DNA from: Campylobacteraceae bacterium
GTDB lineage: Bacteria > Campylobacterota > Campylobacteria > Campylobacterales > Sulfurovaceae
DNA: 42,974 nucleotides
Direction: 5' to 3'
Assembly: GCA_027024155.1 (NCBI GenBank)
Contig: JALVTE010000038.1
Span: 1-42,974, forward strand
In this document: piece by piece, positions 1-42,974 of the stretch
How the letters are laid out: the number at the start of each line of letters is the position of its first letter
Position numbering within the stretch: position 1 is the first letter of the stretch
The notes under the pieces: generated by a model
Database searches by the model: none
Told to the model about the DNA's origin: nothing
Seen by the model: the letters and a program-made list of their open reading frames with translations, nothing else
Program-made: the position numbers and the translations under genes

Positions 1-164
1 TCGATAGCTTTGTTGATTTTCTTTCCGCTGTGGTAAGAAACTAACGCTTTACCATCTTCGCGTACTTCACATACTTTAGTCTCAACAACTTTTAGTAAAG
101 TTACAGGAACACTTGGAACGCCAACAGTTCTGCTCATTCCAATTTTTTCTACGATAAATTCCAT
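1..164 (-). CDS. rplC: 50S ribosomal protein L3, N-terminal part (cut by window edge)
   Basis: The reverse strand from the ATG at 164 encodes about 54 residues beginning [17 protein letters not shown], with [14 protein letters not shown] following. This is the N-terminal beta strand of bacterial L3, a primary 23S rRNA binding protein of the large subunit. The gene runs off the left edge, so the loop that reaches the peptidyl transferase centre is not seen. It starts 11 nt after the stop of rpsJ, preceded by a good AAGGAGATAGG Shine-Dalgarno region, as second gene of the S10 operon. Only the N-terminus supports the call, but order and sequence agree. Confidence 0.95.
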
Positions 165-175
165 TTCCTATCTCC

Positions 176-487
176 TTACTTATCCATAGAGCGGATTTCT
201 ACTTCCACTTCTGGTGCTAAGTCTAATTTCATTAACGAATCAATAGTATCAGTCGAAGCTGCTACTATGTCAATTAATCTAGCATGTACTCTAATTTCAA
301 ATTGCTCTCTACTGTCTTTGTTTACGTGTGGAGAACGTAAAACAGTATAGCGTTTAATCTTAGTTGGTAAAGGTATTGGTCCTCTTAATTCAGAACCAGT
401 TCTCTTTACAGCATCAACAATCGCTTGTACCGATCTGTCTAAAACTCTGTGATCATAAGCTTTAAGCTTAAGTCTAATCTTTTCCAT
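176..487 (-). CDS. rpsJ: 30S ribosomal protein S10
   Basis: The 103-residue protein has the normal S10 length and its conserved blocks: [19 protein letters not shown], then GPIPLPTKI and [16 protein letters not shown]10 is a head protein of the small ribosomal subunit and in many bacteria also the NusE partner of NusB in antitermination; that second role is family knowledge. It is the first gene of the S10 operon, followed by rplC. A roughly 130-nt leader lies between the likely promoter near 621-626 and the start, and it contains two hairpins. Nothing is odd in the coding sequence. Confidence 0.98.
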
Positions 488-548
488 TTTTTTCCTTTAA
501 AGAACTCGTTACTTACGTAACATATATTGTATTTTAAGTGCCACAACA

Positions 549-607
549 CTCGATGCCGAGGGCATCTGCATACAACTCTATCTATATAGAATTCTACGCA
601 GACGCCC
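549..607 (-). promoter_or_regulatory. Structured leader of the S10 operon (two adjacent hairpins)
   Basis: On the transcribed strand, positions 607-560 form a long hairpin whose arms are GGGCGTCTGC and GCAGATGCCC (one G-U pair). The interior is a second partly paired segment with AGAATTC against GTTGTAT-type pairing. It is followed at once by a small hairpin, CTCG-GCAT-CGAG (560-549). No T-run follows, so it is not a simple terminator. A binding site for a ribosomal protein or an attenuator is an inference from position only. Confidence 0.5.
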
Positions 608-620
608 AATCAGGTCGAGA

Positions 621-626
621 ATTATA
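621..626 (-). promoter_or_regulatory. -10 box of the S10 operon promoter
   Basis: A consensus TATAAT (minus strand) lies 134 nt upstream of the rpsJ start, with an AT-rich upstream region and no clear -35 box, which is common in Campylobacterota. The transcript would begin near 614 and include the whole structured leader. Confidence 0.55.
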
Positions 627-771
627 CCCAAACATTAATATCTAAAGACTTATAAATAGAGAAAAACTTTGATTTTTGAGCGATAGTTTACTTTTGAAAA
701 GGAAATAATAGTCTATGTTCCTATTTTTTAATTACAGTAGATATATTCCAAAAATCACAAATGCAACACAA

Positions 772-820
772 AACTATTTTTGTAATAACAGTTTTGTACT
801 ATATTTTACAAAAAATAGTT
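772..820. promoter_or_regulatory. Inverted repeat upstream of the DUF2000/LysE genes, possible operator
   Basis: AACTATTTTTGTAA (772-785) and TTACAAAAAATAGTT (806-820) are inverted copies differing by one extra A, separated by 20 nt. They end just before the -10 box of the DUF2000 gene. The AraC-type regulator at 1887-2720 is the obvious candidate ligand, although AraC sites are usually direct repeats, so this is only a suggestion. Confidence 0.4.
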
Positions 821-822
821 GC

Positions 823-828
823 TATAGT
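823..828 (+). promoter_or_regulatory. Extended -10 promoter for the DUF2000-LysE operon
   Basis: TTGCTATAGT supplies TGnTATAGT, an extended -10 element. Transcription would start near 835, leaving a short leader with the AAGGAG Shine-Dalgarno site before the ATG at 860. Confidence 0.5.
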
Positions 829-859
829 ATCACAATTTTTATATTAGTAAGGAGTAAAA

Positions 860-1267
860 ATGAAGTGTGTAATATTAATAGATGAAAATTTACCTTTAGG
901 ATTAATTGCAAATAGTGCGAGTGTACTATCTCTATCTTTAGGAAAAAAAGTTGATGGTATTATCGGAAATGATTTAAAAGATATAAACAATAGAACACAT
1001 ATAGGTATTACAACCATACCTATTCCAATTTTAAAAAGTAATAAAACTCAATTAAAAGAGCTAAGAGAGAAGTTATATGATAATAAATTTAACGAATGTA
1101 TTGTTGTAGATTTTACAAATGTTGCTCAAAAAACTAAAACTTATGATGATTATGCAAAACTACTTAGCACAACTTTACAAGATGAGCTTGAGTATTTGGG
1201 AGTTGCAATTTATGGCCCTAAAAAACTTGTAAATAAGTTAGTTGGCAGTATAGGGTTGTTAAAGTAA
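860..1267 (+). CDS. DUF2000 family protein
   Basis: The 135-residue protein matches the DUF2000 family along its length: MKCVILIDENLPLGLIANSA at the start, the block GKKVDGIIGNDLKD, and GITTIPIPIL. The family has a peptidyl-tRNA hydrolase II-like fold by reputation, but its biochemical role is not established, so I assign none. No signal peptide or membrane segment is visible. AAGGAG lies 8 nt before the ATG. The stop is 4 nt before the LysE gene at 1272, so the two form one transcript. DUF2000 genes often sit beside LysE exporters and AraC regulators, which suggests a role in handling an amino acid or related metabolite. Confidence 0.85.
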   Translation: MKCVILIDENLPLGLIANSASVLSLSLGKKVDGIIGNDLKDINNRTHIGITTIPIPILKSNKTQLKELREKLYDNKFNECIVVDFTNVAQKTKTYDDYAKLLSTTLQDELEYLGVAIYGPKKLVNKLVGSIGLLK

Positions 1268-1271
1268 AATA

Positions 1272-1895
1272 ATGGAAAACTATCTAAATGAATTTATGCT
1301 AATAGCATTTGCACATTTTATTGCACTACTAAGCCCTGGTGCTGACTTTATTTATATTGTTAATAGTGCAATAAACAATAAAGCAAAAGTTGCCATAGGT
1401 GCAAGTTTAGGCATAGCACTATCTAATGCCTTTTATATTACGCTGTGTCTTTTTGGCTATGCAACCATTTTTTCCCAATCTAATCTACTTATTAGTGGCA
1501 TTAAAATTATAGGAGGTATATATCTACTCTATTTAGGAATTCATATTTTAAAAAGCAAAAGTAACAATCTTGCTGTAAAAACTATAGTTACGAATAAAAG
1601 CACTTTTAAAAAAGAGCTATATAGAGGATTTTACCTCAGTTTTTTAAACCCCAAAATATCTATATTTTATATCTCTTTATTTACACTTGTAGTAAACAAA
1701 AACACACCTTGGAAAATACAACTCTTTTATGGCATCTGGATGGCTTTGTTTGTTTTTATTTGGGATACTCTACTTATCTTCTTGCTCAACATTAAGAGCA
1801 TAAAAAAGAAAATACTCTCGTTTACAAATTTAGAAAAAATTCTTGGCTCATTGCTTATAATTATAGGAATTGGATTACTCTATTCACTATTTTAA
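1272..1895 (+). CDS. LysE/RhtB family amino-acid exporter
   Basis: A 207-residue inner-membrane protein with about six hydrophobic segments and the LysE/RhtB signature near the start: LLSPGADFIYIVNSA and then GASLGIALSNAFY. A later motif GFYLSFLNPKISIFY is also typical of RhtB-type proteins. The family exports amino acids or related compounds in exchange for protons; the substrate cannot be read from the sequence. It follows the DUF2000 gene by 4 nt. Its last 9 nt overlap the convergent AraC gene at 1887, whose product is a likely regulator. Confidence 0.9.
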   Translation: MENYLNEFMLIAFAHFIALLSPGADFIYIVNSAINNKAKVAIGASLGIALSNAFYITLCLFGYATIFSQSNLLISGIKIIGGIYLLYLGIHILKSKSNNLAVKTIVTNKSTFKKELYRGFYLSFLNPKISIFYISLFTLVVNKNTPWKIQLFYGIWMALFVFIWDTLLIFLLNIKSIKKKILSFTNLEKILGSLLIIIGIGLLYSLF

Positions 1896-2720
1896 AAATG
1901 ACTTTTTATACTCATTAGGTGTTGTTGCAACATATGATTTAAACACTCTACTAAAGTGGCTTTGGTCTGCAAAACCAAGTTCGTAAGCCACTTGTGCAAT
2001 CTCTTCTTGATTTGCTAAGAGCTCTTTAGCCCTACAAATTTTTTGATTCAATAAATAAGCATGAGGCGAAATATGGAAGGCTTGCTTAAACAATTTGAAA
2101 AAATGAAACTCTGAAATATTTAAATATTTACTTATCTCTTTCACGGTTGGATTAGAGTTTATATTCTCTTCGATATACTCTTTAGCCAATTTTATATTTA
2201 TATTTTCTTTATCTATACAGCTATGTATGGTTTTATCACAATATTGACCAAATAGTTCAACCATAAAGTTTTGTAAAAGCTCCTCTTTTTCTAAATAGAA
2301 TATATCACTATCTAATAACTTGTAATTCAAATTTATAAACTTAGTGTATAAATTCTTATCTTTTAGAATAAACTCAGAAACAGGTATATATGAGTTCAAC
2401 TCTCTAAATAGACTCTCTTGAAGTTTTTGACACCATATAGTATCAAGGTAAATCATATGATAAGTTCTAGACTCATTCTCAACAGGGTTGCAACTATGCA
2501 CAATATTAGGATTAATAACTACTAATTCATCAGGGTAAAGCATTCTATTTTCTTGCAGGTGAGCAAATGAAACTTTACCCTCTTCAATAGCTCCTATAGA
2601 GAGTGTATTGTGAAAATGCTTATGGTAATGATTAGATGAGTCTTTTACAAACCTTGCCTCTAAATATGGCAAATGCCTACTCTTAAAAAATTTATATTTA
2701 TACTCTTTCTTTATACTCAC
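1887..2720 (-). CDS. AraC family transcriptional regulator
   Basis: 277 residues. The N-terminal half is a cupin-like ligand domain, with HYHKHFHNTLSIGAIEEGKV near residues 31-50 and PDELVVINPNIVHSC near 63-77. The C-terminal 100 residues form two helix-turn-helix units, the first at about 190-215 (VKEISKYLNISEFHFFKLFK) and the second in IAQVAYELGFADQSHFSRVF, the AraC signature. It is convergent with the DUF2000-LysE pair and overlaps the LysE stop by 9 nt. The arrangement suggests it senses the exported compound and controls that pair; this is inference. Confidence 0.92.
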   Translation of the reverse strand: MSIKKEYKYKFFKSRHLPYLEARFVKDSSNHYHKHFHNTLSIGAIEEGKVSFAHLQENRMLYPDELVVINPNIVHSCNPVENESRTYHMIYLDTIWCQKLQESLFRELNSYIPVSEFILKDKNLYTKFINLNYKLLDSDIFYLEKEELLQNFMVELFGQYCDKTIHSCIDKENINIKLAKEYIEENINSNPTVKEISKYLNISEFHFFKLFKQAFHISPHAYLLNQKICRAKELLANQEEIAQVAYELGFADQSHFSRVFKSYVATTPNEYKKSFLK

Positions 2721-2737
2721 ATTTTACCCTATAATTA

Positions 2738-4462
2738 CTAGATGTTCATAAACAACATACAAAGCCGTATATCATCATATCCGACTTTGCTACCTAATGC
2801 TTCAAACACAGGCTTTAGGCGTAACTTTCCATCATCTGTAAAGTTTTCTGGCATTTTTTTGCTCATAAGTTTAAGAACCACACTCTCTACCTCATCAAAA
2901 AGTTCAGCATTAGGTTTATATTTACTTAAGTCTATCTCTGACTCTTCCTCTTTTATAAGGCTCAAGTGTTGTATAATTGTGCTTTTAGCTAACCCTCTAT
3001 TAGTTGCAAGCTCTATAATAGTGTCGGACTTATCTATCAAGTTTTTTGTCTTTATATGTGTTGGTGTAGCATAAGCAGAGTGCGAAGGTTTGCCAGCTTT
3101 AATATTGGCAATCTCCTCTTCTATCTTCTCTTTTTCTACCACTCCGCCAATGCTCAATATATGCTTTTGGCACAACTGCTCAAAAGCATCTTTACCCAAA
3201 GCTTCTATCGCTTTTTGTGCCTTTATAGAAGCCTGTTTTATACGCTCATCTATATGCAAGATAAGAGGATCAACACGCAAAGCCATAGGGTTTAACCCAA
3301 GCAGACTCAAACCATCTATACTCTTTATTCGCGACAGAGCTACATACCCCTGCCCTACCTCAAAGGTTTTAGAGAGGTCGATTTGTGCAGCATCTAGTGT
3401 CATCCCCTGCGACTTATGTATAGTAATAGCCCAAGCTAGACGCAGTGGCACTTGCGAGACTGTAGCTACAACCTTACCACTCTCGTTTTCTAGCGACCAC
3501 TCTTCTAAATCCAGCTTTACTTTCCTACCCTCGGTAGTAATGACAATAGGCATATTATCTATAGGGCTAAAACTCTGAACCACACCTGTAGTGCCATTGA
3601 CATACTCGCCATCAGGACTATTTTTAATAAAAATAACCAAAGCACCCTTTTTAAGTCGTAACTCCTCTAAAACAAGCGAAGATTTAAAGATTTTCTCTAT
3701 ATTTTTAGCCGAGCCTTTCGCTTCATAAACATAAAGCTTCTCTTCGCCCTCTAACTTATTTAGTTCAGCCAAATTTATACGCTCAACATCTGCATTATGT
3801 GTATAGAGTTGGGTTATTTTTGCATCGCCAGATAAGCTTACATTCATTCTCTCCTCTAATGCTTGTTTACTCTTTTGTCTAATATTTCCAGAGCGTATAT
3901 CATCTAACACATCAATCAGCCTGCTATCGGCTTGTCTAAACTTCTCTTGCAGATAACAAGTCTGTAAATTTAGCTCTCTCCAAGAAGGCGACTGCCAAGC
4001 AAAGCGTTTCTCTTTTGGCTCTTTACTAACAGGTGGCAGCTGAAAAAAGTCTCCAGAAATCACAACCTGCACCCCACCAAAAGGTTCATCTACTCCTTTA
4101 AACCCACGAAGCACCAAATCCATAGAAGTAAACAGCTCAGGAGAGACCATAGAAACCTCATCGATAATAAGAACTTTTAGCTTAGAAAATCGACTCTTAA
4201 GGTACTTCTTCTCCATCAAGTACTCAACATACCCTTCGTCTATACTCTCACGAATCCCCAAAGCAAAAAAAGAGTGAATAGTCTGTCCAGCCAAATGCGA
4301 AGCCGCAATCCCCGTAGGTGCTACAATAGTAGGATAAACCCGACGCTCTTTTAAGTAGCGAGTATAAAGCTTAAGCAAATAAGTCTTACCCGTACCTGCC
4401 GAGCCAGTTATAAAAACATTTTTGCCAGATTTTAATATATTGAGTGCTGTAGTCTGTTTCAT
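2738..4462 (-). CDS. Pif1/RecD-like ATP-dependent DNA helicase with C-terminal HTH region
   Basis: 574 residues. The Walker A motif GSAGTGKT lies at about 20-27, Walker B with IIDEVSMV near 99-106, a glutamine motif GDFFQLPP near 152-159, and the SF1 motifs AITIHKSQGMTLD and GYVALSRI near 345-380. This is the Pif1/RecD2-like SF1B helicase core, moving 5' to 3' on DNA in known relatives. After residue 460 comes a linker and a helix-turn-helix-like segment (ELATNRGLAKSTIIQHLSLI), seen in related bacterial helicases. A TATAAT lies 6 nt before the ATG, so the mRNA probably has no leader. A role in replication or repair is inferred from the family. Confidence 0.9.
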   Translation of the reverse strand: MKQTTALNILKSGKNVFITGSAGTGKTYLLKLYTRYLKERRVYPTIVAPTGIAASHLAGQTIHSFFALGIRESIDEGYVEYLMEKKYLKSRFSKLKVLIIDEVSMVSPELFTSMDLVLRGFKGVDEPFGGVQVVISGDFFQLPPVSKEPKEKRFAWQSPSWRELNLQTCYLQEKFRQADSRLIDVLDDIRSGNIRQKSKQALEERMNVSLSGDAKITQLYTHNADVERINLAELNKLEGEEKLYVYEAKGSAKNIEKIFKSSLVLEELRLKKGALVIFIKNSPDGEYVNGTTGVVQSFSPIDNMPIVITTEGRKVKLDLEEWSLENESGKVVATVSQVPLRLAWAITIHKSQGMTLDAAQIDLSKTFEVGQGYVALSRIKSIDGLSLLGLNPMALRVDPLILHIDERIKQASIKAQKAIEALGKDAFEQLCQKHILSIGGVVEKEKIEEEIANIKAGKPSHSAYATPTHIKTKNLIDKSDTIIELATNRGLAKSTIIQHLSLIKEEESEIDLSKYKPNAELFDEVESVVLKLMSKKMPENFTDDGKLRLKPVFEALGSKVGYDDIRLCMLFMNI

Positions 4463-4468
4463 AGTGAT

Positions 4469-4477
4469 ATTATAGCA
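4469..4477 (-). promoter_or_regulatory. Extended -10 promoter giving a leaderless helicase mRNA
   Basis: Reading the minus strand, TGCTATAAT is followed by only ATCACT and then the ATG at 4462. The expected start of transcription is the A of the start codon. No Shine-Dalgarno site fits in between. Confidence 0.55.
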
Positions 4478-4538
4478 GTTTGTGTTTATGATGACTTTGT
4501 ATTCTATAAATTAACAATACAAAAATTATAAGAGCAAT

Positions 4539-4952
4539 TTATCTTAATATATTCTCTAAAAAACCGCTCTTGAGTGTTCGATAGATGTCGAAATCGCTGT
4601 CTATGCTGGCAATCTGTTTAATATTTTCTTTATGGGCTATATACATTAAAGTTGCATCTGCTAAATCCATTGGTACATTGGTGTAGTTTTGCATCTGTAT
4701 TATTATATCTTCTAAATCACTCTGCTCTATACCGTAGAGAATCACTCCGCCCCTCTCTATCCATTTTAAAAAATCTATTTGTACATTTAAATTAAAATCT
4801 AGCATATGCGAGACTTCTGTAATTACAGCCCAAGAGGTAAGAAGTTTGCCATTATAGTGTTTTAAAAACTCTTTTGTTTTTATATGATACTTATCGCTTC
4901 TGTCAAAAAGTGCGATAAGTGGTCCACTATCTATTAAGATTGTATTTTTCAC
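4539..4952 (-). CDS. PIN-domain ribonuclease, VapC-like toxin
   Basis: 137 residues with the PIN-domain acidic residues in place: D8 in ILIDSGPLIALFD, E47 in VITEVSHML, the LADATLMYIA segment with its D near 98, and D117-D119 in IASIDSDFDIY. PIN toxins of VapBC systems are Mg2+-dependent RNases that cut tRNA or rRNA; the target here is unknown. Its start lies inside the 3' end of the RHH gene (26-nt overlap), the usual antitoxin-first order with translational coupling. Confidence 0.85.
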   Translation of the reverse strand: MKNTILIDSGPLIALFDRSDKYHIKTKEFLKHYNGKLLTSWAVITEVSHMLDFNLNVQIDFLKWIERGGVILYGIEQSDLEDIIIQMQNYTNVPMDLADATLMYIAHKENIKQIASIDSDFDIYRTLKSGFLENILR

Positions 4953-5184
4953 TTAACTTCTCTTTAAGTTTGCTTTTATAAGTAGTTGATAAATTTTGCT
5001 TATTGCTACTATACTTACCAAACAGTTCCTCTCCAAGCTGGTAAGGTGTCTCTTTTTGCTCTTCTTGCATTTTAAAAAGTAAATTAAGAGCCTCTTTAAC
5101 TACATCTGTTTTAGTCTGATTACTCTTTTTTGCATATTTTTGCAGTTTTTTCTCTAATTCATCTGATAAACGCACAGCAAGCAT
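4927..5184 (-). CDS. Ribbon-helix-helix antitoxin (VapB-like)
   Basis: 85 residues. The first 45 read as an RHH/CopG DNA-binding domain: MLAVRLSDELEKKLQKYAKK supplies the beta strand and first helix and TKTDVVKEALNLLF the second helix. The lysine-rich tail (FGKYSSNKQNLSTTYKSKLKEKL) is the part expected to block the PIN toxin encoded next. GAGGAGGT lies before the ATG. An imperfect palindrome at 5203-5221 upstream is a plausible autoregulatory site. Confidence 0.85.
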   Translation of the reverse strand: MLAVRLSDELEKKLQKYAKKSNQTKTDVVKEALNLLFKMQEEQKETPYQLGEELFGKYSSNKQNLSTTYKSKLKEKLSEKYNLNR

Positions 5185-5202
5185 ATCTACCTCCTCTAAC
5201 CT

Positions 5203-5221
5203 GTATTACATATTGTATAAC
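5203..5221. promoter_or_regulatory. Imperfect palindrome, likely VapB operator
   Basis: GTTATACAATATGTAATAC (minus strand) is symmetric in its TACA/TGTA core and GT/AC ends. It overlaps a TATACA -10-like sequence and lies about 20 nt before the RHH start codon, where type II antitoxins usually bind. Confidence 0.4.
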
Positions 5222-5235
5222 AAAACTCTTTAAAT

Positions 5236-6000
5236 TTAATTAAATTCTCTTTTAAACCTCTCCATTATCTCTAAAAACTCTCTACTCAAATACCCATAAA
5301 CCCTCTCTTCTATCTCTTTAGGTACACCATAATAAGCCTCGGCAATTCCTCCGGCTATTGCACCCATAGTATCGGCATCGCCTCCTAACGATACACAATT
5401 ACGAACACAATCCTCAAAAGAGTTAGAGTCTAAAAAGCAGATAATCGACTCTGGCACAGACTTTTGGCACGATACTTCAAACTTGTATGTTGGGCGAATC
5501 TCATCTACTGTTCTACTTAAGTCATACTCAAAATCTTTTGAAATACGCTCTCGTATCTCCTCTTTACTGGCACCTTTTCGAGCCATAAAAATAGCCAATG
5601 CCGTAGCCTCTGCTCCTTTTATTCCCTCTGGGTGATTATGAGTAATTTCAGCAGATTTTCTTGCCTCTTGTAAAACTTTTTCCTCTGTATCAAAAGCCCA
5701 AGCAATTGGCGAAACTCGCATAGCTGAGCCATTACCCCACGAATTATAAGGCAAATGTTCATCACTCTTAAGCCACGCTTTAAACGAACCACCATAACCT
5801 ACTTCGAAATATCGCAAACCAAAATCTACAATATTGTCTAAATATGGCTCATCTTCCAAAATAGACTTAGCTACTGCCATACTTAAGACTGTATCATCTG
5901 TAAATTTACTCTTTGGATGAAAGAGCTCGAACTCTTTTGTTTTTATCTTATGAAACTCATAATAAGAACCTATTATATCTCCTGCTATTGCTCCTAACAT
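5236..6000 (-). CDS. ADP-ribosylglycohydrolase family protein (DraG/ARH-like)
   Basis: 254 residues with the family's metal-binding motifs: GAIAGDIIGSYYEF at the N-terminus, FTDDTVLSMAVAKSI near 33-47, HNHPEGIKGAEATALAIF near 121-138, and GGDADTMGAIAGGIAEAYYG near 207-226. The aspartates of TDDT and GGDAD would bind the two Mg2+ ions. Family members remove ADP-ribose from proteins or small molecules. It is the last gene of the NAD cluster, and its start overlaps the preceding HD-hydrolase gene by 7 nt, so it is translated from the same message. The substrate is not known. Confidence 0.92.
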   Translation of the reverse strand: MLGAIAGDIIGSYYEFHKIKTKEFELFHPKSKFTDDTVLSMAVAKSILEDEPYLDNIVDFGLRYFEVGYGGSFKAWLKSDEHLPYNSWGNGSAMRVSPIAWAFDTEEKVLQEARKSAEITHNHPEGIKGAEATALAIFMARKGASKEEIRERISKDFEYDLSRTVDEIRPTYKFEVSCQKSVPESIICFLDSNSFEDCVRNCVSLGGDADTMGAIAGGIAEAYYGVPKEIEERVYGYLSREFLEIMERFKREFN

Positions 6001-6533
6001 TTTAAATACCTTTCGTAATCTTCTATCTTAGCTTTTAACCTATTTGCCATCTGTTCATTTGCTTCGTGCAACTGCTCTAAAATAAGGCGTGCCTCCTCTT
6101 GGTATGCTCTTTTTTTCTCAATACTCCAATAGTGTGGTGGTTCGCCTAAATTTGCAACTCTATCTGCCATTTTAACAACCCAAACCTCTTTTGCTTGCTC
6201 TTTTATGCGTTTTAAAGAGTCTTGCATCTGTTCTTGTTTTGTGTTTAGAGTCTTATCTTTACTTAAAGCCTGTACACCATTGGCAATATCTACTCCAAAC
6301 TCTTGTAAAATATCTTCATAGGTTGTGCTAGTATCCTCTATTGTATCGTGCAGTATCGCACAGCAAATTGCCAACTGAGCATTATCCAAACTACTAGCCA
6401 CAGCCATAACTTCTAATAGCACATTACCAATATGCGTAATATAAGGAAGCTCCTCTCCTGGATACTTCTGCTCTTTATGTACTCGCGAAGCAAAAAACCA
6501 CGCTTTTGTTATTTTGTCTTGATTTATTTGCAC
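5994..6533 (-). CDS. Small HD-domain hydrolase of the RelA/SpoT (MESH1-like) type
   Basis: 179 residues forming only a hydrolase domain: PYITHIGNVLLE, then AICCAILHDTIEDTSTTYEDI with the HDxxED metal motif, and VWVVKMADRVANL with the later D. Small stand-alone enzymes of this type (MESH1/SAH) hydrolyse (p)ppGpp, and animal MESH1 is also an NADPH phosphatase. Being inside an NAD cluster, overlapping both neighbours (10 nt with the NADAR gene, 7 nt with the glycohydrolase), makes a nicotinamide-nucleotide substrate worth considering. That is inference; ppGpp remains the default. Confidence 0.85.
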   Translation of the reverse strand: MQINQDKITKAWFFASRVHKEQKYPGEELPYITHIGNVLLEVMAVASSLDNAQLAICCAILHDTIEDTSTTYEDILQEFGVDIANGVQALSKDKTLNTKQEQMQDSLKRIKEQAKEVWVVKMADRVANLGEPPHYWSIEKKRAYQEEARLILEQLHEANEQMANRLKAKIEDYERYLKC

Positions 6534-7090
6534 TGCTCATCCTTTAGAATTTTCTCTCTAACTTGCATTAAAGCAAAGCCCAATTTATTTGTACCTTTCC
6601 ACTTTAAAGGTTGTTCTGCTAGTTCATCAGTAGCCGAGAGTCCAATACCCCATATTCTATCTTTAGGGCTAGCCTCTACTAAAACCCTATTTTTACTTGC
6701 TAGCAAAAACTCTTTTAACTCTTTGTTTTGTGAAAACTTGGCTAAGTTTCCTTTTACAACTACATCAAACGAAACCTCTTCCCAAATATCTTCGTTAAAG
6801 TTTTCTACCTCTCGCCCTAAAGCTTTTGCCTCTCCTGCCGATTTGGCATTTATTATCTTCTCTACTTTAGAGGCATCAAAGAGTCTTGCTTTCTCTGCCA
6901 TCATGTAGTGTTCTGCCGTTGCATAATATACGCCATCTACGCTAAATCCTGCAGGATACCATTGCGATAGGCAACTTTTATCTATATGTTGCGATTTTTG
7001 TATATGGCTTAAGAAGAAAAGGTACTTAAACTTATTGCCTTGTGCTATTTGCTCTTTTAATTCCTCTATATTCTTCATATCTACTCCCAA
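6524..7090 (-). CDS. NADAR family protein (YbiA-like N-glycosidase)
   Basis: 188 residues carrying the NADAR (DUF1768) pattern: FFLSHIQ, LSQWYPAGFSVDGVYYATAE, HYMMAEKARLF and late RIWGIGLS. The family is related to E. coli YbiA and to riboflavin-pathway N-glycosidases. Some members remove ADP-ribose from guanine in DNA as antitoxins to DarT-type toxins. No DarT-like gene is visible here. It overlaps the phosphoribosyltransferase gene by 10 nt at its start and the HD hydrolase by 10 nt at its end. It likely cleaves an ADP-ribose or nucleotide glycosidic bond, substrate unknown. Confidence 0.9.
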   Translation of the reverse strand: MGVDMKNIEELKEQIAQGNKFKYLFFLSHIQKSQHIDKSCLSQWYPAGFSVDGVYYATAEHYMMAEKARLFDASKVEKIINAKSAGEAKALGREVENFNEDIWEEVSFDVVVKGNLAKFSQNKELKEFLLASKNRVLVEASPKDRIWGIGLSATDELAEQPLKWKGTNKLGFALMQVREKILKDEQCK

Positions 7091-8448
7091 GTTTTGCTTC
7101 TAACCTCATCAAAAGTATAATCTTTTAATAATTTTCCATCTTTAAAAACAGGCTTTAACAGATTCTCTCGCTCGCCTAACTCTTCTACTCTAACGGTTTC
7201 AAAATCTTTGCTTAAAGCGAGTCGCCCTCTTTTAGAGCGTTTGCCACTATCGGTAATTGGGTCTTTATAAACATCTCTCCACTCTCCATCGACGCAGATG
7301 GCTGAGGCTTTCATGGCAAATCTAAAGTCGTCTCTTCCTACGGCTTGTAAAAGTCCTCCACCCATTCCAAAGGCGATATTTTCGGTAGAGAAGCCTTCGT
7401 TTTTTAAGGCTTCTAATATCTCTTTTATCGCTTGCTTATCTACTCCATCGCCTTGTATAATGCGAACTGAATCGTCTAAAACAATATACCCTTTTAAGTT
7501 TTTATAACCTCCAAAAGCTTCATATACTCGCTTTATAACCTCTAGCACTATCTCTTTTGGCTCTCCAGAATCTGGGCGAATTACCAGCGTAGCTCCGCTT
7601 TGCTTTACCTGCTCTTTTAACTCTTTACCCCAAATGTTACTTACAGCGTTGTAGATGTCGTAAGAGTCAGAGACTACAGCAAATATTTTACCCTTGCTAC
7701 CAAACTGTTTTATCATATTGGCGTAAGCGTCTCGCTCGCCATCTCTTTGCCAGCTTGTCATTGTAGAGTGTTCGCTTGCTGGAATAGAGAATCCTGCCAT
7801 ATCTGCACCATAGTATCTCTTTGCTCCAACAATAGCACTTAGCGTGTCGGTTCCTTTAAAGTTTATTAAGTGTGCCATACCACCAAGCATTGCTGACTCT
7901 TCGCTCGATACCCCTCTTGCTCCAAAGTCGTGCAGTTTAAAGGGTAGTTGCTCCTCTACATTATCGCTTGTAGCCTCTAAGTAGTCGCGTATAATCTCTT
8001 TTATAGAGTAAGAGAGTGTTGCAACTGTTGTTGGGTACCAAATAGCTCGCAAAAGTGCAGTCTCTAAATAAGAAGTTAGCCAAGGCACTTTTGGGTCGGT
8101 GTTTACCACTTGAAGCAAAGGCGACTTTAAAGGCACTAAAGTCCCCTCTTCTACTGCCCAAATTTCTAAAGGTAAGTAGCCATTGTAACTGTCTAAAATA
8201 TATTGCCACCCCTCTTTGTTAAATGGTAGACCGTGGGCTGTCATAATAGCTTCGGCTTCCTCTATATCTGCTTGTGTGATTGGCTTTAAAAGATACTCTT
8301 TTATAAATGCTCGCAATCCAAAAAATAGCGTTTTGTCGTAGTCGCCACCTCGGGCTTCTATATAAGATGAGACATACTCACTCTTTGGTGGATATTGCAA
8401 ATAGTGGCTTGCTTTGTAGCTATCTGTATTTAAAATAATATTTTTCAT
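7081..8448 (-). CDS. nadV: Nicotinamide phosphoribosyltransferase (NAMPT/NadV-like)
   Basis: 455 residues, matching NAMPT in length and motifs: NTDSYKASHYLQYPP at the start, LHDFGARGVSSEESAMLGG, GFSIPASEHSTMTSW, RPDSGEP in the PRPP region, and FGMGGGLLQAVGRDDF. The enzyme joins nicotinamide and PRPP to give NMN, the first step of the deamidation-free NAD+ salvage route. The next enzyme, an NMN adenylyltransferase, is encoded just upstream (8590-9600), so the two make a complete nicotinamide-to-NAD+ path. A REP-like repeat pair lies in the 141-nt gap between them. Confidence 0.93.
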   Translation of the reverse strand: MKNIILNTDSYKASHYLQYPPKSEYVSSYIEARGGDYDKTLFFGLRAFIKEYLLKPITQADIEEAEAIMTAHGLPFNKEGWQYILDSYNGYLPLEIWAVEEGTLVPLKSPLLQVVNTDPKVPWLTSYLETALLRAIWYPTTVATLSYSIKEIIRDYLEATSDNVEEQLPFKLHDFGARGVSSEESAMLGGMAHLINFKGTDTLSAIVGAKRYYGADMAGFSIPASEHSTMTSWQRDGERDAYANMIKQFGSKGKIFAVVSDSYDIYNAVSNIWGKELKEQVKQSGATLVIRPDSGEPKEIVLEVIKRVYEAFGGYKNLKGYIVLDDSVRIIQGDGVDKQAIKEILEALKNEGFSTENIAFGMGGGLLQAVGRDDFRFAMKASAICVDGEWRDVYKDPITDSGKRSKRGRLALSKDFETVRVEELGERENLLKPVFKDGKLLKDYTFDEVRSKTWE

Positions 8449-8503
8449 CGAAAATCCTTCGTATGATGTGTTTAATATTCAAACCGTCTATCGGTTTTTA
8501 ATT

Positions 8504-8571
8504 GGTAGGTTCGATTTTATCGAACACCTATTCTCTTTGATTTCTCTTTTAGTTCGATAAATCGAACCTAC
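8504..8571. repeat. Pair of inverted REP-like palindromes
   Basis: GTAGGTTCGATTTTATCG (from 8505) and its inverted partner ending ATCGAACCTAC (8552-8571) face each other across about 26 nt. Each arm is itself a small palindrome (GTTCGAT-AA-ATCGAAC). Two REP units in opposite orientation resemble a REPIN. It lies between the NMNAT-Nudix and nadV genes. Confidence 0.6.
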
Positions 8572-8589
8572 GGCATTGTAATGTATCTG

Positions 8590-9600
8590 TTACCCAACCA
8601 TCGCCTGGATAATATGATAATGGTCTTCGAACATCATCTCTGGTTTTATCTCTGCAAATGGTACCCAAAAGGCACTTTTTGCGTCATCTCCGCCTTTTAC
8701 CTTTGGCAATTTATCGCCATGTAGCTCTATTAAAAAGGCTTGTGTTATTGTACGCCCTCTTGCCGAGCGGTATGGGTCGTCGAAAATTTGCTCTTTTGTA
8801 ATAGAGCCGGCAAGTACAGGTGCTGGCACTTTAATGCGTGTCTCTTCTCTAAGCTCTCTTATTACTGCATCTTTAAGTCGCTCTTTTGGGTTTACAAAAC
8901 CACCTGGAAGTGCCATAAACCCTCGCCCTGGTTGGGCTTTTCGCTCTATTAAAAGTATATGCCCTGCTTGAATTACTACCGCATCTACTGTTACAAATGT
9001 CGGCTTATATGGGGCACAATCCCATGCACTTTTATACTTTTTAACAAAGTCGTACTCCTCTTTTACCTGCTTGTATGCATCACTCTTTTTAAACTTATCT
9101 AGCTCTATTGCAATGTTGCTGTTAAGTAAATCGCTTCGCACTTCTCCATCTTCAAAATAACTCTTTCTAATTTCGCTAGAAGAGATATTGTTGTAGTTAC
9201 TAGCCTCTACAAAATCCCACTGTGGAAAATCGCTTAAGTAGCTAGAGCTTTCATCTTTTTTATGCCCTATTAGCCCAATCTTTGCTTGCGATGCAATATT
9301 GTTATGTGCAACACCTGCAACAATTTGCTGAACCGATTTAATCCAGAGTTGGTTATTATATACATAATCTAGTAGCGGAAAAATTAGTATTCGCTTGTTC
9401 TCTTCTTGGCTAAATGCAAGCCTAATTAACGCCTCTCGTTCGCTAAAATCCCAAGGGTTTCTAACAGTTCGTGGCTGATAAGCAGAACCTACTAATATAA
9501 TAACTTTATTAGATTGTGATAATGCTTTGCGTACTACGCTCTCGTGTCCTGTGTGAAATGGCTGAAATCTGCCAATAAAAATAAGATAATCGTATCTCAC
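8590..9600 (-). CDS. Bifunctional NMN adenylyltransferase / Nudix hydrolase
   Basis: 336 residues from a GTG start at 9600, chosen because AAGGAG lies 7 nt upstream and the NMNAT fold begins at once (YDYLIFIGRFQPFHTGHESV). The longer frame to 9693 adds 31 unrelated residues. The HxGH motif of nucleotidyltransferases is in FHTGHE. The C-terminal half is a Nudix domain with the full box from GGFVNPKERLKDAV to IRELREET. Bifunctional NadM-Nudix proteins make NAD+ from NMN and hydrolyse ADP-ribose. This is the first gene of the NAD cluster and completes salvage with nadV. Confidence 0.93.
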   Translation of the reverse strand: MRYDYLIFIGRFQPFHTGHESVVRKALSQSNKVIILVGSAYQPRTVRNPWDFSEREALIRLAFSQEENKRILIFPLLDYVYNNQLWIKSVQQIVAGVAHNNIASQAKIGLIGHKKDESSSYLSDFPQWDFVEASNYNNISSSEIRKSYFEDGEVRSDLLNSNIAIELDKFKKSDAYKQVKEEYDFVKKYKSAWDCAPYKPTFVTVDAVVIQAGHILLIERKAQPGRGFMALPGGFVNPKERLKDAVIRELREETRIKVPAPVLAGSITKEQIFDDPYRSARGRTITQAFLIELHGDKLPKVKGGDDAKSAFWVPFAEIKPEMMFEDHYHIIQAMVG

Positions 9601-9822
9601 AACTAAACTCCTTAGTGTGTTAAAATAGTTTTTTGGGTCTATCCCATAACTTCTTGCATTAAGAAATCCTCTTAAGCACGACAAGTATATCAAAATTAAA
9701 CTTATAACTTTTTATATGGTATTAAAATCAACTAATATGTAAATTATATGTACAGCTATAATAGCTTTACTCTTTAATCTGATAACTTGTACATAAAATA
9801 ATTAAATGGATTTATTATATAG

Positions 9823-9828
9823 TATAAT
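9823..9828 (+). promoter_or_regulatory. -10 box of the symporter promoter
   Basis: TATAAT lies in a very AT-rich stretch 67 nt before the ATG at 9895. The start codon is preceded by a strong AAGGAGGA site. The 294-nt gap 9601-9894 otherwise shows nothing recognisable. Confidence 0.45.
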
Positions 9829-9894
9829 ATAAACTGATGTCAAATGCGGTTTTTATACTTATATGTATAACTAAAAGTAAATAAGGAGGATAAA

Positions 9895-11244
9895 ATGTCA
9901 AATAAGATGTCTTTAACTTCTAAAGTCTTAATCGGTATGGCTTTAGGTATTATAGTTGGTCTTGGAATTAATATGTTGCATTTAAATGCTCATGGTTCAT
10001 TTATAGATGTTTATATTGTTAATGGACTATTCCATATTATTGGTAAAATGTTTGTAGTTGCACTTAAAATGCTTGTTGTTCCATTAGTACTATTTTCTCT
10101 AATAACAGGTGTTCTTGGTATTGGAGATATTAGAGAGTTAGGAAAAGTTGGTGCAAAAGCATTTGTTCTATATCTACTAACTACAGCGATTGCTATTGCT
10201 CTGGGTATTTCAATAGCTGCATCTCTTGGTATAGGAGAGGGTGTACATATGACATCAGCTGCAACTTTTACTGCAAAAGAGGCACCACCTTTAAGTTCTG
10301 TTTTAATTAATATAATTCCAAGTAATGTAATAGATGCTATGGCAAAAGGTAATATGTTACAAATTATCTTCTTTGCAATTTTATTAGGTATCTCTATTTT
10401 GATGGTTGGTAAAAAAGCTGAACCATTAGTAGAACTTATAGAGATTGCAAACGAAATTATGATGAAAATGGTTAATATTATTATGGCCGTTGCTCCATAT
10501 GCTGTATTTGCTTTGCTTGCTAAAGCCTTTGCAAATTTAGGATTAGATTTACTTGTAAATCTTGCAGGTTATGTGCTGGTTTTAATAGGTGCTCTTATGA
10601 TTCACCTATTTGTAACGCTAATGATTATACTAAAAGTATTCTCTGGCAAAAGCCCTGCAATGTTCCTTAAAAAAGCAAAAGAGATGCAAATATTCGCTTT
10701 CTCAACTTCAAGCTCAAACGCTACAATTCCAGTAACCCTAAGAGTTGTAACTAAAAAGTTAGGGGTCGATAACTCAGTAGCATCCTTCACTGTACCATTT
10801 GGGGCAACAATAAATATGGATGGTACAGCAATTATGCAAGGTGTTGCAACTGTATTTATAGCTAATGCATATGGTGTAGACTTAGGAATGGCTGGTTACT
10901 TAACAGTAATATTAATGTCTGTACTAGCTTCTATTGGTACTGCTGGAGTCCCTGGAGTTGGCTTAATAATGCTATCTATGGTATTTGCTCAAGTAGGATT
11001 ACCAGTAGAAAGAATTGGTTTAATTTTAGGAGTTGATAGACTGTTAGATATGATAAGAACAGCTGTTAATGTATCTGGCGATGCTGTTGTATCTGTAATT
11101 GTTGGTAAAAGTGAGAAAAAACTTGATGAATCTATCTACGATGACCCAAATGCTGGTGTATTAGTAGAAGATGATTTAGAAATTCCAGAAGAGGTAGAGA
11201 AAGAGTTCTCTAAAAAAATCGAGAACCTAAGTCATAAAGAGTAA
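9895..11244 (+). CDS. Dicarboxylate/amino acid:cation symporter (DAACS family)
   Basis: 449 residues with eight or more hydrophobic segments and the re-entrant loops of the GltP/DctA/Glt(Ph) fold: FSTSSSNATIPVTL (HP1 serine-rich loop, about 266-279), FGATINMDGTAIMQG (TM7/HP2, about 300-314) and IGTAGVPGVG in HP2. DRLLDMIRTAVNVSGD in TM8 carries the conserved Asp/Arg/Asn substrate contacts. It imports C4-dicarboxylates or acidic/neutral amino acids with Na+ or H+. The acidic C-terminal tail is cytoplasmic. It stands alone between divergent genes, with its own promoter. Confidence 0.93.
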   Translation: MSNKMSLTSKVLIGMALGIIVGLGINMLHLNAHGSFIDVYIVNGLFHIIGKMFVVALKMLVVPLVLFSLITGVLGIGDIRELGKVGAKAFVLYLLTTAIAIALGISIAASLGIGEGVHMTSAATFTAKEAPPLSSVLINIIPSNVIDAMAKGNMLQIIFFAILLGISILMVGKKAEPLVELIEIANEIMMKMVNIIMAVAPYAVFALLAKAFANLGLDLLVNLAGYVLVLIGALMIHLFVTLMIILKVFSGKSPAMFLKKAKEMQIFAFSTSSSNATIPVTLRVVTKKLGVDNSVASFTVPFGATINMDGTAIMQGVATVFIANAYGVDLGMAGYLTVILMSVLASIGTAGVPGVGLIMLSMVFAQVGLPVERIGLILGVDRLLDMIRTAVNVSGDAVVSVIVGKSEKKLDESIYDDPNAGVLVEDDLEIPEEVEKEFSKKIENLSHKE

Positions 11245-11314
11245 AAACATAAGCCCTTGTGGCTTGTGTATATTTAACTCTAATGCACAATTTGGGTTTA
11301 ACTGCTACTGCGTA

Positions 11315-12397
11315 CTATTTCAAATTTGTATCAGATATAAAATGGCTATCTCTTATCAACTCTCTAAAAGTCTTCTCTACCTCTTTTGAAGAGTCTAGCC
11401 TTAATTTACTCCAAGTTCCATCTTCGTTTTCCCAATTCTCATGCCATGGGTTAATTGCACTAAATTTAACATATGGGTTGTTTAAAATAGTTTTAAAAGC
11501 ATCTTTTAACCAGGCAGATTTATTACCATCTGGATGTCCATCGGTTACTCCAAACTCTAACAGAGCTATTGGTCGTTTGGTTTTAATTCTCTTAAAAGAG
11601 TCGCTAAAGTCTTTTAATTGTGTAGAGAACTTTAAATCATCCCAATTTTCATCTGTTGTCTGTGCTCCATATAGGCTAAAACCTACCCAATCTATGTAAT
11701 TATCTCCGGGGTAGTAGTAGTCTGGTTGGTTCCACTCTTCATTGGGGAAAGATTCATAATTATAGTGAAAAAACCAAGTGATATTTTTAACCCCTTCGCT
11801 TCTAAATATATCTATAATATGCCGGTATGCATCTCGGTAACGCTCTGGTCCATCTGGATAGTTTGGGTTGCCGTAGCCATCTTTTTTGGAGCCACCATTT
11901 AGCACTCCACACCAGCCAAACCAATCACCATTTGGCTCTACTGCAAAATCTGCTAAGAGTGGAATATTATCAGCTTTTGCATCTTTTGCCCACTGACGAA
12001 GCTCTTTATCAAACATACCATCTATAATATGTTGCATTGAGTACTTTTTCTCTTTTTTAAACTGCTCTTCGTTACTCCTTGGCATAAAGCGAACATAAGG
12101 CAGAGCACCAGTACTATAGATAGCGTGAATATGAGCTTTTGGGTAACTTATACCACCCTTTTTAAACCAATTATCTGAAAACATAGCCCACGCTATCTTT
12201 TTTTGAGCAATAGCTTCAAAATCTTTAACCCTTTTGGCACTTACTTCATCTTCCGAACCACCAAAATCTGGAAAAGCTCCAAAGTATATTTTGCCATCAG
12301 TTGGTGCTTTTAACTTATAACTGCTAGAGTTACTAGCTCCACCACCACAAGAGTTTATAGCCAAAATTGCAACTAGAATAAAAATTATTTTATACAT
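11315..12397 (-). CDS. Lipoprotein with GH26-like (beta-mannanase-type) glycosyl hydrolase domain
   Basis: 360 residues. An N-terminal lipoprotein signal (IIFILVAILAINSC, lipobox Cys17) is followed by a Gly/Ser linker and a TIM-barrel-like domain. FAVEPNGDWFGW (E154) resembles the GH26 acid/base site and IALLEFGVTDG (E281) the nucleophile site; INPWHENWENEDG lies near the end. GH26 enzymes cut beta-mannans and related glucans. The catalytic glutamates are seen in place, but the actual polymer is unknown. It probably sits at the outer membrane. It is divergent from the small gene at 12447. Confidence 0.75.
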   Translation of the reverse strand: MYKIIFILVAILAINSCGGGASNSSSYKLKAPTDGKIYFGAFPDFGGSEDEVSAKRVKDFEAIAQKKIAWAMFSDNWFKKGGISYPKAHIHAIYSTGALPYVRFMPRSNEEQFKKEKKYSMQHIIDGMFDKELRQWAKDAKADNIPLLADFAVEPNGDWFGWCGVLNGGSKKDGYGNPNYPDGPERYRDAYRHIIDIFRSEGVKNITWFFHYNYESFPNEEWNQPDYYYPGDNYIDWVGFSLYGAQTTDENWDDLKFSTQLKDFSDSFKRIKTKRPIALLEFGVTDGHPDGNKSAWLKDAFKTILNNPYVKFSAINPWHENWENEDGTWSKLRLDSSKEVEKTFRELIRDSHFISDTNLK

Positions 12398-12433
12398 AAG
12401 TGCTCCTTTTGTTTAGTATAACATATTTTTAGC

Positions 12434-12439
12434 TACAAT
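12434..12439 (+). promoter_or_regulatory. -10 box with almost no leader, upstream of the 113-aa gene
   Basis: TACAAT is followed by 7 nt and then the ATG at 12447. There is no Shine-Dalgarno sequence, so the transcript may begin at or within a base or two of the start codon. Confidence 0.4.
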
Positions 12440-12446
12440 TACACCC

Positions 12447-12788
12447 ATGTTTAATAAGAAAAAAGAGCGACTATATATAAGCGACTTGCTAGAAGACCCT
12501 GCTGTTACATATCCGGCATACTACATTTTAAGTGCTTCGATGCTAAAAAACGAAATGTTACTAACAGCCTTAGAGGCGTTGCATAGCTTCGATTTTAAAT
12601 TTTACGAACAGCCCAAAAGCCATAGCGATATATTTGCAATGTTTGCTGGCGGTATGTTCCCAATTTATAAAGAGAAGTACATTGTTGGCTACTTTGGAGG
12701 CAAAATGATGTACCTAGAATCTCACGGCTGGAAGAGTATGCCCGTAACAGAAGAGCTTTTTAATATGGAGAACTGGCTGGTATGTTAA
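12447..12788 (+). CDS. Conserved-looking hypothetical protein, 113 aa
   Basis: I do not recognise a family. The protein is soluble, with mixed charge and no signal peptide. Visible blocks are LYISDLLEDPAVTYPAYYILSASML, a central GGMFPIYKEKYIVGYFGGKMMYLESHGW rich in Gly and aromatic residues, and a C-terminal NMENWLVC ending in Cys. It lies 55 nt upstream of the aldolase gene on the same strand and may share its transcript. Codon use looks like the neighbours, and the frame is open from a likely leaderless promoter, so I think it is a real gene. Confidence 0.65.
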   Translation: MFNKKKERLYISDLLEDPAVTYPAYYILSASMLKNEMLLTALEALHSFDFKFYEQPKSHSDIFAMFAGGMFPIYKEKYIVGYFGGKMMYLESHGWKSMPVTEELFNMENWLVC

Positions 12789-12843
12789 AAATCTAAGAGT
12801 TTTTAAGATAGTATTACAGTAACTATTTACTAAGGTATAAGAG

Positions 12844-13818
12844 ATGTTAGAGAAAAAAGGCTCAATTTTGAGCGTAAGAGAAGATATTAGAGTATTTGAT
12901 TGCACAATTAGAGATGGCGGATTGGTAAACAATTTCCACTTTAGCGACGACTTCGTACGTGGTGTTTACGAAACTTGTGTAGCAAGTGGTGTTGATTATA
13001 TGGAGATTGGTAAAAACAATTCACCAACACTTATGAGCGAAGATGAATTTGGTGCCTGGAACTTCTGTAAAGAAGAGGACATCAGAAGAATTGTAGGCGA
13101 GAACAACACCAATATGAAAATTGCTGTAATGTCAGATATAGGCAGAACTGTAAAAGAGGAGCTTTTACCTAAAGAGGATTCGGTTGTAGATATGGTTAGA
13201 ATTGCTACATACATACACCAAATACCAGAAGCTATAGAGCTTGTAAACGAAGCACACGCTAAAGGTTATGAGACAACTATAAACATTATGGCAATAGCAA
13301 AATCTTTCGAGAGCGAGTTAGATGAAGCACTAGAAGCAGTGAGCAAAACACCTGTAGATGTTATCTATATTGCCGATACTTTCGGCTCTTTCTATCCAGA
13401 GCAGATAAGAAAACTTACAGAAAAGTATTTAAAAGTTGCACAAGATAGTGGTAAACAAATCGGAATACACGCACACAACAATATTCAATTAGCCTACGCT
13501 AACACAATAGAGGCTATGATGTATGGAACAAGCTTTTTAGATGCTACAATATCCGGTTTAGGAAGAGGTGCAGGTAACTGCCCACTAGAACTACTAGTAG
13601 GTTTTTTAAAGAATCCAAAATATAAACTTAGACCTATACTAAAATTTATAGAAGAGCAGATAGTACCGTTAGAGAAAGAGTTAGATTGGGGCTACAGCAT
13701 CCCATATATGATAACAGGCTTACTAACAGAACACCCAAGAAGTGCCATGAAAGCCAGAGCCGAAGATGACACCGAATATGTAAAATTCTACAACTCTCTA
13801 CTAGACGCACAACAGTAG
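12844..13818 (+). CDS. DRE-TIM metallolyase family aldolase (HMGL-like)
   Basis: 324 residues. VFDCTIRDGGLVNNFHFSDDF carries the R23-D24 metal and catalytic pair of the DRE-TIM superfamily, and IGIHAHNNIQLAYANTIEA carries the HxH metal site near residues 205-207, followed by GLGRGAGNCPLELL. Relatives include 4-hydroxy-2-oxovalerate aldolase, HMG-CoA lyase and isopropylmalate synthase. The glycine at DGG instead of the usual DGEQ, and the absence of a synthase regulatory domain, favour an aldolase. The substrate is not clear, and no companion dehydrogenase is adjacent. Confidence 0.82.
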   Translation: MLEKKGSILSVREDIRVFDCTIRDGGLVNNFHFSDDFVRGVYETCVASGVDYMEIGKNNSPTLMSEDEFGAWNFCKEEDIRRIVGENNTNMKIAVMSDIGRTVKEELLPKEDSVVDMVRIATYIHQIPEAIELVNEAHAKGYETTINIMAIAKSFESELDEALEAVSKTPVDVIYIADTFGSFYPEQIRKLTEKYLKVAQDSGKQIGIHAHNNIQLAYANTIEAMMYGTSFLDATISGLGRGAGNCPLELLVGFLKNPKYKLRPILKFIEEQIVPLEKELDWGYSIPYMITGLLTEHPRSAMKARAEDDTEYVKFYNSLLDAQQ

Positions 13819-13833
13819 GCTTCGCCTAAGCAT

Positions 13834-13861
13834 AGAGCTAAGGGCTTAGAACTCAGAGCAA
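13834..13861. repeat. Degenerate 7-nt periodic array (4 units)
   Basis: AGAGCTA, AGGGCTT, AGAACTC and AGAGCAA follow each other exactly, just after the aldolase gene. The period is 7 while the units vary. Confidence 0.5.
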
Positions 13862-13939
13862 TTTGGGTGGTTCCTAGCCTATATTTTACTTTATCATAAA
13901 AGTTTTATATATTTTATTTATATTACACCTCCCCCCAAC

Positions 13940-14152
13940 GCCATTAAGTTAAATTTAAAGCTCATCATCGCCGTCATTCTGAGCGGATGCGAAGAATCTA
14001 GTTTAAACGGCTGTAAAGCTAATAGTTTATCTCGGCTTTTTAAGTTAGATTCTTCGCAAACGCTTGGAATGACAGCAATGGTAAATATTTTCATCGCTTC
14101 GGGCTTTGAACTTAAAGCCAATAAATGGCTATATAATCCTTAACTTAATGGC
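13940..14152. repeat. MITE-like element, complete copy 1 (213 bp)
   Basis: The element is bounded by perfect 13-bp terminal inverted repeats, GCCATTAAGTTAA (13940-13952) and TTAACTTAATGGC (14140-14152). Inside, 13973-14000 and 14046-14073 are 28-bp inverted arms (GTCATTC...GCGAAGAATCTA) with 4 mismatches. The right flank (14080-14150, TAAATATTTTCATCGC) is the reverse complement of the left flank in the other two copies, so the core is inverted relative to the flank here. It encodes no transposase; a 67-codon frame across it is only the repeat. With the heptamer arrays it fills the 404-nt gap 13819-14222. Confidence 0.8.
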
Positions 14153-14185
14153 AATGCCCCAAAAAAAATAATATACTAATTAAAA

Positions 14186-14220
14186 TTAGCTCTAAGCTCT
14201 CGGCTCTTAGCTCTTAGACT
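14186..14220. repeat. 7-nt periodic array (5 units)
   Basis: TTAGCTC, TAAGCTC, TCGGCTC, TTAGCTC and TTAGACT are contiguous and end 2 nt from the stop of the ATPase gene at 14223. Confidence 0.6.
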
Positions 14221-14222
14221 GT

Positions 14223-15284
14223 TCATAGCCCCGCTACCCACTCATAAAATGGCAAAGCTGTAAAGGTTGTATCTTTTATTTCAAAGCTATAATTTGCATT
14301 AACGGTTAGTATTGTTACCTTTTTGATTTTATTATTTGTATAGAAACCAAAGTTTTGTTGAGCCTTTTGCCAACTTTGGTTTTCATGATAAAATGGAGCT
14401 AGTTGATAAAATTCATTTTCACTATTTAAGTAACCTAAAGGCGAAATAGTAGCTTTTACTTCGATTCTGTACTTCATTAAAGCCAAAGCAACTAATGAAT
14501 CGAAAGTTACATTAAATGGCTCGTGTTTATTTAAGTATTTACTAAAGGCGAAATCATATATAAAAAACTTATTTCCGACACCCCTCTCTAGCGTAGGAAT
14601 CTGTATTAACAAGCCCTCTTTTTCATACATTTTAATAGTTTTATAGAGCCAATCTTTCGATATTTTAAAGTACTCTTTAGCCTTTTTATAAATCAAGTGC
14701 GAAGTTGCAATTTTACCTTGAAAAAGGGCTAATACTAAAAATACTTTACCCTCTTGCTCATCAAATTTCTCAAAAAATAGTTCACGACTACTAAGTGCAG
14801 GATTACTGCTTTTCGCAACTCGTGGAAGTGAACCAAATTTTGTATATAGACTAAAAGTACTCTCGATAGTAGTTGTCTTTTTAAAGTTAATAAACTCTTC
14901 AAAGTCAAGCGGATATAGTGTGAACTTTGGCATATCAATATCTAGTGGCTCTCTTGATACAACAATCAACTGCTCTACCTTTGGTAAACTATCTAAAAAG
15001 CCCTCAAAATAGTGGTCTAACACAACTGTTTTTATGTTCTCTTCTTTTATTAAATATTCAAGTTCACTATCCTCTATATCTTCCAAAATAAATATAGGGT
15101 CTTGGCAATCTATATATAAAAATTCATGATTTAGTGTAGATATGTAATCAATAACCAAAGCACTCTTACCACTACCCCTAGCCCCACTTAGAGCAAATGA
15201 ACCACTAGCAGGCAGTTGCAATTTACGCATAAAAAACTGCTCTAGTTTTGGTGGGTTTGTAAAGAATGTATCTAAAACTGACAT
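14223..15284 (-). CDS. ATP-binding protein (archaeal-type ATPase / DUF4143-like AAA)
   Basis: 353 residues. Walker A is GARGSGKSA near 34-42, and TVVLDHYFEGF near 86-96 is a Walker B-like strand ending in Asp. A middle region LLIQIPTLERGVGNKFFIYDFAFSKYL resembles the winged-helix part of AAA proteins of the AAA_14/DUF4143 type, and the C-terminal YRIEVKATISPLGYL and KVTILTVNANY look like a nuclease-like beta region without clear catalytic residues. The cellular role is unknown. Its start is 2 nt after the stop of the peptidase gene upstream, so they are co-transcribed. Confidence 0.7.
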   Translation of the reverse strand: MSVLDTFFTNPPKLEQFFMRKLQLPASGSFALSGARGSGKSALVIDYISTLNHEFLYIDCQDPIFILEDIEDSELEYLIKEENIKTVVLDHYFEGFLDSLPKVEQLIVVSREPLDIDMPKFTLYPLDFEEFINFKKTTTIESTFSLYTKFGSLPRVAKSSNPALSSRELFFEKFDEQEGKVFLVLALFQGKIATSHLIYKKAKEYFKISKDWLYKTIKMYEKEGLLIQIPTLERGVGNKFFIYDFAFSKYLNKHEPFNVTFDSLVALALMKYRIEVKATISPLGYLNSENEFYQLAPFYHENQSWQKAQQNFGFYTNNKIKKVTILTVNANYSFEIKDTTFTALPFYEWVAGL

Positions 15285-15286
15285 AA

Positions 15287-15979
15287 CTAAAACATCCCGC
15301 TATCTAACTTTTTAAACAGCTTCTTAGGTACAACTTTTTTAGACTTTTTAGCTACATTTTTATACTCAAAATGTTGATAATCTTTAACACTATGCCAACT
15401 ATCACCCCAAATAAACCCCTCGTTTAAAAAGGCTTTTACAGCTAAATCATCTTTTAAAAGCACAGCTTTGTTTATATGCACTCTTTTAGCAAACTTACTC
15501 GCCTCTTTTGGGCTAATTTTACCACTTTTAGAGATATATGGATTCTCAAATGGGTTTAAATCTATAGACAATCCAAAGCTGTGGTTAGACCACTTAGTTT
15601 TGCTACCTGTCATCAGACGACAGTTAAATGCCGAAGTGTTATCTGCCCTCATCGAAGCTTCATCATTAGCTTTAAAATCACTTACTAATCTCATCTGTCT
15701 AATTGGGTAGCCAGTGTTATATAAAGCTTTAAACACTCTACAAACTTTGCTTGAGATTTCACTATTTACTATAAGCTCCCCTACTCTCTCTTTGGCTTTA
15801 AAATCCCAATATTTCAACTTTAAATAGCTAAGTTTATCTAAGCCAACAGGGCAACCATTATGCCACGAACCACCCTTTAACACCCTACTCTTTACATCGC
15901 CAGAAACTGGACTAACACTGCAACTAAACTTTGCACTCGATAAAGTAATTATTAAAGCAATTAATACTAAAACTTTCAA
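15287..15979 (-). CDS. M15-family D-alanyl-D-alanine carboxypeptidase-like protein
   Basis: 230 residues with a signal peptide (MKVLVLIALIITLSSAKFSC) directing it to the periplasm. The Zn2+ site of the VanY/M15 fold is visible: SNHSFGLSIDLNP near 133-145 (H and D ligands) and DSWHSVKDYQHFEY near 194-207 (final H). Enzymes of this type trim peptidoglycan stem peptides. It overlaps the upstream membrane-protein gene by 4 nt (ATGA), so it is coupled to it. The lysine-rich C-terminus (KKSKKVVPKKLFKKL) may bind anionic polymers. Confidence 0.82.
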   Translation of the reverse strand: MKVLVLIALIITLSSAKFSCSVSPVSGDVKSRVLKGGSWHNGCPVGLDKLSYLKLKYWDFKAKERVGELIVNSEISSKVCRVFKALYNTGYPIRQMRLVSDFKANDEASMRADNTSAFNCRLMTGSKTKWSNHSFGLSIDLNPFENPYISKSGKISPKEASKFAKRVHINKAVLLKDDLAVKAFLNEGFIWGDSWHSVKDYQHFEYKNVAKKSKKVVPKKLFKKLDSGMF

Positions 15980-16686
15980 GAAAAACTCCAGACAATATAC
16001 ATCAAACCAAACAAAATTGGCTGATGAATTAAATAAATCAGCAACGACCTCTTACCAATATTCGCCAAAAACTTATGAATAGCTGTATCGGCTTCAAAAA
16101 CTCTATTTTCAAAAAACAGTTTATACCACCCCAAACCAAATATAGCTATGCCAATTAGCGTAGCACTAAACCAAGGAATAAATGGCACTAAATCTTCGGT
16201 ATGTCGCATTGGCAAATGCAGTATTGGGGCAACTTGCCTAAAAATTGGGTGCATATTAAAGTTATAAAAAAAGTAAGCAATCAAAATAGCAACAGCCAAA
16301 GCAAGTGAAATTTTAGGAAATTTAACAAACAAAAGCCCGACAATAGAAGCAACTAAAATAAAATGAATAACCCCAAAATATATCCAAGTATGAGGAAATA
16401 CAAAATAGGTAACTACACTAATAGCCAAACAAGCCAAGCCCAAAGTTACAACTCTATGTTTTACACTACTCCATTTAATGCCATCTCTATGAACCAAAGC
16501 CAAACTAATACCAGCAGTAATTAAAAACATATTTACAATTACAAGCCTAAAGTTCAACCAAAATTCGCTACTATACAAAGGAATATGAGCAAACTTAAAA
16601 TAGTTTAAATCGTAACAAAAGTGAAACACAACCATTAAAAAAATAGCAAGCCCACGAAAAATATCTATACCAACAATTCTCTTCAT
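15976..16686 (-). CDS. DUF1624 / heparan-alpha-glucosaminide N-acetyltransferase-like membrane protein
   Basis: 236 residues from the ATG at 16686. A TTG four codons upstream is possible but lies in a heptamer repeat, and the family begins as here with MKRIVGIDIFRGLAIFLM. Seven or eight hydrophobic segments follow. RIVGIDIFRGLAI and the VFHFCYD block match DUF1624 acyltransferase-like proteins, distantly related to HGSNAT. The substrate is unknown; a cell-envelope sugar acyltransferase is plausible, given the periplasmic peptidase gene overlapping by 4 nt downstream. Confidence 0.8.
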   Translation of the reverse strand: MKRIVGIDIFRGLAIFLMVVFHFCYDLNYFKFAHIPLYSSEFWLNFRLVIVNMFLITAGISLALVHRDGIKWSSVKHRVVTLGLACLAISVVTYFVFPHTWIYFGVIHFILVASIVGLLFVKFPKISLALAVAILIAYFFYNFNMHPIFRQVAPILHLPMRHTEDLVPFIPWFSATLIGIAIFGLGWYKLFFENRVFEADTAIHKFLANIGKRSLLIYLIHQPILFGLMYIVWSFS

Positions 16687-16696
16687 AAAAAAATAC

Positions 16697-16738
16697 AACC
16701 ATTAACCATTAACAATAAACTATCAACCATCTGCCAAC
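16697..16738. repeat. 7-nt periodic array (6 units)
   Basis: AACCATT, AACCATT, AACAATA, AACTATC, AACCATC and TGCCAAC fill nearly the whole 51-nt gap between the YbgC stop and the DUF1624 start. Confidence 0.65.
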
Positions 16739-17106
16739 TACCCAAACATCTTCACAAAATTCTCATCCAACCTAGCAGGTCTGCCATTGGCTAAGTTCAC
16801 AAGCTCAATTTCCATAGAAAAGAGCTTCTGCCCATCTTTAAAAATCTCTTGCAAAAGGCTAAATTTAACCTTACCAACAGATAAAACCTTAGTCTCAACA
16901 TCCAACAAATCCCCAAGCGTAGCACTCTTTAAAAAATCACACTTCAAAGACTTAACAACAAACCCACTCTGAGACTCAGCATCAAACGGCGACAACCCCC
17001 GCTTAAACAAAACCTCACTCCGAGCCCGCTCACAAAAATTAATATAATTAGAGTGATAAACAATCCCACCTATATCTGTATCTTCAAAATAAACCCGTAT
17101 TTTCAC
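16738..17106 (-). CDS. ybgC: YbgC-like acyl-CoA thioesterase (hot-dog fold)
   Basis: 122 residues starting at GTG 17106 with CGGAGG upstream. MKIRVYFEDTDIGGIVYHSNY includes the YbgC catalytic Asp (EDTD) and the conserved YHSNYINFCERARSE. Later come VKSLKCDFLKSATLGDLL and KVKFSLLQEI, typical of 4-hydroxybenzoyl-CoA thioesterase-type proteins. It hydrolyses acyl-CoA or acyl-ACP in the cytoplasm. Its first 8 codons and ribosome-binding region are copied at about 25,980-26,021, where the start is ATG. That suggests an island inserted at the 5' end of this gene and supplied its present start region. Confidence 0.9.
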   Translation of the reverse strand: MKIRVYFEDTDIGGIVYHSNYINFCERARSEVLFKRGLSPFDAESQSGFVVKSLKCDFLKSATLGDLLDVETKVLSVGKVKFSLLQEIFKDGQKLFSMEIELVNLANGRPARLDENFVKMFG

Positions 17107-17262
17107 CTTTAAACCTCCGTATTACGGGCATATTATCTATTATTTTCATCTAGTGTGCCCTTGTGCTTGCACTCTCTTTGAGAAAAGTGTGCCTATTTTT
17201 TTAATTTTCTTAAGCCTTATATCGTCGCTCTCTTGTATGAATTTTGTATAAATTTAAGCTGT

Positions 17263-17458
17263 TTACCTTACATCTTTATGTCCAAGCATTTTTGAAACCC
17301 ATACAATATCTGCACCGCAACTTTAACTGCGATGCAAAAGTGTGTCTTAGATTATACAAAACACGAGCTTTAACACCGGCATTTTTAAGAACTCTTTTAA
17401 AATTAACTCCAATAACATCATGCGAATAAAATGGCTGCCTTCTTGAATTGACATTCAA
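17263..17458 (-). pseudogene. Tyrosine recombinase (phage integrase) C-terminal remnant, frameshifted
   Basis: The frame from 17458 encodes PFYSHDVIGVNFKRVLKNAG and VLYNLRHTFASQL, the region with the catalytic Arg and His (LRHTF). It then runs out of frame. In the next frame, GADIVWVSKMLGHKDVR continues the integrase fold with the second conserved His (LGH) and stops at 17263. The catalytic Tyr and the whole N-terminal part are missing. It sits beside the left island end, where an integrase gene is expected. The rest of the 441-nt gap 17107-17547 holds two GTGTGCC motifs and nothing else I recognise. Confidence 0.75.
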
Positions 17459-17547
17459 TATTGAAAGAAATGTATGATATTACAAGTTCATATAGAAAGT
17501 ATCTTTTACTATTTCAATTCTATTTTTCAAACCAATGAAGAATATCA

Positions 17548-18996
17548 CTACTCTTTGCTCATATTTTTAATCTTATCAACAATTTTTACTGCCTCATCAA
17601 GATTTTTCAATGTTATGTCTTTTGATTCTTTATTGTTGGTACCAAATGCTTTATCAGTTGGAACTACAAATATAGATTTTATTGAGTCTATTAGGAAGTC
17701 TCTATATTTGCTATCTGTTCCATCGCGCTCAACTTTTTGCACCAGATCGGAATAAGGTTTTAATGCTAATGATATTGTAGATTTAAAGGCATATTCTTCA
17801 ACAAGTCGTCTTTCTTTAGAGTATCTTGACGTTGCAAAAGAAATTAAGTACACAAGAGGCAAAAGCATTGTAAGTTTTAATAAAATCCACATCCAATCAA
17901 TATTAAGTTTTGCAATTGGTTTGACAAGCATACTTGTGTTTGTATCGACACTCCATCCAACTTTTGTTAATTGGGTATATTGATGAACATTGTTCAAAAA
18001 GTCAGTTATTATGTTCATTGACAACCAAACAGTAGCACCAACACTTAAAATAATTAACCACAACCACAAATTGGATGTTTTTGATAATTGTTTTTTTCTT
18101 TCCTCAAAAGTCGAAAACAAACTAACGCCAACTGCCTTTTCAAGCTGTCTATCAATTTCGTTGGTCTGTTCCTCATTTCTTTGAATTATTTCATCTGTTT
18201 TTTTAGTAAATTCCGATATATCCTGCTTAGCTTTAGATATTATTTCATCTAATTTTTTTTCTGCATCTTCTATGTGTTGATGGTATTCAATAATATCATT
18301 TTTTATATCTTCAATACTTCGATTTGAGTTATTTGCCTCTTCCAAAATCCTTATTGTGTTTTCTTTATTTTCTTTAATTGTCTCTAGTAATGCATTTATT
18401 TGGTTTAATGTTTCTTTAGATATATCAAGGTGTTGTGCAATAGTGGTTCTTTCTTCACTTGCCTCATCAAGTAACTTGTTTATTTTTTCTACCGCTTTTT
18501 CGGACTTATCTTTTAATGTTGATATATATTTTTCTTTATTAGCCACATCTTCTATTACGCTTTTTGCATCAGTCAAAATTGATATTAGCTCTCTATATTC
18601 CGCTATTTTCTCTTTATATCTTGGTATGTTTCTTGCTTCAAAATCTAATCTATTTATTCGTATCTGACCCATCAAATTTTGAGTATGGTCTTGCACATTT
18701 GCAAACTGCTGGCTATTATTGTATATATTTGATATTGCACCATTAATCGTGTTCACAGATTGAAAAATAGAATTCCTTGTGTTATACGGAAGTGTATCAA
18801 AATTTCCATCCTCTATATTTTGTTTTAAAATATCTATAATATCCGGCAAATCATTAAGTAGTTCTTTATAGGTAAATTCATTTCGTTCCGGGATACTCCA
18901 CCTATTTGACATCACTTTTTCATCTAATTTGTGAACAACGTTTTCAAAATTTTCATTCGTAATAATGTCATAAATTTTTTGAGTAGTATTTTTCAT
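17548..18996 (-). CDS. Large coiled-coil protein with two membrane segments, unknown function
   Basis: 482 residues, no family named with confidence. Residues 60-300 are strongly heptad-like, with long helices such as KEKYISTLKDKSEKAVEKINKL and KKLDEIISKAKQDISEFTKK. Two hydrophobic segments follow, LWLWLIILSVGATVWLSM near 310-327 and WMWILLKLTMLLPLVYLISF near 368-387, with about 40 residues between. After them RLVEEYAFKSTISLALKPY resembles a short motif I recall from other bacterial membrane coiled-coil proteins of unknown function. It is first inside the left end of the island. A membrane effector or sensor is possible but unproven. Confidence 0.6.
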   Translation of the reverse strand: MKNTTQKIYDIITNENFENVVHKLDEKVMSNRWSIPERNEFTYKELLNDLPDIIDILKQNIEDGNFDTLPYNTRNSIFQSVNTINGAISNIYNNSQQFANVQDHTQNLMGQIRINRLDFEARNIPRYKEKIAEYRELISILTDAKSVIEDVANKEKYISTLKDKSEKAVEKINKLLDEASEERTTIAQHLDISKETLNQINALLETIKENKENTIRILEEANNSNRSIEDIKNDIIEYHQHIEDAEKKLDEIISKAKQDISEFTKKTDEIIQRNEEQTNEIDRQLEKAVGVSLFSTFEERKKQLSKTSNLWLWLIILSVGATVWLSMNIITDFLNNVHQYTQLTKVGWSVDTNTSMLVKPIAKLNIDWMWILLKLTMLLPLVYLISFATSRYSKERRLVEEYAFKSTISLALKPYSDLVQKVERDGTDSKYRDFLIDSIKSIFVVPTDKAFGTNNKESKDITLKNLDEAVKIVDKIKNMSKE

Positions 18997-19177
18997 AAAT
19001 TTTCCTATTAATTATAAAATTAAATATCCTCATGGATAAGAATACTATTCAGAGCGATTGTAGCTTCTCGTAAATTTATTTAGAGAAACTATAAACCCTT
19101 CCTGCCTTTTAATGCAACCAAACTTTAACAAATCTTAGCTAGCTTTGACTAAATGGTGGTTTGTAAAGTACTTTTTA

Positions 19178-19570
19178 TCAAAACCAATTTTCAACTCTTA
19201 AACCATCTACCCTAATAAACTCTTTTGTATTCCTTGTAACCAAAGTTAAATTGTTGGCTTTTGCACAGCCTGCGATTAAAGTATCTATTGGTCCAATAGG
19301 GGTGCCGAGTTTTTCTAAATTGGCTCTGATTGCTGCAGCTTCTTTTGCTTCTTTTTTACCAAAATCTATAATCTTTATCTGCTCTAGTAAAAGATTTAAC
19401 TGCTCTCTTCTTTTTGCAGGGCTATTTGATTTTGCAATTCCAACTTCTAACTCATATACCACAATAGATGGAATAAAAATCTCTTTTGGAGAGTGCAAAA
19501 AGAGATTATTTGCCACCTCTCCCATTCCTTTAAAAAAATAGATAACGCTGTTTGTATCTAGCAAATACAT
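19178..19570 (-). CDS. PIN-domain ribonuclease, VapC toxin
   Basis: 130 residues of the classical VapC type: MYLLDTNSVIYFFKG with the first Asp, VVYELEVGIAKS with the Glu, and PIGPIDTLIAGCAKANNLTLVTRNTKEF with the later acidic residues. These enzymes cut structured RNA when freed from VapB. The ATG directly follows the antitoxin stop (TAA-ATG), so translation is coupled. It lies in the island, where such a pair can help maintain the element. It is unlike the PIN protein at 4539 in detail, so the two pairs are not recent duplicates. Confidence 0.9.
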   Translation of the reverse strand: MYLLDTNSVIYFFKGMGEVANNLFLHSPKEIFIPSIVVYELEVGIAKSNSPAKRREQLNLLLEQIKIIDFGKKEAKEAAAIRANLEKLGTPIGPIDTLIAGCAKANNLTLVTRNTKEFIRVDGLRVENWF

Positions 19571-19801
19571 TTAAAGCTCTTCTCTTTTTATATCTTTAGC
19601 ACTGCTGTCTCTAATCTCTTCGATTGTAGGAAAATCGCTCCAACTTCCGGCTAGTTTTTTAACTTTTGGATTCCAGCTATCTTCGATATTTTTCTCTACA
19701 ATAGTGGAGATATACTTACTAATCGAGATATTCAGAGAATTTGCAATTTTTTTTACTTTAGATTCTAGTTCACTGTTTATATAAATAGTAATTTGTGCCA
19801 T
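19571..19801 (-). CDS. VapB-type antitoxin, ribbon-helix-helix
   Basis: 76 residues. MAQITIYINSELESKVKKIANSLNISISKYI is an RHH DNA-binding domain, with the beta strand ITIYI and two helices. The C-terminal part, WNPKVKKLAGSWSDFPTIEEIR, is the usual toxin-binding tail, with aromatic and acidic residues. It is upstream of and abuts the VapC gene. A partly symmetric AT-rich sequence at 19817-19846 may be its operator. Confidence 0.88.
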   Translation of the reverse strand: MAQITIYINSELESKVKKIANSLNISISKYISTIVEKNIEDSWNPKVKKLAGSWSDFPTIEEIRDSSAKDIKREEL

Positions 19802-19816
19802 ATTGAATCCTTTTAA

Positions 19817-19846
19817 ACAAGTATATGTCCAATTATATGTATTTGT
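19817..19846. promoter_or_regulatory. Possible VapB operator
   Basis: ACAAGTATATG and ATATGTATTTGT face each other with partial symmetry (9 of 13 positions), and ACATATA also occurs twice as a direct repeat on the minus strand. It lies 16 nt before the antitoxin start. Confidence 0.3.
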
Positions 19847-19873
19847 TCATTAAAATCTTATTAATTTTGGCAA

Positions 19874-20578
19874 CTATTTACTAACAAACACAAACTCATC
19901 ATCTTCTACGCAATAAGCCGTCAATTTACCAAACCTCTCTTGATTATAGCAACACCCAGTATCAACATTTATACAGTTGCTCTCAAGAGTGGGAGTTTGC
20001 ACAGGAGTATGCCCGTAAATATTTAGAATACCGCAATTTTTGCAAGTTAAATCTCTGGTTCTAAGAGCAGTTTCTCTAAACTTGTTAAAAGCTTCTTTAT
20101 CATCTTTTAAGTGCCAAACTTGGGTTATATTGCTATGCGAAACCACAACAGGCAAACCGCTTTTATGTTTAGCATCTAACTCTAAAAAAATTGGCAGTTT
20201 CTGCATCCACTCCAAATCGCTTTTTATACGGTTTAAGATTTTAGGATTATCTTTTGTATCTTCCATAAAATTGTAACTATCAAGTGTTTCAATACCACCA
20301 TTTAAAAAGAGCCACATCTCCCATTTGTTTAGAAGCTCCTCCCACTTCATACCGTTAAAAAAGTCTTTAAAGAATTTAATAAATGTATCTTCGTGGTTGC
20401 CAAGCACACAAGCAAAATTGTTTTCTCTAACAAATTTAACCACTTCTGCACTTTTAGAGCCTCTATCAATCAAATCACCCGCAAAAACTATATTTGCATT
20501 AGATGGCAATTTATTAAGCAATGCTAAGAGGGTATCGAACATTCCGTGAACATCGCCGATTATATAGGTTTTAGACAT
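19874..20578 (-). CDS. Metallophosphatase of the PrpA/lambda phosphatase type
   Basis: 234 residues with all PPP-family metal motifs in order: IIGDVHGMFDT, VFAGDLIDRGSKS, CVLGNHED, PVVVSHSN and NIYGHTPVQTP, then NVDTGCCYNQERFGKLTAYC. Such enzymes bind two metal ions and dephosphorylate Ser/Thr/Tyr residues or nucleotides such as Ap4A. The substrate is not evident. Its start overlaps the membrane-protein gene by 8 nt. It is the last gene of a four-gene coupled operon that begins with a MatP-like DNA-binding protein. Confidence 0.9.
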   Translation of the reverse strand: MSKTYIIGDVHGMFDTLLALLNKLPSNANIVFAGDLIDRGSKSAEVVKFVRENNFACVLGNHEDTFIKFFKDFFNGMKWEELLNKWEMWLFLNGGIETLDSYNFMEDTKDNPKILNRIKSDLEWMQKLPIFLELDAKHKSGLPVVVSHSNITQVWHLKDDKEAFNKFRETALRTRDLTCKNCGILNIYGHTPVQTPTLESNCINVDTGCCYNQERFGKLTAYCVEDDEFVFVSK

Positions 20579-20975
20579 TGCTATTCTCTTTTGCTTTTTG
20601 TTTTTGGTAGTAATAGATAAACAATAGTCCTAAAGGGAAGATAAATATAGCCAAAGCCCAGCAGGTAATCATTGTCATTACTTTAGCCAACAGATAAACA
20701 ATCGAATTTATAAAAAAGATATTTCTGCCAAGTAAAAAGCCTACTATCTCTTCGTATGCAAACCTTGAGTATGGATAAAGCAGTGTGCTAACAATAGCAA
20801 ATATAGCCATTTGGGTAAAGTCGTGTATATCACTTTCACTTACAACCCCATCTCTATTGAGAGTGTTCCACATCATATAAAGGTAAATAGAGCCAATAAT
20901 TAGCCCAAAGAATAACTGTCTAAAGTAGTATTGCGGTGTAAAGCCTCTAAATAGATTAATGATTGTTTTAAGCAT
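20571..20975 (-). CDS. Small membrane protein, 134 aa, unknown
   Basis: I do not recognise a family. Three hydrophobic segments are seen: FFGLIIGSIYLYMMW near 22-36, DFTQMAIFAIVSTLLYPY near 52-69, and a long one from about 88 to 122 (SIVYLLAKVMTMITCW, then IFIFPLGLLFIYYY). The short C-terminal tail is charged. Its ATG overlaps the stop of the 59-aa gene by one base (TAATG) and its end overlaps the phosphatase start by 8 nt, so it is made together with both. A membrane partner for the phosphatase is possible. Confidence 0.7.
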   Translation of the reverse strand: MLKTIINLFRGFTPQYYFRQLFFGLIIGSIYLYMMWNTLNRDGVVSESDIHDFTQMAIFAIVSTLLYPYSRFAYEEIVGFLLGRNIFFINSIVYLLAKVMTMITCWALAIFIFPLGLLFIYYYQKQKAKENSNV

Positions 20976-21154
20976 TACAACTCTTTTGCACGGCTTAAAA
21001 TCTCTTCATACTGCTTTGGTGTCGGGTTGCCTTGAAGAGTATCAATCCAGCTATTAATCTCTTCAATCTTTGAACTATCTTTTCTTTTAGCCCTGGCACT
21101 ATATAAATCCATTAAAAGCGGTTCTAACAAATGAAACATTGAAGCATATGTCAT
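20975..21154 (-). CDS. Small soluble protein, 59 aa, unknown
   Basis: This short frame runs from ATG 21154 to TAA 20975. It reads MTYASMFHLLEPLLMDLY, then SARAKRKDSSKIEEINSW and IDTLQGNPTPKQYEEIL. It is helical and charged, with no membrane segment. Both ends overlap neighbours by a single base in the form TAATG, which is strong evidence of translation even though no family is known. GGAGAG lies before its ATG inside the preceding gene. It sits between a MatP-like DNA-binding gene and a membrane-protein gene. Confidence 0.7.
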   Translation of the reverse strand: MTYASMFHLLEPLLMDLYSARAKRKDSSKIEEINSWIDTLQGNPTPKQYEEILSRAKEL

Positions 21155-21558
21155 TAGCTCTCCTTTTCTTGAAACTTATCTAAAAGTAAATTAACCATCT
21201 GAGACAAATTTAACCCAAGCTCTTTAGCTTGAGCCGATAGTCCTTGATGCACCTCTTTGTCTAAAGTTACCTGTGTTCTTTTATGGCGGTTTCTTGATTT
21301 ACCGACACGCATAACAACTCTTAATTTCTTTAATTGATTATCATTTAGATACTCATCTATCCAACTATTTAATTTATCAAAGTAGATTTCATCTATTGGC
21401 AAAGTATCATCAAAAGGCTGCAGAGCTTTTTGGGCTTTATCTTTTTTTCTAGAGCCTTCCCAGAATGAGGGGCTTTTAACAAAGCTTCTTTGCAGATAAT
21501 TTAAGGCGATAACAAACTCCTCTTCATCTCTAATCCGCCACTTATTAGCTCTTTGCAA
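21154..21558 (-). CDS. MatP-like ribbon-helix-helix DNA-binding protein
   Basis: 134 residues from a TTG at 21558, with GGAGG 5 nt upstream. The N-terminal 80 residues are helical and end in LNSWIDEYLNDNQLKKLR. E. coli MatP has the very similar WIDKHMN step at the same distance before its RHH domain. The C-terminal part, RTQVTLDKEVHQGLSAQ and LGLNLSQMVNLLLDKF, is an RHH domain. MatP binds matS sites and organises the Ter macrodomain in Enterobacteria and Vibrio. This homology is judged by eye only. A plasmid-type or autoregulatory RHH protein is the alternative. First gene of a four-gene operon. Confidence 0.6.
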   Translation of the reverse strand: MQRANKWRIRDEEEFVIALNYLQRSFVKSPSFWEGSRKKDKAQKALQPFDDTLPIDEIYFDKLNSWIDEYLNDNQLKKLRVVMRVGKSRNRHKRTQVTLDKEVHQGLSAQAKELGLNLSQMVNLLLDKFQEKES

Positions 21559-21578
21559 AACTGCCTCCAGTATTTAAG

Positions 21579-21593
21579 TGTTACATTGTAACA
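21579..21593. promoter_or_regulatory. Perfect palindrome resembling a matS site, likely operator
   Basis: TGTTACA-T-TGTAACA is a perfect 7-bp inverted repeat 21 nt upstream of the MatP-like start. Its inner 13 bases, GTTACATTGTAAC, agree with the matS consensus GTGACRNYGTCAC at 11 positions, and the two differences are symmetric. Confidence 0.55.
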
Positions 21594-21702
21594 TATTTTA
21601 TTGAAGATTTATTTGCTTGAAAAATATAATATTATGAAACACTGAGAATTTTGCACTGTTATTTATAAATAAAATTAAATTTATGATTCTACAAATGGCA
21701 AA

Positions 21703-23445
21703 TTATATTCTGATTGTAGATTCTACACCTATAGCATTTTTTACTTCCCAGTTATATTCATTCATTAATCTTACCATTTCATCATAAACCTGTGCCCCTT
21801 CATCTAAAGCTCTTATTGTCATTATAACTGAAAATGACTGCTTAAAATCACTATCAGGTGTAAACCCCTCGCGTGTAATCATTTTTACTTGAAGTTTCCA
21901 ATTTTCTACATCAACACCTTGAGGAAATTTCTTGTGATATACTTTAATTGGCGACCATTTATATCTTCCGCCTATAAGTTCATATTCAAAGCCAGATTTT
22001 TCAGCTGGTATTTTATTGCTAAATGTACCATCTTCTTTAACTTCACCAAGACCTGCCTCAATATTTACTAAGCAATATTCAAATGCTCTATCAGGATCAA
22101 CGGGAGGATCATAAGCTACTGTCATAAAAAACTCACCTTTTACTTTTCCATTAGGTAACCGCATTGATGGTACTATAGGAAAAGGTAGCTTATGGATTAC
22201 TTCTCTATTACTCGCTATTTCACCCTCAAAAATAACTGTAATTTCATTCTCATCACAATATAAAATTTCATCAGCTTCTTGCGGTTTACCCCACCCAAAA
22301 TATGCTCTATGATCATTATCAATATCATGGTGTAGTTTTGCAGAATGAGCAAGCATTCCTTTAATAATATATCGTGGGGTATCTTCTCCCATTCTTTTCC
22401 ATAGATTAGCTGTTATAGAAGAAACCAAAGGAGTGGAAAAACTTGTTCCTCTATCTGATGCCATTACGCAAGTTGTCTCATTGCCTGCTACAGATTTAAT
22501 TCCCAAAGGTATTGTTCCTCCATAATGAATGAGGTCTGGCTTTAGAATTAAATTTGCAATTGGACCACTTCTTGAATAGCAAGAAGGTTCATTCAAACCA
22601 ATCGTACCTGGTATTTCAACATGCGACATTGCAGCTACACATATTCCCATAACAGAATCTCCAGGGGAAGAGATTCTTTGCTCATTTTTAGGACAATCAG
22701 CAGAAGGAGGCCAAGTTCTAAGATTCCTTCTGTCATTAATATTCCCTGCCGATATAACACAAATACAGTTATTTTCTTCTTGAAATTTGTCTAACCAAAT
22801 AGCAAAATCTGAAATTTTATGCATAGAAACAGGACTATCTTCTCCAAGTGAAAGATTCCATACTTTAATATCAGGATTACTTTGCCGCACCCTTTCCATC
22901 ATATCTTTGATTTCAGGGAAACTTGCACCTTTTCGACCTAATACTCCAATTGAAAAAACTTTTGATTGGCTTTTTGGAAAATCTGGATGACCATTGTAAA
23001 AATATCCATTAGTTATTAACCCTGATACAAAGGTGCCATGACTATAATCTCTATCCTCTTCAATAATGGCGGTCTCTTCCCCTGCTAACCAAGGTCTAAT
23101 TAAAGTACAGTCCGTTTTTACTGATGTATCAACTACTGCCACAACAGGATAATCAATATCATCTTCTGGTATTGGTACATTTGAGGGTAAAGGATCAGCT
23201 TCTTCTATATTCATGGGTTGTATAAAAATAGATTGTGCTTTTTGAACTGAAAACAATATCGCTCTTTCTTGTAAAGCATGTATAAAATGATTAATATTAT
23301 CTTGTTCATCATTAGTAATATAATATATATATGGATCATCTAAAACAAGTGTATGGGCTATATTATACTCTTCTACAAGAGTTATAAATTTAATATTAAT
23401 TTCTTCTTGCAACTCCTCTTCTTTAAGAGAAATTAATCGTACCAA
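21703..23445 (-). CDS. Subtilisin-like serine protease (S8), IetS-type, main part
   Basis: 580 residues in this frame. The catalytic triad is visible: D106 in VAVVDTSVK, H136 in DYSHGTFVSGLI and S335 in DRGTSFSTPLVSS, with the oxyanion Asn in ISAGNIND. The C-terminal 230 residues are beta-rich. S8 proteases paired with an AAA ATPase are the IetAS toxin-antitoxin/anti-phage system. The frame begins only at a TTG (23445) with no Shine-Dalgarno site, right after an A8 tract and inside the 3' end of the 159-aa frame. I infer one protein of about 736 residues made by frameshift, or a real break. Confidence 0.85.
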   Translation of the reverse strand: MVRLISLKEEELQEEINIKFITLVEEYNIAHTLVLDDPYIYYITNDEQDNINHFIHALQERAILFSVQKAQSIFIQPMNIEEADPLPSNVPIPEDDIDYPVVAVVDTSVKTDCTLIRPWLAGEETAIIEEDRDYSHGTFVSGLITNGYFYNGHPDFPKSQSKVFSIGVLGRKGASFPEIKDMMERVRQSNPDIKVWNLSLGEDSPVSMHKISDFAIWLDKFQEENNCICVISAGNINDRRNLRTWPPSADCPKNEQRISSPGDSVMGICVAAMSHVEIPGTIGLNEPSCYSRSGPIANLILKPDLIHYGGTIPLGIKSVAGNETTCVMASDRGTSFSTPLVSSITANLWKRMGEDTPRYIIKGMLAHSAKLHHDIDNDHRAYFGWGKPQEADEILYCDENEITVIFEGEIASNREVIHKLPFPIVPSMRLPNGKVKGEFFMTVAYDPPVDPDRAFEYCLVNIEAGLGEVKEDGTFSNKIPAEKSGFEYELIGGRYKWSPIKVYHKKFPQGVDVENWKLQVKMITREGFTPDSDFKQSFSVIMTIRALDEGAQVYDEMVRLMNEYNWEVKNAIGVESTIRI

Positions 23446-23912
23446 AATTTTTTTTCATTTTCAATATCTATCTTTGGCTCATAGGGTTTGATACTTTTTA
23501 CCGTAGATAGTTCACTTTTTAAATTTTCATTAGTATCAATATTGTTAATTTTTTCTTCTAATAATTCTAAACCTTGCCGGCTTACCCTAATTAAGAACTC
23601 TCCTGTACTATCACTACCTAAACCGATGTCTCCTACAAATGGGCAGGTTCTACTATTAAAAATACTGGTTGGTCTATGTGATTTAGCTAATGCTTCCTTT
23701 TCAATTTCCACGATTGCCAAAGTTGCAGGTATACCATTTGAGACAATATACTCTTTAATTCCAGAAATTTCGTTAATTATTTCTTCTTTGAAATTACTGT
23801 TTACATCTTTAAATCTCTTTTTTGAACCACCGCCAGATACTATGCTAACACCCTTGTCTTTTGCTGAAAACTTTACATGTTTGACAGGTCTATCAAATCT
23901 ACTATTAGGCAT
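23433..23912 (-). CDS. 159-aa protein, probable N-terminal domain of the IetS-type protease in another frame
   Basis: The start MPNSRFDRPVKHVKFSAKDKG and the block ALAKSHRPTSIFNSRTCPF with GDIGLG, then EFLIRVSRQGLELLEEK, look like the N-terminal region I recall on IetS-type subtilases, rather than a free protein. It overlaps the AAA ATPase stop by 8 nt at its start. The frame ends at a TAA 12 nt after GAA-AAA-AAA. A one-base backward slip on A-AAA-AAA would join residue 155 to the protease frame through Ile-Leu-Val. It may also act alone as a third component. Confidence 0.6.
   Translation of the reverse strand: MPNSRFDRPVKHVKFSAKDKGVSIVSGGGSKKRFKDVNSNFKEEIINEISGIKEYIVSNGIPATLAIVEIEKEALAKSHRPTSIFNSRTCPFVGDIGLGSDSTGEFLIRVSRQGLELLEEKINNIDTNENLKSELSTVKSIKPYEPKIDIENEKKFWYD
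23448..23455 (-). other. A8 tract at the junction of the two protease frames (candidate frameshift site)
   Basis: On the minus strand, GAA-AAA-AAA-TTT-TGG contains eight consecutive A, including the slippery heptamer A-AAA-AAA in the zero frame. Adding one A or slipping back one base joins the 159-aa frame to the protease frame. Homopolymer phase variation or a sequencing error would have the same effect. Confidence 0.6.
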
Positions 23913-25044
23913 TTACTTTTTCCTCTCTCAATACAGTAGCGATACGCTGTTTAGATAATCCAAAAATTAATCCGATTTTCTCTGCAGATAAATTATTGAA
24001 TTTTTCTTTAACTTTTAAAATATCATATTTTCGATTTCTTTTTATAAATGTTATATCTGGGTATAAGTTGGATACAAGCAACTGCAAAAGTCTATTTTCT
24101 TTTTCATTCTTGCCATAATCATTTAAAATACATTCTCGTTTATATTCAAATACTATATTTTCAATCTCTGCACCACTAATACCTTCTGATATATCTGAAA
24201 ATAGATTTAACACTTTGGAAGAAATAGAACCTTGTAGCCACTTAGTAGCAATATCTTTTCGTGATTCTCTATTTGGCAATGGAACTTCTATTTTATATTG
24301 AAATCTTCTCCATACAGCACGATCTAACAAATGCGGATGATTTGTAGCAGCGATTAAAATAACATTATCTAAAGCATCAATATTTTGTAATAAACTAACT
24401 ACAACCCTTTTTAATTCACCAACTTCATTTGAATCATCTCTACCTTTGGCTAAAGCATCAAACTCATCTAAAAATAAAACGCATTCTCTTTCTTTAGCAT
24501 AGTCCATCAACATTCTAATATTTTTAGATGTAGAACCGAGATAAGATGATACTAATGCATCAGATCTTGCAGTTATAAGAGGTAAAGATAATTTAGCTGC
24601 TATATATGCAGCCAATTTACTCTTCCCTGTTCCTGGTTCTCCATATAAAAGTATAGTAGGATTAATAGGAATACCTTTTGTCTCTAACTTATCTCTATGA
24701 TTTAGATTTATTAAAAATTGTTCAACTTTTGTTTCAATATGCTCAGGTAATGCTAACCATATATCATTTTCAGAAAAAGTTTCATAATCCGCAAGGGGAA
24801 ATCTATTATCTTTTTCTACAGGTATTGGCTTTTGATAAAGAGCATTTTGTGTATATGTATTATTGGATATTATTTTATTGTTTAATTTTATTTTTAGTGC
24901 TTTAGCTTCGTCTTTCTCACCATTCTTCTCAAGTTGGCTCACTAACATTTTAATTTGGGATACTAATTTCTTCTTATCTCCAGCTAAGCCATAGTCTATT
25001 ATATGTGATATTTCTGAAAAATAATTCATTTGCTGTTCCCTCAT
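23905..25044 (-). CDS. AAA+ ATPase, IetA-type
   Basis: 379 residues. An N-terminal helical region of about 95 residues is followed by an FtsH/Cdc48-like AAA module: GEPGTGKS Walker A (135-142), VLFLDEFDAL Walker B (189-198), ATN sensor 1 (233-235) and the Arg finger DRAVWRRF (241-248). The tail ends with a helix-turn-helix-like LSAEKIGLIFGLSKQRIATVL. Its partner is the downstream subtilase. In IetAS the ATPase is the antitoxin-like part and the protease the toxin. Genes overlap by 8 nt. The 255-nt gap 25045-25299 downstream of the 101-aa gene is AT-rich and shows no gene. Confidence 0.88.
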   Translation of the reverse strand: MREQQMNYFSEISHIIDYGLAGDKKKLVSQIKMLVSQLEKNGEKDEAKALKIKLNNKIISNNTYTQNALYQKPIPVEKDNRFPLADYETFSENDIWLALPEHIETKVEQFLINLNHRDKLETKGIPINPTILLYGEPGTGKSKLAAYIAAKLSLPLITARSDALVSSYLGSTSKNIRMLMDYAKERECVLFLDEFDALAKGRDDSNEVGELKRVVVSLLQNIDALDNVILIAATNHPHLLDRAVWRRFQYKIEVPLPNRESRKDIATKWLQGSISSKVLNLFSDISEGISGAEIENIVFEYKRECILNDYGKNEKENRLLQLLVSNLYPDITFIKRNRKYDILKVKEKFNNLSAEKIGLIFGLSKQRIATVLREEKVNA

Positions 25045-25299
25045 TTCACTTCTCTATAATATAACACATAAAGTTTACTAAAATTATAAAATAGTATATA
25101 TATTTACATATTTTATTTACATTTGTATCATAAATACTCAAATTAATATGAAATATATTTACGATTTTGATTTTATGCAAATAGAAATGAAATTAGTTTA
25201 CATCTTGAATAGCTTATGAGAGAACTTTATAAATATTAACTTAATCAAATAAATAACTAATTCTTAAAAATTTAGCTTGTGAAGAGAAATCGTAAGACA

Positions 25300-25605
25300 T
25301 TATTCAAACGGGCGAAGGTCAAGATTTAATTGGCTTAATGCACGGTAAATATCTGCTAAAACAGCAGTATCTAAATTCTCTTGCTCCATAAAAGATTCAA
25401 CCACATCTCTTGGAATTTCATTGAAAATTCTAAGATAAATATTTGCATATTGTTCATTATATGCAGACATCATATTTCTTAGCTGTTCGGTATTAAAGTG
25501 TTGATTTTTGTCATAAGACCAGTTTACATAAGTTAAAAAAGGATGACGGTTAGTTTCTATTTGGGGTATCGGTTCATTAGAATTACGCCGTCTATAATGC
25601 AACAT
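25300..25605 (-). CDS. Hypothetical protein, 101 aa
   Basis: I recognise no family. The start is taken at ATG 25605 because AAGGAGG lies 5 nt upstream; a GTG two codons earlier overlaps that site. The protein begins MLHYRRRNSNEPIPQIE and has a soluble, helical, acidic C-terminal half (YLRIFNEIPRDVVESF, then ENLDTAVLADIYRALSQL). No signal peptide or membrane segment. An extended -10 (TGCTATAAT) 30 nt upstream and the strong ribosome site argue that it is expressed. It is the first gene inside the right end of the island, upstream of the IetA-type ATPase. Confidence 0.65.
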   Translation of the reverse strand: MLHYRRRNSNEPIPQIETNRHPFLTYVNWSYDKNQHFNTEQLRNMMSAYNEQYANIYLRIFNEIPRDVVESFMEQENLDTAVLADIYRALSQLNLDLRPFE

Positions 25606-25634
25606 AACCACCTCCTTTATAAATGTTTTTTATA

Positions 25635-25643
25635 ATTATAGCA
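25635..25643 (-). promoter_or_regulatory. Extended -10 promoter of the 101-aa gene
   Basis: TGCTATAAT on the minus strand; transcription would begin near 25628, leaving a short leader with AAGGAGG. Confidence 0.5.
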
Positions 25644-25713
25644 TATTGTAAGGAATTTTCAAATCTTAGCAAATGCCGTATTCATAATCTTACATTTGAT
25701 TGAAAATATATTT

Positions 25714-25722
25714 TGCTATAAT
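25714..25722 (+). promoter_or_regulatory. Extended -10 promoter of a possible small RNA
   Basis: TGCTATAAT on the plus strand. No protein frame follows. Transcription would start near 25729-25733, just before a nested hairpin. It diverges from the promoter at 25635-25643. Confidence 0.45.
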
Positions 25723-25729
25723 TTTATAG

Positions 25730-25953
25730 CAGTGAAGCAAGGTAACGATGCAGAGCGTTATGCCGACCCTTGATGGTCAAATCTGTAATCGTCTTGCTTC
25801 CGCTTCTACCTATAAAAAAAGTAAATTTTTATGCTCTCTTCCTCTCAAAACAAATACGATAATGTGTGTCCAAGAGTGTGCCTATTTTTTCGCTTAAAAG
25901 CTTATTTTGGCAATTTTATAAATTTTACAAAGCCCTATATATTGGGCTTTTTT
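25730..25953 (+). ncRNA. Candidate small RNA with nested hairpin and intrinsic terminator
   Basis: Between the promoter and a terminator is about 220 nt without a protein frame. The first 67 nt (25734-25800) fold into nested stems: GAAGCAAG/CTTGCTTC, CGAT/ATCG, CAGA/TCTG and an inner GACC/GGTC closing CTTGAT. It does not fit a tRNA, SRP RNA or a riboswitch class I know. It includes the right-hand copy of the 16-mer AGTGTGCCTATTTTTT. It could be a regulatory RNA of the island, or a recombinase-bound structure near the attachment site. Confidence 0.4.
25929..25953 (+). terminator. Intrinsic terminator, plus strand
   Basis: AAGCCC-TATATATT-GGGCTT followed by TTTT is a well-formed stem with a U-tract. 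No plus-strand protein gene ends here, which supports the small-RNA candidate upstream. Confidence 0.65.
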
Positions 25954-27004
25954 CGTATGCAAATACGCTAAAGGTGTTCTCAAAATAGACCCGTATTTTC
26001 ATCTTTTGAACCTCTATATTATCAACATTTTAAATATTATATTTATTTTGTAGAACTTTGCATTTATACTATTTTTATAAAATTCTCTCTTAAATTATAC
26101 TAAGTTCTTATAAAATTTATTCTCATTTAGCTGTATTAATTTTCTACTAAAAAATTATAAAATCCATTTTTATATATTCAACTATTTTGTATTTTTCTTC
26201 AAATTCTTTTGATAAACATACATCTAGTCCGTGTTTATATTCATTATGCACATTAATATAAATAATATCATAAAGCAACTTATAATGAAGTTCTCTTTTC
26301 CTACATCTATAATAAAGATGCTTGTTATATGAAAACTAATATAAGCAAAAAAAACATAAAATTAATACCATTAATCTTTATGATACATAGTTTTTATAAA
26401 CAACATATCTCTATCTATTAAAGATTAAATTTTGTGTTGAAAATCTTCAATTATCTATATGTAATTATGGTTTTTTTATAGACATATCTTATAAAATTTT
26501 CTAAGTTCAATTTCTTTTATACTTCTTACTTATTTTACATATACTATTATTCTGAGTATTTTATAAAGAACGTGTTCACAATATATTCTGATGGAGACCA
26601 TACTACTTTAAAAGAGTTACATATTTGTTTCATTAGATTTATAAACTAACGATTTTGATTTGAAACAATAGCCAGAGGATATAGTATTACTAAGGACTTA
26701 TGAATATATTTATTAATTTGATATTTATCAAAAAAAATTGATAAAATAATCTTTTCTATCTATTATCATGACATCTCTCATTTTAAATAATTCTTATTTC
26801 TATTATATCCAACCTTTTATTACTTCAAAAATTTAAAATATGTTAAAAAAATTTAGAAAGTGAAGAATACAATTCAGCCAAATTTATTAAAATGCTATTA
26901 AATTAGGCTATTTGTCGGAGATCTAAATCTACATCTACAAATGGATAATTTTTTTATAGCCTCTGATGAGAATATCATCAAATGAACTTTCAACTTTCAA
27001 CTTT
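25954..27004. other. Long AT-rich intergenic region with truncated ybgC start and possible decayed frame
   Basis: About 1.05 kb without a convincing gene. At 25980-26021 it holds the second ybgC start region; its minus frame reads MKIRVYFENTF and stops after about 26 codons. At 26147-26335 a minus-strand frame without a start codon reads RCRKRELHYKLLYDIIYI and LDVCLSKEFEEKYKIVEYIK, which looks like a protein remnant of unknown family. The remainder is very AT-rich. A 7-nt array closes it at 26983-27003. Confidence 0.5.
26983..27003. repeat. 7-nt periodic array (3 units)
   Basis: TGAACTT, TCAACTT and TCAACTT, ending 2 nt before the hemB stop codon. Confidence 0.5.
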
Positions 27005-27979
27005 TCAAGCCTTAGCTAAAATCTCCGCTGCCTCTTTTGCGTGGTAAGTGATAATAATATCTGCACCTGCTCTTTTAAACGCTAGTAAAGTTTCCATCAT
27101 TACTCTTTCGTAATCTATTACGCCGGCTTTTCCTGCCATCTTTAGCATAGAGTATTCGCCACTTACATTGTAAACGGCTAGTGGCAGTTTTGTATTTTCT
27201 CGCACATCTCTAATAATATCTAAATATGCAAGGGCTGGTTTTACCATTAGTATATCTGCACCCTCTTTTTCATCTTCTATACTCTCGTGTATTGCTTCGG
27301 TTCTGTTTGCAGGGTTCATTTGGTAGCTTCTTCTGTCGCCAAAACTAGGGGCACTCTCTGCTACATCTCTAAATGGTCCATAATAAGCCGAAGCAAATTT
27401 TGTAGAGTAACTCATAATTGGAATATGTGCAAATCCTGCATTATCCAAAGCTTCTCTAATTGCGGTAATCATACCATCCATCATACCACTTGGTGCTATC
27501 ATATCAACACCGGCTTTTGCATGAACAACTGCCTGTAAGCCTAAGTTCTTAAGTGTAATATCGTTATCTACAGTCTCAAGCACTGGGTCTAGCACACCAC
27601 AATGCCCATGGTCGGTATATTCACAAAAACACAAATCTGTAGTTACAAACATATCCGGATGAGCGGCTTTAATCTCTCTAACAGCACTCGCCATTATGCC
27701 ATGCTCACACATAGCATCACTTCCTACACTATCTTTTGTATCTGGAATACCAAAAAGAATTATAGACTTTATGCCTAACTCTTTTAAAACATCACACTCT
27801 TTAATAGCTTCGTCTATACTCATCTGAAATACACCCGGCATAGATGCAACTTCGTTTTTTATACCCTCGCCACTTCGTATAAACAGTGGATAGATAAAAT
27901 CATTTACACTTAGTGTTGTCTCAGTTAGTAAATCTCTTAAAACAGGATTTAATCTTCTTCTTCTAAATCTTGCAAACAT
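27005..27979 (-). CDS. hemB: Delta-aminolevulinic acid dehydratase (porphobilinogen synthase)
   Basis: 324 residues from ATG 27979 ([17 protein letters not shown]), the normal family start; the longer frame upstream only translates heptamer repeats. Active-site lysines lie in MSYSTKFAS and [12 protein letters not shown]. The Cys-rich metal site is [23 protein letters not shown] lies before the start. The enzyme condenses two 5-aminolevulinates to porphobilinogen, the common step for heme and siroheme, which fits the siroheme-pathway genes near 36-38 kb. Confidence 0.97.
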
Positions 27980-27994
27980 TGTTTTTCCTTTTGT

Positions 27995-28068
27995 AAGCGT
28001 AAAGCATAAAGCATAAAGCATAAAGCTATATCCATTAGCTTTTCGCTTTGAGCTTTATGCTTTATGCT
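27995..28068. repeat. Two facing 7-nt arrays (5 + 5 units) forming a long hairpin
   Basis: AAGCGTA, AAGCATA x3 and AAGCTAT (27995-28029) are followed by ATTAGCT, TTTCGCT, TTGAGCT and TTATGCT x2 (28034-28068), the reverse orientation of the same consensus. They fill the gap between hemB and the radical SAM gene and touch its stop codon. Confidence 0.7.
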
Positions 28069-29024
28069 TAATATTGATACCCAGTTTTTGCCAACTCTTT
28101 TTTAATTTTAGCCATAAGATAGTTTTTACTCTTACCGCACCAGCTAGGGGCTAGTAGAGTATCATCTTCTATTCCGGCTGTTACTCTTTGTACTATTATA
28201 TCTTTTGGCATTATCTCTATTGCTTTAATTAATGTATCTATGTATAAATCTAACTCTATCGGTGTAAATTCTCCACGATTATACTCGTTTGCTAAAAGTG
28301 TATTTTTAACTACATACAGTGGATGAAATTTCACAGAATCAAGTCCCCATTCATATGCGACTTTAGCGGAGTTAAGCATCATCTCTTGGCTCTCACCTGG
28401 TAAGCCAAAAATTAAATGTCCGCAAACATTTAAGCCGTAATTTTTTGCCTTTTTTATAGCAAGCTTTACACTCTTTGCGTCATGCCCTCTATTGATTCTT
28501 TGTAGAGTTTTATCATAAATAGATTGAATACCATACTCTATCCAAATCTCTTTACTTTTGCTAAATTCACTTAAATACTCTAATACTTCATCTTCGACAC
28601 TATCGCTTCTTGTTCCTATGCTTAAGCCGATTATATCTTTTTGCTCTAATGCTGTAGAGTAGAGTTTTTGCAGTGTATCAAACGGAGCATATGTATTTGT
28701 AAATGCTTGAAAATAGGCTAAGTATTTATTGGCAATGCCTCTTTTTTTAAACTCTAATTTATTACTATTTATCTGCGAAATTAGTTGATTTATTTGACTA
28801 TCTATAATTGGGTTCTCTTGAGAGCTCAAATTTAGAAATATCTTATCTTTGTTCTTTGAAATATTTGGGCTAAAAGAGTCATTTAGACAAAAAGTACAAC
28901 CACCTTTTGCAACAGTACCATCAATATTTGGGCAGGTAAAGCCACCTATTGCCAATGGTATTTTCTCTACCCTATAGCCATATTTTTTTCTGAAATAGCT
29001 ACCGAAAGTTCTTATTTTTTGCAT
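28068..29024 (-). CDS. TIGR01212 family radical SAM protein (YhcC-like)
   Basis: 318 residues. The Fe-S site for S-adenosylmethionine is atypical in spacing, as in this family: GGFTCPNIDGTVAKGGCTFC near 27-46 gives CxxxxxxxxxxxCxxC. Later blocks are YFQAFTNTYAP, GLSIGTRSDSVEDEVLEYL, WIEYGIQSIYDKTLQRINRGHD and CGHLIFGLPGESQEMM, all diagnostic of the Elp3-like YhcC group. The function of the family is not settled; tRNA or small-molecule modification is suggested. It begins 4 nt after the purF stop, so is co-transcribed with it. Confidence 0.9.
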   Translation of the reverse strand: MQKIRTFGSYFRKKYGYRVEKIPLAIGGFTCPNIDGTVAKGGCTFCLNDSFSPNISKNKDKIFLNLSSQENPIIDSQINQLISQINSNKLEFKKRGIANKYLAYFQAFTNTYAPFDTLQKLYSTALEQKDIIGLSIGTRSDSVEDEVLEYLSEFSKSKEIWIEYGIQSIYDKTLQRINRGHDAKSVKLAIKKAKNYGLNVCGHLIFGLPGESQEMMLNSAKVAYEWGLDSVKFHPLYVVKNTLLANEYNRGEFTPIELDLYIDTLIKAIEIMPKDIIVQRVTAGIEDDTLLAPSWCGKSKNYLMAKIKKELAKTGYQY

Positions 29025-29028
29025 TATC

Positions 29029-30399
29029 TCACTTATTACTGCAATCTAGCGACTCAGCACATCCACCTGCAAAATAGCTACCATCAAAACTTACAAGTGA
29101 GTATTTTCTATCTCTACCTAGTGCATTTGTTAAGCCATCTATACTTAAAAAAGCTACACTCTCAGCACCAATCTTTTTGGCAATCTCTTCTGGCGTAAGT
29201 TTGCTAGAGATTAGCTCCTCTTTTGTTGGCGTATCAATTCCATAGCGACAAGGGTACTTAATTTCAGGTGCTGCTATTCTCATATGTACCTCTTTTGCCC
29301 CTGCATCTTTTAACATCTTTACAATTTGCTTAGATGTTGTACCACGCACTAAAGAGTCATCGATAATTGCAACCTTTTTATCCTTTATCAAATGCTTAAT
29401 TGGCGAAAGCTTTAACTTAACTTTTAAATCTCTAATTTGCTGAGTTGGTTCAATAAATGTTCTACCAACATAGTGGTTTCTTACAATTCCCATATTAAAT
29501 GGCTTGCCAATTCCTTCGGCAAAACCCATAGCAGCGGCAACTCCACTATCTGGTACAGGTAGAACTAAATCTACATCTGCAGGTGCCTCTTTTGCTAACT
29601 CTCTACCGCATCTTAATCTCTTCTCATAAACATTTTTACCATCTATGTTAGAGTCTGGTCTTGCAAAGTAGATATACTCAAATGCACATGGGTGTGGGTC
29701 TGGCTCGAAAAGTTGTTCACTCTTTGGCTCTTGCCCCGCTTTTTCAAAAGTCAGCATCTCTCCAGGTTTAACATCGCGTACAAATTTAGCACCTACCAAA
29801 TCGAAAGCACAAGTCTCACTTGCTACAATATAACCACCATCTTCGAGCTTTCCAATGCTAAGTGGTCTAATTCCAAATCTATCACGGATTACGAACATCT
29901 TTGTGCGGCTCTGGATTATAAGGCAGTAAGCACCCTCAATCTTTCCAACCATATCTTTTATTCGTTTTTTAAGCTTCTTCTCTTGGCTCTTTGCAATCAA
30001 GTGTACAATATTCTCTGTATCCATATATGTTTGAAAAATTGCACCTTTATCTATAAGCTCTTCTCTAACTTCCATTTTGTTAGTTAAGTTACCATTGTGT
30101 GCAACTGCAATTTCGCCGAGTTTATACCTAGCAAATACAGGTTGAGCATCTAGTACAGAATCTTTTCCAGCTGTAGAGTAGCGATTATGCCCAATAGCAC
30201 AATTTCCTTCTAAAACTTTAAAACTCTCTTCATCAAAAACATCAGTTACTAAACCTCTTTTTTTAATAAGAGCAATATTTTCGCCATTTGCAGCACTAAT
30301 ACCACTAGACTCTTGACCACGATGTTGCATTGCAAAAAGTGCATAATATGCAACTTTCGAAGCCTCTTTTGTACCATATACCCCAACAACTGCACACAT
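29029..30399 (-). CDS. purF: Amidophosphoribosyltransferase
   Basis: 456 residues. Cys2 (MCAVVGVYG) becomes the N-terminal nucleophile of the glutaminase domain, with MQHRGQESSGI, GHNRYSTAG and VAHNGNL. The phosphoribosyltransferase half has PVPDSGVAAAMGFA and the PRPP loop AIIDDSLVRGTTSKQI. Cys in HPCAFEYIYFARPDS, KYPCRYG and the tail GGCAESLDC are placed like the Fe-S ligands of the Bacillus-type enzyme. That is inference. It catalyses the first committed step of purine synthesis. dapB lies 13 nt upstream. Confidence 0.97.
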   Translation of the reverse strand: MCAVVGVYGTKEASKVAYYALFAMQHRGQESSGISAANGENIALIKKRGLVTDVFDEESFKVLEGNCAIGHNRYSTAGKDSVLDAQPVFARYKLGEIAVAHNGNLTNKMEVREELIDKGAIFQTYMDTENIVHLIAKSQEKKLKKRIKDMVGKIEGAYCLIIQSRTKMFVIRDRFGIRPLSIGKLEDGGYIVASETCAFDLVGAKFVRDVKPGEMLTFEKAGQEPKSEQLFEPDPHPCAFEYIYFARPDSNIDGKNVYEKRLRCGRELAKEAPADVDLVLPVPDSGVAAAMGFAEGIGKPFNMGIVRNHYVGRTFIEPTQQIRDLKVKLKLSPIKHLIKDKKVAIIDDSLVRGTTSKQIVKMLKDAGAKEVHMRIAAPEIKYPCRYGIDTPTKEELISSKLTPEEIAKKIGAESVAFLSIDGLTNALGRDRKYSLVSFDGSYFAGGCAESLDCSNK

Positions 30400-30412
30400 T
30401 TACATAAACTCC

Positions 30413-31180
30413 TTATAAGCCGATAGCATCGTTAATGCTATACATTCCATTATCTTGATTAACTAGCCATTTTGCAGCTCTTAGCGCACCTTTAGAGAAT
30501 GTCTCTCTACTTGTTGCAGTGTGCCCTAACTCAATATATTCGCCATCGTTATAAAAGCCAACTGTATGGCGACCAACAATATCGCCACCTCTTAGTGCCA
30601 TTACTGCAATTTCATCTTTACTTCTTGCTCCAATTTGACCATCTCTACCACTAACTCTAACTTTATCTAAATCCAAACCACGCCCCTCTGCAGCAAACTC
30701 TGCAAGCGTTAATGCAGTACCACTTGGTGCATCTACCTTATGGCGGTGGTGCATCTCTACAATCTCTATGTCAAAGTCTTTAAGCTTGCTAGAAACATCT
30801 CTAACCAACTGCTTTAAAAGTGCAATACCAACTGACATATTAGACGAATAGAGCACTGGTGCAACTTTAGCAACTTCTGATAATAAATTTTGCTGATGTG
30901 GCGTAAAACCGGTAGTTGCCACAACTATTGGTTTAGGATTTTTAAGTATAGCTTCACAAAGTGCCTCTGTAGCAACTGGTGCCGAGAAATCTACAATAAC
31001 ATCTGCATTTTCTACAAATTTATCCATATCGTTTGTTATTAAAACATTCTCTGGTACTGTAGTTTTTAACTCATCATAAACATGCAGAGTTGCCAACTCT
31101 AACTCTTCATCTTCTAATGTATTTTTTATTAAATGTGCACCCATTCTACCAGTGCTTCCTAAAATTCCTACTTTAATCAT
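30413..31180 (-). CDS. dapB: 4-hydroxy-tetrahydrodipicolinate reductase
   Basis: 255 residues from ATG 31180, overlapping the trxB stop by one base (TAATG). The frame extends 22 codons further up but those overlap trx[19 protein letters not shown] is the NAD(P)H-binding loop, VVATTGFTPHQQ and NMSVGIALL follow, and EIVEMHHRHKVDAPSGTAL holds the catalytic His-His and Lys. RGGDIVGRHTVGF is near the C-terminus. It works in lysine and diaminopimelate synthesis. Coupled to trxB, then followed by purF. Confidence 0.97.
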   Translation of the reverse strand: MIKVGILGSTGRMGAHLIKNTLEDEELELATLHVYDELKTTVPENVLITNDMDKFVENADVIVDFSAPVATEALCEAILKNPKPIVVATTGFTPHQQNLLSEVAKVAPVLYSSNMSVGIALLKQLVRDVSSKLKDFDIEIVEMHHRHKVDAPSGTALTLAEFAAEGRGLDLDKVRVSGRDGQIGARSKDEIAVMALRGGDIVGRHTVGFYNDGEYIELGHTATSRETFSKGALRAAKWLVNQDNGMYSINDAIGL

Positions 31181-32118
31181 TAAAATTTCTCCTGAACATA
31201 ATTTAGAGCTTGCATTCCTGCTACTGCACCATCTGCTGCTGCACAAACTACCTGTTTTGCTGCATCAACTCTTAAATCTCCTGCAACAAAAAGTCCCGGA
31301 AGGCTTGTGTGCATTTTTAAATCAACTACTACTTCGCCATTGTCGTTTAAATCACACAGCCAACTTCCATCTGCTTGCTTTAATACGCCATTATTTACAT
31401 TGTTGCCTACAAAAACAAACACTCCAGGTACTTTCAAATCTATCTCTTTACCCTCTTGCTCTATTTTTAAGCCATCCAAGCCCATAACTGAACCATAAGC
31501 CTCTTTAATATGAGCGTTTAAGATAAACTCTATTTTATCATTATTCATAGCTCGCTCAACAGTAGGAGGAGCCGCTCTAAAGGCATCTCTTCGATGTATT
31601 ACATAAACTTTAGAACAGATGTTCGCTAAATATAGAGCCTCTTCCAAAGCGGTATCTCCACCACCTAAAACTGCAACCTCTTTATCTTTATAAAAGAAGC
31701 CATCGCAAGTTGCACAAGTACTTACACCTTTACCAAAAAACTCATCTTCGCCTTTAAAACCAGCTCTTTTGGGTGTACTACCTGTACATACAATTACACT
31801 CTTTGCTTCATACTCTTTAGAAGCAGTTATAATTTTAAAAGTATCACTATCTTTTCTAACTTGTTTTACTTCAGACATATCATGTTGTAAGCCAAAATGC
31901 ATACACTGTGCAGGCCATGGCTCCATTAACTCCATACCTGTAAGTGGTGGTTCTTCTCTAAAAACACCAGGGTAGTTTTCGATTTCGCTACTCTGCGTAA
32001 TCTGTCCACCAGGCATTCCCATTTCGAACATTACAACATCTTTTAAACCGCCTCTTGTAGCATAAAGCCCAGCCGTCAAGCCCGCTGGACCCCCACCTAT
32101 AATTGCTAAATCTAACAT
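31180..32118 (-). CDS. trxB: Thioredoxin reductase
   Basis: 312 residues. FAD-binding [15 protein letters not shown] at the N-terminus, redox pair C135-C138 in [16 protein letters not shown]-binding [17 protein letters not shown], and the late FAD motif [24 protein letters not shown]. It reduces the thioredoxin encoded 170 nt upstream. That gap contains two inverted repeats, one a perfect 58-bp palindrome, so expression of trxA and trxB may be uncoupled. Confidence 0.97.
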
Positions 32119-32139
32119 GATTTTACCTTTTGAATTGGT

Positions 32140-32215
32140 CTATTAGTAATATTAGTATATTGGTTATTGGTAAAATTTCTCATATACCAATAAACAATAT
32201 ACTACTAGGCTACTA
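32140..32215. repeat. Imperfect inverted repeat between trxB and trxA
   Basis: The left arm (32140-32173) contains ATTAGTATATTGGTTATTGG. The right arm (32184-32215) contains CCAATAAACAATATACTACT, its partial reverse complement. Units such as ATTGGTT/ATTGGTA and ACCAATA/AACAATA again step by 7 nt. Confidence 0.5.
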
Positions 32216-32273
32216 GGGGTCAGGTGTTGAAAATAAACTTTTTTAAAAAAGTTTATTTTCAACACCTGACCCC
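32216..32273. repeat. Perfect 58-bp palindrome
   Basis: Two 29-bp arms with no mismatches and no loop: GGGGTCAGGTGTTGAAAAT at the left end, the centre CTTTTTT-AAAAAAG, and the mirror CAACACCTGACCCC at the right. The GGGGTCAGG end resembles sequences I recall near REP-associated (RAYT) transposases. The T-run is in the centre, so it is not a normal terminator. Only one copy is seen here. Confidence 0.85.
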
Positions 32274-32289
32274 TTTCGCGGGGCTAAAA

Positions 32290-32610
32290 TTACGCTAAAA
32301 GAGCGTCTAATTTTTCTGCAAATACAGCTTTACCAGAAGCACCAACCATTTGGTCTACTAACTCACCATCTTTAAAGAAAAGAATAGTAGGAATAGATCT
32401 AATTCCATACTCACCTGCGATTGATGGTTGCTCATCTGTATTTACTTTACAAATTTTTGCTTTACCATCATAATCTTCTGCCAACTCTTCAATTACCGGA
32501 GCAATCATTCTACAAGGTCCACACCAAGGTGCCCAAAAGTCCACCAACGCAACACCTTCCTTAATTGTATCTTTGAAGTTATCAGCTGTTAACTCAATAT
32601 ATTTACCCAT
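32290..32610 (-). CDS. trxA: Thioredoxin
   Basis: 106 residues, standard length. The active site VDFWAPWCGPCRMI has Cys30 and Cys33. Conserved YGIRSIPTILFFKDG carries the cis-Pro, and VGASGK is near the C-terminus. It is a cytoplasmic disulfide reductant, recycled by TrxB from the next gene downstream. A TATAAT at 32645-32650 supplies its promoter, with AAAAGGA before the ATG. Confidence 0.98.
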   Translation of the reverse strand: MGKYIELTADNFKDTIKEGVALVDFWAPWCGPCRMIAPVIEELAEDYDGKAKICKVNTDEQPSIAGEYGIRSIPTILFFKDGELVDQMVGASGKAVFAEKLDALLA

Positions 32611-32644
32611 TTAAAATCCTTTTCGTTTAGTTTAAATATTAGTG

Positions 32645-32650
32645 ATTATA
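32645..32650 (-). promoter_or_regulatory. -10 box of trxA
   Basis: GGGTATAATCACT on the minus strand, about 35 nt before the ATG at 32610. Confidence 0.5.
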
Positions 32651-32763
32651 CCCTTTTATTTCTTGAAAAAAAAGAGTTGTATAAAAAAATCACAAATATT
32701 TTTAAAAGCCGTATCATATACAATCAAGCTTAATAAAAGATAAAAAAATCTAACTAAAAAACA

Positions 32764-32826
32764 CTATTAACAATCAACCATTATCTACCAACTATCGACC
32801 ATCAACTATAAACTATCAACCAATAC
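32764..32826. repeat. 7-nt periodic array (9 units)
   Basis: CTATTAA, CAATCAA, CCATTAT, CTACCAA, CTATCGA, CCATCAA, CTATAAA, CTATCAA and CCAATAC follow without a gap. The last units overlap the stop codon of the PhyH-family gene. Confidence 0.7.
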
Positions 32827-33565
32827 AAAGTTCTATCTCTTTAAACTCTGCACTTCGAGTACCTGCAATAGCATTCACACTCTTACCCTTAACAGTATAA
32901 ACAAAAGAAATCTTAGCTTCATCAGTACTATTTTCATCAGCACGGTGAAGTAGTTCTGCATGAAACAATACTACATCGCCTTTTCTAAGTTTAAAACTAA
33001 CTGTTGTCTCTACCAACTCTTTGTTGCATTCATAATCTGCTCTAAAAAAGCTCTTATCATCAAAGCTCTCTTCGCCTAAATCCATTTTATGACTTTTTGG
33101 TATAAATTCTAGCACACCATTATCTTTATTCTCATCACCTAGTGCCAACCAAACACTAACTAAGTTACCACTATCATAATGCCAATATCTTCTATCTCTA
33201 TGCCACTCTGTGTTTGTAGATGTATGTGGCAATTTCGTCATAATAGAGTTATGGTGTGCGGTTACAAGCACCGGTTCTTCATCTAATACCTGCTTTAAAA
33301 TTGGTCTTATTTCACTATAAGTCATCCAATTTTTAAACAAAATATCTCTATCATAAACTTGTCTAAGTCGTCTAATACTCTGCTTATACTCTGCCTTATC
33401 TATGCCAATATACTCATACTCTGTCTCTATCGGCTCAACTGCATACTTCAAGTGAACCTTTGCCACATCTTTAATTGCATCGCACTTTTCAGCGTCGTAA
33501 AAGTTACGAATTAATAAAAAACCATTCTCTCTAAACTCTTCTAATTGCTTACTATTTAACTCCAT
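32816..33565 (-). CDS. Phytanoyl-CoA dioxygenase (PhyH) family protein
   Basis: 249 residues. The Fe(II) ligands of the 2-oxoglutarate-dependent fold are H122 and D124 in TEWHRDRRYWHYD and H207 in FHAELLHRADEN, followed by the 2-oxoglutarate-type Ser in KISFVYTV. GDVVLFH is typical of the family. These enzymes hydroxylate diverse small molecules, and the substrate is not evident. It is 8 nt downstream of the yraN gene and likely shares its transcript. Its stop codon lies in a heptamer array. Confidence 0.88.
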   Translation of the reverse strand: MELNSKQLEEFRENGFLLIRNFYDAEKCDAIKDVAKVHLKYAVEPIETEYEYIGIDKAEYKQSIRRLRQVYDRDILFKNWMTYSEIRPILKQVLDEEPVLVTAHHNSIMTKLPHTSTNTEWHRDRRYWHYDSGNLVSVWLALGDENKDNGVLEFIPKSHKMDLGEESFDDKSFFRADYECNKELVETTVSFKLRKGDVVLFHAELLHRADENSTDEAKISFVYTVKGKSVNAIAGTRSAEFKEIELCIG

Positions 33566-33573
33566 AATGCCAC

Positions 33574-33906
33574 CTACATTGTAATATTTTCTATCAACTC
33601 TATCTTATCTTTTTTGATAATCAAAGCATCTACAACCCACGCATATTTTAACTTTTTTTGCTTTAAGTAAAACTGTGCACTCTTAATTACTCTATTAAGT
33701 TTTGTAGGCGTAATGTTATAAATAGGCTCAAAACTCTTTTGTGTAGATTTTACTTCGATAAAATGCAGTACATCACCCTTTAAAGCAACAATATCTATCT
33801 CACCCAATTTACTTGCATAAAAGTTTCTATCTACAATAGCAAACCCCTTAGCCTGCAAAAAATCCACCGCTCTATCTTCACTCTGTTTACCAAAAAATCT
33901 ACTCAA
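33574..33906 (-). CDS. YraN/UPF0102 family protein, nuclease-like
   Basis: 110 residues. GKQSEDRAVDFLQAKGFAIVDRNFYASKLGEIDIVALKG, then LHFIEVKST, gives the GEIDxxxx...xFIEVK pattern of the PD-(D/E)XK-like UPF0102 (YraN) family. The Asp, Glu and Lys of the nuclease motif are present. The family's role is unclear; DNA uptake or repair has been proposed for relatives. In Campylobacterota it often sits near housekeeping genes. It precedes the PhyH gene by 8 nt. Confidence 0.92.
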   Translation of the reverse strand: MSRFFGKQSEDRAVDFLQAKGFAIVDRNFYASKLGEIDIVALKGDVLHFIEVKSTQKSFEPIYNITPTKLNRVIKSAQFYLKQKKLKYAWVVDALIIKKDKIELIENITM

Positions 33907-33910
33907 AACT

Positions 33911-33964
33911 CACCCCTACACTAAGCATTCACTACCCACTAACAACTAACCCCTAATCACTAAA
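33911..33964. repeat. 7-nt periodic array (about 7 units)
   Basis: CACTACC, CACTAAC, AACTAAC, CCCTAAT and CACTAAA (33930-33964) are exact neighbours. Less regular units precede them. The array fills the gap between yraN and the molybdoenzyme and ends at its stop codon. Confidence 0.6.
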
Positions 33965-36055
33965 CTAGCTACACCCAATAGCTTGACTAACAGGCACAAC
34001 CTCAACCTTTAGCGATTTAAAATTAGCTGTCATCACTAAATCATCGCACTCATCTCCAAACAGTGCATTTATTTTAGAGCTTGCGTGGTGAAATGTAGTA
34101 AATAGCGTTTTCTCTTTCATTGTTGCACTATATTTAACACTCAAAGCTTCGCTCTCGCCATTTTTTGTTTTTAAAATCACCCTGTCACCAAATAGCTTTT
34201 TTGCACTTAAAGGAGCAATCAATACATCTTCGTCATATTTACTTATAAGCTTATCGCTTCGTTTAGTCTGAGCCGCATTATTATAGTGTGCCAAGATTCT
34301 TCCGGTAGTTAAGTACCAATTATCCAAACTATCGTTATATAAATTAGCATTTAAAATATCTTCTACCATTCCACGCTTCTGCCATTGGTAATAAGCAAAC
34401 CTTCCTAAGCCATCTTCGGTTCTAAAATCCAGCAAGTGCAATATAGGTGTATCTTCATGATAAATTGGCCACTGCATACCTCTTTTGCTGTGGCGTTTTA
34501 GTCTGTAATACTCTGCTCCACTAAAGCGGCGATGTGCAACTTCTCTAACTTCATTCCAAATATCTTCGCTATCTTCATAGTTAAAGTTACCACCCATTTT
34601 GTTATCTATAGCTTGCAAAACCTCCCAATCGTCTGGCAAATCAGACTCTACAAGCGGTTGCGAAAGGTGCAGACGCCTCATAGCATTTACATAAACACCA
34701 CTCTTCTCATAAGCACTCTTAACCCCAAATACAATATCTGCACGGCTTGCAATATCGTTTAAAAAGAGCTCTTGCACTACCAAAAACTCTAAACTCTCAA
34801 CTGCCTTAATACTCTTGTTTACATTCGGATGAATATGTGTAATATCTTCGCCCATATTAAGAACCGCTTTTACCTTACCCTCTAACATCTGCTCTATAAG
34901 TTGCGGAGTCATTAACCCCACCTCTTTAGGCTCTTGATAATCTGGTGCATAGTAAGGCAAACAACCCATATCGCAAGCACCCTGTACATTATTCTGCCCA
35001 CGAAGAGGCATAAGCCCAGCCCCACTATTTCCAATATTTCCAGTTAAAAGGGCTAAGTGTGTAATAGCCATTACCGCCTTAGAGCCATCTATATGCTCAG
35101 TAATACCCAAGCCCCAAAAAATCATAGAGCGTTTAAGTGCATACTCTCGTGCAATATTTGGTATAGTTTTAGCTAAATACTCATACCCCTCAATCTGCTC
35201 AAAATATTTAGGGTTTGCATACTCATCGCTTAAAATCTGCTCTCTGTACTCTTCGAAATTTGCACACCTGTTGGCTACAAAATCCTTATTGTAAAGCTCT
35301 TCGTTAATAATAACATACGCCATCATATTCAAAATTAACAAATTGCTCTCGAAAGGAATTATACAGTTATACTTTGCCCTCTTAGCAAGCTTTGTATCTC
35401 GCACATCAATAACAGCAATATTATCTTTTGTAGATGCCACCTCAACCAATCTATTCGCAACTATTGGATGTGCTTCTATAGTGTTAGAGCCAATTACCAT
35501 TATAAATTCAGCTTCGTAAATATCATCATACGGATTAGTTGCCGCACCCTCGCCTATTGTTGTTCGCATACCCTTTAAACTTGGCGAGTGACAAACCCTA
35601 GCACAGTTGTCCACATGGGGAGAGCCCATACTCTCGCGACAAAACTTCTGAAACGCATAAGCATTTTCGCAACTAGTTCTTGCCCCACCTATAGCACAAA
35701 AGCTATGTCGCCCATACTTTGCCTTTATTTCACTAAGTTTATTGGCTGTAATTGTAGTAGCACTATCAAAATCTATAGCAAAAAACTCATCGCTATACTC
35801 TTGCAAGTTAGAGGCAAACTCCTCTTTTATCTGCGGATTTTTATCTAAAAACTTTTTGCTTATCAAAGGGGTATTAAGTCTATCTTTTGCATCTACAAAA
35901 TCATACCCATACTTACCCTTAATACAGAGCTTCCCCTGACTTACAACACCATCTTTTTGAGCATAAATCTTCTCTATCTTATTATCACTAACAACCGCCG
36001 TAATATCGCACCCAACACCACAATATGTACATACGCTATCTATCTCTTTAGACAT
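33965..36055 (-). CDS. Molybdopterin oxidoreductase, formate dehydrogenase alpha-like (Cys type)
   Basis: 696 residues. The 4Fe-4S site is C9, C12, C16 and C44 (CTYCGVGC...GKLCIKGKYGYDF). VDNCARVCHSPSL places C155-H156 where formate dehydrogenases have Sec/Cys-His. VIGSNTIEAHPIVANRL, MPLRGQNNVQGACDMG and AYEKSGVYVNAMRR match the cofactor-binding parts. No upstream 2Fe-2S domain and no twin-arginine signal, so it is probably cytoplasmic. No Fe-S or cytochrome subunit gene is adjacent, so the electron partner is unknown. NasA-type nitrate reductase is less likely because of the VCH site. Confidence 0.82.
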   Translation of the reverse strand: MSKEIDSVCTYCGVGCDITAVVSDNKIEKIYAQKDGVVSQGKLCIKGKYGYDFVDAKDRLNTPLISKKFLDKNPQIKEEFASNLQEYSDEFFAIDFDSATTITANKLSEIKAKYGRHSFCAIGGARTSCENAYAFQKFCRESMGSPHVDNCARVCHSPSLKGMRTTIGEGAATNPYDDIYEAEFIMVIGSNTIEAHPIVANRLVEVASTKDNIAVIDVRDTKLAKRAKYNCIIPFESNLLILNMMAYVIINEELYNKDFVANRCANFEEYREQILSDEYANPKYFEQIEGYEYLAKTIPNIAREYALKRSMIFWGLGITEHIDGSKAVMAITHLALLTGNIGNSGAGLMPLRGQNNVQGACDMGCLPYYAPDYQEPKEVGLMTPQLIEQMLEGKVKAVLNMGEDITHIHPNVNKSIKAVESLEFLVVQELFLNDIASRADIVFGVKSAYEKSGVYVNAMRRLHLSQPLVESDLPDDWEVLQAIDNKMGGNFNYEDSEDIWNEVREVAHRRFSGAEYYRLKRHSKRGMQWPIYHEDTPILHLLDFRTEDGLGRFAYYQWQKRGMVEDILNANLYNDSLDNWYLTTGRILAHYNNAAQTKRSDKLISKYDEDVLIAPLSAKKLFGDRVILKTKNGESEALSVKYSATMKEKTLFTTFHHASSKINALFGDECDDLVMTANFKSLKVEVVPVSQAIGCS

Positions 36056-36128
36056 AATAAACCCTAAATTAAAAATTAACTACATTTTTACATATAAAGC
36101 TTAAAAAGAGATTTTAAATTCTATATTG

Positions 36129-36695
36129 TTACTTAAACTTACTAGCAAAATAGTCACTTACTAGCTTTTCAAAATAAGCCATACGCTCTTTACCCTTTGG
36201 CATTTCGCTTCTTAACCTCTTTAATTTTGCCAAAAACTCCTCTACCCCATCTGGTATAATGTTTTCGAAATATCTTCGCAAATGTTTAGCAAAGGCTGGC
36301 GAAGCTCCACTTGTAGAAAATGCAATAGTTAAATCGTCTCGTTTTATGTAAGATGGAAAGATAAAATCGCAATATTTAGTATTATCTACACTATTTACCA
36401 AAATATGTTTACTACGGCTCTCTTCGAATATCTCTTTGTGTAACTCTTGGGTGTTGGTAGCAACTATTACTATATCGAAACTATCAATATCTCCACTCTT
36501 GTAAGCTCGCTGGTAAAGTGTTAAGCAGTGCTCTTTTATTAAATTGTGGCACTCTTGCGTTAGCTCTTTTGTAATTACTGTTATCTCTTTTGTAAAATCG
36601 ACTAACTTCTCTAACTTTTCAGTAGCAATATTGCCACCGCCAACTACTAAAATCTTTTTATCGTTAAAGTCTATAAACATTGGGAAATATGACAT
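36129..36695 (-). CDS. Precorrin-2 dehydrogenase / sirohydrochlorin ferrochelatase (Met8/CysG-N-like)
   Basis: 188 residues from ATG 36695 (MSYFPMFIDFNDKKILVV), with AGAG upstream; the longer frame from 36755 adds 20 unrelated residues. ILVVGGGNIATEKLEKL is the NAD-binding loop. IVIVATNTQELHKEI, then VDNTKYCDFIFPSYIKRDDLTIAFSTSGASPAFAKHLRR are the family core. The enzyme oxidises precorrin-2 to sirohydrochlorin. Divergent from the siroheme decarboxylase-like gene 107 nt away, so both may belong to the heme d1 or alternative heme route. Confidence 0.93.
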   Translation of the reverse strand: MSYFPMFIDFNDKKILVVGGGNIATEKLEKLVDFTKEITVITKELTQECHNLIKEHCLTLYQRAYKSGDIDSFDIVIVATNTQELHKEIFEESRSKHILVNSVDNTKYCDFIFPSYIKRDDLTIAFSTSGASPAFAKHLRRYFENIIPDGVEEFLAKLKRLRSEMPKGKERMAYFEKLVSDYFASKFK

Positions 36696-36802
36696 ATCTA
36701 CTCTTTTTAAATCTATTTTATCAAATTTTAACAAAATTAACTTGACAATTATCAACTCAATACAATTACTACTTTAGTATAATCAAATTAAAAAGGCAAT
36801 TT

Positions 36803-37810
36803 ATGACAAAAGTTGAGTTAAAAAACGAACTACTATACAAAATGCAAAGCTCTTTTCCATTAACGCAAAAACCATTTTTAGAGTTAGCAAAGCAGTTTGA
36901 CACAAGCGAAGATGAGATTTTAGAGTTAGTAAAAGAGTTAAAAGAAGATGGCATACTTCGCCAAACCTCAGCAATTTTCGATACAAAACGCTTAGGCTAC
37001 AAAAGCTCGCTAGTTGCCTTTAAAGTTGCCGAAGATAAAATAGATAAAGCAGTAGAGGCAATAAACGCCCACCCAGGAGTAAGCCACAACTACTTAAGAG
37101 ACCACGACTTTAACATTTGGTTTACTATGGCAGTAGAGCCAAGCTCCAAATTTGGGCTAGAAAAAACCATAGAAATACTAGCCAAGCAAAGCGAAGCCGA
37201 AGAGAGCATAATACTACCAACCCTAAAACTCTTTAAAATATCTGTAAAGATGGATACAACAGGTAAAAAAGCCAAAAAAGAGCAGGTAAAAAAAGCTAAA
37301 AATAAAAACTTAGAGCTAACACCAAAACATATAGAAGCCATAAAAGAGTTGCAAAAAGATATAGCAATAGTTAGCGAACCATTCCTAGAAGCCACAAAAA
37401 AACTAAACATCTCTTACGACGAATACTTCACCCTTGCAAACGAGTTAAAAGAGGCAGGAGTAATGCGACGCTTCGCAACAATATTGCGACACAGAAAAGC
37501 CGGCTTCAACGCCAACGCCATGAGCGTATGGGAAGCCCCAGAAGATAAAGCCGAAGAGATAGGCGAAAAACTAGCAAGCTTTAGTGCCGTAAGCCACTGC
37601 TACCTCCGCCCAAGTTTCCCAAACTGGAAATACAACATATTCGCCATGGTACACGCAAAAACCCAAGAAGAGAGCAACGCCTTAATAGAAGAGATGGCAA
37701 AAGAGACAGGACTAAGCAATTATAGAAAACTATACTCAACAAAAGAGTTCAAAAAGCAAAGAATCGTTTACTTTAGTGATGAGTTTAAAGAGTGGGAAGA
37801 GCGGGTTTAA
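36803..37810 (+). CDS. Fused AhbA-AhbB (NirDL-like) siroheme decarboxylase, Lrp/AsnC fold
   Basis: 335 residues made of two similar halves, about 1-155 and 172-335. Each has an AsnC-type winged helix and a sensor domain: FPLTQKPFLELAKQF, ILRQTSAIFDTKRLGY, GVSHNYLRDHDFNIWFT in the first and EPFLEATKKLNI, GVMRRFATILRHRKAGF, SHCYLRPSFPNWKYNIFAM in the second. Proteins AhbA/AhbB and NirD/L/G/H with this fold decarboxylate siroheme for heme or heme d1. The linker is Lys-rich (KKAKKEQVKKAKNK). It is often misnamed as a transcription regulator. Confidence 0.88.
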   Translation: MTKVELKNELLYKMQSSFPLTQKPFLELAKQFDTSEDEILELVKELKEDGILRQTSAIFDTKRLGYKSSLVAFKVAEDKIDKAVEAINAHPGVSHNYLRDHDFNIWFTMAVEPSSKFGLEKTIEILAKQSEAEESIILPTLKLFKISVKMDTTGKKAKKEQVKKAKNKNLELTPKHIEAIKELQKDIAIVSEPFLEATKKLNISYDEYFTLANELKEAGVMRRFATILRHRKAGFNANAMSVWEAPEDKAEEIGEKLASFSAVSHCYLRPSFPNWKYNIFAMVHAKTQEESNALIEEMAKETGLSNYRKLYSTKEFKKQRIVYFSDEFKEWEERV

Positions 37811-37841
37811 TAAGCATAATGTGCAGTGCTGAGAACCTGTG

Positions 37842-38034
37842 ACATTAAGTTAAGGATACTACATCCATTTATTGGCTATAAGCTCAAAGTCAAAAGCTTA
37901 AAGCGATGAAAATATTTACCACAACAGTCATTCTGAGCAGATGCGAAGAATCTAGTCTAAACGGCAGTAAAGCAAAGAGTTAATCTCGGCAAATTGAGTT
38001 AGATTCTTCGCTCCACTCAGATGACAGCAGTGGT
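37842..38034. repeat. MITE-like element, copy 2 (left flank plus core)
   Basis: It begins ACATTAAGTTAAGGAT, has CATTTATTGGCTATAAGC and AAAATATTTACC, then the inverted core arms GTCATTCTGAGCAGATGCG...AATCTA and TTAGATTCTTCGCTCC...GATGAC. The right terminal repeat is missing. The left flank itself has 7-nt steps (GCTATAA, GCTCAAA, GTCAAAA, GCTTAAA). It lies between the siroheme decarboxylase and a toxin gene. Confidence 0.75.
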
Positions 38035-38056
38035 GGCGAGCACTACACCCTTGTAA

Positions 38057-38350
38057 CTAACAACTTTTATTTCTCAAATCATAATCATCATGGTCACAAA
38101 TGCATATTAAAACTGCAAAATCATCAATAACCGACAATAAAATCCTATATTGAGTATTTAAAACTCTAATTGAATGTCTGTTTTTATCTCGCTTGCAATT
38201 TATTTTTTTAAAATTAAGTCTGTTGTCATAAGGATTTTTCTTAAAACTCTCTAGCGTAGCATTTATGGCACTTTCTGACAAAATCCTTCTTTTACTTATC
38301 CTTTTTAAAGAGCGTAGATACTCTTTTGAATACTCAATATACATACTCAA
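38057..38350 (-). CDS. RelE/ParE-like toxin
   Basis: 97 residues with the compact RelE/ParE fold pattern: MYIEYSKEYLRSLKRISK, a second helix, FKKINCKRDKNRHSIRVL with basic residues, TQYRILLSVIDDFAVLICICDHDDYD near the end. Family members cut mRNA in the ribosome or poison gyrase; which applies is not clear. Its ATG overlaps the stop of the 135-aa gene by 4 nt. The order (partner first) is the usual one. It lies immediately next to MITE copy 2. Confidence 0.75.
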   Translation of the reverse strand: MSMYIEYSKEYLRSLKRISKRRILSESAINATLESFKKNPYDNRLNFKKINCKRDKNRHSIRVLNTQYRILLSVIDDFAVLICICDHDDYDLRNKSC

Positions 38351-38754
38351 CTAGCTTTGTATCTCTCTTGAATTAATTTCACCTCTTGTGTAGAGACCAA
38401 ATCTAAATTTAATATGACAGCTTCGTGCAATTTATCTACTATATTGTACAAATCTTCAAAAAGTTCATCTTTCTCTCTATAAGGCATTAAATGAGTTTTT
38501 AAAAGCTTTACTAAATCCAAAACATCGTACATATCATCATAAAAACTGTCTAAATTATCTTCGTTAATAGTTAAATTTTGCTCTTTCTCTAAAGTAATAT
38601 TTTGAATCTCAATATTTTGCAAAAGCTTTTTGTAAGCCTCTATTAGAGTTATCATTATTTTTCTATAAATATCTCTTTTCTGCCCCTCAAAAGCCTCTTT
38701 AGCAATATCAAAGAAATCTAAGTAAGAGCTTGTATTAATCATCAATGCACTCAT
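38347..38754 (-). CDS. Probable antitoxin partner, 135 aa, helical
   Basis: I recognise no family. The protein is almost entirely helical and acidic (YRKIMITLIEAYKKLLQNI, then LDSFYDDMYDVLDLVKLL and LFEDLYNIVDKLHEAVIL). No RHH or helix-turn-helix is evident, unusual for a type II antitoxin. Coupling to the RelE-like gene (4-nt overlap) is the reason for the call. A TATAAT at 38784-38789 lies about 30 nt upstream of its start. Confidence 0.6.
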   Translation of the reverse strand: MSALMINTSSYLDFFDIAKEAFEGQKRDIYRKIMITLIEAYKKLLQNIEIQNITLEKEQNLTINEDNLDSFYDDMYDVLDLVKLLKTHLMPYREKDELFEDLYNIVDKLHEAVILNLDLVSTQEVKLIQERYKAS

Positions 38755-38783
38755 AAAATAGCCTTATAAACTTGGTTTTAATA

Positions 38784-38789
38784 ATTATA
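38784..38789 (-). promoter_or_regulatory. -10 box of the RelE-like toxin pair
   Basis: TATAAT on the minus strand, 30 nt upstream of the ATG at 38754. Confidence 0.4.
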
Positions 38790-38871
38790 ACATAAGTTTT
38801 AAGAAATTTGATATTTTCATCATCTTTTCATTTTCATATATTAAGCTTCCAAAAAAATTGGGAGCTATATT

Positions 38872-39438
38872 TTGGAGACTTTAAATCATTCGTTTTTTAT
38901 GTATATAAACTCATTTGCTGGGCAAAATTTTATTGTTGATAAGTTGGGTATAATTATTGGGGAGTATATGCCTTATCTTTTTATCGGTATAGAAGTTTGG
39001 CTCTATTTCTTTAAAAAGCTAAAAAAAGAGGCACTTTATGCTTTTTATGCTGTTTTGCTTGGGCTAATGCTAAATCAAATTATTGGGCTGTTTTATTTTC
39101 ATCCGCGTCCTTTTATGGATGGCTTGGGGCAGACTTTGGTGTATCATGTAAGCGAGAATTCGTTTCCATCTGACCATACAACTTTTATGGCTTCGATTGC
39201 ATTTGCATTAATTTTTATTCGCAATACAAGAAGTTTAGGTATTTTCTTGTTGCTTCTGGCTATAATTGGCGGTATGGCAAGGGTGTTTATAGGGGTTCAC
39301 TATCCTTTTGATATTTTGGGTAGTCTGTTTACTTCGATAGTTTCGGCAACTTTTGTGGTACTGTTTAAAAACTATTTCGATAAAATGAGCACTCTTATTT
39401 TTAGAATAGAAGAGTGGATTTTCAAAGGCAAAATATGA
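38872..39438 (+). CDS. PAP2 family phosphatase, undecaprenyl-diphosphatase-like (BcrC type)
   Basis: 188 residues from a TTG with GGGAG 7 nt upstream. Five or six membrane segments. The three phosphatase motifs are YFHPRPFMDG (motif 1), SFPSDHTTFMAS (motif 2) and ARVFIGVHYPFDILG (motif 3), in order and complete. Enzymes of this kind dephosphorylate undecaprenyl diphosphate or lipid phosphates at the outer face of the inner membrane. It overlaps the MFS gene by 4 nt (ATGA) and starts a four-gene plus-strand group with a two-component system. Confidence 0.88.
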   Translation: METLNHSFFMYINSFAGQNFIVDKLGIIIGEYMPYLFIGIEVWLYFFKKLKKEALYAFYAVLLGLMLNQIIGLFYFHPRPFMDGLGQTLVYHVSENSFPSDHTTFMASIAFALIFIRNTRSLGIFLLLLAIIGGMARVFIGVHYPFDILGSLFTSIVSATFVVLFKNYFDKMSTLIFRIEEWIFKGKI

Positions 39439-40562
39439 TAAACAAAAACATTATAGCACTCGGGTTTGTAAGCTTTTTTACAGATATGGCAAGCTCTATG
39501 CTTACTTCGATTTTACCGATATTTATAGTATATGTACTGCATCAAGGTGTTGATAAGTTGGGTTTTGTAGTAGCGATTGCTACTTTTATCTCTTATGGCT
39601 TTCGAATTCTGTTTGGTATTTTAAGCGATAGAATGCATATAGTTAAGCCGTTTGTTGTGGCTGGGTATTTTATATCGGCAGTTACAAAACCACTTTTGGC
39701 ACTCTCGCACTCTTGGCAAAGTGTTGCAACACTTAGAGGATTAGAGCGAATGGGTAAAGCTGTGCGAAGTGCTACCAAAGATAGCCTAATTTCTGCATAT
39801 AGCAATGGTAAAAGCGGTAAAAGCTTTGGCTTCCATAAAATGATGGATGTTGCAGGCGAAATGTTAGGTGCTATTATCGCCTTTGGTGCACTTTACTATT
39901 TAGGCAAGAGCGAAAGTGTCTTTAGAGAGCTTTTTGCTTGGACTCTGCTTCCTGGTTTAATAGCGGTAGTAATAGTTGCATTTTTTGTTAAAGATGCTCC
40001 ATATAAAGAGAAGAAAAAAGAGAAATTTAACCTGCAAAGCGATAAAAAACTACTGCCTATGCTCTTTATATATTTTGCATTTACCTTCTTTATTTTTAGT
40101 GATAGTTTCTTTATAATCAAAGCCAAGCAGAGCGGTATAGATATTATCTATATTCCTCTTTTTATGGTGCTATATAACTTTGTACAAACAATATCCAGCT
40201 ACTATTTTGGCGTGCAGATAGATAAATTTAGCCCAACGAAAATACTATTTTTTAGCTTTATCATAGGTATTTTAGCAATGGTAGCACTCTATTTTAACTC
40301 TATAATTGTTAGCTTTATTCTACTTGGAATCTTTGTAGTATCAAGCTTAAATGCCCTAAGAGCTTGGATTTCCAACGAAGCCAAAAACAAAGCAACAGTT
40401 TATGGCTTTCTATACGGAGGAGTAGCCGCTTTTAGTGCATTAGGAGCAACGGTTACCGGGCTTATTTGGAAACACTATAACGAAGCAGTGGCAATAGAGT
40501 TTTCGATTATTGGGCTTGTAATAACTTTAGCAATAACTCCTGCTATAATAAGAAAAAAGTAG
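39435..40562 (+). CDS. MFS transporter
   Basis: 375 residues from ATG 39435, which overlaps the PAP2 stop by 4 nt (ATGA). About 12 hydrophobic segments. FVSFFTDMASSMLTSILPIF at the start, then FRILFGILSDRMHIVKPFV (loop 2-3 MFS signature) and ERMGKAVRSATKDSLIS are typical of a small MFS subgroup seen in many bacteria. The substrate is unknown. The next gene, a response regulator, starts 19 nt later, so transporter, phosphatase and regulators may be one operon. Confidence 0.88.
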   Translation: MINKNIIALGFVSFFTDMASSMLTSILPIFIVYVLHQGVDKLGFVVAIATFISYGFRILFGILSDRMHIVKPFVVAGYFISAVTKPLLALSHSWQSVATLRGLERMGKAVRSATKDSLISAYSNGKSGKSFGFHKMMDVAGEMLGAIIAFGALYYLGKSESVFRELFAWTLLPGLIAVVIVAFFVKDAPYKEKKKEKFNLQSDKKLLPMLFIYFAFTFFIFSDSFFIIKAKQSGIDIIYIPLFMVLYNFVQTISSYYFGVQIDKFSPTKILFFSFIIGILAMVALYFNSIIVSFILLGIFVVSSLNALRAWISNEAKNKATVYGFLYGGVAAFSALGATVTGLIWKHYNEAVAIEFSIIGLVITLAITPAIIRKK

Positions 40563-40581
40563 TAAAAGTTCAGGCTATAAT

Positions 40582-41268
40582 ATGAAAATTTTAATAGTAG
40601 AAGACGACCCATATATCAGCGATATGCTCAAACGAGGATTAGAAGAGAGCGGTTTTAGTGTTGAGTTGTGTGATGATGGTGAAGAGGGGGAATATATTGC
40701 CTTAAATAACAGTTTTGATGTAATTATTTTAGATTGGATGTTGCCCAACAAAGATGGTATATCTATTCTAAAATCTCTTCGAGAAAACAGCATAAATACT
40801 CCCATTTTAATGCTAACAGCCAAAGATGAAATTGCAGATAAGGTAAAAGGTTTAACAAAGGGAGCCGACGATTATCTTGCTAAACCGTTTAGTTTCGACG
40901 AATTAATAGCAAGGCTAGAGGCACTTTACAGAAGAAGCTTAGGCGGGGCAAATAACTTTTTAGAAATAGGTAGTTTAAAAATAGATTTAAGCAATAGAGA
41001 GCTTACAAAAGATGGTGTTAAAATAGCACTGACACAAAAAGAGTATGAGTTGCTTCTTTTTTTAATTAAGCACAAAAACCAAATTGTATCGAGCAATTTT
41101 ATACAAAATGAGTTATGGCGAGATTACGAGTATATAAATAGCAATGTAATCCAAGTTACTATATATCACTTACGCAAAAAGATAGGCAAAGAGTATATAA
41201 GTTCAGAGCGAAAGTTAGGGTATAAGTTCCGCCAACCAACTGAACCTGCTAATGATAAGTTTAACTGA
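40582..41268 (+). CDS. OmpR-family response regulator
   Basis: 228 residues. Receiver domain at 1-115: acidic pair in ILIVEDDPYIS, phosphoacceptor D51 in VIILDWMLPNKDG, and Lys in YLAKPFSF. The C-terminal 95 residues form an OmpR winged helix (LTQKEYELLLFLIKHKNQIV and VIQVTIYHLRKKIG). It is encoded with the histidine kinase that follows and probably controls this phosphatase-transporter group or envelope genes. The direct targets are unknown. Confidence 0.95.
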   Translation: MKILIVEDDPYISDMLKRGLEESGFSVELCDDGEEGEYIALNNSFDVIILDWMLPNKDGISILKSLRENSINTPILMLTAKDEIADKVKGLTKGADDYLAKPFSFDELIARLEALYRRSLGGANNFLEIGSLKIDLSNRELTKDGVKIALTQKEYELLLFLIKHKNQIVSSNFIQNELWRDYEYINSNVIQVTIYHLRKKIGKEYISSERKLGYKFRQPTEPANDKFN

Positions 41269-41284
41269 TTGGAGGAACTTGAAT

Positions 41285-42571
41285 TTGAAATTAAATAGTC
41301 TAAAACTACAAGTTACACTCTGGTTTGGCTCTTTGGTGGCGACTGTTTTACTCGTTTTTAGTTTGGCTCTCTATTGGTCTTTTAGCCAAAGCTTTTTAAA
41401 CAGAGAGCAAAACCACTTAAACAATTTAGCTGTTCAAATTTACCAAAATAGCGTTTTAAATCAGGGCAAAATTAAATTGCCAACAAATGTTAAATACTCG
41501 ATAGTCAAAAATGCCAAATTTTTATCTGGCAATAATCTAAATATGCCAAAAGATAAAGATTTTTTCGTAAAAGATAATGGCGAAACTTTAACCCTCTATT
41601 TTAGATATAAATTTTTTAAGCCTCAAAAAGGCGAAATTATTATTGTAAAAAGCAAAGTGGATGATGAGATAGAGAATTTAACAGATACTCTGCTCTTTCT
41701 TGACCCAGTACTACTTTTACTGCTTTTATTTGTGGCATACAGAGCTACCAATAAGATGCTTCATCCAATAAAACTAATTGCACAAACAGCAAAAAATATA
41801 TCGGTTAGCAACTTTCCAAGCCCACTACCAAAGCCAAAATACAGCGGAGAAATCGAAGAGTTAAGCAGTGCATTTAACACAATGGTCAGTCGCTTACAAG
41901 AAGAGATAGCCCACATAGAGAGATTCAACAGCGACATTGCCCACGAGTTAAAAACCCCTCTAACAGTAATAAATGGCGAAATAGATTTAGCCCTGCGAGG
42001 CGACAAAGATAAAAATAGCTTAAAGCAGAGCCTGACAATTTTACAAAAACAGAGCAAACAGTTAGAAAAATTGGTACAAAACCTTTTAATACTCAACCGA
42101 TACAAACAGAGAGATTTACGCAAAAAGTTCAACCCCACACAGTTAGAAGAGATTGTTTTAGAAATATTAGAAGAGAAGCAGAGTATTATAAAAAAGAGAC
42201 ATTTAAAAGTGCTTGTAAATAGCTTAGAACCTATAACAATTAATGCCAACACTCCCCTAATAAAAGTACTTTTTGCAAACTTAATTGATAATGCTATTAA
42301 ATACACCCCTGCAAACAAAAAGATAGAGATAGAACTTTTTAAAGATAAAAATATCCATTTTATCGTTAAAGATGAAGGCATAGGTATAGAAGAGAGCAAA
42401 TTAAACAAAATCACAAAACGCTTCTACAGAGCCGACGAAGCCCGCTCCAAAAAAATAGAAGGCTTTGGACTCGGCTTATCAATAGCAAAAGATATAGCAA
42501 AGCTACACAATGCCAAATTGCAATTTAGCTCCAAAGTTAATATAGGCACTATTGCCGAAGTGATTTTTTAA
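41285..42571 (+). CDS. Sensor histidine kinase
   Basis: 428 residues from TTG 41285, chosen because GGAGG (41271) lies 9 nt upstream. An ATG at 41252 gives 11 more residues but has no ribosome site and overlaps the regulator. Two membrane segments (about 9-32 and 142-160) enclose a periplasmic sensor region of about 110 residues. Then follow a HAMP domain, the phosphoacceptor His in NSDIAHELKTPLTVI, N-box NLIDNAIKYTP, and DEGIGIEESKLNKI with GFGLGLSIAKDIAKLH. The signal sensed is unknown. Confidence 0.93.
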   Translation: MKLNSLKLQVTLWFGSLVATVLLVFSLALYWSFSQSFLNREQNHLNNLAVQIYQNSVLNQGKIKLPTNVKYSIVKNAKFLSGNNLNMPKDKDFFVKDNGETLTLYFRYKFFKPQKGEIIIVKSKVDDEIENLTDTLLFLDPVLLLLLLFVAYRATNKMLHPIKLIAQTAKNISVSNFPSPLPKPKYSGEIEELSSAFNTMVSRLQEEIAHIERFNSDIAHELKTPLTVINGEIDLALRGDKDKNSLKQSLTILQKQSKQLEKLVQNLLILNRYKQRDLRKKFNPTQLEEIVLEILEEKQSIIKKRHLKVLVNSLEPITINANTPLIKVLFANLIDNAIKYTPANKKIEIELFKDKNIHFIVKDEGIGIEESKLNKITKRFYRADEARSKKIEGFGLGLSIAKDIAKLHNAKLQFSSKVNIGTIAEVIF

Positions 42572-42602
42572 CTTAGTATTTTATTTTTAGGATACCTCCA
42601 TT

Positions 42603-42779
42603 ACCATTAAGTTAAGCCCAAACCATCTATAAAATGGCACTAAGCTAAAAGCTTGAAGCAATGAAAATATTTACCATCGCCGTCATTCTGAGCGGACGCG
42701 AAGAATCTAGTTTAAACGGCTATAAAGCCAAGAGTTGAACTCGGCATCTTGGGTTAGATTCTTCGCTCCGCTCAGAATG
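42603..42779. repeat. MITE-like element, copy 3, cut by an IS110-family end
   Basis: It begins ACCATTAAGTTAAGCCC, then AAAATATTTACCATCGCC and the core arms GTCATTCTGAGCGGACGCG...AATCTA (from 42682) and TTAGATTCTTCGCTCCGCT...AGAATG. The right arm ends at 42779, two bases before the expected GAC, where foreign sequence begins. The IS110-type transposase lies beyond. Confidence 0.75.
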
Positions 42780-42844
42780 TTCTGTCTTAAACTCTCTTAA
42801 ATTATAAACAAATTCCCTTAAGCTCTTACATAATTTTCACAAAA

Positions 42845-42974
42845 TTATCTTTTATGTTTTACTACTGCAAATATTATTCTAAGTAGCTTATTCATAGCTG
42901 CAATTAAAGCAACCATTTTTGTTTTACCTTTTTGCAGTAATCTCTCATAAAACTCTTTAACTGTTTTATTATGT
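42845..42974 (-). CDS. IS110-family transposase, C-terminal end (window edge)
   Basis: The last 42 residues read HNKTVKEFYERLLQKGKTK, then MVALIAAMNKLLRIIFAVV and a stop at 42845. The FYxRLxxKGKxKxVAxxAxMxKLL pattern is the C-terminus of IS110/IS116/IS902 transposases. IS110 enzymes are DEDD-type recombinases guided in known cases by a bridge RNA. Only about 65 nt lie between the stop and the end of MITE copy 3, so this is the short right end; the RNA would be beyond the window. Whether the gene is intact is not visible. Confidence 0.85.
   Translation of the reverse strand, partial: HNKTVKEFYERLLQKGKTKMVALIAAMNKLLRIIFAVVKHKR

Follow-up and report, generated by a model that had tools for sequence, protein, structure and literature searches.

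IetAS modules, also termed IteAS, are covered in the profile collections by PDLC02196 and PDLC02197 (PADLOC) and by NF042959 and NF042956 (NCBIfam); known representatives include ietAS of the Agrobacterium Ti plasmids and S026-S025 of Salmonella Genomic Island 1. In related pairs, the protease acts as a toxin and is neutralised by the ATPase (PMC8562856; PMC5006074). We found a locus of this kind on the minus strand (25029-21703) of the window, i.e., the whole 42,974-nt stretch analysed here, which belongs to a 2.15-Mb draft genome (G000:C38; 123 contigs, 97.5% complete). It shares with IetAS the ATPase-protease order, the overlapping genes, an IetA-type AAA+ ATPase and, as regards the S8 protease, an intact active site as well as the N-terminal region typical of IetS. 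Unlike in the described modules, ietS of the window sits in two frames, and the locus comprises three overlapping frames in the order ATPase, 159-aa frame and 580-aa S8 protease frame:

23905..25029, minus strand: ietA, AAA+ ATPase of 374 aa (PADLOC IetA PDLC02196 and NCBIfam IteA NF042959)
23433..23912, minus strand: 5' part of ietS, 159 aa, N-terminal subdomain with the AKSHRPT motif (PDLC02197, NF042956, alignment)
23448..23455, minus strand: A8 tract, read GAA-AAA-AAA-TTT (sequence and three-frame translation)
23412..23436 (approximate span), minus strand: hairpin UUAAUUUCUCUU-AAAG-AAGAGGAGUU (folding, shuffles)
21703..23445, minus strand: 3' part of ietS, 580 aa from a TTG codon (PDLC02197 profile, Pfam Peptidase_S8)

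The ATPase matches PDLC02196 over residues 6-376 (2.1e-122) and NF042959 (2.2e-112). As for the protease, the 159-aa frame corresponds to positions 5-149 (8.7e-30) and the 580-aa frame to positions 159-748 (9.5e-169) of the 749-aa IetS model PDLC02197, while on the NCBIfam IteS model NF042956 they occupy positions 2-138 and 157-743, respectively; the 580-aa frame is also recognized by Pfam Peptidase_S8 (7e-25). In the IetS profiles, the two frames thus take adjacent, non-overlapping positions, each matched independently, and are two parts of one IetS. The IetS N-terminal region (about 150 aa) is encoded, but on a separate frame from the protease, and would become part of one polypeptide only after a slip or the gain of an extra A. 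A whole-genome search returned the same two IetS pieces and no further IetS copy. Since the scores fall below the NCBI equivalog cut-offs (460 of 900 bits for IetS, 376 of 510 bits for IetA), the locus can be regarded as a divergent IetAS member, for which a phage-defence or toxin-antitoxin role is predicted from its relatives.

The arrangement of the genes is compact. The longest open ietA frame spans 25044-23905 (minus strand), but IetA homologues open with M-(K/N)YF-E-I, so translation probably starts at the ATG at 25029, which is preceded by the Shine-Dalgarno sequence GAGGG, and not at 25044. The ATPase gene comes first; the start of the adjacent 159-aa frame, on the same strand, overlaps its stop by 8 nt and has a Shine-Dalgarno sequence of its own (GAGAGGA). 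The 580-aa frame shares 13 nt with the 159-aa frame and encodes, in this order, a second N-terminal subdomain, the S8 catalytic domain and a C-terminal beta region, with catalytic D106, H136 and S335 and oxyanion N235 in place. In contrast to the ATG codons of IetA and the IetS N-terminal part, its TTG is not preceded by a Shine-Dalgarno sequence. The earlier note had proposed an IetAS locus with these three frames and overlaps, and a TTG devoid of a ribosome site, all of which are confirmed here except for the ietA start, which is probably to be moved.

The site at which the two ietS frames can be joined is narrowly delimited. The overlap reads GAA-AAA-AAA-TTT-TGG-TAC-GAT-TAA in the upstream frame and TGA-AAA-AAA-ATT-TTG in the protease frame; because of the TGA of the -1 frame on one side and the TAA at 23433-23435 on the other, any join is confined to A8T4GGTACGATTAA, in which the A8 is the sole slippery stretch. 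Its A_AAA_AAA heptamer is in phase for a -1 slip. The earlier note viewed the frames as one subtilase split at the A8 and stated that they would be fused by slipping back one base or by an additional A, which holds true; the fused frame has 736 aa (join ...ENEKK-I-LVRL...) and retains the catalytic triad.

The same note had accepted that its view would fall if IetS/IteS homologues aligned with the 580-aa frame alone. We found that they align across both frames. A 726-aa Vibrio homologue spans both parts in a single frame with 41-42% identity, as do homologues on viral contigs (38-39% identity), and at the junction the Vibrio protein reads ...YSPSISIPEGEESGIIVRLF... where the fused window protein reads ...YEPKIDIENEKKILVRLI... 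All other full-length homologues recovered read the junction region in one frame, with the exception of locus L142, the only surveyed ietS whose N-terminal part was found out of frame. Among 40 loci on viral contigs and 12 from elsewhere, no other gene gave two-frame IetS matches; L136 and L141 carry shorter or truncated ietS frames. In a Fusobacterium vincentii locus (L147), the N-terminal part is missing and the frame is correspondingly short. None of the aligned homologues has an A run at the junction, and the exact tract pattern with 0-2 extra bases was absent from the viral contigs. Apart from the window itself and a 3' half in a Campylobacterales MAG, no near homologue was detected among 60 relatives, 175 family genomes and some 400 genomes from across the phylum; a class-level search around the Vibrio genome gave nothing beyond that genome at E 1e-60, and E. 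coli genomes queried with a related plasmid ietS gave no match.

In an alignment of 21 sequences, the IxxIEPY and VRLF strands are separated by a stretch that varies from 0 to about 20 residues, and it is here that the junction lies. The predicted structure of the Vibrio protein, built on 21 sequences (pLDDT 82, pTM 0.88; an earlier model from 4 sequences reached a pLDDT of only 42), places a coil (residues 142-149) between two alpha/beta subdomains, which are followed by the S8 domain; its best structural match is 3afg, a subtilase solved with its N-terminal propeptide. As the join falls in this modelled coil, the break would presumably be structurally silent once the frame is restored. A break between two subdomains also means that each chain would hold whole domains, as expected if IetS worked as two chains, with the 580-aa protease pairing with the 159-aa chain after being translated alone, either starting at the TTG or through termination-reinitiation across the overlap of 13 nt. 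The stop codon and the TTG are indeed at most 13 nt apart. However, the TTG lacks a Shine-Dalgarno sequence and is merely the first possible start past the in-frame TGA, and no recovered homologue is built as two chains, which makes a two-chain IetS scarcely plausible.

One-base changes at homopolymers are the commonest random mutations as well as the commonest assembly errors, and the genome is a draft in 123 contigs; the true run may therefore differ from A8 and ietS may be intact. We consider this improbable, as the intact ORFs within the 495 kb sampled from the same assembly contain 38 A8 runs and one run of 9 bases, and the in-frame A9 that such an error implies is absent from the 353 sampled genes (0 sense runs of A9 or longer observed vs about 29 expected). 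Of seven same-strand ORF pairs at 8-9 A/T runs, only ietS could be demonstrated to be a single gene split between frames; in four pairs the ORFs are normal genes in their own right (birA/fmt, pdxJ/pdxA, glycosyltransferase/flippase and two different glycosyltransferases), and in each of the other two at most one ORF could be assigned. A systematic homopolymer error is unlikely, a single one possible. The A8 is not unusual in this DNA: the window holds 7 A8/T8 runs vs 26 expected from shuffling, and the 353 genes contain 38 sense A8 (73 expected) and 118 in-phase A_AAA_AAA (217 expected). Long A runs are selected against in the source genome, as was reported for AT-rich genomes (PMC1088944). 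Given that A9 is missing from the sampled genes, an A9 'ON' allele would be exceptional here.

The 118 in-phase copies also mean that the heptamer is not rare, which bears on the idea of evolved programmed recoding. Here, a ribosomal -1 slip at A_AAA_AAA or transcriptional slippage at the A8 would keep the toxic protease scarce through a fixed ratio of stub to 736-aa protease, and the 159-aa stub may itself be functional. The perfect in-phase heptamer with tight stops on both sides, the join exactly at a domain boundary and a hairpin downstream of the tract are in line with such recoding, for which tssM1 of Citrobacter rodentium, with an A11 run and two TssM1 forms that are both needed, provides a precedent (PMC4256274). 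Yet, the tract is conserved in no recovered homologue and no upstream Shine-Dalgarno stimulator accompanies the A8. The hairpin begins about 11 nt past the A8, beyond the usual 5-9 nt spacer to a stimulatory structure (PMC5009743), and its folding energy of -9.3 kcal/mol (z about -1.3) is equalled in 5% of synonymous shuffles and in 16% of the windows taken from the coding sequence of the three genes; near background and with too long a spacer, it is probably not a frameshift stimulator. Searches for RNA families and tRNAs gave no match. We regard evolved recoding as very improbable. The earlier note had suggested that programmed frameshifting or phase variation of the A tract limits protease expression; with an unconserved tract, a weak hairpin, no second allele found and A9 absent from the sampled genes, this part stands as a suggestion, and both processes rank as possible at this tract.

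We then turn to the state of the gene itself. The closest copy, 90% identical, is that of the Campylobacterales MAG (L035, G552), the contigs of which hold residues 228-580 and, on a separate contig, the ietA start, and the tract falls in the assembly gap. Over 353 protease codons, comparison with this copy gives a dN/dS of about 0.09-0.16 (0.05/0.34-0.59), and the changes, polarised by the Vibrio sequence, are distributed 9 vs 9 on the two branches. On account of the low dN/dS and the even distribution, the protease half was under constraint until recently, or is so still. No further stop or frameshift was found in the 2.2 kb of both halves; under neutrality, about 2.7% substitutions would already bring the probability of a stop codon to 95%, so that the stop-free length caps the age of a neutral state at about this level. 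The lack of a second lesion together with the low dN/dS suggests that the split is recent or the gene still functional.

These observations have to be set against a plain pseudogene, in which the toxic protease was lost through the chance insertion or deletion of one base in the A tract, slippage is negligible and IetA remains while the locus decays. Since the protease of related pairs is a toxin neutralised by the ATPase (PMC8562856; PMC5006074), loss of ietS function should be tolerated as long as the ATPase is kept. Damaged ietS genes also occur elsewhere, through one base on pRi2659 and through IS256 on an Enterococcus faecium plasmid, and no A tract is conserved among the homologues. In turn, the absence of a second lesion in 2.2 kb and the purifying selection on the protease half, with no sign of acceleration, speak against it, both of them bounding only the age of the loss. 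We rate a plain pseudogene as unlikely, though a serious contender.

Recurrent lesions in ietS were examined more closely. The prophage contigs L143 and L142, probably of fusobacterial type judging by composition and nearest plasmid hits, are 99% identical and differ in ietS: L143 has an A8 and an intact 778-aa frame, and L142, a metagenome contig, has an A9 and a stop after 134 aa. As in the window, the frame is decided by one A more or less in the stretch encoding the N-terminal part, although the tract lies about 30 residues nearer to the N-terminus and the sequences are distant (about 25% identity). Similarly, ietS of pRi2659 is split by an A6 where the intact gene of pRi1724 has an A5, while in the Enterococcus faecium plasmid IS256 is inserted in the gene. 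The L142/L143 and pRi2659 cases indicate that single-A lesions recur in ietS, and recurrent lesions fit the toxicity reported for the protease of such pairs when its ATPase is absent (PMC8562856; PMC5006074). It could also be that N-terminal A tracts, through slippage or the gain and loss of single A residues, govern how much IetS is made as a convergent on/off or dosage switch, with the window (A8 OFF) and the fusobacterial-type pair (A8 ON, A9 OFF) as independent cases, providing population heterogeneity in a costly defence; we find this distinctly unlikely.

The reading that we favour, at just short of an even chance, is that the window carries an OFF allele of ietS that is recent, leaky and, in principle, able to revert, and that arose through a one-base change in A-tract length. 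The locus would form a single ietA-ietS operon, and the A tract lies in the flexible linker between the first and second N-terminal subdomains. With A8, the gene would be OFF: IetA and the 159-aa stub would be made, translation ending a few codons past the tract, and full-length IetS (736 aa, active site intact) would require a one-base slip, made by few of the transcripts or ribosomes, or the gain of an A in descendants. The toxic protease would thereby be OFF with its partner IetA intact, as in a 'pseudo-pseudogene' and not as in an evolved programmed frameshift. Slippage at the tract, the recency of the allele and its ability to revert are all presumed.

The locus shows a single shift at an A run in an otherwise undamaged, constrained gene, which is the mark of a pseudo-pseudogene. 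Like the pseudo-pseudogenes, which are read through by transcriptional slippage at A/T runs (Baranov et al., 2005; PMC1088944), and tssM1 (PMC4256274), it combines a one-base shift at a poly-A run with a stop just downstream and an otherwise undamaged gene, and one extra A restores the conserved protein. Unlike them, with runs of 9-11 A and, for tssM1, measured slippage, the window run has 8 A. By its composition the tract is prone to slip: E. coli RNA polymerase slippage is detectable only from 8 A up (PMC6260861), and the work that described 'pseudo-pseudogenes' also covers IS elements with runs of 8-9 A, of which those with 8 A seem to be productive in Deinococcus and Nostoc (PMC1088944). 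Phase variation of flgR in Campylobacter jejuni at an A/T tract (PMC3930126) likewise involves a coding A tract in Campylobacterota, the length of which sets the frame, whereas for the window locus one allele was seen. Against a leaky OFF allele stand the lack of a second allele of this locus in the genomes searched, the abundance of A8 in intact genes, by which an A8 need not slip much, and the absence from the 353 genes of the A9 that a simple +1 A reversion implies.

Most likely, the window does not hold a novel type of system but a known gene in a recent, leaky 'off' state. If slippage or tract switching is true, a self-toxic protease would be kept low or confined to a subpopulation with its ATPase retained, a form of A-tract control of which we found no description for IetAS in the literature searched; if it is merely a recent lesion, the case is ordinary. 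Annotation pipelines and defence-system finders would either report such a locus as broken or predict a protease of 580 aa for which the TTG start is an artefact.

As for the genetic context, hemB and the genes above it are common to other members of the genus, but this does not hold for the DNA immediately below 26.98 kb, placing ietAS in a variable segment, which also carries a VapC-like toxin gene and a gene for a coiled-coil protein with weak similarity to ZorA. The MAG relative has other flanks, namely cytochrome-type genes to one side of ietAS and, by eye, a RecQ-type helicase-like gene to the other; owing to these different neighbours, ietAS looks mobile.

Two ietAS loci, each comprising an AAA+ ATPase gene (ietA) and an S8 protease gene (ietS), form a natural prophage pair with 99% identity (L142:4244-6581 and L143:4245-6581; prophage contigs assigned as fusobacterial-type from composition and nearest plasmid matches). 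Sequence comparison of the two loci showed that an A8/A9 difference sets whether ietS is a single frame (778 aa) or split, with few further differing sites within ietAS. In the plasmid pRi2659, ietS carries one added A (L151:2681; A5 to A6) relative to pRi1724 (L152) and is annotated as two genes, while that of pRi1724 is intact.

Long A runs are strongly avoided in the coding DNA of the genome carrying the window (G000). Among 353 sampled genes, sense-strand runs of at least nine A were absent, against approximately 29 expected from synonymous shuffling, and the count of A8 was halved.

We found that ietS of an Enterococcus faecium plasmid is interrupted by an IS256-family element (L149:4030-5356); ietA is undamaged. 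Genes encoding TIR-domain proteins adjoin ietAS both there and in the intact sibling locus L148. A Cupriavidus plasmid possibly represents a broken or rearranged IetS-like locus:

L150:322-5519, ATP-binding protein, S8 protease annotated as two separate genes, and one additional S8 gene

The ietAS pair of an Acidovorax plasmid lies beside genes for a Shedu nuclease and an integrase, together a small defence cluster (L039:673-5257).

In the window, two neighbors of ietAS share the variable segment, which differs from other members of the genus:

17548-18996, minus strand, coiled-coil protein of 482 aa with likely membrane stretches (ZorA/SMC-like matches, all weak)
19178-19570, minus strand, predicted VapC-like PIN-domain toxin (NF047863, 1e-38, slightly under the cut-off)
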